Shown here one piece after another: positions 1 to 64,000 of a stretch of DNA of 64,000 bases (position 1 is the first letter of the stretch; each line of letters starts with the position of its first letter). The DNA comes from Candidatus Hydrogenedentota bacterium (GTDB lineage: Bacteria > Hydrogenedentota > Hydrogenedentia > Hydrogenedentales > JAEUWI01): the NCBI GenBank assembly GCA_016791475.1, contig JAEUWI010000003.1, positions 124,001-188,000 of the forward strand, written 5' to 3'. The notes beneath the pieces are model-generated. The model was not told the DNA's origin, ran no database searches, and saw only the letters and a list, made by a program, of their open reading frames with translations. The position numbers and the translations under genes are program-made.

Positions 1-1084
1 CGGCGCGCCAGCCAAGTTGGGGGTTGTCTTCTTTCGAAATCTGGAGGTGGGAGACCAGTTTGTCTCCCCCGATGTCCATCGTTCGCAGGGTAACCTGCGC
101 GGGATGCATCGTCTCAGCCGCTTTGCGATAAGCCTGGTACTGTTCCTCCTCGCTCGGCAGCGTGTTCCGGTTGAGGAAGAGGTATTCCGTCCGAAACAGC
201 CCGATGCCCTCGGCACTGGAACGCAACTCGGGAACCAACTCGAAGGGAAGCTCGATATTGGCCAGCGTCGGTATGGAAACACCGTCCCGGGTCACGGAGG
301 GACCCAGATGGAGCACACTCCGGAGCGCCTCGCGCATCTCCGTCTGCTTGCGCCGCTCTTCCTCGTAGTGGGCGAGGGTCTCCGCGGACGGATTGGCCAC
401 GAAAACGCCCTCGTTCCCGTCGACGATGACCGGGGTGCTCTGCGATACCAGAAGCGAGGCGTGCCGAAGGCCCATGACGGCGGGGATCTCCAGGGCACGG
501 GCGAGAATCGCGGTGTGGGAGGTGGCGCTTCCGGAGTCCAGGGCCATGCCCAGCACTTTGGCCCGGTCCATGGTGGCCGTATCCGATGGCGGTATATCGT
601 GCGCCAGCAATACGCCGGGGGCGGGAAGTTCGTGGAGGTGTGGCCGTTCTTCGTCCAGCAGGTTGCGCAGCAGGCGGTCCATTACGTCCAGCAGATCGGC
701 GGTCCGCGCCTGGAAACGGGCATCATCCACCGCCGAGAGGATGGCCGCATAGTGGCGACTCAACTCATCCAGGATGGATTCCGCATTAACTTTTTCCTCC
801 ACGATGCGGTTCTTGACCTCGTCGAGAATCGCAACATCTTCGAGCACCAGCAGGTGGGCCTTGAAAATGTCCGCATGCCCCTCGCCAAGATCCTGAATGG
901 TCTTCCGGTGAAGGTTCTGCAGATAGGCGCGGGTCTTCGATACGGCCAACTCGAATCGCTTCAGTTCCGCCGCCGGGTCCTCGACCTCGTACTTGGGAAC
1001 TTCGAAGCGATCCTGGCCAAACAGGATCGCGGATCCTATCGCGATGCCCGGAGACACGCCTATGCCGCGGAGAACAGACTCCAC
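1..1084 (-). CDS. ptsI: PTS enzyme I (phosphoenolpyruvate-protein phosphotransferase), 3' part cut by window edge
   Basis: Cytoplasmic enzyme I takes phosphate from phosphoenolpyruvate and passes it to HPr. The reverse strand reads as a continuous 361-codon frame from a GTG that follows the ptsH stop directly with no spacer. The N-terminus VLRGIGVSPGIAIG is typical of the family. The phospho-acceptor region SGSATSHTAILARALEIPA puts the active histidine at about residue 190, close to the family position. The linker after it leads into IGLFRTEYLF and the start of the PEP-binding barrel (RTMDIGGDK). The C-terminal barrel lies outside the window. No enzyme II gene is visible here, so a regulatory rather than sugar-uptake role is inferred. 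Confidence 0.93.
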   Translation of the reverse strand, partial: MESVLRGIGVSPGIAIGSAILFGQDRFEVPKYEVEDPAAELKRFELAVSKTRAYLQNLHRKTIQDLGEGHADIFKAHLLVLEDVAILDEVKNRIVEEKVNAESILDELSRHYAAILSAVDDARFQARTADLLDVMDRLLRNLLDEERPHLHELPAPGVLLAHDIPPSDTATMDRAKVLGMALDSGSATSHTAILARALEIPAVMGLRHASLLVSQSTPVIVDGNEGVFVANPSAETLAHYEEERRKQTEMREALRSVLHLGPSVTRDGVSIPTLANIELPFELVPELRSSAEGIGLFRTEYLFLNRNTLPSEEEQYQAYRKAAETMHPAQVTLRTMDIGGDKLVSHLQISKEDNPQLGWRA

Positions 1085-1357
1085 TTAGTTTTCTCCAAAC
1101 CCCGAAGCAAAAAGCGCGCGAATGGCATCCATCGTCGCTTCAGCGTCGTTGCCTTTGCATGTAATCGTGAGCCGGCTGCCCTGGGTCGCCGCCAGGGTCA
1201 AGAGACCCATGATACTCTTGGCGTTCACCCGGCTGCCATTGAAGGAAATGAAGACGTCGGACTGGAAAACCAGTACGCATTGCACCAGAGCCGCCGCCGG
1301 GCGCGCATGAATGCCCAGCTTGTTGACCACGGTAAGCTCTTCGGAAATGTCCTGCAT
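1085..1357 (-). CDS. ptsH: HPr phosphocarrier protein
   Basis: A 90-residue phosphocarrier of normal length. It carries the catalytic histidine in GIHARPAAALV (His17) and the regulatory serine in NAKSIMGLL (Ser48), so it should accept phosphate both from enzyme I and from HPr kinase. I chose the ATG at 1357; the frame stays open for 21 more codons, but those residues do not resemble HPr. The stop is directly followed by the ptsI GTG, so the two are probably translationally coupled. About 60 bp separate it from the GH57 gene upstream. Having both phosphorylation sites fits the hprK gene in the same operon. Confidence 0.95.
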   Translation of the reverse strand: MQDISEELTVVNKLGIHARPAAALVQCVLVFQSDVFISFNGSRVNAKSIMGLLTLAATQGSRLTITCKGNDAEATMDAIRALFASGFGEN

Positions 1358-1420
1358 AGTTACTGCACCAATCTCTATATCTATCGCTGCCCAGGCCTCC
1401 GCCGCCACGGCGGAAGCCAC

Positions 1421-3571
1421 CTACTCGATGGAATCCATTCGATTTACGTAAAAAACGAACTCGCGGTGTACCGTCGCACCCGGCTCCAGCCGAAGCGCCC
1501 AGGAAGTAAGCACCACACTGCCCTGATGAACGCGCTCCTGCCCGCACTCGGACTGGCTCACCGTTTCCAGGGGGAAAAAGTAGAAGGAGCCGGCCTCGGC
1601 AAGGGAAAAACCAGCCTCCAACTGTTGCCACTCGTCCCGGAGGGCGAAGGCCTTCAATCCGCTTTCCACACCGCGCACCCCGAGCATGGGCCGGTCAAGC
1701 GCACGCTCCGCGGAATGGTAATACCGGTCGCTCGCGCTGCCGGTCAAGAAATTGATTGAGAATTCGACGCCGAAGAGCGATTCGAAAGCCGCCTCTCCGA
1801 GGTTGGTGATATCATAGCGAATTTTCAGCTCGGATGCACCGGAATCCAGCAGAATCTGCTTCTGAACTCGCACCGGGTGTTCACCACCTTCATACACGAC
1901 GCCATCGGCGCTGAGGGCCAGCGCATTGCCCCGCGCCTCGCAGTGATACGTCTTCAATGGAAAGTCGGATCGTTCGCCCGCTTCATTGCGATAGAGGGTT
2001 TCCACGTCCAAATCAACCGCATAGAAGTGGTCGCGCAGACTCGCCCGACGGTAGCTGTCGTAAAAGAGGAGGGAATTGAGCCCTCGCTCTTTCGACTGGA
2101 AGTGATCATGAATACTCCGGACCTGCCCTTCATCCTCCGCTTCCGACTCCTCTTCGGCTTCGCTGGCGAGTTCGACGTGGTAGGGCTCCTCCCGGCGCGT
2201 GAGGGTATTGAGCACGTTGAAGGCGCCCGGCTTGTAGTCCAGCTCAAAAATGGTTCCGCCGTCGTTCGGATTGACAAAGACCGCTATCTCGCCATTTTCG
2301 AGCACGTGCTCCAGTTGGCCGTCGCCGTCAAAATCCAGCGCCACCGATCGAACACTGTTGTCCCGCTGTTCGATCTGGTCAAGCACATTCTCCGCCCGGA
2401 TCAGGTGCTCGTAGATCGCCGTGCGAAGGTGATTCAGATAGAGACCGCCAAATTGCCCATGCCAGTAGGCGCAATTGCATTGTCCCTGGTGGAGATAGCG
2501 TTCCGCCTGCTCCAGCAGCGGTGATTCGCCGAATCGCGCGCGAAAATCGTTCAGGCGCTTGCTCACGCGGAGCATGCGCTTCTGCATGTTGTTGGCCTCG
2601 GCATATTTCGTGAGGAAGTTCCGCCAGAAACCGCCGCGCAGGAAGGGGGCGCACTTATCGCTAATCGCCGGCTGCTGCGCCAGCGTCTCGCGCACCTCCT
2701 TCAGCTCGCGCTGGCGGCGGGGCGGCAGCGCCCACGCCATCATTTCCTGATAGGACGCGCACGTAAGATAAGTGCGACCTATGGGGCGGTGCTGCTCCAG
2801 ATATTCCGAATAGGTCACACTGCGCAGCCAGTCGCGGTTGTCCGTAAGCGCGGTGAAAAAAGCCTCCAGCCAGCCCTCTTCATAGACGCTGTGGTAGGTT
2901 CCGGGCCAGACGCCAAATTTCTCGCCGTCGTCGTGGAGCACCGCACAGCGCTGACCGTCTTCGGTCGCAAGGTCGCGCAGGTAGGAAATCGTCTCCTCGA
3001 CCCGATGGAAGGGTACGAGATAGCGCAGCTTCTCCAGAATCGGAAACACCCGGATTGCCTCGCCTTCCTCCTCGGTCATGTAGCAGCCGTAGAGATCTTC
3101 CGGCCCGAGGCCGGAACAGAGGAAGTGGGAGTCGTCCAGAGCCGCATAAGTAACCCCGGACTGGGCCAGGATCTTCGCCATGTGGGGTTCCCAGACCCGC
3201 TCGGCCAGCCACATGCCCTTGGGCTCGGAGCCGAAATGCTCTTTGCAGAAAGCCCCCATTCGCTTGATCTGGCCCATGGCGTCCCGCTCGGGAATGGCGC
3301 ATAGCATGGGCTCGTAATAGCCGCCGCCCATGATTTCCACCTGGCCGGCCTCCACGAGCACCCGAAGTCGCTTTACGTACTCCGGGTGATGTTCCACAAA
3401 CCAGTCCCACAGGGGGCCGGTGTAGTGGAGCGTTACGCGAACAGCGGGGAAGCGTTCCAGCACATCGATAAAGGGGACATAGGATTTTTCGTAGGCCTCC
3501 TGGAACACAAAGTCGAAATTGCCCACGGGCTGGTGGGAATGGCAGCCCAGTATCAAGTTTATGCTTTTCAT
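1421..3571 (-). CDS. GH57 family 4-alpha-glucanotransferase / alpha-amylase
   Basis: A 716-residue enzyme acting on alpha-1,4-glucans such as glycogen or maltodextrin. GH57 motifs appear in order: HQP (13-15), GGGYYEP (82-88), WLAERVW with the likely nucleophile Glu124, and HDDGEKFG with the likely acid/base Asp at 214-215. These match the spacing I know for the archaeal 4-alpha-glucanotransferases. The second half (about 400-716) matches the C-terminal beta-rich domain of that subfamily. There is no signal peptide, so it should act in the cytoplasm. It sits between hprK and ptsH on the same strand, which suggests glycogen turnover is expressed together with the PTS regulators. Amylase versus transferase activity cannot be decided from sequence alone. 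Confidence 0.88.
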   Translation of the reverse strand: MKSINLILGCHSHQPVGNFDFVFQEAYEKSYVPFIDVLERFPAVRVTLHYTGPLWDWFVEHHPEYVKRLRVLVEAGQVEIMGGGYYEPMLCAIPERDAMGQIKRMGAFCKEHFGSEPKGMWLAERVWEPHMAKILAQSGVTYAALDDSHFLCSGLGPEDLYGCYMTEEEGEAIRVFPILEKLRYLVPFHRVEETISYLRDLATEDGQRCAVLHDDGEKFGVWPGTYHSVYEEGWLEAFFTALTDNRDWLRSVTYSEYLEQHRPIGRTYLTCASYQEMMAWALPPRRQRELKEVRETLAQQPAISDKCAPFLRGGFWRNFLTKYAEANNMQKRMLRVSKRLNDFRARFGESPLLEQAERYLHQGQCNCAYWHGQFGGLYLNHLRTAIYEHLIRAENVLDQIEQRDNSVRSVALDFDGDGQLEHVLENGEIAVFVNPNDGGTIFELDYKPGAFNVLNTLTRREEPYHVELASEAEEESEAEDEGQVRSIHDHFQSKERGLNSLLFYDSYRRASLRDHFYAVDLDVETLYRNEAGERSDFPLKTYHCEARGNALALSADGVVYEGGEHPVRVQKQILLDSGASELKIRYDITNLGEAAFESLFGVEFSINFLTGSASDRYYHSAERALDRPMLGVRGVESGLKAFALRDEWQQLEAGFSLAEAGSFYFFPLETVSQSECGQERVHQGSVVLTSWALRLEPGATVHREFVFYVNRMDSIE

Positions 3572-3664
3572 CGCGGGGGAGTGCCTTTGTGCCGGCCCGA
3601 TGCCACTTCCGTCGGTACCGCCATGGGAAAGGAGCGGTTGGGGAATGGCGTCACAAGGCCACGG

Positions 3665-4633
3665 TCAATTACTGCGGTCGTTGATAATTCCCAGAATTCG
3701 ATTGTTAAACTGTTCCGCTGGGTTCATCCCCAGCTCTTTGAGGCGATGGTTCAGGGCCGCCACCTCAATGATAATGGCGATATTCCGCCCGGGACGAACC
3801 GGAATACGAAGGTGCGGGATCCGGACGCCCAGTATATCCACATGCTCTTCCGTCAACCCCGTACGGTCGTAGAAAGCGTTCTGATTCCACTCCTCCAGCT
3901 CCACAATCAGGCCGATTCGCTTGGTATTGCGCACACAACCCACACCGAAAATGGCCTTCACGTCGATAATGCCGACGCCCCGAATCTCCATATGATGTTC
4001 GATAACGGGGTTCGTTTCGGCGTAAAGATTGTCTTCCCGAAGCCGCTTCAGCGCCACCACGTCGTCCGCGATCAGTCGATGTCCCCGCTCCACCAGTTCC
4101 AGCGCCGTCTCGCTCTTGCCCACCCCGGGTGAGCCCACGATCAGGCAACCGACGCCGTAACAATCCACCGCCGTGCCGTGAACCACCGTTTCGGGCGAAA
4201 ACTCTTCCGCCAGAAAAAGAATGATCCGGCTGATGACTTCATCCGTGGATTTGGAGGTGCGCAGCACCGGAACCCCCCGGTGATTGCACAGATCCAGGAA
4301 TACATTCTGCGGCGAGAGATTTCTGGATAGTACAAAAATGGGAATTTCAAAGGAGAACATGGCCGTCAACCGCCGTTCGAGCAGGGCGGGAGGGAGCTTC
4401 TCCATGTAGTGAATTTCCGTATTCCCCAGCAACTGGACGCGGTCGTTGGCAAAGTATTCGAGATAGCCGCTGAGGGCCAGCCCCGGACGGTTGATATCCG
4501 AGGTAAACACCGGTCGCCCGATACCTTGAAACCCCGCAATGACCTCAATATCCAGATCGTCCGCCATTTTGTCCAGTATGCGGGCCACCGGAATACTGCG
4601 CTTCCGGTTGACTGGGAGGTCCTGCGTATCCAT
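3665..4633 (-). CDS. hprK: HPr kinase/phosphorylase
   Basis: A bifunctional enzyme that phosphorylates and dephosphorylates the regulatory serine of HPr. The 322 residues are the normal length. The N-terminal domain runs to about 130. The catalytic domain shows VHGTAVD (His152), the P-loop GSPGVGKS (167-174), the family signature MEIRGVGIID (215-224) and VRPGRN (279-284). The gene lies between hpf and the GH57 gene in the same direction. A 36-residue-scale hairpin-forming gap separates it from hpf. With ptsH and ptsI downstream it forms a phosphorelay lacking visible sugar permeases. Confidence 0.96.
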   Translation of the reverse strand: MDTQDLPVNRKRSIPVARILDKMADDLDIEVIAGFQGIGRPVFTSDINRPGLALSGYLEYFANDRVQLLGNTEIHYMEKLPPALLERRLTAMFSFEIPIFVLSRNLSPQNVFLDLCNHRGVPVLRTSKSTDEVISRIILFLAEEFSPETVVHGTAVDCYGVGCLIVGSPGVGKSETALELVERGHRLIADDVVALKRLREDNLYAETNPVIEHHMEIRGVGIIDVKAIFGVGCVRNTKRIGLIVELEEWNQNAFYDRTGLTEEHVDILGVRIPHLRIPVRPGRNIAIIIEVAALNHRLKELGMNPAEQFNNRILGIINDRSN

Positions 4634-4679
4634 AGGCGCCCTCGTGGGGTAGGCTGGCCGGGTCGGGGGGGAAGAAATG

Positions 4680-4707
4680 CGGGCTACCGCCTCGGCGATA
4701 GCCCGCT
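4680..4707 (-). terminator. Hairpin between hpf and hprK, possible attenuator
   Basis: The arms GCGGGCTA and TAGCCCGC form an 8-bp GC-rich stem with a 12-nt loop in the gap after the hpf stop. In the transcribed direction the run after it is only mildly T-rich (ATTTCTT), so it would be a weak terminator or a processing site setting the hpf to hprK ratio. Confidence 0.4.
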
Positions 4708-4715
4708 ACCGCATC

Positions 4716-5282
4716 TCAGAACTTCGGCTCGATCAGTCCGAAAGTGCCGTCCTCACGGGCGTAAAGCACATTTACTTCAGACGTATCGGCATTCGAAAAC
4801 ACCAGAAAGGGCTGATCCTGGACCAACTCAAGCTGCATCATCGCCTCGTCCACGCTCATGGGCTTCATCGAGAGCTTCTCCCGATGAACCACCCGATGGG
4901 AGTCGTAGCTGGCGTCCGCATTCGTATTCTCTTCCGGAAGCTCCGGTGTAAGAATCGCATGGTGATAGTCGCGCGCTTCCCGCGCGGTGCGGGGCTGGTG
5001 CCGGTTAATCCGGTCCTTAAACTTGCGAATCTGTCGCTCCAGCTTCACCATGGCCGCATCGACGGACGCGTACATGTCGCTGGAAGCTTCCTTGCTATGA
5101 ATCCGAACGCCATTGGTCCGCAGGTTCACTTCGGCGATATGCCGATGCTTCTCCACGTCCAGTACGACATCCGCCTCAAAGGCGTTGTCAAAGTGTGCCT
5201 CAACCTTTTCAAGACCATTCTGTATATAGGCCTTAAGGGCATCGGTCATTTCCATGTGTCTGCCCGTCACAGTAATATTCAT
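4716..5282 (-). CDS. hpf: Ribosome hibernation promoting factor, long form
   Basis: A 188-residue protein that binds the decoding centre of resting ribosomes and, in the long form, drives 100S dimer formation. The N-terminal HPF/RaiA fold begins MNITVTGRHMEMTDALK and runs to about 105. A charged linker follows, then a C-terminal dimerisation domain (about 130-185) with DEAMMQLEL and FLVFSNADT. The length and the C-terminal domain identify the long form. The ATG at 5282 has GGAGG seven bases upstream and lies behind a good promoter. In many bacteria hpf neighbours PTS-type regulators, as here. Confidence 0.95.
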   Translation of the reverse strand: MNITVTGRHMEMTDALKAYIQNGLEKVEAHFDNAFEADVVLDVEKHRHIAEVNLRTNGVRIHSKEASSDMYASVDAAMVKLERQIRKFKDRINRHQPRTAREARDYHHAILTPELPEENTNADASYDSHRVVHREKLSMKPMSVDEAMMQLELVQDQPFLVFSNADTSEVNVLYAREDGTFGLIEPKF

Positions 5283-5320
5283 AACATAACCTCCATTGCT
5301 CTAATTCCAAGGATAGTGCG

Positions 5321-5350
5321 ATCATAGCACTGGACTGGAAAGCCTGTCAA
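5321..5350 (-). promoter_or_regulatory. Sigma70-type promoter of the hpf-hprK-GH57-ptsHI operon
   Basis: Read on the minus strand, a perfect -35 box TTGACA is followed after 18 bases by TATGAT as the -10 box. It lies about 40 bases before the hpf start codon and its GGAGG ribosome site. Confidence 0.75.
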
Positions 5351-5470
5351 AATATAACGGTGCGACTGCAAATCGCGCCAAAGCCTTTTACAACAGGGTG
5401 ATAGGTGGGGTCAGAAGCTGGTTGGGCGTACCGGGTCCAGACGAGCAATACCACGAGGAAAGGAAAATTC

Positions 5471-5499
5471 TTGTACTTTAGTCAATAATTTACTATACT
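5471..5499 (+). promoter_or_regulatory. Sigma70-type promoter of the gene at 5562
   Basis: TTGTAC and TATACT are separated by exactly 17 bases, in a local AT-rich patch. The start codon at 5562 lies about 60 bases downstream, preceded by AGGA at good spacing. The gap 5283-5561 holds this promoter and the divergent hpf promoter and no other gene that I can see. Confidence 0.72.
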
Positions 5500-5561
5500 G
5501 ACCGCGCCGTAAGGAATTCCGCCCCCCAGGGGCGACAAAACCGGAAACCAGGATACGATCC

Positions 5562-6047
5562 ATGGTAACCCAGGCACAGAAGAAGCACGAACGCATCGTC
5601 GAGGCGGTGCGCCTCGGACTCGATGGCGAGGCGGCGGTGGACTTTGTCCACCAGTCCGGTTTTGCCGTTACCACCACGGGCATAGCGAGGCACTTGAGAA
5701 AAATGGGCGGAAGAGGTCATATCGTGGCATTGATTAACGAAGGACACACGAACTGGGAAATTCTTCAGGCCGCCTACCCCGAGGAGCGATTTGAGCACCT
5801 CACCGTGCTCCCCCCGAGCCAAGGCGACCTCTTTTCCGACAATTCCCCCAAGGTCCCTGATAACCTGTTGCCCTTTCAGGACTTATTCCAGAGCACAAAG
5901 ATCACGCTGACCCTGCCCAACGACCTCCTGGAGGCCATACGGCTGGCGGCCCGCGCCGAAAAGACCACGCGGTCCCAACTCATCATCGACATCCTCACCA
6001 GCGCCATGTCCCGGGTGCCCGAGTGGCCACAGGGGGATGGGGAGTAG
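5562..6047 (+). CDS. Conserved-type hypothetical protein with C-terminal ribbon-helix-helix-like segment
   Basis: A 161-residue soluble protein that I do not recognise. The first 80 residues are helical, with a pattern that could be a helix-turn-helix-like fold (VDFVHQSGFAVTTTGIARHL). The C-terminal part (about 110-150) reads KITLTLPNDLLEAIRLAAR followed by TTRSQLIIDILTSAM. That is a strand plus two helices, like the ribbon-helix-helix DNA-binding proteins. A DNA-binding regulator is therefore a reasonable inference, but its target is unknown. It stands alone behind its own sigma70-like promoter and faces the VapBC pair convergently. Confidence 0.72.
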   Translation: MVTQAQKKHERIVEAVRLGLDGEAAVDFVHQSGFAVTTTGIARHLRKMGGRGHIVALINEGHTNWEILQAAYPEERFEHLTVLPPSQGDLFSDNSPKVPDNLLPFQDLFQSTKITLTLPNDLLEAIRLAARAEKTTRSQLIIDILTSAMSRVPEWPQGDGE

Positions 6048-6113
6048 GGTGCAGTTGGCGGCGTTGTTCTGTGTCCTTACCATTCTATCCACCGAAGTAG
6101 CAATCTTGATGGG

Positions 6114-6557
6114 TCAGTTCCGGTGTTCGAATTTTGACGCTCCGCCTTCTCGGGGTTGATACAACTGGATATCCAGGAACCGAGCATAGTTTATGAAGTC
6201 TTTGTCTGTTGTGAATATCGGCAAAACACATCGGCTGGCGACTGCACAAATCAAGAAGTCTATATGTGACCCTTGGACACCCTTTCTTCTGCAAATACTA
6301 TAAGCTATTGCCGCCGCCTCGTAATCACGAGCAACAATCTCCAAGTCGTCGAAATCGGCAAGGTGTTCACGGACCCTTTCGAAACTCTTTGAATCTGGCA
6401 GACCGGAAAGAATTTCCTGTCGAATCGGTCCGATTAGTGACGCTCGGCCTTCCTCAACGAGTTCGGAAAGCTCCCTTATCACGCCGCGATTGCGATCCGG
6501 CGCGTGGGTCCGGCGAAGCGCGAGAGACCATACCGTAGTGTCCACGAGAACAATCAA
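6114..6557 (-). CDS. vapC: VapC-type PIN domain ribonuclease toxin
   Basis: A 147-residue PIN-domain protein. Acidic residues expected to bind the catalytic metal are visible: Asp6 in LVDTTVW, Glu48 in RQEILSGL, Asp100 in HIDFLIC and Asp118/Asp120 in TTDKDF. The family cleaves RNA, often tRNA or rRNA. Its start overlaps the end of the antitoxin gene by 4 bp, which is the usual antitoxin-toxin order. All active-site residues are present, so the toxin looks intact. Confidence 0.92.
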   Translation of the reverse strand: MIVLVDTTVWSLALRRTHAPDRNRGVIRELSELVEEGRASLIGPIRQEILSGLPDSKSFERVREHLADFDDLEIVARDYEAAAIAYSICRRKGVQGSHIDFLICAVASRCVLPIFTTDKDFINYARFLDIQLYQPREGGASKFEHRN

Positions 6558-6754
6558 CGGCGGTTTCTCCCCTTCTTGTGATCATAGGATGGATCGAAGT
6601 CGATCGTTCCAAACAGCGCAAGAATCTTTTTTTGTTTTCGTTTCTGGATATACTCGCGCAGCGCCTCGTTGACGGTGTCTTTTTTCGTTTTCAGGCCGCC
6701 TTCCTTAAGTGCCTCAGTGAGGAGCGCGTCGTCAATCGCAAGATTCGTAGCCAT
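6554..6754 (-). CDS. vapB: VapB-type antitoxin
   Basis: A 66-residue antitoxin. It starts MATNLAIDDALLTEALK, the strand-helix pattern of the VapB families paired with PIN toxins, and continues KKDTVNEALREYIQKRKQKK. Its basic C-terminal tail (DHKKGRNRR) probably contacts the toxin. The ATG at 6754 has AGGAGG a few bases upstream. It overlaps vapC by 4 bp. It is expected to neutralise VapC and repress the operon. Confidence 0.9.
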   Translation of the reverse strand: MATNLAIDDALLTEALKEGGLKTKKDTVNEALREYIQKRKQKKILALFGTIDFDPSYDHKKGRNRR

Positions 6755-6856
6755 GGTTTACACCTCCTTTTACACAAAGAATAACACAGAACGTCTTGTC
6801 GCACAACCGAAGAATTCCATTGAGGACGTCCAAAGTCGCCATTCCTGGAGTCTATT

Positions 6857-7342
6857 TCAGGGCGCATTCCCGCAGTCGACCTTCCATGGCGCTCCCCGCT
6901 CCCTGTACTTCTCGACGCGTTCCGTTCGAGGCTCCAAACTGACAAGGGCGAAACCGCGCTCGTCCAGTTTCTCAACACAACAGTAATACAGAGCCCGAGA
7001 TTCCAGCTTCAGATACATCATGTAGAACCCGAACTCATAGTCAATTGCTTCAATGCCGGTGAATCCTTTGAAATCCTGTCCCGTGAGTCGAAGAATTGCT
7101 TCGTTTTCATCCCGGTTCGAATTGGGCGAAAGTGGTGGGACGGTGTCTTGCTCCAGTTCCAGCAATGCGCTGTTTACGAAATTGCAGACGTCATTCCACT
7201 GCGGCGAATTCGCGGGTTTCACATTGCATCCGTGCAATGTGGCTGCTGCTGTCCCCAGCGTGATTAGGGAGACTTGCGTGATGTTCTTTCTTCTCTCATT
7301 GATGAGGCAAACCCTTATCGGTAACCCACCGCTGAAGTACAT
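6857..7342 (-). CDS. Hypothetical protein with lipoprotein-like N-terminus
   Basis: A 161-residue frame that I do not recognise. Residues from about 17 give a charged stretch (NERRKN), a hydrophobic run (VSLITLGTAAATL) and a Cys in LHGC, which resembles a lipobox. An exported lipoprotein is therefore possible. No closer in-frame start codon is visible, so the n-region would be unusually long. The rest is acidic and mixed alpha/beta, with no motif I can name. It lies upstream of vapB on the same strand with a 100-bp gap. The gene may be real but weakly supported. Confidence 0.5.
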   Translation of the reverse strand: MYFSGGLPIRVCLINERRKNITQVSLITLGTAAATLHGCNVKPANSPQWNDVCNFVNSALLELEQDTVPPLSPNSNRDENEAILRLTGQDFKGFTGIEAIDYEFGFYMMYLKLESRALYYCCVEKLDERGFALVSLEPRTERVEKYRERGAPWKVDCGNAP

Positions 7343-7454
7343 ACCGTATGCTCCTTCGTTCGCAGAACCGACGATCTAAGCTGACTTCCCAAATGGAATC
7401 GGAATATGGTTCGAGGTTTCTTTCCATGAGTCCAGTGTAAGTCAAGTCGTCGAC

Positions 7455-8396
7455 TCACTTTCGTTCACGAATTCCGAGCAGCACTTCCGCGTTCCTCACC
7501 ATCCCGGCGTGCTTCGTTCTCCGGATGGGTGTCCCCGCGAAGCGTTCGTTGAAGGTCTCCTCATTCGACCCAGCCAGTTCCTCGAGTTTTGGAAAGGCCT
7601 GGCCCGCTCTCGGCGCGAAATCCGGCTCGGAACTGGATTGCTGGAAACGGTTCCAGGGGCAGACCTCCTGGCAGATGTCGCAGCCGAAGACCCAGCCCTT
7701 CATGTTGGCCTGCACGACGTCTGGAATATCGCCTCGGTTTTCGATCGTCTGATAGGAGATGCACTTGCGGGCGTCCAGAACGCCCTCGCGAACAAAGGCA
7801 TCGGTGGGGCAGGCGTCGAGACAGGCGCGGCAGGTACCGCAGTGATTCGCGACGGGCCTGTCCGGCGCCAGCGCCACTTCCGTGATCACGGTTCCGACGA
7901 AGAACCAGGAGCCGATGTCGCGGCGTAGCACGAGGCTGTTTTTCCCGATCCAACCCAGGCCAGCGCGTTCGGCCCAGGCGCGCTCCATGACCGGCCCGCT
8001 GTCCACGGCGGCGTAGCTGGGAGCACTCACGCCAAAATCATCGAGGAATCGGGCGAGCTTGATGAGGGGCTTTTTCAGGACTTTGTGGTAGTCGCGCCCT
8101 CGGGCGTAGCGTGCCACTTTGCCCGTGCCCGGATCAGGTTCGGGGTCGGGGTAGAAGTAGTTTCGCGCAACGACGACCACAGAGCGTGCCCCTGGGATTT
8201 TGACGCGGGGATCCTGGCGAATTGCCTTTGTCGCGGCCATCCAGTCCATATCCGCATGAAATCCCGCAGCGAGCCATTGGCCCAATCGATCTTCGGGGTC
8301 AATCGGGCCCGCCTCGGCGATGCCGCAGGCGTCAAAGCCGATGTTGCTGGCGAAGTCCTTGACCGAGCGGCTTCGTTCCTCCGTGTCCCCGGTCAT
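7455..8396 (-). CDS. queG: Epoxyqueuosine reductase
   Basis: A 313-residue cobalamin-dependent iron-sulfur enzyme for the last step of queuosine synthesis in tRNA. The N-terminal part matches the family (DACGIAEAG, the ARYARGRDYH region and GPVMERAWAERAGLGWIGKN). Two 4Fe-4S motifs follow: CGTCRACLDACP and CDICQEVCPW. The start ATG at 8396 overlaps the upstream SIS gene stop by 4 bp; the longer open frame upstream is inside that gene and is not needed. The usual length supports an intact gene. Confidence 0.94.
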   Translation of the reverse strand: MTGDTEERSRSVKDFASNIGFDACGIAEAGPIDPEDRLGQWLAAGFHADMDWMAATKAIRQDPRVKIPGARSVVVVARNYFYPDPEPDPGTGKVARYARGRDYHKVLKKPLIKLARFLDDFGVSAPSYAAVDSGPVMERAWAERAGLGWIGKNSLVLRRDIGSWFFVGTVITEVALAPDRPVANHCGTCRACLDACPTDAFVREGVLDARKCISYQTIENRGDIPDVVQANMKGWVFGCDICQEVCPWNRFQQSSSEPDFAPRAGQAFPKLEELAGSNEETFNERFAGTPIRRTKHAGMVRNAEVLLGIRERK

Positions 8397-9121
8397 CGGA
8401 GATTTACTCGCGCCCCGTATTTCTTGATCAGTGCGGCGTTCCAGGCGTCGCCACCGGGAAGGTTGGCGCTCTTGAACAGGGGCGGTTCCTGACCCGCAGC
8501 CAGGAATACCTGGCAAATCTCCAGGACGATCTGTTGAACAATGACCACATTCGCCAGGGTGGAGGTGGGCCCGGTGGCCACACCGGTATTGCCCACGGGA
8601 ATCGCGGCATCGCCGGTACAGCCGCAGTTGTCGATGACCACATCGCAGACCTCGAAAAGCTTCTTCGTCTGTCCCGTACCGGTCGTGGCGGCGGCGGATT
8701 GGGCGAGGGAGGTCAGGGCGATGGTCGCGATGCCACGTTCTCTTGCCATCAGGGCCAGTTCGACCGGCACGGCATTCTTGCCGCTATTGGATATGATCGT
8801 GAGCACCTCACCGGGGCGGATGTCCTCTTTCTCGAACAGGAGACGGGCCAGGCCGGGCAGTCTTTCCAGCTTTGTACTGGTGGCCGGGCCTTCATGCTGC
8901 ATCAGGGCCGGAAAGAGCATCGCGTTTACCGGTGCAAGACCACCGGCGCGGTAGTAGACCTCTTCGCTGATGAGATGAGAGTGTCCCGTTCCAAAGAGAT
9001 GCCAGACGCCGCCGGCGAGCAGAGACTCGCCCACGAGTATCCCGGCGCGGCGAATCTCTTCGCCCTGGGTCCGCTCGATGGTGTCCAGGACCGAGCGGGC
9101 CGCATCAAGGAAGCTGTTCAT
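8393..9121 (-). CDS. SIS-domain protein (UPF0309-like)
   Basis: A 242-residue protein with the sugar-isomerase (SIS) fold. It shows the phosphosugar-binding segments FGTGHSHLISEE (about 43-54) and TIISNSGKNAVPVELAL (about 108-124). It most resembles the UPF0309/AgaS-like single-SIS proteins, whose substrates are phosphorylated amino sugars or are unknown. A Cys-rich patch (VCDVVIDNCGCTG) is near residue 160. Its stop overlaps the start of queG by 4 bp, so the two are co-translated, although I know of no functional link between them. Confidence 0.8.
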   Translation of the reverse strand: MNSFLDAARSVLDTIERTQGEEIRRAGILVGESLLAGGVWHLFGTGHSHLISEEVYYRAGGLAPVNAMLFPALMQHEGPATSTKLERLPGLARLLFEKEDIRPGEVLTIISNSGKNAVPVELALMARERGIATIALTSLAQSAAATTGTGQTKKLFEVCDVVIDNCGCTGDAAIPVGNTGVATGPTSTLANVVIVQQIVLEICQVFLAAGQEPPLFKSANLPGGDAWNAALIKKYGARVNLR

Positions 9122-9165
9122 CTGGAATACCTCGGGCCCGTCGGGCCTGGAATCATCGCGCGGGG

Positions 9166-10617
9166 TCAGAGCGGATTATTCAGCGTCTCGCCCGCTTTCA
9201 ACTTCAAGAAAACCAGCTTCCCTTCCCGCAGGGCCACCTTCAAGGGACCGGGAACGCCCTCCCGTATCTTCTTGACCTGGGCCCCCACCTGAACGAGATT
9301 GTCGGGATAGATACGACCGTGTACAAAGATGTGGTTGTTTGCCGAGGCATGGATGGAACGAAACAGGCCCTCCAACTCCCGCTCCTGCGCGGCAAAGAGG
9401 GTCTCGCGCTTCTGCAGCTCTTCCAGCAACTGGGCAAGCTTCTGCTTCAGCGGCGGCGAAAGGGAGTCGCGCTTGGTCCGGAGTGGCGCGACGGCATCGC
9501 GCAATTTCATGACAATGGTCTTCGAGGATTCGACGATAGCCCGTTTCTCCGTAATCACGGATTCCATCGTGTAGTCTTTACCTACGGTAAGTTCCGAGGG
9601 AATGCAGGCGTCGCTACCGAGATCGCCGGTCTCAATGCCCTTGAGCGCGACGATGGATCCGCCCACGATCCGCCCCTGAGAAACGACCACCGCGCCCCGT
9701 GTGCGAATCTGGCACTGGTTCAACTCCCGGTCCACGTAGATATCGCCACCGGCCTCGATGACCGCGTTCCGGATGAAACGGGCGTGGAGATTTCCCGCCA
9801 CCTTGATGGAGCCGCGTTCTTTAAAAGATATGCCGCCCTGGACGGTCAGGTTGCCGCCCGACTCCACGATTGCGTCTTCGATGTTTTCGCCTACGTCGAT
9901 ATCGCCGGACGCGACCACCTCGGACTGGCTCTGGATGTCGCGGGTGACGATAAGGGCTCCCGGATGCTTGATATTCCCGGTTCGAAGACCCACGTTGCCT
10001 TCGATTTTGTAGACGTCGTCCACGGAGAGCACTTCGGCAACGAACCGAATACGACCGCTTACTTCAGAAGTGTATGCGCGCTGTCCGGGATTGTAGCGTA
10101 CGTTCTTTCCCTCGTGTATTTTGGCCGGGCGCGGGTCGCGGGGGGGGACCACGCGCCCGAAAACGTCGTGACCGTTCTTACCGGGTTGTCCGGGAATGAT
10201 CTCCGCCAGCAACTGGCCCTGTATGACCGAAACATCCGCGATTTTCCGGCGATAGTCCGCCTTGCCGGTCGCGGGGTCGATCACGAAGCCCTTTTCCAGG
10301 AAATTGCCGTTCCATCGGATGGACTCATCGATCGGCGGCGTGGGTGGGGAGCCTTCCAGGAGAACCACGTTTTCCAGATGAGGCCCCTGGGGAACCGCCT
10401 TGTGAAAGCGCGCCAGGGCCTCGGCAAGCCGCTCTTCCGTATTGATGCCGAGGTCGCCCAATTCGTTTCGAATGCGACCCACCAGTATCTCTATATTTCG
10501 CGGGGGTAATGTACAGGAAAGTAGCAGTGACATGTAGTCTTCAGAGGGGCGGAGATCGAAGCCCGGGCCGCTTGCGCTTCGTTTGGTCGTCGCTCCGGTA
10601 TTGATAAAATCAGTCAT
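9166..10617 (-). CDS. DUF342 / FapA family protein
   Basis: A 483-residue protein of the FapA (DUF342) type. The middle (about 195-370) is a run of short beta-helix-like turns rich in G-D-I-x-V and G-x-V phrases (GDIDVGENIED, GGNLTVQGGI). The C-terminus (about 385-440) is a coiled coil, LKQKLAQLLEELQKRE. Members are large polymerising or scaffold-like cytoplasmic proteins of uncertain role, sometimes linked to cell envelope or motility. I chose the ATG at 10617, which has AGGA seven bases before it, rather than the upstream extension of the frame. The preceding gap is shared with the divergent ECF sigma gene. Confidence 0.85.
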   Translation of the reverse strand: MTDFINTGATTKRSASGPGFDLRPSEDYMSLLLSCTLPPRNIEILVGRIRNELGDLGINTEERLAEALARFHKAVPQGPHLENVVLLEGSPPTPPIDESIRWNGNFLEKGFVIDPATGKADYRRKIADVSVIQGQLLAEIIPGQPGKNGHDVFGRVVPPRDPRPAKIHEGKNVRYNPGQRAYTSEVSGRIRFVAEVLSVDDVYKIEGNVGLRTGNIKHPGALIVTRDIQSQSEVVASGDIDVGENIEDAIVESGGNLTVQGGISFKERGSIKVAGNLHARFIRNAVIEAGGDIYVDRELNQCQIRTRGAVVVSQGRIVGGSIVALKGIETGDLGSDACIPSELTVGKDYTMESVITEKRAIVESSKTIVMKLRDAVAPLRTKRDSLSPPLKQKLAQLLEELQKRETLFAAQERELEGLFRSIHASANNHIFVHGRIYPDNLVQVGAQVKKIREGVPGPLKVALREGKLVFLKLKAGETLNNPL

Positions 10618-10798
10618 GCACGAATCCTGGTCTCCAGGCGAAAACGCCATCGTCAACGCCCCCCCAACGCCACCCCCCTGTATGATAACACCTCTGTCAA
10701 GCTGGAGTACATAGTTACCGTAAGAGGACGACCGTCGTGCGCCGCCTTGCAATCGCCGGTCATGCGTGAGCTACCATGGCCCCAGGCCGGGGTGAACC

Positions 10799-11407
10799 AT
10801 GGACGAGTTATCAACGTATAGAGCGGCAGGCGCGGCGGACCTCTCGGATGAAGCGCTTATGGCCCGCGTAAAAATGGGCGACGGGGATGCATTCGCCGTC
10901 CTCGTAAGGCGCTACGAGGAGCCCCTGTTCAATTATGCCAGCAAAATGCTCGGAGACAGAGCCGAGGCCGAAGATGTGTTTCAAGAGACTTTTTTGCGCG
11001 TCCACCTCCACGGGCATCGGTTCTGGGGACATGCCCCCTTTCGCCCCTGGCTTTATCGCATCGCCACGAACCTCTGCAAGGATCGGCTGCGCTACCGAAA
11101 ACGGCGCCCGGAAGTCCCGGTCACATCGCTGCGCCACGACGAAGACTGGCCGGACCCCGTCGATCAGTGGGCCGCGACTTCGCAGCGCCCCGACGAAGCA
11201 GCCCTGGCTCGGGAACGCTCCATCATCATGGAACGCGCCTTGGCCGATCTTAGCGTGAAGCATCGGGCCGTCTTTCTCATGGCCCATCAGGAAGGACTGT
11301 CCTATGCGGAGATCGCCAAAGCCCTCTGGATTCCCGTGGGCACGGTGAAATCCCGCATGAACAAGGCGGTCAACCGGCTCATGGCGGCCATGGAGGCCTT
11401 GGACTAA
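10799..11407 (+). CDS. ECF-type RNA polymerase sigma factor
   Basis: A 202-residue sigma-E-like factor. Region 2 (about 28-100) contains the Asp-Ala-Glu type signature RAEAEDVFQETFLRVH and FRPWLYRIATNLCKDRLR. Region 4 (about 140-195) has the helix-turn-helix LSYAEIAKALWIPVGTVKSRMNKA. The stop TAA shares its last base with the ATG of the next gene, which is a zinc-finger anti-sigma-like protein, so the pair is translationally coupled. It would direct polymerase to its own regulon when released. The target genes are not known. Confidence 0.95.
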   Translation: MDELSTYRAAGAADLSDEALMARVKMGDGDAFAVLVRRYEEPLFNYASKMLGDRAEAEDVFQETFLRVHLHGHRFWGHAPFRPWLYRIATNLCKDRLRYRKRRPEVPVTSLRHDEDWPDPVDQWAATSQRPDEAALARERSIIMERALADLSVKHRAVFLMAHQEGLSYAEIAKALWIPVGTVKSRMNKAVNRLMAAMEALD

Positions 11408-12372
11408 TGGCAAAGCATGTAGACTGCGAACAGGTCCGGGTGAATCTTCGCGCCTATGCGTTGAGGTCACTTTCCGACAGAGACATGGAGACCTCTCGAC
11501 TTCATCTGAGCGGCTGTACGACCTGCCAGGCAGCGCTTGATAATGAACTGAAGCTACTCTCACGACTCAATGTACTCTCGGTGGAGGAGGCGCCGTCGGG
11601 GCTTGCCGAGCGAACGGTTGCGAGCGTAAAGATTCCCCGTCGCTCTTATGTGCGGCCGACGGCGGTCGCCGCGACGATTGTCCTGCTTTCCCTGCCGGTC
11701 CTTTACGCGCTGAGCAAATCCCGGGAAGCCGCACGACGCTCCTCTACCCAGGGAAACATGAAACAATTCGGTTTGATCTTCAAGATGTACGCCAACGAGT
11801 CGAGGGGTGAGGATTGGCCGCAATTGGCCGATGCCGACGGTGCCTGGGTACCCGATCTGGCACCGTGGTATGGAAAACTCGTCACGGACCCGCAATTCAT
11901 GGTCTCGGAACAGCACCCGGACCGAAATCGTCTGAAGAAGGCGCTTGCAGAAGCCTGGAGTAGTCCCCGGCCCGACTTTGAAAAAGCCGAGGAAATCGTG
12001 GGGGAGAGCTTCGCCTACCTCGGATATTCCACAAAGGACGAGGCCGAGTTCGAGGCGCTAATGCGTGCCCGCGCCGAGCACCGGATGCCCGGCGAAGGGA
12101 CCGTCCCCACTGGGCCGGGGGAACCTGCCCTTCAACCGCTCCGCGAAGGGGTTGAGCGCTTTATGATCACCGACATCAACAACGCCGGCGCTTCGTCCAG
12201 CGCGCAATCTTCTATTCCCGTGCTCATTGAAATCGCCACGTGGAAACATCGAAAATCCGATGACGATTTCAAGGGGACCAACGTGTTGTACATGGATGGC
12301 CACGTGGCCTTTGTGCAGCTGGGCACCTTTCCCGTACTGCCGTCTATTCTGGATGTGTTGAGTGGGGAGTAG
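11407..12372 (+). CDS. Zinc-finger anti-sigma-like membrane protein with pseudopilin/DUF1559-like C-terminus
   Basis: A 321-residue membrane protein predicted to hold the upstream sigma factor. The cytoplasmic N-terminus has a zf-HC2-type motif: Cys7, then HLSGCTTC with His33, Cys37 and Cys40. A single membrane helix is at about 79-98 (AVAATIVLLSLPVLYAL). Directly after it comes SREAARRSSTQGNMKQFGL, which strongly resembles the segment after the N-terminal helix of DUF1559-type pseudopilins. The C-terminus has NVLYMDGHVAFV, like the H-X9-DG motif ending those proteins. The external part therefore looks like a pilin-type domain, whose sensing role is inferred. The stop codon lies inside a palindromic repeat. 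Confidence 0.82.
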   Translation: MAKHVDCEQVRVNLRAYALRSLSDRDMETSRLHLSGCTTCQAALDNELKLLSRLNVLSVEEAPSGLAERTVASVKIPRRSYVRPTAVAATIVLLSLPVLYALSKSREAARRSSTQGNMKQFGLIFKMYANESRGEDWPQLADADGAWVPDLAPWYGKLVTDPQFMVSEQHPDRNRLKKALAEAWSSPRPDFEKAEEIVGESFAYLGYSTKDEAEFEALMRARAEHRMPGEGTVPTGPGEPALQPLREGVERFMITDINNAGASSSAQSSIPVLIEIATWKHRKSDDDFKGTNVLYMDGHVAFVQLGTFPVLPSILDVLSGE

Positions 12373-12475
12373 GGACAGCCTCACCGGCTGAAGCACACTT
12401 CACACGTGTTAGATAACTCGATTGACATACCGTTCTTTTCGTAAATCGAAATCGTAGCGCGAGGCTGTCCCTACT
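12368..12475. repeat. 108-bp palindromic element with 15-bp perfect arms, supplies both flanking stop codons
   Basis: AGTAGGGACAGCCTC at 12368-12382 and its exact complement at 12461-12475 bracket the gap between two convergent genes. The TAG stop of the anti-sigma-like gene (12370-12372) and the TAG of the ChbG-like gene (12471-12473, minus) are both part of the arms. A related element lies at 52784-52891. It may act as a two-way transcription terminator. Confidence 0.8.
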
Positions 12476-13433
12476 TGACCTGCTGGCGCTTTTCCATCAG
12501 CTCCGTCCAGGAGACCAATATCACGCCCTCTTCTTTGATGGCTTCCAGGATCTTTGGATTCGTCAGGGCCTTGTAGTCGCCGTAGAGGTGGGTGCGACCG
12601 CCGGTAATCTTATCGGTCGTGTCGTCTGGCTTGGTCAGGTGCACGACGAACTCCGTGACGCCGGGCTTGAGGTTTCGGATGGCGTCGATAAAGAGGTCCG
12701 TCTTATCCGTCGTATCCCAGCCGTAGCTGGCGGCGTGCATATCGTCCAGCACGGGAAGGCCCGCTTCCCACAGCTTCTCAATGTGCGGTGCGCACTTCTC
12801 CACGAACTCCGGCTCCGCAGCGTAGGTGTAGCCCCGGACGGGACCGCCCACGATACGAATGGGAATCTTCTTATCGATGGCGACCTTCACATAGCGATCC
12901 AGAAATTCCGGCTTGGCGAACATGGACCACATGTGGGAATCCATGTGGGATACCTTGAGGCCCATCGTTTCCGCGCGGTCAATCTGGGCGCGAATCTCGA
13001 TTTCAATCTCGTCGGGAGTAGCATGCTGGAGCAGGAGCTTATTGTTGTCCCAGAAGCAGCCCATCTCATCCACCAGGCCCGGCACGGCGCGTTTGCCGGC
13101 CACGGGCATGAAGCGGTAGTCGTCCCATTCCGAGCAGAAAGTCAGGTGGACGCCCACGCAGACCTCGGGATTCTTCTTCACGTAGTTGGCGAACATGGGT
13201 ACCCAGGGGCAGGGCATCATGGCGGTAACCGAGGTCACGATTCCCGCTTCGATCCCTTCAATCGAGCCCTGTGTGGAGGCCAGGCACATGCCTACGTCGT
13301 CACTGTTGATGATCAGTACCCGGGAACCCGCCGGGTAGCCCAGGCGTTCGGCAAAGGTGGGCTCGTCGGCGGGACTGCCGAGGGCGAGGAGCGAGACGAC
13401 AACAATAAGGGCACCATCAATCAAACGCATCAT
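12471..13433 (-). CDS. ChbG/YdjC-family carbohydrate deacetylase, exported
   Basis: A 320-residue member of the YdjC/ChbG family, metal-dependent deacetylases of chitooligosaccharides and related sugars. Metal-site segments are visible: INSDDVGMC, GVHLTFCSEWDD and HMDSHMW. The start at 13433 (first of two ATGs) is preceded by GGGAGA at good spacing and gives a signal peptide (MMRLIDGALIVVVSLLALGS), so the protein should be exported. The cytoplasmic ChbG lacks such a peptide. Its stop is supplied by the palindrome at 12368-12475. The substrate is not determinable here. Confidence 0.88.
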   Translation of the reverse strand: MMRLIDGALIVVVSLLALGSPADEPTFAERLGYPAGSRVLIINSDDVGMCLASTQGSIEGIEAGIVTSVTAMMPCPWVPMFANYVKKNPEVCVGVHLTFCSEWDDYRFMPVAGKRAVPGLVDEMGCFWDNNKLLLQHATPDEIEIEIRAQIDRAETMGLKVSHMDSHMWSMFAKPEFLDRYVKVAIDKKIPIRIVGGPVRGYTYAAEPEFVEKCAPHIEKLWEAGLPVLDDMHAASYGWDTTDKTDLFIDAIRNLKPGVTEFVVHLTKPDDTTDKITGGRTHLYGDYKALTNPKILEAIKEEGVILVSWTELMEKRQQVK

Positions 13434-13530
13434 GCTTCTTCTCCCTGTGCGTTGTGCACGACCGATCAATGAAAAGGACGTTACTCACGAGTGACCCCGA
13501 CGGGCGCATTGTAGCATTGATGCGAGTCGA

Positions 13531-14352
13531 TCAACACTCCGGATCTTCTCCAAGTAGCAGCCGCAGCACCGCATTGGCCTGGTGGTGAGCCGCCACACCG
13601 ACGCGCGGCGCCATCAGGCCCGTGCCCGGCTGAGCGGCCGTAACCAGATCGCCGACGATGACCATGACGCGGCCCATTTTCTGGGTGCGGATCGTGTTGC
13701 TCGGCATATGGCCTGCCAGGCCCGTGGCCAGCACGATGGGCTTTTCGGGGTAAAGCATGCCGTAGGATTCCGCCAGCATGGCCTTCTGGTCCGCACGGTC
13801 GAAGGCTTCCACCATGACGTCCACGCGTCCGAAAAGTTCGGCGATATTCTCGGGGGTTACCTTGATGAGATGGGGTTCCACGTTCACGTAGGGATTGATA
13901 CGCCGGAGATTCGCCGTCAAAGCCTCAACTTTGGGCTGTCCAATCTGATCCACGAAGAACTGTTGCCGATTCAGATTGCTCGGTTCCACCACATCGAAGT
14001 CCGCGAGAATGAGGGTGCCAACACCGCTCCGCGCGAGAGCGACCGCCACGGCGGAGCCCAGACCGCCGGCACCGGCAATGCCCACGGTGGCCACCTTCAG
14101 TTTCTCGTGCACGCCCGGCGTGTGGCGCGAGGCCATCAAGGCTTCGAGCTCGTGCTTCGCGGGGATTTCGCCACGTCGTATGAGCACGACCGCGTCGCCT
14201 TCCGTAAGGACTACGTTCTCGGCTGCGGGTGCACCGTTCAGGATGAGTACGTCGGCCCCCGGTTTGTGCTCCTCCCGCAGGTCGAACAGGGTCATGCCCC
14301 GGGGTACGTGAATCACTTGTTCGGAAAGCTTGATGGTGATGGGGTGGTCCAT
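13531..14352 (-). CDS. ThiF-family E1-like adenylyltransferase with N-terminal ThiS-like domain
   Basis: A 273-residue protein. Residues 1-65 resemble a ThiS/MoaD beta-grasp sulfur carrier (ITIKLSEQVIHVPRG, VVLTEGDAVVLIRRGE) but lack a C-terminal Gly-Gly, because the chain continues into the E1 domain. From about 85 the Rossmann-like E1 core shows GIAGAGGLGSAVAVAL, DFDVVEPSNLNRQ and HHQANAVLRL. It lacks the Cys pairs that bind zinc in the longer ThiF proteins. It probably activates a sulfur carrier for thiamine synthesis or a related pathway. No thiS or thiG gene is beside it. The next gene downstream is the exported deacetylase. Confidence 0.85.
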   Translation of the reverse strand: MDHPITIKLSEQVIHVPRGMTLFDLREEHKPGADVLILNGAPAAENVVLTEGDAVVLIRRGEIPAKHELEALMASRHTPGVHEKLKVATVGIAGAGGLGSAVAVALARSGVGTLILADFDVVEPSNLNRQQFFVDQIGQPKVEALTANLRRINPYVNVEPHLIKVTPENIAELFGRVDVMVEAFDRADQKAMLAESYGMLYPEKPIVLATGLAGHMPSNTIRTQKMGRVMVIVGDLVTAAQPGTGLMAPRVGVAAHHQANAVLRLLLGEDPEC

Positions 14353-14365
14353 GGTCCCGTTCCTC

Positions 14366-15133
14366 TCAGCGATAGCGCCCTTGCCAGTTCCTGTAGTGTA
14401 TCAGGAGGAGGTCCCAGAACATGCGCGCCGAATCGCGCACGGGATTCACCCGCGATGCGCGGCTGTTGATCCAGCGTACGGGAATCTCCCGGATGACCAG
14501 GCCGTGCTTTTCGGCTACGAAAAGGAGCTCCACGTCGAAGCTGAATCGGTCCACGGTCTGCCGTGAAAAGACGCACTCGGTCGCCGCGGCGGTAAAGGCC
14601 TTGAAACCGCACTGGGTGTCGATAAATCCCGAAAGGCGCAGGGCCTTCAAGATGCGGTTGTAGGTTCGCCCCATGAATTCCCGGTAAGGCGCCTGATGAA
14701 CCTCCACGCGCGATTCCGGCAGGGATCGGGAGCCGATGACGATGTCCGCGCCCCCCTCAAATTCCGCCCAGATCCGGTCCACTTCTTCGATGGGGGTGGA
14801 CGCGTCGGCGTCGTAAAAGAGGCGGAAGGCGCCCGTCGCGAGCGTGTTCATGCCCGCCTTGACCGCCGCCCCTTTTCCCTGGTTGACCTTAAGCTGGTGA
14901 ACGCGGATCGGCGTGCGGTTGGGCGTTCGCATATTGCGCACAACCCCGAAGGTCGCATCGGTGCTGCCGTCGTCCACCACGATGACCTCGGAAGGGTAAT
15001 CCTGACTTTCCAGATAGCGCAACACGTGGACCAGGGTCGATTCAATGCGCGAGGCCTCGTTGTAGGCCGGGATCACGATGGAGAGTCGGGGAGGAGTTTC
15101 CGATTTGGTGTGGACCGACGTGCGTGGGTTCAT
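14366..15133 (-). CDS. Family 2 glycosyltransferase, dolichyl-phosphate glucosyltransferase-like
   Basis: A 255-residue GT2 enzyme. It starts LSIVIPAYNEASRIESTL, has the nucleotide-sugar DDGSTD motif and FYDADASTP as the DXD site, and ends with FSFDVELLFVAEKHGLVIREIPVRW. This pattern matches Alg5/DPM1-like enzymes that load glucose or mannose onto a polyprenyl phosphate. No membrane segment is obvious, so it is cytoplasmic or peripheral. It lies 13 bp upstream of thiF on the same strand. It could feed the Agl23-like membrane glycosyltransferase at 17465. Confidence 0.9.
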   Translation of the reverse strand: MNPRTSVHTKSETPPRLSIVIPAYNEASRIESTLVHVLRYLESQDYPSEVIVVDDGSTDATFGVVRNMRTPNRTPIRVHQLKVNQGKGAAVKAGMNTLATGAFRLFYDADASTPIEEVDRIWAEFEGGADIVIGSRSLPESRVEVHQAPYREFMGRTYNRILKALRLSGFIDTQCGFKAFTAAATECVFSRQTVDRFSFDVELLFVAEKHGLVIREIPVRWINSRASRVNPVRDSARMFWDLLLIHYRNWQGRYR

Positions 15134-15215
15134 TCAGGGTTCTTCCAGGGAAGCATAAAAATGGCGCTGGCCGCGCCCCAGCCCCAGGGTGCAGGCGCGG
15201 CCAGCAGCAGTACTA

Positions 15216-16208
15216 TCAGTCGATGGGCTTCAGCCAGATATTGCGATACTCCACGCGATCGTGGTGATCCTGAAGCATCAGAACGCCTTTGGGCGCTTCC
15301 TGATCGCTCACACCGCCGGGGGTCGGGCTGGGGAGGACCACTTTATCGTGGATCGTAATACCATTGTGCTTTACCGTGATAATCGCGTCGGCCGTCTTGG
15401 CGCCGGCGGCGTCAAACTTCGGCGCATGGAACTCGATGTCGTAGGTCTGCCATTCTTCGGGCGGGAGACAGGCCTTGGTCAATGGAACGGCCTTCTGGTA
15501 GATGCCGCCACACAGGTTGTCGCGCGGCGCATCGGTGAAGCTGTCCAGCACCTGCACTTCGTAGCGCCCGAAAACGTAGACGCCGCTGTTGCCACGGGCC
15601 TGGCTGCCGGGCGCTTCGTTGGGCATGAAGGGGGTCTTGAATTCCAGGTGGAGCTGCATGCTCGGGAATTCTTCCTTGGTGCGGATGGAGTGGCCGCTCA
15701 TGTTCATCACGCCATTGCGCACGTCCCAGAAGGGCTCCTGGATCCAGGCGTTCATGTTCGTGCCGTCCTGCAGCACTATCGCGCCCTCGGGGGCTTTGAG
15801 GCCCAGCGTGGGGGAGCCTTTCTCGATGCGGTTGAGGGAAAACTTGTGCACACCATCCGAGCCTTCGGCCGTGCCAGAGAAGACCCGATTCTCAACCTTG
15901 CCGGAGATTTTGAAGCTGCCCATTTCAGGGCCAAGGTCAATCGTCTGTTCGTAGAGACAAAGGCCGTCTTCCGCCTTGCCCTTGGTCATGCCTTTTACTT
16001 CGACCAGGGCATCGGCCACACTGATTTTGGCCACGTGCTCGCCTTTGCCGAGGGCCACGATCTGGGCCGTCACGGGCATCGTTTCGCCGGTGGGCGCCGT
16101 TACGGATCCGTCAAAATTACCCTGGAGTTCGATTTCCTTTACACTGGCGGCCATTGCGGTGAGCGACAGGCTCAGGGCAAGGCAGCCGGTCAACAGCGTT
16201 TTCTTCAT
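15216..16208 (-). CDS. DUF1080 (3-keto-disaccharide hydrolase-like) secreted protein
   Basis: A 330-residue exported protein. The start at 16208 has AGGAG upstream and gives a signal peptide (MKKTLLTGCLALSLSLTAMA). The second half (about 130-330) is a concanavalin-like DUF1080 domain: MNAWIQEPFWDVRNGVM, LHLEFKTPFMP, GNSGVYVFGRYEVQVLDS and the end DHHDRVEYRNIWLKP. Such proteins are numerous in planctomycete-like bacteria and are linked to sugar breakdown. The first half (about 20-130) is a beta-rich domain that I do not recognise. The long upstream extension of the frame is not needed. Confidence 0.88.
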   Translation of the reverse strand: MKKTLLTGCLALSLSLTAMAASVKEIELQGNFDGSVTAPTGETMPVTAQIVALGKGEHVAKISVADALVEVKGMTKGKAEDGLCLYEQTIDLGPEMGSFKISGKVENRVFSGTAEGSDGVHKFSLNRIEKGSPTLGLKAPEGAIVLQDGTNMNAWIQEPFWDVRNGVMNMSGHSIRTKEEFPSMQLHLEFKTPFMPNEAPGSQARGNSGVYVFGRYEVQVLDSFTDAPRDNLCGGIYQKAVPLTKACLPPEEWQTYDIEFHAPKFDAAGAKTADAIITVKHNGITIHDKVVLPSPTPGGVSDQEAPKGVLMLQDHHDRVEYRNIWLKPID

Positions 16209-16388
16209 GGGGTTTCTCCTGATGATGACCAATCTCTCCGCGCACGCGCCGCACGCCGGCGCCAGCCCGTCAAACTGCTGCATTGGACCACGGACACACG
16301 GGAGGGGTGTCGGGGAATGGATACAAACACTTCGGGGCTGTCTTGCGCGGAGTGAATATAGCACCCGCTCCGGTGGGGATTCCAGACT

Positions 16389-17468
16389 TCACGGCATCGC
16401 CAAAGGCTTGCTCGTTAACAGCCCTATGCCCCTGCCTGAGGTGCCGACCGCGTTGTAGAAGAGGTAGCGCGTATCGTTACTGGGGTTGTACACCAAAGAC
16501 ACCTTGTGGGCATGCTCCGCGTCCAGCCCACCGGGGTGACCGCCTGCTCGGTAGAGGGGCTCCGGGTCCACCGTCCACGTAAGAAGATCGCGCGAAAAGG
16601 CCGCCATGATGTGGGCATGGCCCTGACCTACACCGAAGAAGATCATGATCCAGTGATCGCCGTCGCGGTAGACCTTGGGGTCGGAGGAGAAGACCTCATT
16701 GAAGCTGCCTTTCGGCCCCACAGGGATGACGGGGTTCTTCGGGTGACGGCGCCAGTCGAGGAGATTCTCTGAAAAGGCTACACCCGATTGTTCCACACCG
16801 CCCTCGGCGGCGTTGTAAAAATTGTAGAAGCGCCCTTCGTACTCCACAAGCCACGGCTGATAAATGCAATCCTTTTCCCAGGTACCTGCGTCATCCTGAA
16901 AGATGGAAAGGATGGGCCGGTCCACCGCCCGACGCCAGGAAAGGCCATCGTCGCTCACCGCCACGCCTTCATAGCCGGGACGGAGCTCGTAGCCGCCCTG
17001 CCGGGGGTAGGCGCCGTAAAGTGACCAGTATCTCCCGTCGTGTTTCTTTAGCGTGCGCCGGTCATTGGTGCCGTAGCGCTCGTAGAGGTAGGCGCCCAGC
17101 ACCACACCGCCGTGGTCAAAACTACCCGCTTCACCAAAGCCCATGGCGAGGCGGGGCTGAGTCCAGCGAACCAAATCGGTGCTTTCGGCGATGTAGGACT
17201 GGTAGCCCCGGCCGTCGAATCCGATGAAGGACATAAACCACCGGGGATCGTCTGGAAGCTGGAATACCGTGGGGACGTCCGTCTTCTCGATGCCCGCGTG
17301 GCCTGGAATTTCGGGGGCCGCGGGTATCACAAGTTCGGGGTAGTAGTGCCAGCCGCGCCAGGGCGCCGACCATGCTGCGATGGTATCGGGAGAAATTTCC
17401 TCGCCGTTGACACGTACAACGGTAATTAGCAGCAGCGCGATCAGGATATGTGGACGAAGTATCGTCAT
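16389..17468 (-). CDS. Secreted five-bladed beta-propeller glycosidase-like protein (GH32/43/130-like)
   Basis: A 359-residue protein with a signal peptide (MTILRPHILIALLLITVVRVNG). The repeated pattern of bladed strands (YQSYIAESTDLVRW, GVAVSDDGLSWRRA, GVAFSENLLDWRRH, MAAFSRDLLTW) is typical of five-bladed propeller glycosidases and phosphorylases. Candidate acidic residues lie in TWEKDCIYQPW and FSSDPKVYRDGDHW. The exact family and substrate cannot be fixed by eye. Its start overlaps the stop of the Agl23-like gene by 4 bp, so they are co-translated. Confidence 0.78.
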   Translation of the reverse strand: MTILRPHILIALLLITVVRVNGEEISPDTIAAWSAPWRGWHYYPELVIPAAPEIPGHAGIEKTDVPTVFQLPDDPRWFMSFIGFDGRGYQSYIAESTDLVRWTQPRLAMGFGEAGSFDHGGVVLGAYLYERYGTNDRRTLKKHDGRYWSLYGAYPRQGGYELRPGYEGVAVSDDGLSWRRAVDRPILSIFQDDAGTWEKDCIYQPWLVEYEGRFYNFYNAAEGGVEQSGVAFSENLLDWRRHPKNPVIPVGPKGSFNEVFSSDPKVYRDGDHWIMIFFGVGQGHAHIMAAFSRDLLTWTVDPEPLYRAGGHPGGLDAEHAHKVSLVYNPSNDTRYLFYNAVGTSGRGIGLLTSKPLAMP

Positions 17469-19081
17469 GGGGCCGTCTCCGCGGGGCCGCTCCGCTTGGC
17501 CATGAAGGCATCCCAGAGCTCTTTTCGAATGAAGGTGGGCATGAGTACGCCGGGCCGCAGGCCATTCATTTCCACCTGATATTCATCTTTGAGCCGGGGC
17601 TGCAGGGCACCGGCGATCTCGGGGGAGGTCAAAATGACATCGGCGTCGGGGGATTCGGGAAAATTTGGCCAATAGCCCACATTCGGATAGCGCCGCAGAT
17701 ACCACGGCAGCGGCCAGTAGTCGCCGTCGAATCGGAAGACGTTGATGTGAATCTGATCGCCTCGGGGATGGACCGCGGCCAGATCGGTCACGCGCTCGGT
17801 CAAGCGGCGAATGGCGGAACTGGTATGGGCATAGACGTAAGGATTGCGCACATCCGCGCCGTAGGTGAACGACCCGCGCCACGCCTGGCCCGCGAGCTGA
17901 GCCGTGGCGGCCAAAATCAATACCCCGAACAGGAATCGAACCCATACTGCGCGCTGCAATCCTGTCAGGCATTGCGCCCCCAAGCCCGCCAGGAGGCAGA
18001 GGGGATGGAGGAAGATGAGGAGGTTCCAGGGCGTCTTGTAGGGAATCAGAGAGAAGCCCACAACGAGAAAGAGGGTGTAAAGTGCCAGGAAACGAGGAAA
18101 CGCCGCACCGCAGTCCACGATTGCCCCATCCCGATCGGTCCGATCCGTCTGATCGGTCCGATTAGGACCCCAAAGCCCCCACAAGACGCCGATCAGCCCC
18201 AAACCCAGTATCAGCCCTTCGCTCCACTTCGGGCCCGCCTCGCGGTAGGTCCAGGCCAGCAGCGAAATGTAGTAATACCACGGCTGATCGTGCAGGGCGC
18301 TGCTTCCGTGGCCTTCCGCGCGGTTGAGATAGGTCGTGTAGGTCAGGAGCGAATCCAGCGGACCGCGCCAGTGCGTGAAAAACGAGGAGAAAAAGAGCAC
18401 CGAAATCGCCAGGGCGAGCCCCAATCCCGCGCCGAGGTGCCTCCAGTTCAGGGTCAGGGCTATTGCCCGCCGCGCGACGAATTTCTCCCACGCGACGACA
18501 CAGGCCAGCGCCGCGACCATGGCGAAAACGACGAGTACGCTCGTTTCCTTCGTGGCGTGGAGGAGTCCCAGACAGAGCCCGGCTCCCAGCGCCCAGCCAA
18601 TGCGGCGGGAACTCAGGTAGTGGTGGCCGCACCAGAGCAACCCCGCCGCGAAAAAGACGAAGGAAATCTCCTGCACGTAGTAGCGGCTGTAATACACCAG
18701 CCCGTGAGAGACCGCCGTCAACAGGGCGGCCCACAGTCCCGCCCGGCGATCGATGGGGGAGACAATCAGCCACGACAGCAACACCAGCCCCAGCCCGAAG
18801 AAAGCCGGGACGAGGCGGATCATGGGCTCGGTCATCTCCGCCGCGTTGTGCGCCCCGGCGATCCACAGAATCGGTAAAGTCAGATAGTAGAGCGTTGGCC
18901 CATGGTGCTCGAAGGGATCATAAGCATATTCGCCTTTCGCCAACAGCACGGAAGTCTTCATCGCTTGATTCGCCTCGTCGCCATGCATCGGGCGATAACC
19001 GAGGTCGTAGAAACGAAGTACGGCGGCGACGAGGAGGATGAGGGCCAGGGTGGCCACATGGAAAACGGGAAACTTCGTCAA
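17465..19081 (-). CDS. Agl23-like membrane glycosyltransferase (GT39/PMT type)
   Basis: A polytopic membrane protein of about 538 residues. The segment after the first helix, RPMHGDEANQAMKT, carries the acidic pair typical of ArnT/PMT-type transferases, and EHHGPTLYYLTLP follows. Both are hallmarks of the Agl23-like family, which transfers sugars from polyprenyl carriers outside the membrane. About ten hydrophobic segments are visible. The frame is open to 19282, but that part encodes the inverted repeat at 19126-19200, so I chose the TTG at 19081. A stretch NRTDQTDRTDRD in a loop is encoded by a palindromic repeat found elsewhere. The start is uncertain. Confidence 0.8.
   Translation of the reverse strand: MTKFPVFHVATLALILLVAAVLRFYDLGYRPMHGDEANQAMKTSVLLAKGEYAYDPFEHHGPTLYYLTLPILWIAGAHNAAEMTEPMIRLVPAFFGLGLVLLSWLIVSPIDRRAGLWAALLTAVSHGLVYYSRYYVQEISFVFFAAGLLWCGHHYLSSRRIGWALGAGLCLGLLHATKETSVLVVFAMVAALACVVAWEKFVARRAIALTLNWRHLGAGLGLALAISVLFFSSFFTHWRGPLDSLLTYTTYLNRAEGHGSSALHDQPWYYYISLLAWTYREAGPKWSEGLILGLGLIGVLWGLWGPNRTDQTDRTDRDGAIVDCGAAFPRFLALYTLFLVVGFSLIPYKTPWNLLIFLHPLCLLAGLGAQCLTGLQRAVWVRFLFGVLILAATAQLAGQAWRGSFTYGADVRNPYVYAHTSSAIRRLTERVTDLAAVHPRGDQIHINVFRFDGDYWPLPWYLRRYPNVGYWPNFPESPDADVILTSPEIAGALQPRLKDEYQVEMNGLRPGVLMPTFIRKELWDAFMAKRSGPAETAP
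18131..18166. repeat. GATCGGTCCGAT-type palindromic repeat inside a coding gene
   Basis: The run of CGATCGGTCC / GATCCGTCT / GATCGGTCC units is read in frame as TDQTDRTDRD in the membrane glycosyltransferase. Related units occur in the intergenic stretches 50475-50533 and 55100-55152, in both orientations. Confidence 0.75.
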
Positions 19082-19125
19082 TGTATCTCTGTGCCTTCGT
19101 AGTCTATGTGGCGGTAGCCAATGAA

Positions 19126-19200
19126 AACCTATGTGTTCTTTCCGTTCTTTTTGGTTAGATTCCTTTTGAACCACAAAGAACGCAAAGAACACATAGGTCT
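19126..19200. repeat. Imperfect inverted repeat of the 'cacaaagaacgcaaagaacac' type
   Basis: CCTATGTGTTCTTTCCGTTC near 19128 and GAACGCAAAGAACACATAGG near 19179 are nearly perfect complements, with arms of about 30 bp around a short spacer. It lies between the first discoidin-like gene and the Agl23-like gene and would form a long hairpin in the transcript, possibly a terminator or processing site. Confidence 0.7.
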
Positions 19201-19244
19201 CCGCTGCAAGACTTCGGTTAAGTCCGAGTGTGTTGCGGCTGATG

Positions 19245-19955
19245 TCAATTATCTGATTTCTTACCCCATACTTCGATTTCAACTACTTGGTTCGTGGACG
19301 TGTTCGTGTTGCCGTTGCCGTAAAAGCGAATGTAGCGGGCCTTGATTCCCTTCAGATCGAAAAGTCGTCCGTAGTTTCTTTCCAGGTACTCCTTGTCTTT
19401 TCCCGCGCCCAGATGAGAAGTGTTGTCGATATCGTTGTTGTAAAACTCGGTTACGTCCTTCTTGAACTCAGGATCGTTCGAGGCCTGACCTATGACATCA
19501 AAATAAATATGGATTCCACGGAAGTTGTGCCAAAGGAGGATGGCATAGACCTCGAATTCTTCCTGGAGGTCGACCTGAGTCCATTGTAACCCTTCGGGAA
19601 GTTCCAGAACGTTTTCTGGTTCGTAGCCTTTCTTGCCATCAACCACTTGTTCCAGTTTTCCCCGCAGCGGCGAAGCACTGGAGCTTACAGGCTTTTGCCT
19701 GGAGACAATTGCGGTGCCCACGGGCGCTTTAAACGGTGGACGTTCCTTATAGGTAAACTCCTCCAAATTCGGAAACCATCCATCCAGAGGCGTGCCCCCA
19801 AAGAATGGCTCGGGCAGCTCAAATTGTAATTCGGCTTCTTCGGGAAGTTGCTCTTCGCCGTGGACGGGCTGGATGGCGGTCCATAGACTGGCGAAGAGCA
19901 ACACAGCAATCCACATGGTTTTCCCATCCGTTATTCTGAATTCTCTATTCACCAT
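19245..19955 (-). CDS. Discoidin-like (F5/8 type C) secreted protein, paralogue 1
   Basis: A 236-residue protein with an internal signal-peptide-like segment (MWIAVLLFASLWTAIQPVHG). It is the most divergent of five adjacent paralogues. It keeps the shared pattern: FFGGTPLDGWFPNLE, GLQWTQVDLQEEFEVYAIL, FYNNDIDNTSHLGAGKDKEY, and a C-terminal EIEVWGK. The later half matches the F5/8C galactose-binding jelly-roll (WxQxDL, RYIRFYG, EIEVWG). I chose ATG 19955, which overlaps the stop of paralogue 2 by 11 bp; the alternative ATG 19916 gives a shorter n-region. It has WHNFRG where the others have WHFHEG. Ligand unknown; a sugar or surface ligand is inferred. Confidence 0.85.
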   Translation of the reverse strand: MVNREFRITDGKTMWIAVLLFASLWTAIQPVHGEEQLPEEAELQFELPEPFFGGTPLDGWFPNLEEFTYKERPPFKAPVGTAIVSRQKPVSSSASPLRGKLEQVVDGKKGYEPENVLELPEGLQWTQVDLQEEFEVYAILLWHNFRGIHIYFDVIGQASNDPEFKKDVTEFYNNDIDNTSHLGAGKDKEYLERNYGRLFDLKGIKARYIRFYGNGNTNTSTNQVVEIEVWGKKSDN

Positions 19956-20610
19956 TTGCCTTCTTCCCCCAAACCTCAATCTCGACATAGTTGTTAAAAT
20001 CATTCGCCGTATTTCCCCGGCTCGAAAACCGCACGTAGCGCCCGGTCTTCCCCTTAAGCTCAAAGAGACGCCCATCGCTAATGTCGATGTACTCTTTGTC
20101 CTCGCCCTGGCCGAGGCCACTGGAATTGTCGAAATCGTTGTTGTAAAACGTCGTCACGCCGGTCTTGAACTCCGGGTCGTCGGAGATCTGGCCGATCACG
20201 TCGAAATAGACCCGGGCGCCTTCATGAAAGTGCCAGAGGAGGATCGCGTGGATGGCGTGGGGGGCTTCCAGGTCGATCTGAACCCACTGGGTGCCCTCCG
20301 GCAACTCCACCAGGCTCGTCTTGCCGAATTCTTTGTTGCCGTCGTTGATCTGCTTCAATTCGCCGATGGTGGGCGCAGCGCTGGCGGTCACGGGCTTGCC
20401 CAGCGACACCACGGACGTGCCCCTCGGGGCGAGTACCGGCTTCCGCTCGGGGTAGAGCGTCGATTCCAGCTTGGGACTCCAATAGGAGATCACCGTGCCG
20501 CCGTAAAAGGCTTTCGGCAGTTCAAATTTCAGCGCCTCCTGCTCCTCGGCGAAGACCGGTGAGAGCAGCAAGGTGGAGACCATTAATGCAATTCGAATTG
20601 GTGAATTCAT
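19945..20610 (-). CDS. Discoidin-like (F5/8 type C) secreted protein, paralogue 2
   Basis: A 221-residue secreted protein. The start at 20610 gives a clean signal peptide (MNSPIRIALMVSTLLLSPVFA). The conserved blocks are LPKAFYGGTVISYWSPKLE, GTQWVQIDLEAPHAIHAILLWHFHEG, FYNNDFDNSSGLGQGEDKEY and RYVRFSSRGNTANDFNNYVEIEVWG. The beta-rich C-terminal half fits an F5/8C fold. It is translationally coupled to paralogue 1 and separated from paralogue 3 by a 600-bp gap holding a large palindrome. Function is unknown; it lacks catalytic motifs and is probably a binding protein. Confidence 0.87.
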   Translation of the reverse strand: MNSPIRIALMVSTLLLSPVFAEEQEALKFELPKAFYGGTVISYWSPKLESTLYPERKPVLAPRGTSVVSLGKPVTASAAPTIGELKQINDGNKEFGKTSLVELPEGTQWVQIDLEAPHAIHAILLWHFHEGARVYFDVIGQISDDPEFKTGVTTFYNNDFDNSSGLGQGEDKEYIDISDGRLFELKGKTGRYVRFSSRGNTANDFNNYVEIEVWGKKANGE

Positions 20611-20808
20611 GCGTACTTCAAAACCTTTCGCAACTAAAAAAACTGGCGGGTCCGATCCCGCTGTCAATGGTTAAGAATATGGTTCATCCGGTTTCAGCGT
20701 ACGTTTTCCATTGGAGTCGAGAGCGCATGCGGCTTCTGCTCTTTTTCTTCGAGAAGTCTCGCAAGAAAAGCCCACCACCGCCCCAGACTCTTTTTTATTT
20801 TCGTTTTT

Positions 20809-21127
20809 GCCCCGGAGGGGCTACGGAACTTAGCCCAGGGTGAAGCGAGGTACGAGCGAAACCCTGGGAAACCGAGTGGCGATATGGCTCAACCCCCAAA
20901 GGGGGTGACGGAAACGCTGTCAATTCCATCGGAGACCGGTTGATTTTGATGTCTTGACACCATCAAAAGCAACAGTCTACACATAGATTCTCGTGTCGAG
21001 AGCGCTTTACCTCAGCTCGTCTTCCGCCACTCCCTTCGGGAGTTTAAGACATGGGTATTCCGCAGATCCCAGCGTTTCGCTCGTTCCTCTCTTCACGCTG
21101 GGCTAAGTTCCGCGGCCCCTCCGGAGC
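20809..21127. repeat. 319-bp inverted repeat with arms of about 65 bp
   Basis: The left arm (20809-20872) and right arm (21062-21127) match almost throughout when one is reversed. Shared pieces include CCGGAGGGG, GGAACTTAGCCCAG and ACGAGCGAAAC. Smaller hairpins (CCCCCAAAGGGGG, ACTCCCTTCGGGAGT) sit inside. The whole gap 20611-21207 has no gene that I can support. This resembles the dispersed palindromic repeats common in planctomycete-like genomes. Confidence 0.78.
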
Positions 21128-21207
21128 CAGGACAATCGCAAAAAGGTTAACGCGCGCGATCGCAACAAAAGTGAAAATGTACGATCAAACCTGATGAACC
21201 AACGACA

Positions 21208-21873
21208 TCATTTTCCCCATACCTCCACTTCGATAAAGTGGTTGAAGTCGCTGGCCGTGCTGCCTTTGCCGTAGACACGCAGGTAGCGGCCCTTGGCACC
21301 CTTGGCATCGATTAGGCGGCCCTGGTAGCTCTCCTGATACTCGTTGTCTTCCCCGACGCCGAGGCCGGCGGAATTGTCGAAATCGTTGTTGTACAGCGTG
21401 GATACGCCGGTCTTGAACTCAGGATCCTCGGAAAGTTGAACCACCAGATCGAAGTATACCCGCTGCCCTTCGTGAAAGTGCCAGATCAGCACGGCATAGA
21501 GGGTACTCGACTTCTCCAAGTCGATTTGCACCCACTGGAGCCCTTCCGGGAGTTCGATCTGGCTCGTTGTCGCATAGTCCTTGTCCCCGTCGGTGAGGCG
21601 CTTCAACTCACCAACCGTCGGATCGGCGCTGGCTTTTACCGGCTTGCCCTTCGAGATTATGGCGGTGCCTTTGGGCGCCATAAAGGGCGCGCGAGGTTTG
21701 ATGCTTTTTTCTTCAAGCTTCGGTCCCCAGTAGTTAATGGGCGTCCCGCCGAAAAACTCCCGGGGTAGATCTATCTTGATGGCTTCGGTCTCTTCGGCAC
21801 GGGCACCCGCGCACGAAATGAGGGCAGCGGTGGCAAAGACGCAGAGTTTGCGAGTGAGTTCCTGGATGTTCAT
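21208..21873 (-). CDS. Discoidin-like (F5/8 type C) secreted protein, paralogue 3
   Basis: A 221-residue secreted protein starting MNIQELTRKLCVFATAALISC with AAGGAGG just before the ATG. A cleavage site is likely after AGARA. The domain shows LPREFFGGTPINYWGPKLE, GLQWVQIDLEKSSTLYAVLIWHFHEG, DDPEF-like EDPEFKTGVSTLYNNDFDNSAGLGVGEDNEY, and it ends FNHFIEVEVWGK. It is close to the domains of paralogues 4 and 5. It lies 85 bp downstream of the sigma-factor fusion on the same strand, so the two may share a transcript. Confidence 0.9.
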   Translation of the reverse strand: MNIQELTRKLCVFATAALISCAGARAEETEAIKIDLPREFFGGTPINYWGPKLEEKSIKPRAPFMAPKGTAIISKGKPVKASADPTVGELKRLTDGDKDYATTSQIELPEGLQWVQIDLEKSSTLYAVLIWHFHEGQRVYFDLVVQLSEDPEFKTGVSTLYNNDFDNSAGLGVGEDNEYQESYQGRLIDAKGAKGRYLRVYGKGSTASDFNHFIEVEVWGK

Positions 21874-21957
21874 GGTGCCTCCTTAATGGTTGTCACAATA
21901 TATCTTGGATTATTCCACGTTCGGGCTGATTTGTCGGCGCATACTGGAACCAGCGAG

Positions 21958-23847
21958 TCACTTGCCCCAGACCTCCACTTCAATAAAGTGGTTGAAGTCG
22001 CTGGCGGTGCTGCCTTTGCCGTAGACGCGGAGGTAACGGCCCCTGACACCCTTGGCGTCGATGAGGCGTCCCTTGTTGCTCTCGATGTATTCCTTGTCTT
22101 CGCCCGCGCCCAGACCGGCGGAGTTGTCGTAGTCGTTGTTGTAGATCGTCGTCACGCCCCTGTTGAACTCGGGGTCGTCGGATACCTGGGCCACGAGGTC
22201 GAAATAGATCCGTTTGCCTTCGTGGAAATGCCACACGAGCACGGCGTAGATTTCGCTGGTCTTTTCCAGGTCAATCTGCACCCACTGCAGGCCTTCGGGG
22301 AGTTCGATGAGGCTGGTCTTGGCGTAGTTCTTGTCTCCGTCGGTCAGTTGCTTCAGCGTGCCCACCGTGGGCTCGCTGCTGGTCGTAACGGGTTTACCGG
22401 CGGAAATAATTGTCGTCCCGCTGGGAGCCAGGAACGGGGGACGCTCCTTGTAATCTTCCGCTTCAAGATTCGGACCCCAATAGTCGAGGGGCGTGCCGCC
22501 GAAGAAGGCTTCGGGGAGCTCTACCTGAATAGGCTCCATCGTGCTGGCTACCGCAAACGGTTCGGACTCCGGTGTGGCTTCTTCCGGATCTACAACGGAA
22601 GTGGCTGGAGCTGTTTCATGCTCGGGACGCTCAACTACGGGAGACTCTACCGAAGGCATCTTCCCGGTCTGATCGGGCGCGGGTTTGGGCTCCAGCGGTG
22701 GCTCAGCCACTGCAAGCACGTCGTCCGTGGATACTGAATCCCTGGTCTCCGGCGATTCAACCGGTGGCACAGGCGTTGGTATTTCAGTTTCGGCCTCTGG
22801 CGTAGGACGCAGCGGTTGTTCATCTGAGGCTACTCGATCTTTTTCGGGCCTGGAATCCTCGGTCTCGGACGATTCAACGGGTGGCAATGAGGACGCCACT
22901 TCGGTTGCGGGTTCCGGCATGGGATTCTGCGGCTGTTCATTCGAAGCAGCAAGGTCCTCTTCTGGGGCAGGCTCTTCGACCACCGTAGCCGCAACCGACG
23001 GTACCTGCACAGGCACCGTATTCCCCATTTCGGGCGATTCAACAGGCGCGGTGGAGGTGACCTGACTCGTGGGGGATTCGATGGGCGGAGTCCCCGTCTT
23101 CAGCGTCCAGGCAATAAGGCCAGCGAGCGCCGCGAGGACGATGATACCGAAAACTTTCGATGCGACAAGGGTACTCTTTCGGGACGGTACGGCGCGAGGT
23201 GTGGAAGGGACATTTCCCGCACCCGCGAGGGACAACTTGCCCAGGTTGGCGGCCAGGTTGGCACTGACCATCTCAGAAGTGCTCTCTTCGAGGGCGGTGC
23301 CCACTACGCTGGCGGATGCGGTTATGCCACGGCGATGAAGATCCCTGCGAACACGCTCGATTCCCTTGTTGATGCGGTAGCGAACCGTTGGATCCGCAAT
23401 CCCCAGTTCGCGACCGATCTCGGCGTGGGTCTGTCCTTTGAGAAAATGTCGAATGATGGATTCACGATACTTTACCGGCAAACTCGCAATGGCCTCGTCG
23501 ATATGGGGGTAGATGTCATCCCAACCGACTGTGTAACTCGAAGGCCGACCCATGGCATATTGGATTTCCCTCTCGCGCCTGCGGGACTCCCGCTTAAGCC
23601 GATCCAGGCAGCGGTGCGTGGCCAGCGTGTGGAGCAGTCCCCCCAACGAATTTCCGACCAGGGTGTGAACGGCGCCCAGTTCCATGAAACACTCCTGGGT
23701 CACATCCTCCGCGTCCGCGCGATTGCGCAGAATCCGGTTGCATGTGTTGAACACCATGCCCGAGTGGCGCATGACCAGAAGGGTGAATGCCTCGCTATCG
23801 GAACTTTGTTGCCACCGTCGCAACAGGGCCACATCGGAAATGTCCAT
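21958..23847 (-). CDS. Membrane-tethered ECF sigma factor fused to a discoidin-like domain (paralogue 4)
   Basis: A 629-residue fusion. Residues 1-170 are a full ECF sigma factor: region 2 with RNRADAEDVTQECFMELG (42-59) and region 4 with the helix-turn-helix GQTHAEIGRELGIADPTVRYRI (138-159). One membrane helix is at about 232-249 (VFGIIVLAALAGLIAWTL). Residues about 251-436 are a Pro/Glu/Ser linker with three or more imperfect repeats around PPVESPET. The last 193 residues are the discoidin-like domain shared with the neighbours. GGAGG lies five bases before the ATG. The inferred topology is sigma in the cytoplasm and sensor outside. No separate anti-sigma gene is adjacent. The frame is unbroken with uniform codon use, so the fusion looks real. 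Confidence 0.9.
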   Translation of the reverse strand: MDISDVALLRRWQQSSDSEAFTLLVMRHSGMVFNTCNRILRNRADAEDVTQECFMELGAVHTLVGNSLGGLLHTLATHRCLDRLKRESRRREREIQYAMGRPSSYTVGWDDIYPHIDEAIASLPVKYRESIIRHFLKGQTHAEIGRELGIADPTVRYRINKGIERVRRDLHRRGITASASVVGTALEESTSEMVSANLAANLGKLSLAGAGNVPSTPRAVPSRKSTLVASKVFGIIVLAALAGLIAWTLKTGTPPIESPTSQVTSTAPVESPEMGNTVPVQVPSVAATVVEEPAPEEDLAASNEQPQNPMPEPATEVASSLPPVESSETEDSRPEKDRVASDEQPLRPTPEAETEIPTPVPPVESPETRDSVSTDDVLAVAEPPLEPKPAPDQTGKMPSVESPVVERPEHETAPATSVVDPEEATPESEPFAVASTMEPIQVELPEAFFGGTPLDYWGPNLEAEDYKERPPFLAPSGTTIISAGKPVTTSSEPTVGTLKQLTDGDKNYAKTSLIELPEGLQWVQIDLEKTSEIYAVLVWHFHEGKRIYFDLVAQVSDDPEFNRGVTTIYNNDYDNSAGLGAGEDKEYIESNKGRLIDAKGVRGRYLRVYGKGSTASDFNHFIEVEVWGK

Positions 23848-23900
23848 GAATGCCTCCAGAGTCTATTATCCTTATAGCGACACCGGAGAGGAAATCAGCA

Positions 23901-23940
23901 GAAAAATAAAAAGCGCCCCCGACGAGATGTCGGAGGCGTC
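23901..23940 (-). terminator. Rho-independent terminator after paralogue 5
   Basis: On the minus strand a GC-rich stem, GACGCCTCCGACA pairing with TGTCGGGGGCGC-like sequence (23913-23940), is followed by TTTTTATTTTTC. It separates the transcript of paralogue 5 from the sigma-factor fusion that starts 54 bases further on. Confidence 0.78.
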
Positions 23941-23960
23941 TAATGCTGCAATACGTGAGC

Positions 23961-24629
23961 TTACTTACCCCAGACTTCCACTTCGATGAAGTGGTTGAAG
24001 TCGCTGGCGGTGCTGCCCTTGCCGTAGACGCGGAGGTAACGGCCCTTCGTGCCCTTGGCGTCGATGAGACGGCCCTTGTTGCTCTCGATGTATTCTTTGT
24101 CTTCGCCCACACCCAGACCGGCGGAGTTGTCGAAGTCGTTGTTGTAGATCGTGGTCACGCCCGTCTTGAATTCGGGATCGTCGGAAACCTGGGCCACGAG
24201 GTCGAAGTACACCCGTTTGCCTTCGTGGAAGTGCCACACCAGCACGGCGTAGATTTCGCTGGTCTTTTCCAGGTCAATCTGCACCCACTGGAGGCCTTCG
24301 GGGAGCTCGATAAGGCTGGTCTTGGCGTAGTCCTTGTCGCCGTCGGTGAGCTGCTTCAGCTCGCCCACGGTCGGGTCGCCACTGGCCTTTACGGCCTTGC
24401 CCTTGGAAATCACGGCCGTACCCTTGGGGGCCATGAAAGGCGCGCGGTCCTTGTAGTCTTCCGCTTCAAGGTTCGGGCCCCAGTAATCGAGGGGCGTGCC
24501 GCCGAAGAAGGCTTCGGGAAGCTCGATCTTGATGGCTTCCATTTCCTGGGCCACCGCGAACGGCATCACCAGCCCGCCGAGGGCCGCCATCGCCGCGCCG
24601 GCACACACCACAACACGCATTTTGTTCAT
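23961..24629 (-). CDS. Discoidin-like (F5/8 type C) secreted protein, paralogue 5
   Basis: A 222-residue secreted protein with a signal peptide (MNKMRVVVCAGAAMAALGGL, cleavage near VAQ). Its mature domain is nearly the same as the C-terminal domain of the sigma fusion, with about 26 differences in 193 residues by eye. It includes LPEAFFGGTPLDYWGPNLE, ELPEGLQWVQIDLEKTSE, VLVWHFHEGKRVYF and FNHFIEVEVWGK. AAGGAGA precedes the ATG. It has its own leader and a strong terminator, so it is probably a separate transcript. It may be a soluble partner or competitor of the tethered sensor domain. Confidence 0.92.
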   Translation of the reverse strand: MNKMRVVVCAGAAMAALGGLVMPFAVAQEMEAIKIELPEAFFGGTPLDYWGPNLEAEDYKDRAPFMAPKGTAVISKGKAVKASGDPTVGELKQLTDGDKDYAKTSLIELPEGLQWVQIDLEKTSEIYAVLVWHFHEGKRVYFDLVAQVSDDPEFKTGVTTIYNNDFDNSAGLGVGEDKEYIESNKGRLIDAKGTKGRYLRVYGKGSTASDFNHFIEVEVWGK

Positions 24630-24660
24630 TACATTCTCCTTTTACTACAGCCAGGGTCGT

Positions 24661-24678
24661 AACAAGTAGAAACTTGTT
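24661..24678. promoter_or_regulatory. 18-bp dyad in the leader of paralogue 5
   Basis: AACAAGTAGAAACTTGTT is an almost perfect dyad about 32 bases upstream of the start codon. Upstream on the minus strand, TTGCTA and TATACC are 16 bases apart and could be a promoter. The dyad could be an operator or an RNA hairpin; its role is not known. Confidence 0.4.
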
Positions 24679-24841
24679 GGTTAAACAGAACCACGGGTAT
24701 ACACCTGCCGGATAGTGTAGCAAATCATCCCGCCCCGGTTCATCCGGTAAATTGGACGCGGAAAGACAGGGGGATATTCAAAAAAGGAACCGCAAATTTC
24801 CGCAAATTCACGCAAATTCGATTGGGGGACGGCGAAAGGGG

Positions 24842-25162
24842 ATCTGAACCGCGAATGGACGCGAATTAACGCGAATTATATAACGGGCCGTCTATATTGG
24901 TCGCAGGAAGCATACATTGACCACGGAGCCCACGAAGGCGCGGAGAAAATAAAAATGGGACGGAGGCCGAGATGCCTTATCAAACGCAAGCGTGCCGTGA
25001 CGCGGGGCCGGCGCTTCTGAAGCTCTTCTTCTTCTCCGAGCCTCCGTGGCTCCGTGGTCCAATTACTTGATTGCGGCCAACGGCTACGCCAGGGGCTCCG
25101 CAATCAATGTTTTAGACAATCCCTAAAATTCGCGTCCATTCGCGTCCATTCGCGGTTCAGAT
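24842..25162. repeat. 321-bp nested palindrome of phrase-like repeats
   Basis: The outer arms are ATCTGAACCGCGAATGGACG at 24842 and its reverse form ending at 25162 (CGTCCATTCGCGGTTCAGAT). The inner arms are GACCACGGAGCCCACGAAGG near 24919 and a matching CCTCCGTGGCTCCGTGGTC near 25041. An 18-mer, TTGATTGCGGCCAACGGC (25067-25084), recurs exactly at 57988-58005. The gap 24680-25163 holds no gene that I can see. A short run of CGCAAATT-type repeats (24790-24820) precedes it. Confidence 0.78.
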
Positions 25163-25163
25163 C

Positions 25164-27344
25164 TCACGCCCGCACGGTTTCCGTCGCAAACACCGTCTCC
25201 ACCAGGCGCAGGGCCTCGGCGCGAAAGCCGTGGAGCTGGTTCACTTTGGGCTCCAACCGCGCGATGATGGCCTCCCGCTCCCGCCGGATTTCTTCTTCAC
25301 GGGCCAGCAGGTCGTCGCATTCCCGCTGGACGGCTCCAATCGCATTGTCCACTTCGGACTGCACGGCATCGAAAAAGGCCGTACCGCGCCGGTTCAGGTA
25401 TTCGGAGACCGACTCGGCCACGGGGGCAGCCCGGTTGCCCTGCTTGTCTTTTCCGCCCTGAAGCAGCATGCCCATGACGTTCTGGCGGATGACCGGCTCC
25501 AGCTTCTTGATCCACTTGTCCTCGCTCCAGGCCAGCCGGGTAAGGAAGCCGCCCACGGCGCCGATCAGCGCACCGATGCCCGCGCCGATGGCCGTACCAA
25601 TCACGGGTACGATGGTGGTGCCCACGGCGGCACCGGTGGCAATGCCTACAAGCGCACCGCCGGTGCCAAAGGCCACGTAGCTCTTCGTCATGGAGGTTTC
25701 GAGGGTAAAGTCTTCGATACCCGCCGGCTGGATCATCTGCACCCGCAGCTCCCGGATCTCGCCGAGTTTCTCCACGATGGCAGCACGGGCTTCCTGCTCG
25801 GCGGCTTCCATGGTCGTCTGGAGGCGGACCATGATGGAGGACACGAATTCGTCCACCTGATGCTCCGTCTGGGCGGAGAGGGGCTGAAACTTCTGACGGC
25901 GCGCCTGCTTCAGGTTGTTGTCCGTACGCAGCCAGGTCAGGATAGGGTCTATTACTTTTTCTTTGATGGCCTTTTCGTTCATTTCGCCGCGAAACTGGGC
26001 CTCGTAGCCTTCGAGCGTTTCGCCGTCCAGCGTGCCACCCTTGCAGCGAATGCGGTAGCGGTTCAGTACGTCGGCGCTGCTGGCCCGTATCTCTTCCAGC
26101 CGGCTCATGAGCCGCTCGCGGTTCGCCCGAAGCTCGTTGAACATGGAGGGGTCCCTGGCCAGGGTCAATTCGTTCATGAGCCCGGCGGCGAAGGCGTCCG
26201 CCCGCTCGCCCACAAAGTGAACGGCGGTCTCCAGAACAGCTCCGGCCTTGTTTTCGTTGAGCAGATAATCAACGAGGCGTTCTTTCAAATGGGGCAGGCG
26301 GCTCTGGAGCATAAGATAACTTGACAGCTCGGCCACCGGCTCTTCCTCGTCGGTGATTCGCTCGGCGACGCTTGTGGGAATGGAAACCTTATTGTCATCC
26401 AGCACTTCAGCCAGTGCGATGTACCCCTGATCAAGCTCCTGGGCCCGCAAGGCGCGGTAGCCGGAGAAATAGAAGATTTCCGAGTCTTCGGGGATGTCGT
26501 GGCGCACGAAGGCCTGCACCAGACTCTTTGCCGGGCCGCGGGCCCCGCGGATATCGATTTCGTTGCTCTCCAGCTTGTCCGCCTTGTTGAGCACGAAAAA
26601 GACCCGTCGCCCGCGCCATTTTATGATGCGCTTGATAAAATTCAGATCGTGGATATTCCCGGCAAAACCGCTGTCCACAAAAGAGATGACCAGGTGGCTA
26701 CGTTCGATGACCCCGTAGGTGATTTCCTGGCGCGTCTCGGAAACACTATGGACGCCGGGGGTATCCACGAAGACGATGTCTTCTTCCAGCACTTCCGAGG
26801 GCAGGGAAAGATCGAGTTCTTCAATCTTTTCGCGCAGGGGGGCCAGATGGGGAAAGGACTCATCCGCCGCCACGGTCACCAGCGGCTCCAGGCTCTTCCG
26901 CATCCAGTCGGGGTGGTGGCCCGCGAAGCGAATCTCGATCCGGGCGCGATCCCCGGAAATATCGATGCTTGCCGGAACACCCTGCAGCGCGAGAATCAGG
27001 GCCTCTTGCTCTTCCTCGGAAACAGGTTCGCTGAGATTCATGGACAGCGTCATCTGCTCGCCGCGCTGAATGAAGGTCAGCTTCGAGGTGCATTCCTCCA
27101 CGTCCATCGGCAGGTAACCGCCGCCCAGAAAGGCATTGATGGCCGTGGACTTGCCCACGTTGAAGGTGCCCAGGAAGACCACGCGGTACTTGCCATCTTC
27201 CACACAGCGGCGCTGATAGAGCAGCGACTTCGCCTCGAACTTCTGGTTGCCGTGAAAGTCCTCGTCCCGTTCAACGAATTCACTGAGCGTGTCCAGCGCG
27301 GAAAGGGCCCAGGCGCGGTGCGCCTCCATATCCTTGAACTTCAT
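25164..27344 (-). CDS. Bacterial dynamin-like GTPase, large subunit-type
   Basis: A 726-residue dynamin-family GTPase. The G domain has the P-loop GTFNVGKSTAINAF (about 59-72), the switch threonine in ECTSKLTF, DTPGV as G3 and NKAD as G4. A long helical stalk follows. Near residue 565-610 a Gly/Ala-rich hydrophobic segment (GALVGIATGAAVGTTIVPVIG and onward) looks like a membrane-inserting paddle. The end is coiled coil (REEEIRREREAIIARL). Such proteins remodel or protect membranes. It overlaps the second GTPase gene by 4 bp, so the two are made together. Its stop lies two bases from the palindrome. Confidence 0.88.
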   Translation of the reverse strand: MKFKDMEAHRAWALSALDTLSEFVERDEDFHGNQKFEAKSLLYQRRCVEDGKYRVVFLGTFNVGKSTAINAFLGGGYLPMDVEECTSKLTFIQRGEQMTLSMNLSEPVSEEEQEALILALQGVPASIDISGDRARIEIRFAGHHPDWMRKSLEPLVTVAADESFPHLAPLREKIEELDLSLPSEVLEEDIVFVDTPGVHSVSETRQEITYGVIERSHLVISFVDSGFAGNIHDLNFIKRIIKWRGRRVFFVLNKADKLESNEIDIRGARGPAKSLVQAFVRHDIPEDSEIFYFSGYRALRAQELDQGYIALAEVLDDNKVSIPTSVAERITDEEEPVAELSSYLMLQSRLPHLKERLVDYLLNENKAGAVLETAVHFVGERADAFAAGLMNELTLARDPSMFNELRANRERLMSRLEEIRASSADVLNRYRIRCKGGTLDGETLEGYEAQFRGEMNEKAIKEKVIDPILTWLRTDNNLKQARRQKFQPLSAQTEHQVDEFVSSIMVRLQTTMEAAEQEARAAIVEKLGEIRELRVQMIQPAGIEDFTLETSMTKSYVAFGTGGALVGIATGAAVGTTIVPVIGTAIGAGIGALIGAVGGFLTRLAWSEDKWIKKLEPVIRQNVMGMLLQGGKDKQGNRAAPVAESVSEYLNRRGTAFFDAVQSEVDNAIGAVQRECDDLLAREEEIRREREAIIARLEPKVNQLHGFRAEALRLVETVFATETVRA

Positions 27345-28171
27345 GCTTGCACTCCTTCATGGGACGACAGAAAGGAAGCGGCCAGAGGCATGGAGACCAC
27401 CGCGTCCAGCGCGGGACGAGGAAAGCGACGACCGCGAGCGGCCTCAAATTCGTACAGCGCGACGCGAAGCGCGTCAAAGCCGCTGTCGCATAATTCCCGC
27501 ACGCGGGCCTTCGTCCGGCAGCGGTATTCGTTTTTCGGCTCCAGGCGGAATTGCTCCAGGCGCGCTGAAATGGTGAAAAAGCGGGGGGCGGGATTGATGC
27601 CGTATTCTTCCATGCGCTGAGAGGCCTTCTGGTGAATCCGCTCGATTTCCTGGGCATTCAGGTGGTCGGCCTTGTTGGCAACCACCATGATCGAATCGCC
27701 GAATTGCTCCTGGTGAAAAGCGATAAAGTCCATCGTGTGCTTCGCGGCCCAATATTCGATATCCGTCACCACCAGCACCAATCCATCTTCCTGATCCTTC
27801 AAATCGGCGATTTCCAGCGACTCGCAGGCGTCCGTGGACATGCCCGCCGTGTCCACAAGAATCAGGTTGTTGAACGGGGCATGAACACAGCCCGCGGCCA
27901 GCGCCCGAAAAGCGGGAGGCTGCTCTTCCTCTTTCCGGAGGCGAAGAAACTCGTCGTGCGTCTTGGGTACAAGGCTGCCATCCTTCGCACTGACTGCGGC
28001 GAAGCGGTCGTGGTTCTCGGAGATACGGCAAAGGAAAGTGGGGAAGGCGCGGCCTTCCTCGCGGCTGGTGTGAAGCACTTCCTGCCGGAGCAGGGCGTTG
28101 AGCAGCGTGGATTTGCCCGTATTGTAATCCCCGACCACAAATACACACGGGGTGGGCGTGCTTTCCTGCAT
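27341..28171 (-). CDS. Dynamin-like GTPase partner, G domain only
   Basis: A 276-residue GTPase. It has the P-loop VVGDYNTGKSTLLNALL (about 12-28), the switch region TSREEGRAFPTF, LVDTAGM as G3 and NKAD as G4. It has little beyond the G domain: no long stalk and no hydrophobic paddle. It precedes the 726-residue dynamin-like protein with a 4-bp overlap. Bacterial dynamins often work as unequal pairs, so this is probably the partner subunit. A separate regulatory GTPase is the alternative. Confidence 0.83.
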   Translation of the reverse strand: MQESTPTPCVFVVGDYNTGKSTLLNALLRQEVLHTSREEGRAFPTFLCRISENHDRFAAVSAKDGSLVPKTHDEFLRLRKEEEQPPAFRALAAGCVHAPFNNLILVDTAGMSTDACESLEIADLKDQEDGLVLVVTDIEYWAAKHTMDFIAFHQEQFGDSIMVVANKADHLNAQEIERIHQKASQRMEEYGINPAPRFFTISARLEQFRLEPKNEYRCRTKARVRELCDSGFDALRVALYEFEAARGRRFPRPALDAVVSMPLAASFLSSHEGVQA

Positions 28172-28337
28172 TGCTATCCTTAATCCTTTCGCGGGAGGGT
28201 GGGGGCGGGCCCGAGGTCGCCATTTACCCCTCCAGGGTTTCGGGGATGATAGCCAGCCGGTCCCGTGTTGCGCAAGTCTTTTGCGGATAAGCGTTTCCCC
28301 GGAATGGATTCGCGCGACGCCCGATGCGGGAATGAGG

Positions 28338-28544
28338 CTATCGGGAGCTTGGTGGCTGAGTCGCTCCCGGAAAAGTTTCTGGTTTGCCTTGAAGAGTTAG
28401 AAAGCGTGCGCCCAAGGGTGTCCCAGCAGCCTTTTCGTGGATATGGCGGATCCGCTCTTCGGAGGACATTCCTGCCATATCCTGGCTCAGGCGCTCACGA
28501 AGATTGCGCATCATTGCGACGGAATCAAAAGTTTTCGTGCTCAT
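28338..28544 (-). CDS. Small hypothetical protein, antitoxin-like
   Basis: A 68-residue basic, helical protein starting MSTKTFDSVAMMRNLRERLS, with GGGAGGTG before the ATG. It reminds me of small orphan proteins that begin similarly and are often paired with putative toxins, but I cannot name a family. It overlaps the short gene upstream in another frame, which suggests coupled translation. It ends in a Pro/Ser tail. Confidence 0.5.
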   Translation of the reverse strand: MSTKTFDSVAMMRNLRERLSQDMAGMSSEERIRHIHEKAAGTPLGARFLTLQGKPETFPGATQPPSSR

Positions 28545-28641
28545 TTTCCAACACCTCCCGTGGTGAACGAATTTCCAGCATTGGATAACCCGTCCGCAGA
28601 TTGACGGCATTAATCGCGTGTAGACGGATTAGGTTTGACAT
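28525..28641 (-). CDS. Very small ORF of 38 residues between two coupled genes
   Basis: The ATG at 28641 shares a base with the TGA of the membrane protein gene upstream (TGATG), and the frame overlaps the start of the next gene by 20 bases. The peptide MSNLIRLHAINAVNLRTGYP continues to a Glu-rich end. The tight coupling on both sides argues for translation. No function is recognised; it could be a remnant of a longer gene. Confidence 0.42.
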   Translation of the reverse strand: MSNLIRLHAINAVNLRTGYPMLEIRSPREVLENEHENF

Positions 28642-29342
28642 CACTGCGGTCCGGTAAGATCGACCAATTCCCCCGTAAGCATCACGATTCGACCGAACAG
28701 AAAGATAATGGGTAGAGATGACATACAAACGACCAAAGCCGTAATAACAAGCAGCGCTTTTACACGCGCCGGAAGGTTGCCAATCGCGGATGGTGAACCG
28801 GAGTCTGCTCTCACTTCGCCCAGTGCATTGACTGCGTCATCGTAGATATTCTTCCGCTCGGCGTATGTCGTCATCACACTGGCCAACAGGCCGCAAAAAC
28901 CACTCATCGACCACACCGCTTCTTGGGCACTATCACCATATGAGATTGCCCCAAGCAGAATCAATCCGGAGGCCAGGAGTGGCCACTCTATCTTAAGTTG
29001 CAGCAAGTTGGGCAGTGGTCGCTTTTCGCCTTTGGCTAGTAACAACCGCCCAACCAGCAAGTCATGATAGTTACGCAGGCCCCGCCGATAGAACCGCATG
29101 AGCAAGAGGCCTACGAGAAAGAAGCCAAGAAACAACAGCCATGGGATTACAACGCCAAGAAGCATCGCCAGTCTGGGGTCTGATTCCGGCGATTCCATGG
29201 GCACGAAAAGCTGGCCAAAACGATAGCCCATGGCACTTCCACCAATGCTACAGATAATGCCCATTGTTAGACCGCAAAGCCCAGGCAATGTCGCGGCAAT
29301 CAACGGATGCGCGGTGGAAGGAATGACGTGTTTAGTAGTCAA
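28641..29342 (-). CDS. Hypothetical four-helix membrane protein
   Basis: A 233-residue membrane protein with four or five hydrophobic segments (about 12-38, 60-82, 120-150 and 190-222). A short cytoplasmic loop, MRFYRRGLRNYHDLLVGRLL, lies between. No catalytic motif is visible and I do not recognise a family. It is the first of three tightly spaced genes on the minus strand, its stop overlapping the next start. Downstream of the three genes come the dynamin-like GTPases, after a 166-bp gap. Confidence 0.62.
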   Translation of the reverse strand: MTTKHVIPSTAHPLIAATLPGLCGLTMGIICSIGGSAMGYRFGQLFVPMESPESDPRLAMLLGVVIPWLLFLGFFLVGLLLMRFYRRGLRNYHDLLVGRLLLAKGEKRPLPNLLQLKIEWPLLASGLILLGAISYGDSAQEAVWSMSGFCGLLASVMTTYAERKNIYDDAVNALGEVRADSGSPSAIGNLPARVKALLVITALVVCMSSLPIIFLFGRIVMLTGELVDLTGPQ

Positions 29343-29700
29343 GGCGAATTGCCTCCCTGTGCAGCCGAACGGTCTTAGCGCGACCCAGTGCGAATAAGGC
29401 TAATAATTATTCCTGAAACCCATCGTCAAAGTATCCACTTACAAGGTGTGCATTCACGTAGATTCGTGTAGTTCTCGTTGCAAAGGCCATATCGCAATCC
29501 TACCAGCAGAATTTGCGGTCTTGCAATAGCCGTGGCACACAAAAGGTAGCCTCACCGTGAATATTATGTTATGCTCAGTTAGCAGATGTATCGTCAATCA
29601 AGTATCGCGGGCTTCCGTCCCCGGAAGGGGGAGGGAGCGATGCGACCATTTTTTGGCCCAGAGCGCGACTTACCGGTCGTTAGGTAAAGAGGACCCCAGC
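29343..29700. other. Intergenic leader with no gene recognised
   Basis: This 358-bp stretch separates the divergent membrane-protein gene and the acyl-CoA dehydrogenase gene. It must hold both promoters. An AT-rich patch near 29558-29580 (AATATTATGTTATGCT) could hold a -10 box for the plus-strand gene, but no convincing -35 was found. I see no RNA gene or repeat here. Confidence 0.4.
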
Positions 29701-31629
29701 ATGGCAGAACAACAGAACGCCAAAGATCAGGCGATGGAACTCGCAGAAGCCGCACGGGAAACCGAGTGGCAATTCCCAAGCTTTACCGCGGAGATGTTTC
29801 GCGGAAACTTCCGATGGGACCTGCTCCATCCCTATCCGAAGCAGGACGCCGAGGACCAGAAAGTCGGTGACGAGCTTATCGAAAAGATACGCGCCGTTCT
29901 CGACGAGCACCTCGATCCCATCGCGGTGGATGCGACCGGCGACTACCCTGTGCATGTTCTCGAAGAGCTCGCGAAGATCGGTGTCTTCGGCATGAAGATC
30001 GACAAGAAGTATGGAGGACTTGGCCTTTCCCAGTGGAACTACGGTCGGGTGCTCAGCTTTATCGGCAGCTATTGCCAGTCCACGGTTACGTGGGTCTCCG
30101 CACACCAGAGCATCGGTGTTCCCCAGCCCTTGAAGCTTTTCGGGACGGAAGCGCAGAAGCAGAAGTTCCTTCCCCGTCTCGCCGGCGGTGAGATCTCCGC
30201 TTTCGCCCTCACCGAGCCCGATGTGGGCTCCGATCCGGCCAAGATGTCCACCACGGCCACGCCGTCGGAAGACGGCAGCTACTACCTCATCAACGGGGAA
30301 AAGCTCTGGTGCACCAACGGCACGGCGGCCACGCTCATGGTGGTGATGGCCAAGACCCCTTCCATCATCAAGAATGGCCGTGAAATTCCCCAGATTTCCA
30401 CATTCATCGTGGAGACCAATTCTCCCGGAGTGACCGTGGCCCACCGCTGTCAGTTCATGGGCCTCAAAGGCATCGGAAATGGCCTGCTCCTCTTCAACAA
30501 CGTCAAGGTGCCCGCCGAAAACATGATCGGCAAGCCTGGACAGGGCCTCAAGATTGCCCTCACGACGTTGAATGCCGGTCGACTCGGCATCCCGGCCGCC
30601 TCCGCCGGTTCCTGTAAGAAGTATCTGCTGGACTGCCAGGAATGGGTGAACAACCGTATTCAGTGGGGCGTGCCCATTGGTAAGCACCAGTCCATCGCCA
30701 AGAAGATTGCCAACATGGCCGCCGACACCTTCGCCATGGAGAGCCTCGTGTACATGGTCAGCTCCTTCGCGGATCGCAAGAACGCCGACATCCGTCTGGA
30801 GGCCGCCGCGGCCAAATACTTCTGCACCGAAACAACCTCGCGCCTCCTGGACGAATTTCTGCAGGTCCGCGGCGGGCGTGGCTTCGAGGACGACACATCC
30901 ATTTACCAGCGCGGCGAAAAGCCCGTGTCGGTGAATCGTACCCTGCGCGACATGCGCGTGGGCCGCATCTTTGAAGGCTCCACGGAAGTCATGCACCTCA
31001 TCATGGCCCGCGAGGCGATGGACACCCACTTCAAGCTGGTCATGCCGATTCTGATGCCGAAAGGCGATCAGAAGGGAAAGAAATGGTCGTATATCGCGGC
31101 GGCTGCGAAGTTCTACATGGGCTGGTACCCGAAGGTGTGGATGCCGCCGACGCTGGACTTCAACGTGACCCACCTGAACCCCGCGAACCGCGAACATTTG
31201 GCCTTTGCCGCCAAGACCTGCAAACGACTTGCTCGAAATCTGTTCCACACGATGGGCAAGTACAAGGAAAAGCTGGAATTCGAGCAATTGATCCTGGCCA
31301 ACTTCGTCGACATCGGCGTGGACCTTTTTGTGATGGGATGCGTGCTTGCAAATACCGAACACCTGCTGGCCCAGAACAAGAGCGACCAGAGCCCCCAGGA
31401 ACTCGCCGACCTCTTCTGCGAGAATGCGCGTAAACGGATCGAGGCCAACTTCAAGGCGGTCAAGGACAATCACAACCGGTCCTTTAACAAGGTGGCCGAT
31501 TCCCTCATGAGCGGAAAATACCGGTGGCTTTCGAAAGACGTATTCGAGGATCTGCCCCGGGCCTACCGCAACTTTGCCGACAATCTGCCCCAGTCAACGG
31601 CGGCGGAAGATCTGGCCAAGACCGAATAG
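29701..31629 (+). CDS. Acyl-CoA dehydrogenase, long form with C-terminal extension
   Basis: A 642-residue flavoprotein of fatty-acid beta-oxidation. The family core spans about 70-450: FALTEPDVGSDPAKM (flavin and substrate loop), WCTNGTAATLMVV, GRLGIPAASAGSCKKYL, LQVRGGRGFEDDTSIYQR and the catalytic-site region RIFEGSTEVMHLI. The extra 190 residues at the C-terminus resemble the helical extension of very-long-chain and ACAD9-type enzymes. I chose the ATG at 29701; the frame upstream does not look like protein. It stands alone and ends at a strong terminator. Confidence 0.92.
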   Translation: MAEQQNAKDQAMELAEAARETEWQFPSFTAEMFRGNFRWDLLHPYPKQDAEDQKVGDELIEKIRAVLDEHLDPIAVDATGDYPVHVLEELAKIGVFGMKIDKKYGGLGLSQWNYGRVLSFIGSYCQSTVTWVSAHQSIGVPQPLKLFGTEAQKQKFLPRLAGGEISAFALTEPDVGSDPAKMSTTATPSEDGSYYLINGEKLWCTNGTAATLMVVMAKTPSIIKNGREIPQISTFIVETNSPGVTVAHRCQFMGLKGIGNGLLLFNNVKVPAENMIGKPGQGLKIALTTLNAGRLGIPAASAGSCKKYLLDCQEWVNNRIQWGVPIGKHQSIAKKIANMAADTFAMESLVYMVSSFADRKNADIRLEAAAAKYFCTETTSRLLDEFLQVRGGRGFEDDTSIYQRGEKPVSVNRTLRDMRVGRIFEGSTEVMHLIMAREAMDTHFKLVMPILMPKGDQKGKKWSYIAAAAKFYMGWYPKVWMPPTLDFNVTHLNPANREHLAFAAKTCKRLARNLFHTMGKYKEKLEFEQLILANFVDIGVDLFVMGCVLANTEHLLAQNKSDQSPQELADLFCENARKRIEANFKAVKDNHNRSFNKVADSLMSGKYRWLSKDVFEDLPRAYRNFADNLPQSTAAEDLAKTE

Positions 31630-31657
31630 CGCAGGGCCCGTTCCAGCATCAATTGAA

Positions 31658-31688
31658 AAACGCCGGGTGCGCTCCGCACCCGGCGTTT
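31658..31688. terminator. Bidirectional rho-independent terminator
   Basis: A perfect 14-bp stem, AAACGCCGGGTGCG with its complement, has a 3-base loop. It is flanked by TTTATTTATA on the right and an A-run on the left, so it can stop both the acyl-CoA dehydrogenase transcript and the convergent ThuA-like transcript. Confidence 0.93.
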
Positions 31689-31711
31689 ATTTATAACTCT
31701 GGATTTCCCCG

Positions 31712-32716
31712 TCAGTCCTTGAGGTCTTCCGGCTTCAGCCCTTTGGTGTGCTTGCCAAAGCCGAAGGGCGTCGGGTTATATTCGCCGACGATATCCACCT
31801 TGCTCCGGGCCGGTATCTGGTCTTCCAGGCCCACGCCCCAGTACGCGGCGTTCACCAGCAGGCGGCGGAGCCCCTCGCTCAGCAGATCCCGCGACGCGCC
31901 CATGGTGGTGGTGAAGATGCGGGAAGGCTTGCCGCTTTCGCCCGTGTAGGTTTTGATCCAGGCGATGGGCTGAACCGCCGTCTTTTCCGTGCTCGGCGGG
32001 TCCGTCGGGTTCATACCGGTCAACACAATCCCGTTGACCAAAGGCTGGCTATCGCCCGTGAGGTTGTTAATACCGTATACGTCCGTGTCGCCCCAAATGT
32101 CCTCGCAACCCCGCACGATGGGGTGCCCCTTCATTTCCGGCACGATGGCGCCACGGGTGCTTTCATGACCGTGGTGTCCATAGTGGGTAACCCAGGTCTC
32201 ACCGAGCACCTGCCGCCCATAGCCGCCCTTGAAGGATTCGTCTTCATTGTTCCACGTATATTTGGCGTAAGGGCTGGCGGTATTCACGATGTAGTTGAAG
32301 GGATGGGTGGCCGTGCGCAGGGCGATGATGGGCCTCCCGGAATTCGTGTAATCGATAATCCGCTTCATATCGGCATCGGGCAGCTCCCGAAAGCGCGTGA
32401 ACAGCACCATCAGATCCGCCGATTCGAGCGCCTCCAGACCGGGGATATTGTCCAGCGTTGTGGGGTCGATCTCGCCGGTATCCTTGTTGATGGAGAAGAG
32501 CACCGTGCAGGTAAAACCGTGGTGCGTGGCGAGAATCTTCGCCAGTTGGGGCATCCCTTCCTCGGAACGGTACTCCTCGTCACCCGTAATGAAGACGATG
32601 TGCTTGCCCTTGCCTGGGCCTTCCTGGTCCGCATAGGTCACGCCGGCCGCATGCGCGGCGGAAGCGCAGACGACAATGGCCAGGGCCAGCATCGCCCCTC
32701 GAATCACTTTCGACAT
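31712..32716 (-). CDS. ThuA-like secreted protein
   Basis: A 334-residue exported protein. A signal peptide (MSKVIRGAMLALAIVVCASA, cleavage near AHA) precedes a ThuA/glutamine-amidotransferase-like fold. Family-like segments are IVFITGDEEYRSEEGMPQLAK, DLMVLFTRFRELPDADM, GRPIIALRTATHPF, GHHGHEST and PIAWIKTYTGESGKPSRIF. These proteins are abundant in planctomycete-like bacteria beside sugar oxidoreductases and DUF1080 proteins, and their biochemical role is not settled. It stands alone here, convergent with the acyl-CoA dehydrogenase. Confidence 0.87.
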   Translation of the reverse strand: MSKVIRGAMLALAIVVCASAAHAAGVTYADQEGPGKGKHIVFITGDEEYRSEEGMPQLAKILATHHGFTCTVLFSINKDTGEIDPTTLDNIPGLEALESADLMVLFTRFRELPDADMKRIIDYTNSGRPIIALRTATHPFNYIVNTASPYAKYTWNNEDESFKGGYGRQVLGETWVTHYGHHGHESTRGAIVPEMKGHPIVRGCEDIWGDTDVYGINNLTGDSQPLVNGIVLTGMNPTDPPSTEKTAVQPIAWIKTYTGESGKPSRIFTTTMGASRDLLSEGLRRLLVNAAYWGVGLEDQIPARSKVDIVGEYNPTPFGFGKHTKGLKPEDLKD

Positions 32717-32899
32717 CCTTCTCTCCTTCGTTGATCGCTCAGCGTTGATGCCAATACCCGGCGGAGCCTGGCCGCCCGGTCAACGCTATACCATAGCACG
32801 GCCACGGCTCCGGGGCAATCGCCGGTATGCATCCCGGCGCGTAACGACAGGAACGCCGCACCGGCGCGGCCGCCGCAGCCAGACAAGGAGGAGCAACCG

Positions 32900-33334
32900 A
32901 TGATATCCATACAACGAATCCGAGAGCATGAATCCATTCGCCGATGTTATCCGATCATGGCGCAACTGAGACCCCATCTGGACGAGGCCACCTTCTGTGC
33001 GCGGGTGAAACGGCAGTTTGAGACCCAGTGCTACCATCTCGTCGCGCTGGAGTCCGAAGGGACGCTCGTCTCTCTGGCGGGCTATCGCTTCCTTGAAAAT
33101 CTGATCTACGGGCCCTACCTCTATGTGGACGACCTGATCACGGATACCGCGCGGCGCGGTCAGGGCTTCGGCGGGCAACTTTTTGACTGGCTGGTGGAAG
33201 AAGCCCGGCGGGAGGGCGTCCGCGCGCTGCACCTGGACAGCGGCGTGCAACGATTCGACGCACACCGGTTTTATCTTGGCAAGAGCATGGAGATCACGTC
33301 GCGCCACTTCGGACTTCAGTTGCAAGGAGGTTGA
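32900..33334 (+). CDS. GNAT family N-acetyltransferase
   Basis: A 144-residue GNAT enzyme that transfers an acetyl group from acetyl-CoA. The acetyl-CoA loop is RRGQGFGGQLFDWLVEEAR (about 85-103), preceded by the strand YLYVDDLITD and followed by ALHLDSGVQRFDAHRFYLG. The protein is single-domain and of normal length. AAGGAGGAG lies before the ATG. The substrate is unknown. It is a lone plus-strand gene between two minus-strand groups. Confidence 0.88.
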   Translation: MISIQRIREHESIRRCYPIMAQLRPHLDEATFCARVKRQFETQCYHLVALESEGTLVSLAGYRFLENLIYGPYLYVDDLITDTARRGQGFGGQLFDWLVEEARREGVRALHLDSGVQRFDAHRFYLGKSMEITSRHFGLQLQGG

Positions 33335-33356
33335 AGGGAGGGAAACGGGTGGCCGC

Positions 33357-33677
33357 TCAACGTTTTCGGGTTCGCTTGAGGCGGTTGTAGGCCTCGTTGA
33401 GCGCCCGCATCATGTCTTCATCGCCCCCGAGATCGGGGTGGTGAATCTTGGCCTTGCGCTTGTAAGCACGCTCGATTTCATCCCAGCTTGACGAAGGGGA
33501 AATACCGAGCATCCGATAGCACATGTCCAGATCGCCACCGGCGTTCTGTGGGACTTCATCGTCGAACCGCTCGCCCCGCAGTTCGCGGAGGCCCCGGACG
33601 ATGATGGGAAGGAGCCCCGTCGCGCTGAGTACCACGATGATGATTACAATTCCGAGAATTTCTTGCAGGCTGGGCAT
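33357..33677 (-). CDS. Membrane-anchored J-domain protein
   Basis: A 106-residue protein with an N-terminal membrane helix (IVIIIVVLSATGLLPIIV, about 10-27) and a C-terminal J domain (about 50-104). The HPD motif that stimulates DnaK is in KIHHPDLGGDED. The layout is like small membrane DnaJ-like proteins. It is the last gene after lepB and the rhomboid gene, so it may help membrane protein quality control; that link is inferred. Confidence 0.87.
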   Translation of the reverse strand: MPSLQEILGIVIIIVVLSATGLLPIIVRGLRELRGERFDDEVPQNAGGDLDMCYRMLGISPSSSWDEIERAYKRKAKIHHPDLGGDEDMMRALNEAYNRLKRTRKR

Positions 33678-33701
33678 GGGGCTGACAGTTCCGGCGCGGT
33701 C

Positions 33702-34469
33702 TTAACGACGTTTGCGATCATCGAATTTGAAGATGTTGTCGACGGCTTCCCCAACCTTGTCGTTGGGCGATTTCTTCCCTTTGACTTCTTTGCGCCGCCG
33801 TTCGCGCCGGAAGCTGATGAACATCGGGAGGAGTTTCATATAAAGAAAGCCCACGCCCATGCCGCCGAAGTGGGTCACCCAGGATACCGAGGTGCCGTCG
33901 AGACTGGAAATCAAATTGAGCAGGAAGGCGATGAGCACGAGGGCCCGGGCGTTGATGGGCCAGGGGAAGTAGAGAAAGTAGAACTCGCGGTCGGGCTCCA
34001 CCATGGCAAAGGCGACCAGAACCCCCATGGCCGCGCCGCTCGCGCCGACTACATTGGTGACTTCGCCTTGCAGAAAATAGGGGAGGAGCGTGGCCAGCAC
34101 GCCACCGGCGCCGCAGGTCAGATAAAATCGAAAAAATGCGCGGGTGCCCAATACCCGTTCAACTTCCGGGCCGAACCAGTACAGGGAAAGCATGTTGCCC
34201 ACGAGGTGCATCAAGCCGCCGTGGAGAAACTGATAGGTGAGCGGGGTCCAGACGAATCCCGAGAGAAAGCGCTGCTGCTGGAAGCCAAACCAGGTGCTCA
34301 AAGCGCCCCCATAGAAGCCCGGTCGCTGGTTCAGCCACACCATCAGCGGATCCGAGAGAAGCTGCAGAGCGAATACGACGATGTTGACCAGAATCAGCCG
34401 TTGAACGGCCCAGGTAATTCGGGAACTGCCAAAGGCGTTGGATTCCATTGTGTACGAATATCGGCTCAT
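33702..34469 (-). CDS. Rhomboid family intramembrane serine protease
   Basis: A 255-residue six-helix membrane protease. The catalytic serine lies in VVGASGAAMG and the catalytic histidine in SWVTHFGGMGVGF. QFLHGGLMHLVGNMLSLYWFG carries the conserved HxxxN loop. The cytoplasmic tail is basic. The ATG at 34469 was preferred over a GTG at 34541, because the extra residues look non-homologous. Rhomboids release membrane-anchored factors by cutting inside the membrane. It lies between lepB and the J-domain gene. Confidence 0.92.
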   Translation of the reverse strand: MSRYSYTMESNAFGSSRITWAVQRLILVNIVVFALQLLSDPLMVWLNQRPGFYGGALSTWFGFQQQRFLSGFVWTPLTYQFLHGGLMHLVGNMLSLYWFGPEVERVLGTRAFFRFYLTCGAGGVLATLLPYFLQGEVTNVVGASGAAMGVLVAFAMVEPDREFYFLYFPWPINARALVLIAFLLNLISSLDGTSVSWVTHFGGMGVGFLYMKLLPMFISFRRERRRKEVKGKKSPNDKVGEAVDNIFKFDDRKRR

Positions 34470-34635
34470 CGGCGCTCTATACGGGCCTTTCGGGACCGCG
34501 CCCGCGGTTAGAGGACGCAAACGATTAGACTCAGGTTTCACTCGGGCGCGGGCGGGGCCTGGGATGCCTCTCTCCGCCTCCTGCCGTGCTTATTGTACCC
34601 GATTCCCCTGCCTCAGTACCAAGACGGGCTTCGCG

Positions 34636-35193
34636 TCATTCCCCAAGGCGATTCGTCAGGGGATAGGACGAAACCTTCCCCCAGCGCTCGTAGGGAAAGT
34701 AGATGAAAATCGCCCGCCCGACGATGAGCGAAACCGGGAAACACTCGCCCTCGTCGTGGCTGTCCATACTGTTGTTCCTATTGTCGCCGAGAATAAAGAC
34801 ATGGTCTTCCGGCACGGAAACCGGCGGCATTACTTGATAAAGCGGCGGCTCCAGGAGATAGGGCTCCGATGCATACTCGCCGTTGATCTGGAGTGCGCCC
34901 AGTTGCACGCTGATCGCATCGCCGCCCACGCCGACAATTCGCTTGACGAGGTAAGCGCCCGGTTCGGCGGGATCGCGAAGCACCACGATGTCACCACGAC
35001 CATAGGAAGACTCCGCAATGGTGACAAGCTGGTCCACCGGTTGCAACGTGGGTTCCATGGATCCCGAGGGCACCCGGAAGAAGCGCACGTGTCGATAGCC
35101 GAAGAAATACACGCATAGCAGGAGGAAAATGACAACAAACACATTCCCCACGCGCTTGCTCGACAACAGGAGTCGAAGCTGTCCCAGGTTCAA
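34636..35193 (-). CDS. lepB: Signal peptidase I
   Basis: A 185-residue type I signal peptidase that removes signal peptides from exported proteins. One N-terminal membrane helix (about 17-33) precedes the catalytic serine in RVPSGSMEPTLQ. The catalytic lysine is in YLVKRIVGVGGD, and the conserved box E reads ILGDNRNNSMDSHDEG. It is shorter than the E. coli enzyme but has the normal Gram-positive-like length. It is followed by the rhomboid gene on the same strand. Confidence 0.95.
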   Translation of the reverse strand: MNLGQLRLLLSSKRVGNVFVVIFLLLCVYFFGYRHVRFFRVPSGSMEPTLQPVDQLVTIAESSYGRGDIVVLRDPAEPGAYLVKRIVGVGGDAISVQLGALQINGEYASEPYLLEPPLYQVMPPVSVPEDHVFILGDNRNNSMDSHDEGECFPVSLIVGRAIFIYFPYERWGKVSSYPLTNRLGE

Positions 35194-35230
35194 ACAGGAC
35201 CTCCAATCATCGGTCTACACGCCACAATCT

Positions 35231-36241
35231 TCAGTTCTCGCCGCTCACACTGTCCAGGAGCCGCGTGGCGACTTCATTGCCCGGTATGACGGCCAGCGCC
35301 TCCTCGAAACAGCGCCTGGCCTCCTTGTTGTTCTCCAGATTGCGCCAGGCCCGTCCCTCGTTGAGCCAGGTGAAAAAGGTATGCACCGTGGTCTTGGCCT
35401 GCGCGCGTGCGGCCTGCCAAGCCTTGATTGATTCCTTCCAGTCGGGCTCCAGTTCGAAATTCTCCGCCGCGATGAAGTTGACGGCGTAGTCCTCCAGAAT
35501 CTCATAATCCGTCGGCGCGAGCTTGGTGGCCTTCTTTGAAAGTTTCATGGCCTCTTTGTAGATTTTGGGCGCGTCCCATCCCCGGATCTCTTCCGTCTGG
35601 GGGCGGTAGATCAGATAGTTCTGGGCCATGTTGTAGCAATAGTCCGCGTTCTTTGGATCGAGTTCGAGGGCCTTGTCCATATTTTGAAACCCGAGTTCGT
35701 ATAACCCGGAATGAAAATAGTGCATGCCCAGATTGTTGTAGGGATCGCTGTATTTTGAATCCAGCGATACCGCCTTGAGCCATTCCTGTACCCCCTCCAT
35801 GTGCTTGCCGAACCCGTCGTAGTAGACCGTTCCGCGGAAGTTGTGCACCGAAGCGCTGTGATCAAAGGCCTTCAAGCCCAGCTCCCCAAGGGCGGTCAGC
35901 TTCGCCAGGCAAACGTTTATCTCGGCGAATTTCGCCTGGATCTCCGCCTCGCTCATTTCCGGCGTCATCTGGCCGTGAAGGGCCGTAATTTGCTTGAACT
36001 CCGCATTGCCCATGGACCACAACTGGTCCAGGAAAGCGTTTTCGTCGCCGGTAAGGGCCTCCAGCGGCGCGAGGTAGGCCGGGTCCACTTGCGGCAAGGC
36101 CGATTCCGCGGGGGGGGCGGCCGGCGGGGCGGCGGGGGCGGATTCCTGCGCCGATGCGCCGAGGGTGAGAGCGCTTAAACTTACCGCAAGGAGCAGTTTC
36201 GATAGCCGGAGAGGGAAAGAAACGTTGATGAACATGTACAA
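35231..36241 (-). CDS. Exported TPR protein
   Basis: A 336-residue protein with a signal peptide (RLSKLLLAVSLSALTLGASAQ) and an Ala/Pro-rich linker (about 33-48). TPR repeats lie between about 130 and 330 (DPYNNLGMHYFHSGLYELGF, NADYCYNMAQNYLIY, GRAWRNLENNKEARRCFEEA). TPRs mediate protein contacts; no enzyme motif is seen. The first ATG (36241) and a second one two codons on are both possible starts. It precedes lepB by 37 bp on the same strand. Confidence 0.82.
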   Translation of the reverse strand: MYMFINVSFPLRLSKLLLAVSLSALTLGASAQESAPAAPPAAPPAESALPQVDPAYLAPLEALTGDENAFLDQLWSMGNAEFKQITALHGQMTPEMSEAEIQAKFAEINVCLAKLTALGELGLKAFDHSASVHNFRGTVYYDGFGKHMEGVQEWLKAVSLDSKYSDPYNNLGMHYFHSGLYELGFQNMDKALELDPKNADYCYNMAQNYLIYRPQTEEIRGWDAPKIYKEAMKLSKKATKLAPTDYEILEDYAVNFIAAENFELEPDWKESIKAWQAARAQAKTTVHTFFTWLNEGRAWRNLENNKEARRCFEEALAVIPGNEVATRLLDSVSGEN

Positions 36242-36415
36242 TCCTTACGGTAAAGGGAAACAGGCGCGACGGGCCGCTTGCCCAGCCCAAACGCCCGCGT
36301 TAACCCACAACGGTCCTCGCATACTCGAACGGCGGGTTAAGTATTTCATTCAAGACGGTCCCGACTCAAGGTCACCCGGCGCTAAACTTTCGATGTCGGG
36401 ATTGGACTCGGCCCC

Positions 36416-37642
36416 TTAGCGGGCCGCCGCCACATGGATCGCGTCTCCGGACTCTACGACCACCACACCCGACGGGGTCACCCGGAAAAGTCGGGCGTCC
36501 CGTTCAAGGTCGTAACCAATCTCGGCGAACGCGGGAATCCGCACATCCTTTTCCACAATCACGCGGCGCAGGCGGGCGTGGCGGCCCACATCGACCCCGC
36601 GAAAAAGTACCGATTCCTCCACCTGCGAATAGCTGTTGACCCGCACTTCGGGGGACAACACCGAACGGATCACCTGGCCCCCGCTGATAATGCAACCGGG
36701 GCTGACGATGGAGTCCATGGCCACGCCGAAACGCTCGTCGCGATTGGCGAAAACAAACTTGGCCGGCGGATAGGAGGGGAGCTTGATCTGCATCGGCCAA
36801 CTCTTGTCATAGAGGTTGAACTGGGGGTCCACGCGGGCCAGATCCATATTGGCTTCCCAGTAGCTGTCGATCGTCCCCACATCCCGCCAGTATTTGGCTT
36901 CCTTCTTGTTCTCGTCTTCGAAGGGATAGGCGTAGACCAGCGCTTTGTCTATCAGACCGGGGATGATATCCTTGCCAAAATCGTGGGAACTGTTCATTTC
37001 CGCGTCTTCGATCAGGGCGTTGCGGAGCACTTCAAGATTGAACACATAGACTCCCATGGAAACCATGGCGGAATCGGGGTGGTGCGGGTCGGGGCGCGGT
37101 TCGGCGGGCTTTTCCTCAAATCCGACGATCCGGTGGTCCGCGTCCGCCGCCACGACGCCGAAGCGGTGGGCCTCGTGGATGGGCACCTGGATCGTCGCCA
37201 CCGTCGCCGCCGCCTCGGCCTGCCGGTGAAACTGGACCATTTTTTCGTAGTTCATCTTGTAGATGTGATCGCCGGAGAGCACCAGGATCTCTTCGGGGGC
37301 CTCCCGGTCGATGGAGTAAAGGTTGTGGTACAGGGCGTCGGCCGTGCCCCGATACCAACTGTCGTTCACCCGCATCTGGGGCGGTATTATCTCAATGAAC
37401 TCGCCCAGTTCAGGCCGTGTCATGTCCCAACTGTAGCGGATGTGGCGCGAGAGCGACTGAGACTTGTACTGCGTGAGAATATGGATACGCCGGCAGAACG
37501 AGTTGATACAGTTCGCAAGGGTGAAATCGATGATCCGGTAGGTTCCGCCGAAAGGCACCGCGGGCTTGGCCCGATGGCGGGTAAGGGGGTAAAGGCGTTC
37601 CCCGGCCCCCCCGGCTAATATTACAGTGAGTACGCGATTCAC
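36416..37642 (-). CDS. glgC: Glucose-1-phosphate adenylyltransferase
   Basis: A 408-residue enzyme making ADP-glucose for glycogen. The nucleotide loop is VILAGGAGERLYPLTRHRAKP (8-28). Other family blocks are GTADALYHNL, ILVLSGDHIYKMNYEKM, GFEEKPAEP, SMGVYVFN, and YWRDVGTIDSYWEANMDL for glucose-1-phosphate binding. The C-terminal left-handed beta-helix (about 300-400) includes SPGCIISGGQV. It complements the GH57 enzyme at 1421, so the organism probably stores glycogen. A Crp/Fnr gene lies upstream with a 75-bp gap. Confidence 0.96.
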   Translation of the reverse strand: MNRVLTVILAGGAGERLYPLTRHRAKPAVPFGGTYRIIDFTLANCINSFCRRIHILTQYKSQSLSRHIRYSWDMTRPELGEFIEIIPPQMRVNDSWYRGTADALYHNLYSIDREAPEEILVLSGDHIYKMNYEKMVQFHRQAEAAATVATIQVPIHEAHRFGVVAADADHRIVGFEEKPAEPRPDPHHPDSAMVSMGVYVFNLEVLRNALIEDAEMNSSHDFGKDIIPGLIDKALVYAYPFEDENKKEAKYWRDVGTIDSYWEANMDLARVDPQFNLYDKSWPMQIKLPSYPPAKFVFANRDERFGVAMDSIVSPGCIISGGQVIRSVLSPEVRVNSYSQVEESVLFRGVDVGRHARLRRVIVEKDVRIPAFAEIGYDLERDARLFRVTPSGVVVVESGDAIHVAAAR

Positions 37643-37717
37643 GATTACTCCTTACTGGGCCGTCCCGCCGACCCGTGTGGGCGAGACGCCGTCAACTTTC
37701 ATGTGGCTGTGCGCGGC

Positions 37718-38401
37718 CTAGTACTGCTGGGCCGCCTTGCGGAGGGCTTCCAGGTCCAGCAGCGTAACCCGGCGATTTCCTGTTTCAACCACCCCGGCCT
37801 CGCGAAGACTGTGCAATACCGCGGTGGTGGTTTCGCGGGTCGAACCCGCCAGATTGGCCACCTCCTGATGGGTTACGCGGATGGTTCGCCCGACCGGGCG
37901 CTCCAGTTGATAAAGCCGCAGAAGGCCCGCGGCGATTCGACCGCGCACCGGCCGAAATACCGCCTCGGCATAGAGGTGGTCCATTTCGCGGGCGCGACGG
38001 GAGACCCGCTCCAGCACCGCGCGCGCAAATTCCAGATCGCTGTCGAGTACGGAGCGGAAGGCCTCCGCCGACATGAAGCGCAAACGGGTTGCCTCCATGG
38101 ACTCGGCGTGGTCGCAGCGCTGTTCCCATCCCGACATGCAATCCTCTCCAAACATATCCCCCGTACTGTGGTGGCGCAGCGAAAGAACGCGTCCATCGGG
38201 CGAAACCCGAGACAGTTTTACCCGGCCGACCTCAATCCAGTAAACGGAATCGCAGGGGTCTTCGGGAAAATAGATGCTCTCTCGCACACCGCATTCCCGA
38301 AACTGCGTCAATCCATCCAGTCGAGCCCACAATTCCGGACTGAAACTGGATAACAGCGCGACATTCTCCGGACCGCCGGTGAAACTTCGAGATGTACCCA
38401 T
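37718..38401 (-). CDS. Crp/Fnr family transcription regulator
   Basis: A 227-residue regulator. The cyclic-nucleotide-binding-like beta roll spans about 15-130 (GDMFGEDCMSGWEQRCDHAES), a dimer helix about 125-150 and the winged helix-turn-helix about 160-225 (TIRVTHQEVANLAGSTRETTTAVLHSL). It has no Cys set typical of the Fnr iron-sulfur cluster, so cAMP-like or another ligand binding is more likely. The start at 38401 has a GGAGG-like site upstream. It lies directly upstream of glgC, which makes glycogen control a plausible role. Confidence 0.92.
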   Translation of the reverse strand: MGTSRSFTGGPENVALLSSFSPELWARLDGLTQFRECGVRESIYFPEDPCDSVYWIEVGRVKLSRVSPDGRVLSLRHHSTGDMFGEDCMSGWEQRCDHAESMEATRLRFMSAEAFRSVLDSDLEFARAVLERVSRRAREMDHLYAEAVFRPVRGRIAAGLLRLYQLERPVGRTIRVTHQEVANLAGSTRETTTAVLHSLREAGVVETGNRRVTLLDLEALRKAAQQY

Positions 38402-38594
38402 AATTCCGTCCAGCCCTCCTCGCTGCGTCCCCCTCGCGCATCGGGAGTACCGGAGACACAACTCGAATAACTGTAGCACGAATACCATGAAAAGTCACGG
38501 CAATTTGCAACCAATCAACCCGCACTCCCCGAAAATGAAACCCCGATTTCCACCGAATCCTGGTCCGCGGCGTCGCGTCGGGCCGCAGGCCGCG

Positions 38595-38762
38595 TTAGAA
38601 ACCCAGTTTCGAAGCGAAGCTCCGGATTGCGGGCGCGTTGGCATAATAGAACGTGGCGCTGAAACGTAGAAAATAAAACACCGCCGTCCCCGCGATCCAC
38701 AGCAGCAGCAGCCGGTCGACGAGGGCGCCGCGTTCGTTGGTATCAGGGCGCTGACACATCAT
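38595..38762 (-). CDS. Small membrane protein after DUF2304
   Basis: A 55-residue frame that begins inside the end of the DUF2304 gene (overlap of about 20 bp, ATGATG at 38762/38759). It contains one clear hydrophobic segment (LLLLWIAGTAVFYFLRFSA). Coupled position in a glycosyltransferase unit supports it being real. No family recognised; small partner of the polysaccharide cluster is a guess. Confidence 0.48.
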   Translation of the reverse strand: MMCQRPDTNERGALVDRLLLLWIAGTAVFYFLRFSATFYYANAPAIRSFASKLGF

Positions 38763-39135
38763 CCCGCTCCAGGGCTTCGATACGGCGCGCAAGCAGGGCA
38801 ACTTCCTGGGCCAGAATGCGGTTTCGCTCCGAGAGCTTGGAAATGACCACGGTGAAGGCGAGGACGAGAAAGAGGAGAAAGAGAAATGACCCTACATAGA
38901 AGACCGTGAGATACTGAAATCCGAAGACGGATGACATCCATGTGATTACGCCGGGAAAGAGGCCCACGCCCAGACCGCAGGCCGCCGCCGCAAGCCACAG
39001 GAGGGCATAGCGCTCCTTGAGGTGCGCCCGGCGCACCAGTTCCAGCACCAGCACCATGAAACTCAGGCTCACGAGGAGCAGGCCCACGCGATGAGACCAA
39101 TAGAAGCCGACAAAGGGCAGCGCTGGATCGGTCAT
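38743..39135 (-). CDS. DUF2304 membrane protein
   Basis: A 130-residue protein with three hydrophobic segments (about 15-33, 43-66 and 70-97) and a C-terminal coiled coil (RNRILAQEVALLARRIEALE). This is the DUF2304 layout, which is commonly coupled to a DPM1-like GT2. Here its ATG overlaps the stop of such a GT2 by 4 bp. A role in polyprenyl-phosphate sugar handling is inferred from that pairing. Confidence 0.86.
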   Translation of the reverse strand: MTDPALPFVGFYWSHRVGLLLVSLSFMVLVLELVRRAHLKERYALLWLAAAACGLGVGLFPGVITWMSSVFGFQYLTVFYVGSFLFLLFLVLAFTVVISKLSERNRILAQEVALLARRIEALERDDVSAP

Positions 39136-39854
39136 TCCGCAGCCCTCCGCGCGGGGGCGTAATGGCGAAACTGATCGATGAGAATGGCGAGCCCAACTTT
39201 GACCATGTAATAGACCGCCCCATGGGCGCGGATCGAGGTCACGCCACCCTGACGGGGATGCATCGTTACCGGAATCTCGACGACACGAAGACCGTGCTTG
39301 TGCAATATCACCAGAACCTCCGGCTCGGGATAGTCTTCGGGATAAGCTTCCGCGACTACCGCTATCGCGGCGCGATTCATCGCACGGAATCCGCTCGTGG
39401 TGTCCGTAATACCCCCGCCGATGAATAGATTGATCCACCGCGACAGCAGCGACTTGCCAATCCGGCGACTCAGGCTCGGGGTATAGTCGCTGTCGGCCAC
39501 ATAGCGCGAGCCGATGACCACGTCCGCAGCACCGTCCTCAATGCGGGAAAGCAGCCGGACGATCTCCTCGGCGGGATGCTGGCCATCCGCGTCGCACTGC
39601 ACCGCGATGTCATAGCCGTTGCGCAGAGCGTACTTGTAACCGGTCTGCATGGCGCCGCCGATCCCGAGGTTGAAGGGGAGGGAAAGCAAGGTGGCCTGTC
39701 CCGATTCGCGTACGAGCGCACCGGTCTGGTCCCGGGATCCGTCATCCACCACGACAACGTCGCAATCCGGCGCGGCGGCGCGGATCTGGCCGAGCACGCC
39801 GATGATGGTGGCCTCTTCGTTGTAGGCGGGAATGATTACGAGTACGCGCGCCAT
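39132..39854 (-). CDS. Family 2 glycosyltransferase, DPM1-like
   Basis: A 240-residue GT2 enzyme. It opens VLVIIPAYNEEATIIGVL, has VVVVDDGSRD, the DXD-type CDADGQHP and GSRYV as family markers, and a C-terminal region LRVVEIPVTMHPRQGGVTSI. This matches polyprenol-phosphate mannosyl- or glucosyltransferases. Its ATG directly follows the TAA of the upstream GT2, and its stop overlaps DUF2304. Confidence 0.92.
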   Translation of the reverse strand: MARVLVIIPAYNEEATIIGVLGQIRAAAPDCDVVVVDDGSRDQTGALVRESGQATLLSLPFNLGIGGAMQTGYKYALRNGYDIAVQCDADGQHPAEEIVRLLSRIEDGAADVVIGSRYVADSDYTPSLSRRIGKSLLSRWINLFIGGGITDTTSGFRAMNRAAIAVVAEAYPEDYPEPEVLVILHKHGLRVVEIPVTMHPRQGGVTSIRAHGAVYYMVKVGLAILIDQFRHYAPARRAAE

Positions 39855-40850
39855 TTAGACCTTGTTCTTGGTTCGGGATGTGAAAGCCGATAACCCATGC
39901 ACCAGGCCCACCGCGCGGGCACTATCGCGCAGGCAGGCGATCAGGAGAAAGTATAACAGGTCGTCCACGGGCAGATCGTGCCGCAGGCGTAGCACCATGG
40001 GCAGATGCAGCGAGGCATAAAAAAGCACCAGCGCCAGACTGAGGATTGACGCGAGGAGGCCGTACCCCGTCTGGACGCCCGCCACGGCGATCAGGAGCAG
40101 GAGGAAGGGGAGCCCCAGGCCCAGCGGCGGCGCGAGGAGATCGGGCCACCCGGCATATTGATCGCCGCCCGCGCGGCGGGGATGGTCCCGGTAGAGTTTG
40201 ACCCGCCAGTAGCCGTGTCGGCTCTGGGTGCGCAGATAACCGAATAGATGCTCGGGGTGGTAATGGGCCACCTCGGCCCTGGGGTTGAAGACCATGCGGC
40301 CACCGAGGTCGTGAAGGCGATACGCCAAGTCATTGTCTTCGCCCGAGGCCTGGCGATACGACTCATCAAAGCCCCCGACGGCCTCAAAAGCATCGCGACG
40401 ATAGGCCACGTTGAAGGAACCGAGAAAATCCACCTCGCCTTTGAACTGGCGATGCCGCGCGGCAATCTCCGCCTGGACGACACGGGCGAGGCGCGACGTG
40501 GGATTAGCGATGGCATAGGTCCCGCCAACCGCCACGACGCCCTCCTCAAAGCCATCGATCAATTGACGGAGCCAGTCGGCCTGGGGGATGCAGTCCGCAT
40601 CGGTGTACACCAGGATTTCGCCCGTGGCCAAACGCGCGCCGGTGTTTCGCGCCGATGCCGGCCCGCCATTGGACTGGCGGTGGTACCGCACACGGTCAAA
40701 GTGCCGCGCGACAGCGCCGGTACTGTCGGTCGAACCATCATCGACGACAATAACTTCAAAATCAGGATAGTCCTGCGCGAGACAAGCCGTCAGGCATTCG
40801 GCTAAAGTCCTTTGGGCGTTGTAGGCCGGTATGATGATGCTGGCGCGCAA
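39855..40850 (-). CDS. Family 2 glycosyltransferase with C-terminal membrane segments
   Basis: A 331-residue GT2 enzyme. The catalytic part (1-230) has IIIPAYNAQRTLAECL, VVDDGSTDST, YTDADCIPQADW and GEDNDLAYRLHDLGGRM. Three hydrophobic segments follow (about 245-300). It resembles sugar transferases for exopolysaccharide or glycolipid assembly. The start is TTG at 40850, the only plausible in-frame start seen; the ribosome site is weak. It is first in a three-gene GT2/GT2/DUF2304 run. Confidence 0.87.
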   Translation of the reverse strand: MRASIIIPAYNAQRTLAECLTACLAQDYPDFEVIVVDDGSTDSTGAVARHFDRVRYHRQSNGGPASARNTGARLATGEILVYTDADCIPQADWLRQLIDGFEEGVVAVGGTYAIANPTSRLARVVQAEIAARHRQFKGEVDFLGSFNVAYRRDAFEAVGGFDESYRQASGEDNDLAYRLHDLGGRMVFNPRAEVAHYHPEHLFGYLRTQSRHGYWRVKLYRDHPRRAGGDQYAGWPDLLAPPLGLGLPFLLLLIAVAGVQTGYGLLASILSLALVLFYASLHLPMVLRLRHDLPVDDLLYFLLIACLRDSARAVGLVHGLSAFTSRTKNKV

Positions 40851-40924
40851 AACTGTCTCATTTCCCTCTCGATTGGCATGTACTCAAGGAATATCGCACA
40901 AACAGAAAACCATGGGTGGCGCCC

Positions 40925-41404
40925 TCAGGTCAATGCCAACCGATCCACCATAGACTTCACCGCCGCAATCAAGGGTTCCTTGTTCGGCGAATAGCCCTGC
41001 GGCGCCTCCGGGGGATTCGCGCAGGCGTCCGCAAGGTCTTTCATATCAAGAACCATCCTACCCCATCCGCGACGCTCAACGGCTTCGGCAATTTCCAACT
41101 GGTGATCGTTCATGTGCTCGTTGAAACGCCTCAGTCGCGGCACCACTATAAACGGTCTCTGCACGCTCAGGGCGTCGATGGCCGTGCCGATGCCCGCATG
41201 GCCCACGATGACCCGTGCGTGGCGCTGGATATCGAGGCATTCTTCGCGCGGCAGGAACTCAAACCATTCGCAATGGCTCGGGTGCCGGCTGGCATTGCCC
41301 AATTGCAGTATTACCTGCTCGCCTGTCTCTTCCGCAATCGCATCGACGGCCTTCACGAGGCGATCAAATCCCATAAACATGGTGCCAAGTGTCACGTAAA
41401 TCAT
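40925..41404 (-). CDS. Alg13-like UDP-sugar transferase subunit (PssE-like)
   Basis: A 159-residue protein starting MIYVTLGTMFMGFDRLVKAV. The late block ARVIVGHAGIGTAIDALSVQRPFIVVPR is the nucleotide-sugar-binding signature of the GT28/Alg13 type. In eukaryotes Alg13 and Alg14 form one split UDP-GlcNAc transferase, and the bacterial PssE/PssD pair works the same way in exopolysaccharide synthesis. The start at 41404 overlaps the Alg14-like stop by 4 bp. Confidence 0.88.
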   Translation of the reverse strand: MIYVTLGTMFMGFDRLVKAVDAIAEETGEQVILQLGNASRHPSHCEWFEFLPREECLDIQRHARVIVGHAGIGTAIDALSVQRPFIVVPRLRRFNEHMNDHQLEIAEAVERRGWGRMVLDMKDLADACANPPEAPQGYSPNKEPLIAAVKSMVDRLALT

Positions 41405-41871
41405 GAAACTGGCGACTCGTCGATCAAGGAGCCAGAATAACGCGCACGGGGGCCATAGACCTTCAAGAGCTCGGGCCACTGCACATAAAATTCGTCGGCG
41501 ATCCAGTACACGACGCGGCCCGTCACGGATGGGCGTACGACCTGGGCTCCACACTCGATGTAAAGCAAGCGGGCGCGAAACAGCTTGCCGACCAGCGCCA
41601 CGGGAATCGCGATCTCCGCCCCGGTGGATACGATGAGGTCGGGGCGCTCCCTGCGAAATATCAAGAACACACGACCGAGGTTCTTCAGGAACTCGACGGG
41701 ATTCCTGGCCATATTCGGCACGAGATAGGCCCGCTCCAGACGGCGCGTGGTATCGGCGTCGTAGGTGAAATAGAAGACCTCGTGACCCGAAAAGGCCGCC
41801 TGAAGCTGGAGCATCTCATTGAGATGACCGCCGTGGGAGCAGGTGCAACAGATTTTGATGGGGTTGGGCAT
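41401..41871 (-). CDS. Alg14-like membrane subunit of glycosyltransferase (PssD-like)
   Basis: A 156-residue protein of the Alg14/PssD family. It starts KICCTCSHGGHLNEMLQL, with the Gly-rich loop of this family, and has FRRERPDLIVSTGAEIAIPVAL and LLYIECGAQVVRPSVTGR. It anchors the Alg13-like subunit to the membrane. It is co-translated with it through a 4-bp overlap. It comes first in this minus-strand run. Confidence 0.9.
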   Translation of the reverse strand: MPNPIKICCTCSHGGHLNEMLQLQAAFSGHEVFYFTYDADTTRRLERAYLVPNMARNPVEFLKNLGRVFLIFRRERPDLIVSTGAEIAIPVALVGKLFRARLLYIECGAQVVRPSVTGRVVYWIADEFYVQWPELLKVYGPRARYSGSLIDESPVS

Positions 41872-41990
41872 GGGTAAGCGCTTTCATGTCGATTGGTGTG
41901 AATCGTAATGGAAGTACGAGTGAGGATGCCAACAATCGTTCGTCTCGACAATTGATCGACTAAGGTGGACGCCGAAATACAAGATACACC

Positions 41991-42169
41991 TCTGGGTGCC
42001 ACCCGTACGCGGAGGAGCGAAGCGGGGGAGCTTACGGGTGATGGGACTCTAACTTGTTTAAGGCACACTGGAACAACAAGAGTAGAATCAGTTCGACGTA
42101 GTAGTCCGGCGAATCCGCCCCCGTAAACTTGGTCGCAGTAGCTCCCGCGTGTACGGGTGGCACCCAGAC
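41991..42169. repeat. Inverted repeat in the divergent gap of the polysaccharide cluster
   Basis: TCTGGGTGCCACCCGTAC at 41991 and GTACGGGTGGCACCCAGA at 42151-42168 are exact complements, extended imperfectly inward by GCGGAGGAGC and GCTCCCGCGT. The gap 41872-42295 also has to contain the divergent promoters for the Alg14-like and GT39-like genes. No gene is seen in it. Confidence 0.8.
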
Positions 42170-42295
42170 GTCTGTTTCGAACGGTCGGATGAGTGCCGAT
42201 AGATTGCGTACTCATTGCGTATCCACGACCTAGACTCCTAATCACCAACCCGATACAATACGGGCATTCACCTTCAACCGGAACCGTCTTTTCGC

Positions 42296-43921
42296 ATGCA
42301 CCGACTTCACGCCCTGCGCCAATCTATCCTAGAGTTCATGCGATTCATATTCGCACCGGCGCCATCCGTGGATACGCCCATGGCGCGGTGGGAGTGGGGT
42401 GCCGTTGCGGTCTTGGTAACTATTTCCCTCGCGTTGGGCTTACCCAATCTTGCCGCACCGAGCCTTTGGCACGATGAACTGGTGCATATTTACGTGGCCA
42501 GGAACATCGCCGACACCGGTTGGCCCGCGCTGCCGAGCGGCAATTTCTATCCGAGCTCCACGGCGTACAATTATCTCCTTGCGGCATTTGTACGCCTTCT
42601 GGGCGACGACGCTTTCGCCGTGCGTCTCCCTTCCGTGTTGCTCGGCGGCCTGAACACCGCTCTCGTTTACATTCTTTGTCGCAACTGGCTGGGCCGCACC
42701 ACCGCATTGTGGGCCGCGTTTTTCTTTGCCACTTCGCCGTGGCAGGTGGGCTGGGCGCGCCAGGCCCGCCTCTATGAGTTCCAGATTACGAGCTACCTGC
42801 TCATGCTCGGGCTTGCGTGGCGTTTCTTCACTGGCCCGAAGCCCAGCTCCCTGCCGCACACGGGTACGGGCGCGATCCTGGCCTATGTCACGGGCCTGCT
42901 CACCTCCTTCCATTCCATCCTCTATCTGGGACCCCCGGGTGCCTTTGCGATCTTCGCCCTGCTCCGCAATCGCGTGTGGAAGTCGCGCTGGAGCGCGGCC
43001 ATCCTTACCTGCACCGTACTGGGACTCCTCACCATCGCGTCGTTTTACTTCAACCCCAACCCGGTGGACCGGGCGGCGGTATTTGAGACGGGTATCGGCG
43101 GGCGCCTGCTGGATCAACTCCGCACCGACCGCTATTACTACTTTCGCTTTCTCGGCGGCAATCTGAGCCTCGGCTTCTTTCTCCTGGCCCTCTTCGGCTC
43201 GGCGGTATTGTTGCTTCGGCGCGATCCGAAAACGTTCTGGGTGCTCCTCGCTTTCTGGGTACCGGTACTGATCCTGACCTACCTCGTAGGCTACCGGCGG
43301 CATCGCTTCATGTTCTTTGCCTACCCGATCTATATCATGATTTACGCCCACGGCCTCGTTGTGCTGCTCGCTCTCCTGCGCGAGTACCGGCGCTCGATGC
43401 TTCATTGCGCTGTCGCCGTACTGACGGCGCTCTTTCTCGCGCGCCTGGCCTGGTCGCAAGCACAACTCATGGGAGACAGCGTCGAGGCGGCCGGCGGCGC
43501 GGACACGACCCTGGCCACCCATCACCCTCAATGGCGAGAGCCCGCGACGTGGGTGAAAGAGCACCAAACCGACGAGACGATTCTTACCACCACTTACCTG
43601 CCCGTCCAATATTATCTTGGTCATGTGGACAACTGGTTTCCGAACCGTTACACGAAGTGGGAATATCAGGAATCGGGCATGGAAGGCCTCGGCTCGCTGG
43701 ATGAACTCAAGGCATTCCTCCGGGAGCACCCGCGTGGCTACTTCCTCGCCGAATCGTCTCGATTCGACATGTGGCGCCATTATGGCGCCCTGGTGCAGGA
43801 TCTGGGTCGGGAAGTGGACTGGGTGGAGGCCCACATGGAATTTGTTGAAGAGGCATCCAGCGTGGATGTGCGCGTCTGGCGCTGGGACTTCGAGGAGAAC
43901 GGCGTGGTAACCGTGCCATGA
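42296..43921 (+). CDS. GT39/ArnT-like membrane glycosyltransferase
   Basis: A 541-residue polytopic membrane protein with about ten hydrophobic segments. After the first helix (about 36-50) the conserved acidic loop reads APSLWHDELVHIYVARN, the DE motif of ArnT/PMT-type enzymes that use polyprenyl-linked sugars. A later loop, FATSPWQVGWARQARLYEF, is also family-like. The C-terminal 120 residues are a soluble extracytoplasmic domain. The stop overlaps the next gene by 4 bp. It is divergent from the Alg13/14-like pair. Confidence 0.88.
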   Translation: MHRLHALRQSILEFMRFIFAPAPSVDTPMARWEWGAVAVLVTISLALGLPNLAAPSLWHDELVHIYVARNIADTGWPALPSGNFYPSSTAYNYLLAAFVRLLGDDAFAVRLPSVLLGGLNTALVYILCRNWLGRTTALWAAFFFATSPWQVGWARQARLYEFQITSYLLMLGLAWRFFTGPKPSSLPHTGTGAILAYVTGLLTSFHSILYLGPPGAFAIFALLRNRVWKSRWSAAILTCTVLGLLTIASFYFNPNPVDRAAVFETGIGGRLLDQLRTDRYYYFRFLGGNLSLGFFLLALFGSAVLLLRRDPKTFWVLLAFWVPVLILTYLVGYRRHRFMFFAYPIYIMIYAHGLVVLLALLREYRRSMLHCAVAVLTALFLARLAWSQAQLMGDSVEAAGGADTTLATHHPQWREPATWVKEHQTDETILTTTYLPVQYYLGHVDNWFPNRYTKWEYQESGMEGLGSLDELKAFLREHPRGYFLAESSRFDMWRHYGALVQDLGREVDWVEAHMEFVEEASSVDVRVWRWDFEENGVVTVP

Positions 43922-44868
43922 GCAACGCCGAGACATCGCCACGATCACGCAGCGGGGGGCGCTGGTTTTTCTTGTTCGGCCTGCTCTTCCTTACGGCCCT
44001 GGGCTGGCATTTCGGCTTTCGGGATCTGGGAGACTTGCTCCGGGATGCGAAACCCGTGCCCCTCGCGCTCATGTCGCTCCTCATTGTCGCGGGCTTCTGG
44101 CTCCGCGCCGCGAAGTGGCGCTACGCGCTGGGGCCAGGCCAACAGGGGATTCTCCTCTTTTTCCTGGCCAAGACTGCGGGCAACTGGACGCCGGGCCGGG
44201 CCGGGGAACTAGCCCCCTTGCTGCTGAAGCGCCACCGCAATGCCCGCGTGGCGGCGTGGATCGGGCTCGACCGTGTCGTGGAGGTGGCGTGGACGCTGGT
44301 CCTCGGCCTGGCGGGCGTGGCGTGGTTGGGGCTCGTAGCGCCATGGGCATGGTTTGCGATCGTCGCAGGGGCCCTGGTGGTCGCGCTGCTGACCCTAACG
44401 GGGCTTCGGGTCCAATCGAGGGAAGAGACATCGGTCAATGATGAAGTTACGGGCGGGTGGAAGGACCGAATCCTCGCTTTCGCCCTGAAAGTCCGGACCG
44501 AGCTCCTCCTCTTTTCCCGAAAGTTTCCCCTGGTCATGGCGCTGACCTTTTTCGCCAAGCTAACTGATGTTTACGCCGTGGTTTATCTCTGCGAAGCTTT
44601 CGGCTACACCGCCGGAATCATGCTGGTCTGCGCCGCCCGCTGCGCCCACGGCCTCGTCAGTGCTATTCCCGTGACACCCGACGCCACAGGTGTGCCCTAC
44701 GTCGCCGCCGCCTGGTTTCTTTATCAATATGCGGGAATCCCGTATGAGACCCTGACCACCGCGCTCGCCTTGGAGGTCATTGCGATTAATGCTATACTCT
44801 GGGTCTGTTTTTGTCTGGTAACCGCCAGGCGTTGGAAATCACCTTCGATCGGATCAACTGCCTCATGA
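43918..44868 (+). CDS. Flippase-like membrane protein (UPF0104/LPG synthase TM type)
   Basis: A 316-residue membrane protein with seven or eight helices. It matches the lysylphosphatidylglycerol-synthase transmembrane/flippase-like family: LRAAKWRYALGPG, GNWTPGRAGELAPLLLKR and PVTPDATGVPYVAAAWFL. Members are associated with lipid or polyprenyl-sugar flipping. It is coupled at both ends by 4-bp overlaps, to the GT39-like gene upstream and hemH downstream. Confidence 0.85.
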   Translation: MSNAETSPRSRSGGRWFFLFGLLFLTALGWHFGFRDLGDLLRDAKPVPLALMSLLIVAGFWLRAAKWRYALGPGQQGILLFFLAKTAGNWTPGRAGELAPLLLKRHRNARVAAWIGLDRVVEVAWTLVLGLAGVAWLGLVAPWAWFAIVAGALVVALLTLTGLRVQSREETSVNDEVTGGWKDRILAFALKVRTELLLFSRKFPLVMALTFFAKLTDVYAVVYLCEAFGYTAGIMLVCAARCAHGLVSAIPVTPDATGVPYVAAAWFLYQYAGIPYETLTTALALEVIAINAILWVCFCLVTARRWKSPSIGSTAS

Positions 44869-45887
44869 AGTCCTTCTCCACCGGAATTCTTCTCGTCAAC
44901 ACCGGTTCTTCTTCGGCCCCAGAAACCGCCGAAACGCGCGAGTATCTTCGCCAGTTCCTCTCCGACCCGCGCATTATCGATATCGCGGCATGGAAACGCT
45001 GGATCATTGTTAACCTGTTCATTCTGCCCTTCCGGCCGGCCAAGACTGCCGAGGCCTATAGGGCCGTCTGGACTGATCGCGGTTCGCCCTTGCTCAGCAT
45101 CAGCGAGGACTTCGCCAAGGCACTTGCGGAAGTGCTTCCCGACATGCCAATCGAACTCGGCATGGCCTATGGTGTGCCCTCCATCGAAACCGGCATGGAC
45201 AAGCTTATCGCCACCGGCGTTGACCGGATCATCGTGGTGCCCATGTTTCCCCAGTACGCCTCGGCGACCACCGGCGGCGTGGTGGAGCGGTGCTCCAAAC
45301 ACGCCGCGGGCATGTGGAATACGCCCTTCCTGTCCTTCCTGCCGCCCTATTTCGATGACGAGGGCTATCTGGAAGCGTGGGAAGCCGTGGCGGCGGATCG
45401 CCTGGCGGCCTTCAAGCCGGATCACGTTCTCCTGAGCTACCACGGCCTCCCGGAGCGCCAGATCTACAAAGGCGATCCGTCCGGCAGTCATTGCCTGAAG
45501 GTGAAAGACTGCTGCGCCGTGGAGAACTCGGCCAATAAGAATTGCTACCGCAGACAGTGCATGGCCACCTCTCGTGCCCTCATCCAGCGCCTCGGTCTGG
45601 AAGAGGGAAAATACTCCCTGACCTTTCAGTCCCGTCTCGGCCGTGACCCCTGGCTTTCGCCCGCCACCGACCAGACGGTCGTCGCCCTCGCAAAGAGCGG
45701 CGTAAAGCGCCTGGCGGTCCTTTCGCCCGCCTTCACGGCCGACTGCCTGGAAACCCTCGAAGAAATCGGGATGCAGGCCAAGGAAAGCTTCCAAGAACAT
45801 GGGGGAGAGGCCTTTGAGCTCATTCCCTCGCTGAATACACACCCCCGGTGGGTCGCGGCGCTGGCGGACCTGGTCAAAGCCGTTTGA
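44865..45887 (+). CDS. hemH: Ferrochelatase, Cys-rich type
   Basis: A 340-residue ferrochelatase that inserts iron into porphyrin for haem (or coproporphyrin in some lineages). It starts TGILLVNTGSSSAPET and has the catalytic histidine in LLSYHGLPERQI. Other blocks are IVVPMFPQYASATTGG and the late SPAFTADCLETLEEIG. A Cys-rich insertion (CLKVKDCCAV, then NCYRRQC) may bind metal or an Fe-S cluster, as in some ferrochelatases. The start at 44865 overlaps the flippase-like stop. Confidence 0.94.
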   Translation: MKSFSTGILLVNTGSSSAPETAETREYLRQFLSDPRIIDIAAWKRWIIVNLFILPFRPAKTAEAYRAVWTDRGSPLLSISEDFAKALAEVLPDMPIELGMAYGVPSIETGMDKLIATGVDRIIVVPMFPQYASATTGGVVERCSKHAAGMWNTPFLSFLPPYFDDEGYLEAWEAVAADRLAAFKPDHVLLSYHGLPERQIYKGDPSGSHCLKVKDCCAVENSANKNCYRRQCMATSRALIQRLGLEEGKYSLTFQSRLGRDPWLSPATDQTVVALAKSGVKRLAVLSPAFTADCLETLEEIGMQAKESFQEHGGEAFELIPSLNTHPRWVAALADLVKAV

Positions 45888-46011
45888 TTAAGCTCTTCGC
45901 CGGTACCCGGAGGGGGCATAATCATGATTCCGAAAACAGTAGCCTGTGACTCAATAGTACGTCCTATAAGAAGCGTGCCAACGGTTTTGAGGCAGATCGG
46001 AGTTTTTCGCT

Positions 46012-47094
46012 GTGCCCTTTATTCCCGTATACGACATTCGGACCTGGCGTTGCGTCACCGCCACGCGGGAAGAGTTACGATTCCGCCCGGGGTTGGTAAC
46101 GCTTCTCCGTAGACTCTTCCTCGCCGGTCTCTGTGCGCTCGGAATCTTTATGGTCGAGTTCACTTTCCGGGGGGCCGCGAACACTGCGCCACAAACTAGC
46201 CTTCCAGCCCACGGCGAGCGTCGGCAGGAGGTCAGTGAAGACCTGGCGCGGGCTTTCGAAGCGATTCGCAACAGTATTTCCGAAGAAGAATATCAGCGCC
46301 TCCTCGCCGAGGCCGATGCAGGCCACACCCAGCGGCTTGCCGAAATGACCGCAGCCCGGGAGCGTTCTGCGCACGTTGAACGCGCTTTCGGGTTGATACG
46401 ACAGCCGCTCCTGGGGGTACTTGCCACCGTCGGGATTATGGCCGTCCTCAGTTGCCTGTGGAACCGGTTGTCCGTTGCAAGGAATGCTCGGGGAGAACTC
46501 GAAATCTTCAGCTTCTTCCTCTGGCCCCGTACCGGCTACGTGTCCCTCGCGGCGCTCCACGGAATCCAGATTTTTGCCGTCGAGCGTCTCGGTAAGAAGC
46601 GGCCGATGTCGCCCCCCGATCACCACTGGGAATGGATCGTGAAACTGGTCTCCACGGACGGCAGCCCTGCGCCGCAGTTTCACATCCTGCGAGAACGCCG
46701 CCCGCCGGGAATGCGCGGAATGGGGCCCGCACCGGTCCGCGAACTGGCGCAGGCGCTGCACCTGATGACGGATTTGCCCGTAAGTCCGCCGGAGTTGATA
46801 AACGCGCAAAGGGCAGGCGGAAGGGGTGTTGTCTATGACAGAAGTCTGAACGACCTCAAGGTGACACCCGTGCGCCAGGAGACTTGGAATTTCTCCAGGA
46901 ACGAGGAAATCCCGTCGGAAATAAGAGCGCAAATCTCGGGGATGACGGGGAATCGGACCGAGGTACTACCCGGCGGGGTGACCCGCTCCATGCGCCAGGA
47001 GATCGTTGTGACTGACGAACAAGGTCGGTCCATCTCCTACAATAGCATCGACGAACTGCCGGACGACGTCCGACGACGTCTTGGACTTCATTGA
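46012..47094 (+). CDS. Hypothetical two-helix membrane protein
   Basis: A 360-residue protein with a GTG start at 46012. Hydrophobic segments lie at about 33-50 (LFLAGLCALGIFMVEF) and about 131-147 (LLGVLATVGIMAVLSCLW). The region between is charged and helical (SEEEYQRLLAEADAGHTQRL). The C-terminal 200 residues are soluble and beta-rich, possibly a PH-like fold (GELEIFSFFLWPRTGYVSL). I do not recognise a family. It stands alone after hemH. Confidence 0.65.
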   Translation: MPFIPVYDIRTWRCVTATREELRFRPGLVTLLRRLFLAGLCALGIFMVEFTFRGAANTAPQTSLPAHGERRQEVSEDLARAFEAIRNSISEEEYQRLLAEADAGHTQRLAEMTAARERSAHVERAFGLIRQPLLGVLATVGIMAVLSCLWNRLSVARNARGELEIFSFFLWPRTGYVSLAALHGIQIFAVERLGKKRPMSPPDHHWEWIVKLVSTDGSPAPQFHILRERRPPGMRGMGPAPVRELAQALHLMTDLPVSPPELINAQRAGGRGVVYDRSLNDLKVTPVRQETWNFSRNEEIPSEIRAQISGMTGNRTEVLPGGVTRSMRQEIVVTDEQGRSISYNSIDELPDDVRRRLGLH

Positions 47095-47245
47095 GACCAT
47101 TTGAATAGGCCTCCCGGCTCTTCGTCTCTTCCAGCAAGGAACCTGTACACGGGGTACGGGTATTAGACCGATGTAACAATGACCGACCAGAACGGTACTC
47201 ATTGTTGAGACAACGTGTCGAAAGCGGACAGGAGTGAGGAAGACC

Positions 47246-47347
47246 ATGCTGGAAGCCATAGCCGATTCGACCCAATCAGCCGTAGACCTGGCCCTGAAGA
47301 TGGCCGGGGATGCTATTCGAGCCCTTGGTGGATTGTTGAGGGGGTAG
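47246..47347 (+). CDS. Small ORF of 33 residues
   Basis: The frame MLEAIADSTQSAVDLALKMA continues as GDAIRALGGLLRG and stops at TAG. GAGGAAG precedes the ATG at good spacing. The peptide is helical and amphipathic. It weakly resembles the start of nucleoside-recognition (SpmA-like gate) domains, so it could be a gene remnant as well as a true small protein. It ends 4 bases before the stop of the convergent ygfZ gene. Confidence 0.35.
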   Translation: MLEAIADSTQSAVDLALKMAGDAIRALGGLLRG

Positions 47348-47350
47348 CCG

Positions 47351-49081
47351 CTACACCAACTGTTTCAGCCGCCGTTCCATTTCACGCATGGGCATCAGAT
47401 CGCCTTTGCGTCCCGCGACTTCAACGCCCGTAGCGTAGGCCACTCTGGCTGCGGCCACGTCGCCCAGGACCTCGTGACACTTGCCGAGGTTCAGGTAGGC
47501 CGCCGAAAAATCCTTCTGCACCCGGGTCGCCGTCTCCAGATAGGGAATAGCGTCCGCATGGCGGTCCAACTGGATATACGCCTGGCCCAGCCCCATCGTG
47601 GCAACGGGATCTTCCGAGTCGATCTCCAGCACTTCCAGGAACATGCCGATGCGCTGTTCCGCTTCGGCCTTGAGGCGTTCCCGCTCCGCTTTGGCCGCCT
47701 TCTCCGCCTGTCTCGCGTCCAGTTCCTGCTTGAATTCCAACTGATTTGCCAGCGCTTTCTCGTCCTCCGCCTCCTGGATTCGCCCCTGGCTCATGTAGAA
47801 CACGGAAAGATTCGTATGGGCCATCACGCAGTTCGGGTTCAGCGCCGCAAGCTTCTTCATGAAGTAAATGGCATCGTCCACCCGGTGATGGCGGTGCAGA
47901 ATCACCCCCAGGGCCTCGTAGGCATCCTCAAATTCGGGCGCGAGCAGGAGCGCTTCCATCAGAATATGAATCGCAGTCTCATCTTCATCGTTGGTGTCGG
48001 CCTCGAAAAGCTTCAGGGCCTCATCGTAAAAACGGCGGGCGTTCTCCTCCCGGTTCAGCGGTGCGTGAACTGGCCAGTGAGCCACCACGCTATGGAAGAC
48101 CGACTCCGGCGTGCCCGTCGTGAGCGTGTAGCGTTGGGCCGAGGTGCGGTGCTCGCGGTCGAGATAGGCCAGGGCCAGCCAGGAATTGAGCGTGGGGGAG
48201 AAGCCGCAGCGGAGCGCCTGGCCGACCTTCTTATCGCAGTCGAACAGGTCCGCGCCCACCTGGGGGATGGGGGAACCGTCATCGTCGATCAGTAAGCCGG
48301 CGAGCTTTTGCTTAGGGCTGCCGTAGGCCTTCAGCCGCGCCACCACTTCCTGGCCCAGATAGCAGCCCTTTTCGTAGCTCACCGCGCAATCCGCGAGGGG
48401 AGTCTCGGCGATGACGCGATCCGCATCAATCCCCTTGCCCCATCGGGGCATTCCCGATTCCATGATCAGGGTCTCTCGGGCTTCCGTGCCCACTTCCGTA
48501 AGAAAGAAGTCGTAACCCACATCTTCGAGGCGCATCAGGAGGGAAAGGGCTTCGCCGGGCTCGGGGATCAACAGGAACCCGTCCTCCCCGGACTCGCCCT
48601 GTCGAAACACCAGCACGTCGTGATCCAGAAAATGGATCGGCGCGAAAGCGAAGGGCTCCCGGGGCAGGTGGCGCGCCGCCTCCAGGGCATCACCGTGCTG
48701 GTTGGCCATGAGCACCACGGCCCGTGGCCCCTCCAGCAGGATCTGGGGGGTATCGCCGCCAACTTCCTCCACCTTGACCTCTTCCAGGAATAAATGAGTT
48801 TCCACCCGGCCGAGCAGCGCGGGTAGCTGGACCTTTTCGATGATGGCCCAGAACTCGTCCTCCCAGCGGTGAAGGGAGAAATAGGCTTGAACGCAACCTT
48901 TACGGTCCAGAATGGCCTGCATGTTGCCATGACCCGATTTCAGGCCGACCACATCATTGGTCGTCTGGGCGTGCAGCCAAGAGCCCGCGTCCTTCCCTGT
49001 AAACTGGACGACGGTGTAGTCGTCGCGGGTCCAGTAACCCACATTCTTGCGGACGGCTTCTATTTCTCGGATGGTGGCCAT
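47351..49081 (-). CDS. ygfZ: YgfZ/GcvT folate-binding protein fused to TPR repeats
   Basis: A 576-residue fusion. Residues 1 to about 335 are a YgfZ-type tetrahydrofolate-binding protein used in repair or assembly of Fe-S clusters; the signature is EKGCYLGQEVVARLKAYG. From about 370 to 570 come TPR-type repeats (AIHILMEALLLAPEFEDAYE, ATMGLGQAYIQLDRHADAIP), interrupted by a charged coiled coil (ARQAEKAAKAERERLKAEAE). YgfZ alone is about 320 residues, so the TPR half is an addition. The A-type Fe-S carrier gene just upstream supports the Fe-S role. Confidence 0.9.
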   Translation of the reverse strand: MATIREIEAVRKNVGYWTRDDYTVVQFTGKDAGSWLHAQTTNDVVGLKSGHGNMQAILDRKGCVQAYFSLHRWEDEFWAIIEKVQLPALLGRVETHLFLEEVKVEEVGGDTPQILLEGPRAVVLMANQHGDALEAARHLPREPFAFAPIHFLDHDVLVFRQGESGEDGFLLIPEPGEALSLLMRLEDVGYDFFLTEVGTEARETLIMESGMPRWGKGIDADRVIAETPLADCAVSYEKGCYLGQEVVARLKAYGSPKQKLAGLLIDDDGSPIPQVGADLFDCDKKVGQALRCGFSPTLNSWLALAYLDREHRTSAQRYTLTTGTPESVFHSVVAHWPVHAPLNREENARRFYDEALKLFEADTNDEDETAIHILMEALLLAPEFEDAYEALGVILHRHHRVDDAIYFMKKLAALNPNCVMAHTNLSVFYMSQGRIQEAEDEKALANQLEFKQELDARQAEKAAKAERERLKAEAEQRIGMFLEVLEIDSEDPVATMGLGQAYIQLDRHADAIPYLETATRVQKDFSAAYLNLGKCHEVLGDVAAARVAYATGVEVAGRKGDLMPMREMERRLKQLV

Positions 49082-49112
49082 TTAGATTCCTGACGTCATG
49101 GGCAATTATTTG

Positions 49113-49206
49113 CAGAGACAGCAGGAACGACAGGGACAGCAGAAATTGAGGTGCAACCACACCGCACCCATAGGTCTCTGCTGTCCCTGTCGTCCCTGCT
49201 GTCCCT
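49113..49206. repeat. Inverted repeat of CAGGGACAGCAG-type units
   Basis: CAGAGACAGCAGGAACGACA near 49113 and CTGCTGTCCCTGTCGTCCCT near 49178 are imperfect complements forming arms of about 30 bp. It lies in the short gap between the Fe-S carrier gene and ygfZ and would form a strong hairpin in the transcript. Confidence 0.78.
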
Positions 49207-49222
49207 GAACTGCTTAAAAAAA

Positions 49223-49588
49223 CTAAACCGAAAAGGATTCCCCGCAACCGCAGGTGCTGCTGGCGTTGGGGTTCTGGAAGGCAAAGCCCTTGCCCTTGAG
49301 GCCAGCCTTGTAATCCAGCACGATCCCCTTCAGGTAAATGGCGGACTTGCGGTCCATGAAGAACTTGATACCGTCCTGCTCCAGCCTGTTGTCGCCGTCG
49401 CGCGGGTTGTCAAATTCGAGCACGTAGGAAAAGCCGGAGCATCCTCCCCCCTTGACCCCCAGGCGAACGCCCTGCTTGTCCTTGCCCTCCTCGCCGTTCA
49501 TCATTTCGTGGAGCGCGGCGATGGCGTCTGGCGTGGCCTTCAACAGGGCTTTGGGCTGTTCCATCACGGTATCGGCGGTAGCGGACAT
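49223..49588 (-). CDS. A-type iron-sulfur carrier (IscA/ErpA-like)
   Basis: A 121-residue HesB/IscA-family protein. The three cluster-binding cysteines are visible in GGGCSGFSY and STCGCGESF. It carries Fe-S clusters to target enzymes. It has a short N-terminal extension (about 20 residues) before the core. It lies between DUF1858 and ygfZ on the same strand, forming a small Fe-S maintenance group. Assignment to IscA, SufA or ErpA is not possible by eye. Confidence 0.94.
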   Translation of the reverse strand: MSATADTVMEQPKALLKATPDAIAALHEMMNGEEGKDKQGVRLGVKGGGCSGFSYVLEFDNPRDGDNRLEQDGIKFFMDRKSAIYLKGIVLDYKAGLKGKGFAFQNPNASSTCGCGESFSV

Positions 49589-49624
49589 GAAGTACTCCTT
49601 GTGGGCAATGCCACGAAAAATCGG

Positions 49625-49900
49625 TCAGGATTCGGTAGTCTCAGTGGAGGCCGTAGACGTTGCGGCGACGCTTTCCTGGGGGTCATGCTCCATCAGACCT
49701 TCGAGCACTTCCAGCAGCACCTCGGAATCCACGCCATAGCCCATGCAGACCTGCTCAATGGTTTCATAGTGGGCCACGCCGCAGTGGGAGCAACCGCCCA
49801 GATGGAAGGCCGCAAAGACCTCCGCGGCGCGGGGATGCATCGCCATGGCTTCCGCAACGGGCATGTCGAGTCTGAAGTATTTGTCTTGAGCTTCCAGCAT
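49625..49900 (-). CDS. DUF1858 domain protein
   Basis: A 91-residue protein. The DUF1858 core (about 8-65) has VAEAMAMHPRAAEVFAAF and the Cys pair CSHCGVAHYETIEQVCMGYG. Such domains are found with hybrid-cluster and Fe-S proteins and may bind metal. The end is a Ser/Thr/Glu tail. It lies 36 bp upstream of the A-type carrier gene, which fits Fe-S metabolism. Confidence 0.87.
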   Translation of the reverse strand: MLEAQDKYFRLDMPVAEAMAMHPRAAEVFAAFHLGGCSHCGVAHYETIEQVCMGYGVDSEVLLEVLEGLMEHDPQESVAATSTASTETTES

Positions 49901-50100
49901 GGGGCACCTCGATTTCTGAGTTCACATCTGGATCCGACGGCGCGGTGGCGCTGGGGTATCCACTTGTATTATAACGAATTAGGCCAATCCCGGCCAAATG
50001 AATCCAGAGCATAGTGGGTACGAACTCGGGAAAAATTCGTTTACAACGGGTATTAACACGTATTCTATCCCGAAAATTCCTCTCTCTGAAGGCTCACATC

Positions 50101-50457
50101 GTGGAATATGTCAAACTCGCCAAGGTCCAGGACTTCAAGAATACCCGGATCAAGTCCTACCGACTGCTCGCCCGCCCCGTGGGCATCGTAAAGCAGAAGG
50201 ACGGAACTTTTTTTGCCACCGAGATTGGCTGTAAGCACGAACTGGCCGATTTGAGCCAGGGTCGCTTCGACGGCGACGTGGTGACCTGCCCCTGGCACGG
50301 CTGGAAATACAATCTGGTGACGGGGGAGTGTCTCTGGGGGAGTAAGGTCTGCCTGCGGCGCCACGGCATCAGAATCGAAGGCGACGATATCTACGTGAGC
50401 TTGCGCCCCCTGGAAGAGGCGCCGCCGGAAGACGACTGGGGCCCGCCGCTGCGGTGA
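50101..50457 (+). CDS. Rieske [2Fe-2S] domain protein
   Basis: A 118-residue single-domain Rieske protein. The cluster ligands are in CKHELADL and VVTCPWHGWKYN, with the C-x-H and C-x2-H spacing. It resembles the small ferredoxin subunits of nitrite reductase or oxygenase systems. I chose the GTG at 50101 with GAAGG upstream; the longer frame from 50014 adds residues that do not look homologous. It is divergent from DUF1858 and stands alone. Confidence 0.88.
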   Translation: MEYVKLAKVQDFKNTRIKSYRLLARPVGIVKQKDGTFFATEIGCKHELADLSQGRFDGDVVTCPWHGWKYNLVTGECLWGSKVCLRRHGIRIEGDDIYVSLRPLEEAPPEDDWGPPLR

Positions 50458-50474
50458 TGTGGCGCTTTTCAGCC

Positions 50475-50533
50475 CATCGGACTGATCGGACGGATCAGAC
50501 CGATCTGCTTGATTGTTCAGATCGGTCCGATAA
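50475..50533. repeat. GATCGGTCCGAT-type palindromic repeat, intergenic copy
   Basis: ATCGGACTGATCGGACGG, then GATCAGACCGATC, then CAGATCGGTCCGATAA form a run of self-complementary units between convergent genes. The same units occur in frame at 18131-18166 and at 55100-55152. Confidence 0.78.
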
Positions 50534-50540
50534 CCACTCC

Positions 50541-51266
50541 TCACTTAACCATTGTCAAGAAGATCAGCAATTCCACTTCAATGATCAAATGCACCACAAA
50601 GCCCAGCAGCCAGTTGCCGCGCTTCATGCACCAAAGCGTGAGCACGACCGAAAAAGCCAGCATGCCCAGCGCTTCCAGACCCGGCTTTTGAAGGTGGTAG
50701 AGCGTCTCCGCAAGGGGGACCAGCAGCCAGCCCCAGCGGGGCCACGCCATTTGCGCCGCACCCAGAAGCAGGTAGCGGTGCATGAACTCCCAGCCAACCA
50801 GCCAGGAGAGATTCCAGGCCATGACGCCCAGGAAGTACTGGGCCTTCTGTTCCGGCGTGAGGGAGCCGTGGTCGAGGTACGTCGCGCTCAGGCTGGGGAC
50901 GAGCGGGATCAGGAACATGACGCCCATGCCCACCACGGCCAGCGCGCCGACCAGAATCAGGTCCCACTTTTTCCACGGACCGCGCAGCAGATACTTCCAG
51001 TTCATGCCCGGCAGGCACGCGGCGAAGGGCACGAGAAACCAGAACACGAACTTGAACAGGTCGAAACCCGCCCACGGCGTGCCCCGGAGATCGGGAAAGG
51101 TATTCGAGAGATGCCAGTCCAGACGCGACCACGGAAAGGGCCATTGCACACGCATCGCGATCAGGGAATCGACCCCGAGGGCGATGTCTACGTATACAAT
51201 GACGAGTACCGTTACCCAGAGAGCACGGTATTGGTCGGTTCTTCGGGGCGGGGTGTTAACGTGCAA
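50541..51266 (-). CDS. CPBP-like membrane protease/hypothetical membrane protein
   Basis: A 241-residue membrane protein with seven hydrophobic segments. The region VGWEFMHRYLLLGAA and the following ETLYHLQKPGLEAL weakly match the two glutamate motifs of CPBP (CAAX-type) proteases, so that call is tentative. I chose a TTG at 51266 that has AAGGGA six bases upstream and overlaps the end of nth by 11 bp. The frame opens to 51362, but that part only repeats nth in another frame. Confidence 0.68.
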   Translation of the reverse strand: MHVNTPPRRTDQYRALWVTVLVIVYVDIALGVDSLIAMRVQWPFPWSRLDWHLSNTFPDLRGTPWAGFDLFKFVFWFLVPFAACLPGMNWKYLLRGPWKKWDLILVGALAVVGMGVMFLIPLVPSLSATYLDHGSLTPEQKAQYFLGVMAWNLSWLVGWEFMHRYLLLGAAQMAWPRWGWLLVPLAETLYHLQKPGLEALGMLAFSVVLTLWCMKRGNWLLGFVVHLIIEVELLIFLTMVK

Positions 51267-51942
51267 GTTTTTTCCCTTCTTTGATGTCGGGAAAGGGGCA
51301 CAATTCCCGCAGGGTGCATTCCGAGCACTTCGGCGCGCGCGCAGAGCACACCGCGCGACCATGAAACACCATAAAGTGGGAGAAAAGCGTCCAGTGGGCC
51401 GGTGGCCAGACCTTCATGAGGTCCTTTTCGATTTTGACGGCATCCTGATTCTTCGTGAATCCAAGCCGGTTCGCCACACGCGTGCAGTGGGTGTCCACCA
51501 CAACGCCCTGATGGCCAAAGCATTCACCCAGCACCACGTTGGCTGTTTTTCGCCCCACCCCCGCGAGCTGGACCAAATCCTCCATCCGTCCGGGGACCTC
51601 GCCGTTGAACTTCTCCACCAGGCTCTGGCAGGTGAGCATGATGTTCTTCGCCTTCTGTCGGTAGAAGCCACAGGAGTGGATAAGCTTCTCCACTTCCTTC
51701 ACATCCGCTTCCAGGAAGGACTGCGGCGTGGGGAAGCGGGCGAAAAGATCCTTCGCCACGATGTTTACCCGCGCGTCGGTACACTGGGCCGCAAGCGCGG
51801 TCATGATTACGAGCTGAAAAGGGCTGTGATAGTCCAAAGTACAGCGCACATCCGGGTACAGTTCACAAAGGCGGGCGTAGACCTCGATGGCGCGCTCGCG
51901 CTGCGCACCGGGGGCGGTACGAATTCTGGGGGCAGCTTTCAC
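51256..51942 (-). CDS. nth: Endonuclease III
   Basis: A 228-residue DNA glycosylase/AP lyase for oxidised pyrimidines. The helix-hairpin-helix is LAGVGRKTANVVLG with the catalytic lysine, and the catalytic aspartate is in VVDTHCTRVANRLG. The four Fe-S cysteines have the C-x6-C-x2-C-x5-C spacing (CSARAPKCSECTLRELC). The GTG at 51942 has AGGAG seven bases upstream and was preferred over the longer frame to 52068. It is coupled to the CPBP-like gene. Confidence 0.94.
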   Translation of the reverse strand: MKAAPRIRTAPGAQRERAIEVYARLCELYPDVRCTLDYHSPFQLVIMTALAAQCTDARVNIVAKDLFARFPTPQSFLEADVKEVEKLIHSCGFYRQKAKNIMLTCQSLVEKFNGEVPGRMEDLVQLAGVGRKTANVVLGECFGHQGVVVDTHCTRVANRLGFTKNQDAVKIEKDLMKVWPPAHWTLFSHFMVFHGRAVCSARAPKCSECTLRELCPFPDIKEGKKLAR

Positions 51943-52205
51943 GCTGTTACTCCTGCCATGTTGGCTCCACCAGTCTGGGACCGTCACAGCCACGATGGAA
52001 CCGTCTTTTTTCGAGCCGCTATAGTACTCACGAGGGAGGGTTAATGTCACTCCCTTGACTCGTGGCAAAAGCAGTTGGCCAGCCTACTTGCCTGTTCACC
52101 CCGGGGTATGGCGCGTTACAAAGGCCGCCGGAGGTCGACTGTAACTCATCGCACGGGCTGGCTATTGGCATTGACTTCGCAAGGAATGCGGTGTAGAGTT
52201 GGCCT

Positions 52206-52499
52206 GTGAGATTCGAATGGGACAAGCAGAAGAATGCGGAAAACCAGGCCAGACATGGGGTCTCCTTTGAAGAAGTTCGGGAGCTTTTTACTTCCGGGCA
52301 CGATTATCTCGAATTGTACGATGAGGTTCATTCGACCTTCGAAGATCGATTTATGGTCATCGGCTTCGTATCCAGAGGGTTGGGCGTCGTTGTAATGACC
52401 GAAAGAGATGACGACGTCATTCGCATTATCAGCGCCCGATGGGCTACCCCGCGGGAGCAACGCAGGTATAATGAATACATGGAACACCGCCATGACTGA
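52206..52499 (+). CDS. brnT: BrnT-family ribonuclease toxin
   Basis: A 97-residue BrnT toxin (RelE-like fold). It starts MRFEWDKQKNAENQARHGVS (GTG start), the family opening, and ends IRIISARWATPREQRRYNEY, which holds the conserved RxxSxR-like residues. It should cut RNA during stress. The partner gene starts inside its 3' end. Unlike the classic pair, the partner is an XRE-type protein and not a BrnA. No motif is missing, so it looks functional. Confidence 0.92.
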   Translation: MRFEWDKQKNAENQARHGVSFEEVRELFTSGHDYLELYDEVHSTFEDRFMVIGFVSRGLGVVVMTERDDDVIRIISARWATPREQRRYNEYMEHRHD

Positions 52500-52788
52500 T
52501 ATACCAGAACTGACAGAAGCGGATTTCGCCGCGGCAATACCCGCGAGCGTGCGCAACAGGCTCACGGAGGGCAAAGTTGCATCCGGCAGCGACATTGTTG
52601 CACTGCGTCACTTCGTACGAATGACAGAAGTGGAATTCGCCGAGGCCATGGGTGTCAGTGTCAACACGCTGCGCAACTGGGAGCAAGGCCACTGGCGTCC
52701 GGAAGGTCCCGCGCTGGCATTACTGCGAATTGCCGCCCGCCACCCGCGAATTATTCGCGAGAGTCTCAACTCGGTCGCCACGGCATAG
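52471..52788 (+). CDS. XRE-type helix-turn-helix antitoxin paired with BrnT
   Basis: A 105-residue protein. The DNA-binding part (about 50-95) reads FVRMTEVEFAEAMGVSVNTL followed by RNWEQGHWRPEGPALALLRI, the HigA/NadS-like XRE pattern. The start at 52471 overlaps brnT by 29 bp; an ATG at 52492 (8-bp overlap) is the alternative. It is expected to neutralise BrnT and repress the operon. Its TAG stop is part of the adjacent palindrome. Confidence 0.88.
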   Translation: MNTWNTAMTDIPELTEADFAAAIPASVRNRLTEGKVASGSDIVALRHFVRMTEVEFAEAMGVSVNTLRNWEQGHWRPEGPALALLRIAARHPRIIRESLNSVATA

Positions 52789-52891
52789 GGACAGCCCCGC
52801 CAGTCAAGGCGCATCGCTTTTGGTCCAAAACTGCAGATGAAGCGATGTGTCTCGTTGTGGGTGCGTATCATGTGGCGATGCTGTCCCTATG
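52784..52891. repeat. 108-bp palindromic element, second copy of the stop-codon-supplying type
   Basis: CATAGGGACAGC at 52784-52795 is exactly complementary to 52880-52891. The TAG stops of the antitoxin gene (52786-52788) and of polX (minus, 52887-52889) lie in the two arms. An inner stem (CATCGCTTT / AAGCGATG) is present. It has the same length and position relative to convergent genes as the element at 12368-12475. Confidence 0.82.
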
Positions 52892-54590
52892 ATTTTCGCC
52901 ACGCCAGCAGCTCCTCCGCCGACCAGCAATTGATCACGTGCTCCGGCCCGAGCCAGCCTTTGCGGGCGATACCGACGCCGTACTGCACGTTGTTCAGCCC
53001 GTCGATGCTATGAGCATCGGGTCCGATGGAGAAGAGCACCCCCTTGTCGCGCCCCTGCCGGATGAAACGCCAGTCGATATCCAGCCGCTTGCAACTGGCG
53101 TTAATTTCGACCGCCACCTTGTTCGCCACGCAGGCGTCGAAGATTTTCTCCATGTCGAGCGAAAAACCCTTGCGCGAGAGGAGCAGGCGCCCCGTCGGAT
53201 GCCCCAGTATGGCTGTATACGGGTTTTCAATCGCAGCGATAACGCGCCTGGTGGCTTCTTTCTCGTCCATGTCCAGCTTGTTGTGGACCGACGCGATGAC
53301 CAGATCGAAACTTGCCAATACATCGTCGTCATAATCCAACGAGCCGTCAATCCGGATATCGGATTCGATGCCGGAGAGGATACGAAAGCCATGAAACTGG
53401 CTGTTCAGTGCCGCAATCTCGCGCTGTTGCTGGAGTATCCGGTCCGGCTTCAGCCCGCCCGCATAACCCGCCGACTGGCTGTGATCGGTAATCAACAGGT
53501 ATTGATAGCCCTGTTCCCGCGTGGCCTCGGCCATGTCCGCGAGGGTGTGCTGTCCGTCGCTGTAGGTCGAATGACAGTGAATCAGACCCTTGAGCTGATG
53601 CTGCTCGAGCAGGCCCGGGGTCTCGGTCAAGGTGAACTCACCTCGATCTTCGCGCAATTCCGGCGGGATGAAGGGGAGACCCAGGGCTTTGTAAATGGAC
53701 TCTTCGGAGTCGCATTCCACCAGCGACTCGTCCTCCTTGAAGAGCCCATATTCGTTCAGTTTCAGCCCCCGCTCCTTAGCGCGCTGGCGCAGCACCACGT
53801 TGTGCTCTTTGCTGCCGGTGAAGTGGAGGAGGGTATAGGGGAACTGACTCGCCTCCACCACGCGCAGGTCCGCGCCGATGCCCGAGGCGAAGCGTACCGA
53901 GGACTTGGTCTCGCCGTGGCCGATGACCTGCACCACGTCCGGCGCATCCACGAAACACTGCATGAGGGCCTTTGCGTCGTCCGTGGTGGCGACCAGATCG
54001 ATATCCTTGATGACTTCCTTGCGACGGCGCAGGCTGCCCGTCACCGCCAGGTCCTTCACCAGCTTCGACGCGGTTAAATGCGCCACGAGCGCACGCGCCT
54101 GGGACTCGGCCTTGTTGTAGAGAAAGGATCCCGTGTGGGCGCGCGTAAATTCAATGCCTTCCAGAATCTTGGTCTGCATTTTCGCACCCATGCCCTTCAA
54201 CGGCTTGATCGCGTCATTCTTGCAGGCCGCCTCCAGCTTGTCCATGGAATCGATGCCCAGGCTCTCGTACACCTGTTTAATGCGCTTCGCGCCCAGTCCG
54301 GGAATATCAAAGAGCTCGTAGATGGACGCGGGAAACTCGGACCGGAGCGCCGTAAGGTCGCTGCTTTCGCCCGAGGTGAATAGCTCCGTGATAATGGCCG
54401 CAAGCGCCTCGCCGATTCCCTTGATGGAGCGCAAACGTCCCTCAGAGACCACGGTAGCCAGGTCTTCCTCCAGCGCCTCAATCGTCCGCGCGCCGTTGAC
54501 AAAAGAGCGAATACGAAAGGGGTTCTCCCCCTTGAGTTCCATCAACATCGCCATCTCCTCCAGCACCGCCGCTGCGCCCTGCTTATCCAT
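52887..54590 (-). CDS. polX: DNA polymerase/3'-5' exonuclease PolX
   Basis: A 567-residue repair enzyme. The family X polymerase core (1 to about 315) has the helix-hairpin-helix FDIPGLGAKRIKQVYESLG and the nucleotidyltransfer site GSLRRRKEVIKDIDLVAT with its Asp pair. The C-terminal PHP domain (about 330-560) begins GLIHCHSTYSDGQHTLADMA and includes TDHSQSAGYAGG and DAHSIDGL, and it provides exonuclease activity. It is coupled to crcB by an 8-bp overlap. Its stop is in the palindrome. Confidence 0.95.
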   Translation of the reverse strand: MDKQGAAAVLEEMAMLMELKGENPFRIRSFVNGARTIEALEEDLATVVSEGRLRSIKGIGEALAAIITELFTSGESSDLTALRSEFPASIYELFDIPGLGAKRIKQVYESLGIDSMDKLEAACKNDAIKPLKGMGAKMQTKILEGIEFTRAHTGSFLYNKAESQARALVAHLTASKLVKDLAVTGSLRRRKEVIKDIDLVATTDDAKALMQCFVDAPDVVQVIGHGETKSSVRFASGIGADLRVVEASQFPYTLLHFTGSKEHNVVLRQRAKERGLKLNEYGLFKEDESLVECDSEESIYKALGLPFIPPELREDRGEFTLTETPGLLEQHQLKGLIHCHSTYSDGQHTLADMAEATREQGYQYLLITDHSQSAGYAGGLKPDRILQQQREIAALNSQFHGFRILSGIESDIRIDGSLDYDDDVLASFDLVIASVHNKLDMDEKEATRRVIAAIENPYTAILGHPTGRLLLSRKGFSLDMEKIFDACVANKVAVEINASCKRLDIDWRFIRQGRDKGVLFSIGPDAHSIDGLNNVQYGVGIARKGWLGPEHVINCWSAEELLAWRKS

Positions 54591-54987
54591 GCGTTACTCC
54601 AACATAGCGGCCCGCGTAGAGACCAAGAAAAATTAAGCCAATGCCCAGCGCGTTCTGTCCGACAATGTAGGCCGCGGCAAGGCCCAATTGCCCCTCGCGC
54701 AGCATCGCACTGCCGTCCACCGCGAAGGTGGAGAAGGTGGTGAAGGACCCCATGAAGCCCACCAGCACCGCCAGCTTGGTGTGGTCGCTGAAGGGAATCC
54801 GGTGCTCCGCCACCGAAACGAAAATGCCAAAGGCAAGACAGCCCAACATATTGACCAGGAACGTGGCCCAGGGGAAGCCCGTCCAGCCGAGCTGCCGACA
54901 GAGGCCATAGACCCCATAGCGCGCCAGGGCGCCCAGAGCGCCCGAAAGGCCGACGACAAGGATTTTTAAGGCGATACTGGTGTTCAC
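54583..54987 (-). CDS. crcB: Fluoride ion channel CrcB (Fluc)
   Basis: A 134-residue channel subunit with four membrane helices that exports fluoride as a dimer. The conserved blocks are GGALARYG-like GALGALARYG, FPWATFLVNMLGCLAFG and GFMGSFTTFSTFAVD. The GTG at 54987 was chosen; the frame upstream runs through repeat DNA. It overlaps polX by 8 bp. I looked for a fluoride riboswitch upstream and did not find its consensus. Confidence 0.93.
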   Translation of the reverse strand: MNTSIALKILVVGLSGALGALARYGVYGLCRQLGWTGFPWATFLVNMLGCLAFGIFVSVAEHRIPFSDHTKLAVLVGFMGSFTTFSTFAVDGSAMLREGQLGLAAAYIVGQNALGIGLIFLGLYAGRYVGVTHG

Positions 54988-55016
54988 AGGGAGTTTCCGA
55001 AGGGTGAGCTGGTGCG

Positions 55017-55200
55017 CATATTGTATCAATTGACAATGGACAATTGACAATGGACAACGATCTGTTGGCCTCTGTTCTGGCGACAGTGGTTTTGGGGCAG
55101 ATAAGACCGATAGGACCGATATGATCAATCGGTCCTATCCGTCGTATCGGTCAAATTCCCCGTTGTCAATTGGGCGTGTCAATTGTCCATTCCCCTCCCT
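55017..55200. repeat. Nested inverted repeat between crcB and the PLP enzyme gene
   Basis: Outer arms are CAATTGACAATGGACAATTG units near 55026 and matching CAATTGTCCATT near 55178-55190. The inner part (55100-55152) holds GATCGGTCCTAT-type units in both directions (ACCGATAGGACCGAT / ATCGGTCCTATCC). It lies in the divergent promoter region of the two genes. No gene is seen in 54988-55249. Confidence 0.78.
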
Positions 55201-55249
55201 CAACTGCTACAATTCCCCATCAAATCCAACTAACCCCGGAGTATCCCCC

Positions 55250-56386
55250 GTGCAATTTCGTACCCGAGCCATCCACGCCGGACAGGGTCCCGACCCGCTT
55301 CATGGCGCGGTCATGACCCCGGTCTACCAGACCTCAACCTTCGCCTTCAACGCGCCCGATGACTCGGGTGAGTTTGACTATTCCCGTTCGGGCAATCCGA
55401 CCCGCAAGGCGCTGGAAGAATGCCTCGCTTCTTTGGAGAATGGCACGCGCGGTTTCGCCTTTGCCACGGGCATGGCGGCGGAAACGACGCTCCTCATGCT
55501 CCTTAACGCGGGCGACCACCTGATCCTCAGCCACGAGTGCTACGGCGGCACCTACCGCGTCGCCATGAACGTCATCAAGAGCAAGGGGATCGAAATCGAT
55601 CTCCTCGATCTCACCGATCTGCCCGCGGTGCGCCACGCCATCAAGCCAAACACCAAAATGATCTGGATCGAATCCCCAACCAATCCCCTCATGACCGTGG
55701 TGGACCTCGAAGCCCTGGCAAAAATTGGCCAGGCCAACAACATCCTCACCGTCGTGGACAATACCTTCCTGTCGCCCTACCTCCAGAACCCCCTGGACCT
55801 CGGCATCGACATCGTGGTCCATTCCACAACCAAGTACATCAACGGCCACTCCGACGTGGTCGGCGGCGGCGTCGTGGTAAAGGACGAAGAGCTGGGCAAC
55901 CGAATCTACTACCTGCAGAATGCCATCGGCGCGGTTCAAGGCCCTTGGGACAGTTTCCTTGTGCTGCGCGGCATCAAGACCCTCGCCCTGCGCATGGACG
56001 CCCACCTGAAAAATGCCCAGGCCCTTGCGGAGTTCCTCGAAGCCCATCCAAAGATTGAAAAAGTGCTCTATCCCGGTCTGCCGAGCCATCCCCACTACGC
56101 ACTGAACAAGAAGCAGGCCCGCGGCGCGGGGGGGACCTTCTCCTTTTACGTCAAGGGCGGTGTCACCGAAGCCTACGACCTCCTCGGCAAGCTCGAGCTC
56201 TTCTCCCAGGCCGTCTCCCTCGGCGGTGTAGAGTCCCTCATCGAATATCCCTGGACCATGACCCACGGCACCATCCCCGAGCAGGCCAGAAGAGAAATGG
56301 GTATCGCGGAAAATCTGATCCGCGTTTCGGTGGGCCTGGAGGATATTGTTGATTTGATAGCGGATTTCGAGCGCGCGCTGGGGTAG
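55250..56386 (+). CDS. Cystathionine gamma-synthase/lyase family PLP enzyme
   Basis: A 378-residue trans-sulfuration enzyme. The GTG at 55250 follows CGGAG. Typical blocks are TRAIHAGQGPDPLHGAVMTPVYQTSTF, YSRSGNPTRKALE, FATGMAAE and the PLP lysine in VVHSTTKYINGHSDVVGG. The late SLGGVESLIEYPWTMTHGTIP is also family-like. It makes or breaks cystathionine in methionine/cysteine metabolism; synthase versus lyase cannot be decided here. It stands alone with a repeat on each side. Confidence 0.94.
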   Translation: MQFRTRAIHAGQGPDPLHGAVMTPVYQTSTFAFNAPDDSGEFDYSRSGNPTRKALEECLASLENGTRGFAFATGMAAETTLLMLLNAGDHLILSHECYGGTYRVAMNVIKSKGIEIDLLDLTDLPAVRHAIKPNTKMIWIESPTNPLMTVVDLEALAKIGQANNILTVVDNTFLSPYLQNPLDLGIDIVVHSTTKYINGHSDVVGGGVVVKDEELGNRIYYLQNAIGAVQGPWDSFLVLRGIKTLALRMDAHLKNAQALAEFLEAHPKIEKVLYPGLPSHPHYALNKKQARGAGGTFSFYVKGGVTEAYDLLGKLELFSQAVSLGGVESLIEYPWTMTHGTIPEQARREMGIAENLIRVSVGLEDIVDLIADFERALG

Positions 56387-56394
56387 GAACCAAA

Positions 56395-56640
56395 CGTTCT
56401 TAACCACCACTGGACGCGAATCTTGTCATCTTGCGTTACCCTGGATTTCATTTTGTTCTTTCGGCCCGAAGGGTCACGACAGCATAGCCCCGGGCAACGC
56501 TCAGGGTTAGAACGCTCAATCGTCCCAGCCCTGAAAGGGCAAAACATGGGCGTAGGGCAAGGGGCCTCGGCTTCCCGCCCTGAGCCTCCAAAGGTTGACT
56601 GCCCACGCCGCCCGTCGCACCATAGATTCGCGGCAGTTCT
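56395..56640. repeat. Repeat-type intergenic region with CCCTGAAAGGGC hairpin
   Basis: The stretch includes TCGGCCCGAAGGGTC, the phrase AGCCCCGGGCAACGCTCAGG, and GCCCTGAAAGGGC, a 13-base near-perfect hairpin. It looks like the dispersed repeats seen in planctomycete-like genomes. No gene is supported in 56387-56657. Confidence 0.55.
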
Positions 56641-56657
56641 CACTGTGGAGAAACACA

Positions 56658-56936
56658 ATGGTTCAAGCAGACGAAACCTAGAGTCTACTCGAATTTACCC
56701 AACACGCCATGGACCACATCGCCCGCCTCAGATCCAGCGGGCAGCCGGAGGTTTTGACGGTGGACGGGAAAGCCGAGGTAGTCGTTCAAAATGCGGCAGC
56801 CTACCAGGCCCTCCTGGACCGGCTGGATTCCATTGAGGCCGTCGCGGCCGTAAGGGCATCCATGGTCGAATTCGAACGCGGCGAAGGAATCCCGGTTCGG
56901 GAGGGGTTCGCGGCGTTGAGATCGCGCAGGGACTGA
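56658..56936 (+). pseudogene. Phd/YefM-type antitoxin with an in-frame TAG near its start
   Basis: The antitoxin frame reads MVQADET, then TAG, then SLLEFTQHAMDHIARLRSSG in the same frame. The segment after the stop looks like the normal N-terminus of Phd/YefM antitoxins (the SLLEF helix and PEVLTVDGKAEVVVQ strand), so an amber stop at codon 8 probably interrupts it. The ATG at 56709 could restart a 75-residue product without the first helix. No RelE/Doc-like toxin follows. Its TGA stop lies inside the arm of the next repeat. Confidence 0.6.
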
Positions 56937-57231
56937 CGCGGACCCGCGCGCCATGGTAGCGGAAATACCGGTAAATTGAAGGGGTTCTTATACGAGCGTT
57001 ATTGATTGCAGGGTCCGTGGCTGTCCCGTCGTGGCCCGAGCGCACTCGGCGCAATCACAGCGCCCGTATTCAGGGGCAATGTCGCGGACTGAGCACCTGT
57101 TGGCGTATTCCGTCCATTTCCCCAACGACGGGACGGCCACGCGCGCTGACGAGCTTCCTACTTTTCACCGGGCCCTATGCAACGATAGTGAAATTAGCTC
57201 GGTGACGGTCCGCCTGCGCGCGTCAGTCCCT
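56928..57231. repeat. 304-bp inverted repeat with 13-bp perfect terminal arms
   Basis: AGGGACTGACGCG at 56928-56940 and its complement at 57219-57231 are the ends. Inside, GTGGCTGTCCCGTCGTGG near 57017 pairs imperfectly with CCAACGACGGGACGGCCAC near 57120. The stop of the antitoxin frame is in the left arm. No gene is seen in 56937-57294. Confidence 0.75.
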
Positions 57232-57294
57232 ATGTGATCCCGTGAACGGGTGCAATTAAAGAGTCACCCATCTCATACTCCCGAAAGGCACCAC

Positions 57295-57732
57295 ATGGCC
57301 ACACTCGAACGCGCCCTCGTCATTGCCGCCGAAGCCCATCAGGGCGCCACGGACAAAGGAGGAGCGCCCTACATCCTGCACCCGCTCCGGCTCATGCACC
57401 AGATGACCACGGTGGACGAACGAATCGTCGCCCTCCTCCATGACGTGGTGGAGGACTCCCCCTGGACCCTCGACGCCCTCCGCGCAGAAGGATTTTCCGA
57501 GGAAGTCGTGTCGGCGGTCGACAGCCTCACCCGCCGGGAGGGCGAGACCTATGAGGACTTTATCAAGCGCGGCGCGGTCAATCCCCTCGCGTGCCGGGTA
57601 AAACTCGCCGATATCGAAGACAATATGGACGTGCGTCGCCTCGGGGAGATTGGCGAGAAGGACCTGGAGCGCTTGCAGCGCTACCAGCGCGCACGAAGCG
57701 TAATTCTGGAAGCGATGGGGGAGAATACGTAA
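57295..57732 (+). CDS. HD-domain hydrolase, small alarmone hydrolase-like
   Basis: A 145-residue single HD domain resembling the (p)ppGpp hydrolase domain of RelA/SpoT and the small Mesh1-type enzymes. It starts LERALVIAAEAHQGATDKGG, has YILHPLRLMHQM, the HD pair in ALLHDVVEDSPW and KLADIEDNMD. The synthetase and regulatory domains are absent. The ATG at 57295 has AAAGG before it. Hydrolysis of ppGpp is inferred; another phosphorylated nucleotide is possible. Confidence 0.88.
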   Translation: MATLERALVIAAEAHQGATDKGGAPYILHPLRLMHQMTTVDERIVALLHDVVEDSPWTLDALRAEGFSEEVVSAVDSLTRREGETYEDFIKRGAVNPLACRVKLADIEDNMDVRRLGEIGEKDLERLQRYQRARSVILEAMGENT

Positions 57733-57839
57733 CAAGGCATGAAATAGTTACACCAGGAGGGCAGGAGGATTCACGACGGGAAGGTGATAGTGGCGTCGCG
57801 CGATTTCGGAAGATATTCAGTCACTCGTGGCATCTAGTC

Positions 57840-58005
57840 GTCTTGAGGCGTTGCACGCAAAGGCGCGGAGGCGCAAAGAAATAATTCGATTGGACCCCGC
57901 ACAGATTGCAGGGTAAATTCAAAGTTGTAGAACGCTTCCTTTTCCTCATTCTTCTTCGTGTGCTTCGTGCTCTTCGTGGTGAAACATTTGATTGCGGCCA
58001 ACGGC
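57840..58005. repeat. Phrase-like repeat sharing an 18-mer with 25067-25084
   Basis: GCACGCAAAGGCGCGGAGGC near 57852 and CTTCGTGTGCTTCGTGCTCT near 57954 are the phrase-like units of the region. TTGATTGCGGCCAACGGC at 57988-58005 is identical to 25067-25084. The gap 57733-58037 holds no gene I can support. Confidence 0.7.
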
Positions 58006-58037
58006 AGCGCCACGCCCATCCGTGATCAACCTGTTCC

Positions 58038-60494
58038 TCACACCCCCAACGCAATCCCCAGCACCTCATGCATCTGCGACACGAAGTGCACGGTCAGCTT
58101 TTCCTTTATGTTCTCCGGCACGTCTTCTTCCCACATGGCGCGGCAGCCTTCGGGCAGGATGACTTCCTTCACTTTGGCGCGTGAGGCCGCCAGGACCTTT
58201 TCCTTGATGCCGCCCACCGGCAAAACCATACCGCGCAGGGTGATCTCGCCGGTCATGGCGAGGCCGCTTTTCACCCGTTTTCCGGTCATAAGCGAGGTCA
58301 TGGCCGTGAGCATGGCGACGCCCGCGCTGGGGCCGTCTTTGGGCGTGGCGCCGGCGGGCACGTGGATGTGTACGTCGTGGTCCGCGAAGGCGTCGTCGGC
58401 GATGCCGAATTGGGCCGCGTTGGCGCGCAGGTAGCTCAGCGCCGTTCGGGCGCTTTCCTTCATCACGTCGCCGAGTTGTCCCGTGAGGATGAGGGTGCCT
58501 TTACCCGACATGCGCGTCGCCTCGATGAAGAGGATATCGCCCCCAACCGCCGTCCAGGCGAGGCCGATGACCACGCCGGGCTGACGGGTGCGCTCGGCCA
58601 TGTCATAGCGCACTTTTTCCGGGCCAAGGTGCTCCCGCAGCTCGGCGATGTTGATCGTGATGGGCTTTTTCCGGCGGCTGGCAAATTTGCGCGCGCTGCC
58701 TCGGCAGATGTGGCCAATTTCCCGTTCGAGATTGCGTACCCCCGCTTCGCGCGTATAATTCGAGATGATGGTCCGCAGGGCGGCGGGGGAGAACTTGAGC
58801 TGGTCCGCCGAAATACCATGGGCTTCCAACTGGCGGGGCACCAGGTAGCGCTTCGCGATCTCAAACTTCTCTTCTTGAGTGTACCCCGCGATATCGATAA
58901 TTTCCATGCGATCGCGCAGGGCCCAGGGTATCGTATCGCCCACGTTCGCCGTGGCGATAAACATGAACTTTGACAAATCAAAGGGTAGATTCAGATAGTT
59001 GTCGGTAAAGGTGTTGTTCTGCGCGGGATCCAGCACCTCCAGCAAGGCCGACGACGGATCGCCGCGAAAGTCGTTGCCGATCTTGTCCAGCTCATCCAGA
59101 ATGACCACGGGATTGCGCGACTGGACCTTGCGCGCGAGCTGGATGATGCGGCCGGGCATGGCGCCCACGTAGGTGCGGCGGTGTCCGCGGATTTCGGCCT
59201 CGTCGCGCAAGCCGCCCAGGGCAATTCGGCCGAATTCGCGGCCCAGGGCCTTGGCGATGGATTTTCCCAGGGAGGTCTTGCCCACACCCGGGGGGCCAAT
59301 AAAGCACAGAATCGGCCCCTGGGCGTCGGGCTTCAGCTTGCGCACCGCCAGGTATTCCAGGATGCGCTTCTTCACCCGCTCCAGGCCGAAGTGGTCCTCG
59401 TCCAGGATGGCCTCGGCCCGCTTGATGTCCAGCCGGTCCCGGGTGGACTTGTTCCAGGGCAGCTCCAGCACGGTATCGAGGTACGTCAGGATGACATGGT
59501 AGTCCCCGCTCGATTCATGAAGGCGCGCCAGCCGATCCACTTCGCGCAGGAGCTCCTTGCGCACGTCTTCCCCCGCATCCAGCGCCTCCACGCGCTTGCG
59601 GTAGTTTTCAGCCTCACTTTTCTGCGCCTCGCCCTCGCCCAACTCCTCTTGAATGGCGCGAAGCTGCTGCCGCAGGAAAAACTCCCGCTGCCCCTTGTCG
59701 AAGGCGCTTTTCACATTCTCGTGGAGCTTGCTGGAGAGCTCCATGATCTCCAGTTCGCGCTGGAGCACATACATGAGCCGGGTGATCCGCTCCTGGGGCT
59801 CCATCAGCGCCAGTATCCGCTGCTTCTCCTCCTTGGATATGGAAAGATTCCCCGCCACCATATCCGCCAGATAGCTCGGATTCTCCACCGATTCAATGAT
59901 GATCTTCACCCCGTCGGGTATGTTGGGCGACAAGGCAATGAGCTGGCCCATCTGGGTCTTGATCGTCGCCGCCAGAGCGTCCAGCTTCTGCTGGTCCTTG
60001 ATGATATCCTCCATCGGCAGGATGCGCGCCACGGGGTAGGGCTCGCGACGGATAAAGCCCGTGATACGACAGCGCTTCAGGGTCTGAAGCATGACGTCCA
60101 CATGGCCATTGTGGCCATGCTGCACCTGCACGATCCGGGCAATACAGCCCACGTCGTACACGTCCGCCATGGACTGCTTCAATTCTTCGCCATCTTTTGC
60201 GGCGGCGATAGCCACCAGCCGGTCGCCGTTGTGCACGTCGTTGATCAAGCGAAACTCGGACTCGGATCGAATCGAGATGGGCACCAGGGCCAGCGGGAAC
60301 ACCACCTGATCCTGCATGATGATCAAGGGCAGCGCGTCGGGAAAATCGCGGGGCACCGCCATGGGCAGGTTGCCGCGGGGAGTCTCATTGTCGGGCACGA
60401 ACAAAAACCTTGCAGTCGAAAACTTCGGCGCGGGAGCGGTGGAGGAAACGCCCCCGCCGCCCGTGGCCGTTGCGTCATAGTGTACATTGACCAT
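58038..60494 (-). CDS. lon: ATP-dependent protease Lon
   Basis: An 818-residue protease of normal Lon length. The N-terminal substrate domain is about 45-250 (LPLIIMQDQVVFPLALVPISI). The AAA+ module has the P-loop GPPGVGKTSLGKSIA and Walker B VVILDELDKIG. The protease domain has the catalytic serine in PKDGPSAGVAM and lysine in GGIKEKVLAASRAKV. It degrades misfolded and regulatory proteins, including many antitoxins such as those in this window. I chose the ATG at 60494 over a GTG two codons earlier; the first 40 residues are low-complexity and the true start may be later. Confidence 0.95.
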   Translation of the reverse strand: MVNVHYDATATGGGGVSSTAPAPKFSTARFLFVPDNETPRGNLPMAVPRDFPDALPLIIMQDQVVFPLALVPISIRSESEFRLINDVHNGDRLVAIAAAKDGEELKQSMADVYDVGCIARIVQVQHGHNGHVDVMLQTLKRCRITGFIRREPYPVARILPMEDIIKDQQKLDALAATIKTQMGQLIALSPNIPDGVKIIIESVENPSYLADMVAGNLSISKEEKQRILALMEPQERITRLMYVLQRELEIMELSSKLHENVKSAFDKGQREFFLRQQLRAIQEELGEGEAQKSEAENYRKRVEALDAGEDVRKELLREVDRLARLHESSGDYHVILTYLDTVLELPWNKSTRDRLDIKRAEAILDEDHFGLERVKKRILEYLAVRKLKPDAQGPILCFIGPPGVGKTSLGKSIAKALGREFGRIALGGLRDEAEIRGHRRTYVGAMPGRIIQLARKVQSRNPVVILDELDKIGNDFRGDPSSALLEVLDPAQNNTFTDNYLNLPFDLSKFMFIATANVGDTIPWALRDRMEIIDIAGYTQEEKFEIAKRYLVPRQLEAHGISADQLKFSPAALRTIISNYTREAGVRNLEREIGHICRGSARKFASRRKKPITINIAELREHLGPEKVRYDMAERTRQPGVVIGLAWTAVGGDILFIEATRMSGKGTLILTGQLGDVMKESARTALSYLRANAAQFGIADDAFADHDVHIHVPAGATPKDGPSAGVAMLTAMTSLMTGKRVKSGLAMTGEITLRGMVLPVGGIKEKVLAASRAKVKEVILPEGCRAMWEEDVPENIKEKLTVHFVSQMHEVLGIALGV

Positions 60495-60574
60495 GCACAC
60501 GTGCTAAGTATAGCCTGCGGTTACCATGGGCGCAAAAATGGTCGCCGCACAACTATATTCCGGAGTACCCCGTA

Positions 60575-62755
60575 ATGAAGTCCCTTCGCCCCCTTCTGAT
60601 GGGCGCTCTCGCCCTCGCCGCCGCATTCCCCGTGCCTGCCGAAGACCGCACCTCCTTCCAGACCGCCGGACCCTACGACCCCGCCGTAGACATCGGTTCC
60701 GACCAGGTCATGGTCTATGGCGTCAATGAGACCTTCCCCGCCCGCCTACAGAGCTGGAAGGAGCAGGGCTACCGTCCCGGTTTCATGACCGGCATCTCCT
60801 GGGGCGGCTACGACGCCTACTATGGCGCCGATGAGAAGCGCGTTGTGGAGGAAGTGCAGACGGACGCCTCCGGCAAACGCTTCATGCACGGCGACAGCAC
60901 GACGGTGGGGTATAACGTACCCACGCCCGCCTACCTGGAATTTCTGAAGGAATATCTTAACCCCGCCATCGACGCGGGCATCGATTCCTTCTACCTGGAA
61001 GAACCGGAGTATTGGGCGAACACGGGCTGGAGCGAAGGCTTCAAGCGCGCGTGGCGGGAGTACTACGGCACGCCCTGGCTCGCGCCCGACAGCAGCGTGG
61101 AGGCCCAGTTCAAGGCCAGCCGCCTGAAGTACGAGCTTTACTTCAATGCCCTGAGCGAGGTGTTTCGACATATCAAGGACCGCGCCGCGGCCCAGGGGCG
61201 TCAGGCGAAGTGCTATGTGCCCACCCACAGCCTCCTGAGCTATGCCCAGTGGCGCATCGTCAGTCCGGAGTCTCACCTCATGGATCTGGACATCGCCGAT
61301 GGCTACATCGCCCAGGTCTGGACCGGCACCGCCCGCACGCCCAACCGCTACCAGGGGGTGCGCAGGGAGCGCACTTTCGAAGGGGCCTTCCTGGAATATG
61401 GCCAGATGCTCAGCATGGTCCGACCCACGAGGAGGACCGTCTGGTTCCTGGCCGACCCCGTGGAAGACGACCCGCGCCACACCTGGTCGGACTACGAATA
61501 CAACTACAAGCTCACCCTGGTCGCCTCGCTCCTTTGGCCGGAAGTGAGCCAGTTCGAAGTCATGCCCTGGCCCGACCGCATTTTCAAGGGTCAATATGCC
61601 CTGACCGAGGGCGGCACGGAGCGAGCGGGTATTTCCCGCGAATACGCCACCCAGTTGCTCGCCGCCATCAATGCCCTGAACGACATGAAGCAGGCCGATT
61701 ATGAATTCGACACCGGCACCCGGGGTATCGGGGTTGTCGTGTCGGACACCCTCATGTTCCAGCGCGCCAAACCCACCCCGAGCGATCCCGACCTCGCCCC
61801 CGTGCACGCCCTCGCCCTGCCGCTCCTGAAGCACGGCGTGCCGATTGAGCCTGTGCAGTTGGAAAATGTGCTCGTTCCCGCCACGCTCAAGCCCTACCAG
61901 GTCCTCCTCATGACCTACGAAGGCCAGAAGCCCCTCCGGCCCGAGTACCACGAGGCCCTCGCCCAGTGGGTGCACAATGGCGGCGCCCTGATCCTCGTGG
62001 GCGATGGTCGCGATCCCTACCACGCCGTGCCCGAGTGGTGGAATGCGCAAGGCGCCCGCGCCACCACGCCCTACGACGACCTCCTCGCGCGACTTGGCGC
62101 GGGCGAGGAATGCCGCACGCGGACCTGCCCCACAGGCAAAGGCTTCCTGCGCGTCCTGGCGGAAGACCCCGCCGCCATCCAGATGGACCCGGAGGGCGCC
62201 AACCGCATCCGGGGGCTCGTCCACGACGCGCTCTCCGCTCGGGGTAGCACCTTGAACACCCAGAACTACCTCAGCCTCCGGCGCGGGCCCTATGTCGTCG
62301 CCATGGGCTTGGACGAAAGTGTCGACGGCCCGGTTCACGCGCTGGAAGGCCCTTTTGTCGACCTTTTCGATCCCGCGCTGGCGCTGATTGATGAAAAGCC
62401 CCTCGCTCCGGGTACGCCCGCGCTGCTGTATAGCCTCACCTGGGCCGAGGACCACCTCGCCAATCCGGGCGTGGTCGCCGCATCCACCCGTGTCCGCGAC
62501 GTGGTCGCCGATTCCAGGGGCGTCTCCTTCGACACCCGCGGCCCCCTCAACACCCCGTGTTTCATGGTCTTACGACTGCCCGAGCCCCCCGGTACCGTGA
62601 CGACGGACCCGGTGCTTCCCGTAGAGCAGGTCTGGGATGCCCGTCATTCACTTCTGCGCCTTTCCTTTGAGAATCAGGCCCGATCAATAAGAGTGGCAGT
62701 GCCCTTCCGCGATAGGTTAGGATCAGGGACTGCGGGCTCGGAGAGTCGCCAATAA
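60575..62755 (+). CDS. Large secreted protein with glycosidase-like TIM-barrel pattern
   Basis: A 726-residue exported protein with a signal peptide (MKSLRPLLMGALALAAAFPV, cleavage near PAE). The first half (about 45-400) looks like a TIM barrel: GFMTGISWGGYDAYYG, DAGIDSFYLEEPEYWANTG with two candidate catalytic glutamates, and TVWFLADPVEDDPRHTW. The middle (about 440-560) resembles the amidotransferase-like domain of GH42-type galactosidases (PYQVLLMTYEGQKPLRPEYH). The C-terminus is beta-rich. A glycoside hydrolase is inferred; the family cannot be assigned by eye. Confidence 0.7.
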   Translation: MKSLRPLLMGALALAAAFPVPAEDRTSFQTAGPYDPAVDIGSDQVMVYGVNETFPARLQSWKEQGYRPGFMTGISWGGYDAYYGADEKRVVEEVQTDASGKRFMHGDSTTVGYNVPTPAYLEFLKEYLNPAIDAGIDSFYLEEPEYWANTGWSEGFKRAWREYYGTPWLAPDSSVEAQFKASRLKYELYFNALSEVFRHIKDRAAAQGRQAKCYVPTHSLLSYAQWRIVSPESHLMDLDIADGYIAQVWTGTARTPNRYQGVRRERTFEGAFLEYGQMLSMVRPTRRTVWFLADPVEDDPRHTWSDYEYNYKLTLVASLLWPEVSQFEVMPWPDRIFKGQYALTEGGTERAGISREYATQLLAAINALNDMKQADYEFDTGTRGIGVVVSDTLMFQRAKPTPSDPDLAPVHALALPLLKHGVPIEPVQLENVLVPATLKPYQVLLMTYEGQKPLRPEYHEALAQWVHNGGALILVGDGRDPYHAVPEWWNAQGARATTPYDDLLARLGAGEECRTRTCPTGKGFLRVLAEDPAAIQMDPEGANRIRGLVHDALSARGSTLNTQNYLSLRRGPYVVAMGLDESVDGPVHALEGPFVDLFDPALALIDEKPLAPGTPALLYSLTWAEDHLANPGVVAASTRVRDVVADSRGVSFDTRGPLNTPCFMVLRLPEPPGTVTTDPVLPVEQVWDARHSLLRLSFENQARSIRVAVPFRDRLGSGTAGSESRQ

Positions 62756-62880
62756 CCCATTGGCGCGTATCGCAAAGCGCACAAGAACGCCGAAAGTATC
62801 GGCACGAGGCACAGGCACATCCCATCGATGGCGCGGGGCATCCCCGCCGCATCCCGGTTACCCTGAAAACGGAGTGAGAA

Positions 62881-64000
62881 ATGATTGAATCCAAGTTTGT
62901 TGACCAGATCAGTGCCAAAGTCGGCGTTTCACCGGCACAGGTCTCGGTCGCGATTGAGCTGTTCGACAAGGGCGCCACGATTCCCTTCGTGGCCCGCTAC
63001 CGGAAGGATGCCACCGGTAACCTTGACGAAGTGAAGCTGGAAGCCATCGAAGACTTGAACTCCCAGTTTATCGCACTCACCAACCGCCGGGACGCCATCC
63101 TCGACAACATCGAAAAGCAGGGAAAACTTACCGAAACGCTCAAGAAACAGATCCTGGACTGTTGCGACGCCACCGTGCTGGAAGATCTGTACCTGCCCTA
63201 TAAGAAGGCGCGTAAGACCAAAGCCACCACGGCCCGGGAGCAGGGCCTGGAACCCTTGGCCGACTTCATCTGGGCCCAGGCGGCTGGCGAGCGCTCGCTG
63301 GACGAAGAGGCCGCGGCCTACGTGAACGCGGAAAAGGGCGTGGCCGATGCCGCCGCCGCCCTTCAGGGTGCGCGCCACATCATCGCCGAGCGCATCTCGC
63401 AAGACGCCGAGTTGCGCCAGCATACCCGCCAGGTGTTTCACGCCGAAGGACAGCTCACGGCATCCGATACCAAGAATGCCGAGGGTCAGAAAACGAAATT
63501 CGAGGCCTACTATAATTTCAAGGAGGCCATCAAGAGCATCCCGTCCCACCGGCTCCTTGCCGTGCTCCGGGGCGTCCGCATGGGCTTCCTCCGCATGGAG
63601 CTGGCCGTCAACGAGGAAACAATCCTCGGCGACATGCGCGCTCGATTCATTAAGGATCCCGCCTCGCCCTTTGCCGGGCTGCTCTCCGAGACGATCGAAG
63701 ATTCTTACAAGCGACTGATCCAGCCCGCCATCGAAAATGAAGTGATTCAGCAGGCCCGCAAACAGGCGGACGAAGAAGCCACCAACGTGTTCCGCGAGAA
63801 CGCGGAAAACCTGCTCCTCGCTTCGCCCGCCGGCCACAAGGCCGTGCTTGGCGTGGATCCCGGCCTTCGCACCGGTTCGAAGCTCGCCGTGATCGATGCC
63901 CAGGGCGGTTATCAGGAAAGCGCCACGATCTACCCCACGGAGCCCAAAAACGATGTAGCCGGTGCCGCGCGCACCCTGCTGGAGCTTGTGCGCAAGTACA
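62881..64000 (+). CDS. tex: Transcription accessory protein Tex, 3' part cut by window edge
   Basis: The first 373 residues of an S1-domain RNA-binding protein involved in transcription. It begins MIESKFVDQISAKVGVSPAQ, and has TIPFVARYRKDATGNLDE, LEDLYLPYKKARKTKATTAREQGLEPLAD and GVDPGLRTGSKLAVID at the start of the YqgF-like domain. The helix-hairpin-helix and S1 parts lie beyond the window. The ATG at 62881 follows GGAGTGAGAA. It comes after the secreted glycosidase-like gene with a 125-bp gap. Confidence 0.95.
   Translation, partial: MIESKFVDQISAKVGVSPAQVSVAIELFDKGATIPFVARYRKDATGNLDEVKLEAIEDLNSQFIALTNRRDAILDNIEKQGKLTETLKKQILDCCDATVLEDLYLPYKKARKTKATTAREQGLEPLADFIWAQAAGERSLDEEAAAYVNAEKGVADAAAALQGARHIIAERISQDAELRQHTRQVFHAEGQLTASDTKNAEGQKTKFEAYYNFKEAIKSIPSHRLLAVLRGVRMGFLRMELAVNEETILGDMRARFIKDPASPFAGLLSETIEDSYKRLIQPAIENEVIQQARKQADEEATNVFRENAENLLLASPAGHKAVLGVDPGLRTGSKLAVIDAQGGYQESATIYPTEPKNDVAGAARTLLELVRKY

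Follow-up and report, generated by a model that had tools for sequence, protein, structure and literature searches.

In ECF signalling, the sigma factor is usually paired with an anti-sigma factor that is a protein of its own. Among the closest described systems, the ECF52 protein SCO4117 of Streptomyces coelicolor is built from a sigma factor, a zinc finger, a TM segment, a Pro-rich stretch and a carbohydrate-binding module, in that order; proteolytic release was proposed for it, and ECF52 was described as exclusive to Actinobacteria (PMC5826349). IutY of Pseudomonas putida (ECF243) is a sigma/anti-sigma fusion that is cleaved by Prc and RseP (PMC8999054; PMC5411451). RsgI undergoes RseP cleavage inside its helix (PMC12203970), and ECF57 and other planctomycete ECF sigma factors bear large C-terminal extensions, which are WD40-like in ECF57 (PMC8999054).

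Here we describe P0001, a gene in a 64,000-nucleotide stretch of DNA (the window) from a Candidatus Hydrogenedentota bacterium, a member of an uncultured phylum. Its product joins a sigma factor, one membrane helix, a linker and an outside sensor domain in a single chain, and this architecture is well supported. A preliminary description of the window knew of no described system with exactly this layout beside soluble copies of its sensor; that no similar system is on record would be too strong a view, given SCO4117 (PMC5826349) and IutY (PMC8999054).

The P0001 protein

P0001 occupies positions 21958..23847 of the minus strand as one intact frame of 629 codons (ATG at 23847, stop at 21958-21960, 629 aa), with a GGAGG ribosome-binding site just 5' of the ATG. 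The sigma part contains region 2 (residues 24–90; 23578..23778, minus; Pfam PF04542 Sigma70_r2, E 2.3e-10) and region 4 (residues 116–164; 23356..23502, minus; Pfam PF08281 Sigma70_r4_2, E 5.1e-11). Both matches exceed the Pfam cut-off and are separated by a short gap; region 3 is absent. TIGR02937 also matches above its own cut-off, and the Foldseek matches of the sigma part are ECF sigma factor structures. Having regions 2 and 4 without region 3, P0001 is an ECF (sigma-70 group 4) sigma factor. No anti-sigma model matched P0001 in the Pfam search, and the Pfam and motif check found neither a zf-HC2 match nor an HxxxCxxC motif, the only cysteines being those at residues 36, 53 and 80. In the AlphaFold model of the sigma-TM part (pTM 0.44; a second model was computed for the neighbouring protein P0002), sigma region 4 is connected to the membrane helix by a pair of short helices and some disordered sequence. 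These juxtamembrane helices (residues 179–191 and 196–207; 23227..23313, minus) are kept across the sigma-TM family described below (alignment A3).

The single membrane helix (residues about 227–250; 23098..23169, minus; hydropathy 2.41) extends over residues 227–245 by hydropathy and 232–250 in the AlphaFold model. It leads into an extracytoplasmic linker of ~180 residues rich in Pro, Glu and Ser (residues 251–430; 22558..23097, minus), in which P, E, S, T and A make up 66% of the first 120 residues. The preliminary description, which gave no strand, had named the unbroken frame, both sigma regions, the single helix and the Pro/Glu/Ser linker; all four are confirmed, the sigma regions by the two Pfam matches, the helix by hydropathy and the AlphaFold model, and the linker by its composition. 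It had also proposed that the ECF sigma factor is tethered and senses through an external domain, and called for a topology prediction. Of 30 relatives, 27 have a greater net charge on the N-side of the helix, so an N-in/C-out topology fits, which speaks for that proposal.

The sensor domain and its secreted copies

The C-terminal 199 residues of P0001 (residues 431–629; 21961..22557, minus) match the adjoining secreted protein P0002 at 87% identity. The F5_F8_type_C_2 match in P0001 itself (residues 501–572, E 1.9e-4) lies under the Pfam gathering score; the F5/8 type C models give 22.4 bits against a cut-off of 27.8 and 19.5 against 28.2, and the relative L018 exceeds both cut-offs (34.3 and 30.3 bits). 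The AlphaFold model of P0002, made from 37 sequences, has a pLDDT of 89.7 and a pTM of 0.83. When this model was compared with the PDB by Foldseek, CBM32 and related sugar-binding modules ranked first, with 7d2a as the best match (E 1e-7, target-normalised TM 0.76); P0002 shares 18–19% identity with the best PDB matches. The sensor domain is predicted to adopt a discoidin-like β-sandwich fold of CBM32 type, and its ligand is probably extracytoplasmic and a glycan. The identity to P0002 and the CBM32-like P0002 model uphold the discoidin-like domain that was first recognised at the C-terminus.

This domain is present in 61 of 68 Hydrogenedentota genomes and in 37 of the 38 good ones. It occurs mostly as small secreted proteins, which outnumber the sigma-linked copies, and the free copies bear hydrophobic signal-type N-termini. 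These N-termini, together with the sensor found on anti-sigma-like proteins elsewhere (see below), favour the outside sensor role suggested for it initially. One partial copy, in another genome (G010:C4:60272-60697), carries an in-frame TAG.

The locus

P0001 is surrounded by secreted copies of its sensor domain, all on the minus strand: P0002 upstream (23961..24629), P0003 downstream (21208..21873), P0004 (19945..20610, start set at an in-frame ATG) and the divergent P0005 (19245..19916, start uncertain). The cluster is flanked by dynamin-like genes and by a TIGR03663 (Agl23-type) membrane glycosyltransferase-like gene (17465..19282, minus), a neighbour hinting at a glycan link. Genome G002 keeps the same cluster order without the sigma gene. 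The dynamin-like side consists of two adjoining GTPase genes (25164-28171), and relatives of one or both adjoin sensor-domain genes in G001, G002, G004 and G014; a TIGR03663/Agl23-type gene also adjoins sensor-domain genes at loci L020, L097, L099, L100, L102 and L107.

P0002 and P0001 are separated by a terminator-like hairpin matching the consensus (23914..23938, minus; a 10-bp stem, then CTTTTTATTT), so P0001 may be transcribed alone; terminator-like sites are about as numerous in the region as expected from shuffling. No ECF promoter motif was recognised by eye upstream of the cluster genes, and a promoter scan of the region gave no excess over shuffles. Upstream of P0002, the inverted repeat AACAAG-N6-CTTGTT (24661-24678) is a candidate operator or a hairpin of the 5' leader; the G001 orthologue has it too, but its loop differs. 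Between P0003 and P0004 lie nested inverted repeats (20680-21201) with arms of 78 nt (81% complementary) and 29 nt (86%); pieces of them recur on many contigs of the same genome, as a MITE-like element or another kind of dispersed element would. Elsewhere, the window contains a separate small ECF-like sigma gene without a membrane helix (10799-11407, plus; 202 aa) and, as had been pointed out, a rhomboid gene (~33828-34253, minus).

Authenticity of the fusion

The fusion with the sensor domain was found in G000 (P0001), G002, G156 and G157. In G002 the fusion spans two contigs that overlap exactly over 141 bases, and the joined product has 642 residues. It lies on a single contig in G157, where it has 750 aa and two sensor domains, and in G156, where it has 537 aa. 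A contig of G003 begins inside a Pro/Glu linker and continues into the sensor domain, and is probably a further case. The search of other genomes for the same architecture, advised in the preliminary description along with a check for an assembly join, thus yielded three further fusions besides the probable one, and the one-gene architecture survives. Because fused homologues exist in other assemblies, an assembly chimera was rejected as the origin of P0001; the homologues in G002, G156 and G157 likewise led to rejection of the view that sigma factor and sensor are always separate genes. No soluble-copy neighbours were seen around the fusions of these three genomes as far as the contigs extend. 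In G156 (L185 3780-6032), the fused gene stops after the first sensor domain and the second is a separate frame, unlike in G157, where the second is in frame with the first.

In the domain tree, the sensor half of P0001 clusters with its neighbours P0002 and P0003 (98/84 with P0002), so a local duplication or gene conversion fits. The domains of P0001 and P0002 differ at 12, 10 and 49 sites at codon positions 1, 2 and 3, respectively, and the changed codons comprise 40 synonymous and 21 non-synonymous ones. As the differences fall mostly at the third position, the P0001 domain appears to be under coding constraint.

A family of sigma-TM proteins

P0001 is one member of a large sigma-TM family with exchangeable ectodomains, since paralogues, relatives and Planctomycetota share the stem; it is no isolated case. 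The same genome encodes eight close paralogues of the P0001 sigma part in long frames, plus more distant ones. These eight share the sigma-TM stem and carry other ectodomains, mostly CarboxypepD_reg repeats. Among 40 related genomes, 18 contain a total of 68 sigma-part matches (counted at E 1e-25 or better), 66 of which lie in frames of at least 528 aa. Of the 31 retrieved stems, 30 have a helix a short way behind the sigma part, in the same position. In a Pfam survey of 28 family members, sigma regions 2 and 4 were matched in all 28, the ectodomains included CarboxypepD_reg (20), STN (3) and F5/8 type C (2), and P0001 again gave no zf-HC2 match. The stem also occurs in 7 of 99 genomes of Planctomycetota, where the sigma part likewise precedes a helix and a long C-terminal extension. 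Where related loci have named records, these are mostly from Candidatus Hydrogenedentota. No description of the family was found in the literature searched, and the main ECF classification, outside that search, may list it.

One-protein and two-protein designs

In five genomes (G026, G033, G159, G162 and G168), an ECF sigma gene is directly followed by a gene for a membrane protein that contains the sensor domain and has an anti-sigma-like N-terminus. The G033 protein matches zf-HC2 (E 9.5e-9); judged by eye, the G159 protein has a zinc-finger motif, and those of G026, G162 and G168 have anti-sigma-like N-termini without a zinc motif. In the G168 protein (L186 2990-6619), the sensor domain is followed by a von Willebrand factor A-like region, seen by eye.

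On the domain tree, the secreted, fused and anti-sigma-linked states require at least eight changes, and coupling to sigma control therefore arose repeatedly or was repeatedly exchanged. A single origin of all four fusions was borderline rejected by the AU test on the sigma tree (p 0.047). P0001 and the G002 fusion as one clade were not rejected on either tree (p 0.446 for sigma, 0.245 for the domain), so the fusion may have arisen once within the genus.

Proposed mechanism and alternatives

We think it fairly probable that P0001 is a one-protein transmembrane sigma system, controlled by a ligand, whose sigma part is freed by proteolysis, most likely intramembrane; the analogy with IutY, SCO4117 and RsgI makes proteolytic release under ligand control the likeliest way of working. 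The ECF sigma part would be anchored by its own helix to the cytoplasmic membrane, on the inner face, and the flexible Pro/Glu linker would extend the CBM32-like β-sandwich into the extracytoplasmic space, where the sensor domain may bind a glycan or other envelope ligand. Binding of the ligand, or its loss, would expose the stem to a site-1 protease, and an RseP-type site-2 protease would then cut the stem and free the sigma part. Until then, tethering and/or the conserved juxtamembrane helices would keep the sigma part inactive, in place of a separate anti-sigma domain. The P0001 sensor probably shares its ligand with the secreted copies nearby. The genome encodes an RseP-type M50 protease (E 9e-64) and two rhomboids, which are general proteases unlinked to the P0001 gene. 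A wider and tentative reading, which we hold possible though doubtful, covers the whole sigma-TM family: it would lack any anti-sigma domain and be controlled by the membrane tether, with the ectodomains setting the ligand and, at the P0001 locus, the tandem secreted copies competing for it or presenting it and so setting the threshold.

The main rival, which we regard as unlikely, is that the sigma factor works from the membrane in a CadC/ToxR-like manner, the ligand altering its oligomeric state or conformation without proteolysis. Given the absence of a classic anti-sigma domain, the sigma part might act while tethered: between sigma region 4 and the helix, P0001 lacks both a zinc anti-sigma motif and a predicted anti-sigma domain, and has two short helices and disorder instead. 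However, IutY, a membrane-anchored ECF fusion with an experimental mechanism, acts by release (PMC8999054), and relatives of the same phylum place the sensor on anti-sigma-like proteins, for which release is the usual logic. It is still less likely that the extracytoplasmic part is a mere envelope anchor or scaffold, for instance a surface glycan tether, with sigma activity set by expression level alone. The highly variable C-terminal parts of the sigma-TM family and the excess of secreted over sigma-linked domain copies would agree with an anchor, but the domain is joined to sigma control both in the one-protein and in the two-protein design, and across several families of the phylum; a sensor fits this better. 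Finally, a recent non-functional fusion, in which the duplicate of a secreted-domain gene became joined to a sigma-TM stem and has been drifting since, would account for the close kinship of the P0001 domain with that of adjacent P0002 (87% identity, 98/84) and for the syntenic G002 cluster without a sigma gene, but is very improbable in view of the frame being open throughout, the differences lying mostly at third codon positions and fused genes existing also in G002, G156 and G157.

Comparison with known systems

Ligand-controlled release from a single chain remains the preferred reading of P0001. ECF57 resembles P0001 in having a sigma part followed by a large C-terminal extension, a likeness drawn by description. 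That group is characterised by a group-specific sigma phylogeny, two linking cysteines and a WD40-like extension. CBM32 and F5/8 type C domains share the predicted fold of the P0001 sensor, which differs in being coupled to a sigma factor. SigI/RsgI of Clostridium thermocellum is alike in function, with an extracellular polysaccharide-binding sensor, a TM segment, regulated RseP proteolysis, a sigma output and many paralogues with varied ectodomains (PMC12203970; PMC4711584); it differs in comprising two proteins and a SigI-type sigma factor, and the likeness is drawn on function. The sigma-TM stem with its exchangeable ectodomains offers a catalogue of candidate sensors in hardly studied lineages and a possible scaffold for engineered biosensors.

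In IutY, too, sigma factor and membrane part form one chain and release follows a signal, but IutY works with a true anti-sigma part and an outer-membrane siderophore receptor, neither of which is seen for P0001. As the same sensor occurs within one phylum both in a sigma-TM-sensor single chain and in a pair of sigma factor and anti-sigma-like-TM-sensor protein, the two designs can be compared directly, and it can be asked whether a membrane tether can stand in for an anti-sigma factor. With ECF52, P0001 shares a Pro-rich extension and, going by its predicted fold, a carbohydrate-binding-like domain after the TM segment. ECF52 has a zinc finger between the sigma part and the TM segment, whereas P0001 has none; ECF52 is actinobacterial, whereas P0001 belongs to Hydrogenedentota and has a CBM32-like sensor. 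P0001 departs from ECF52 in lacking an anti-sigma domain, in its lineage, in a CBM32-like sensor accompanied by secreted copies, and in that both designs are present in one phylum.
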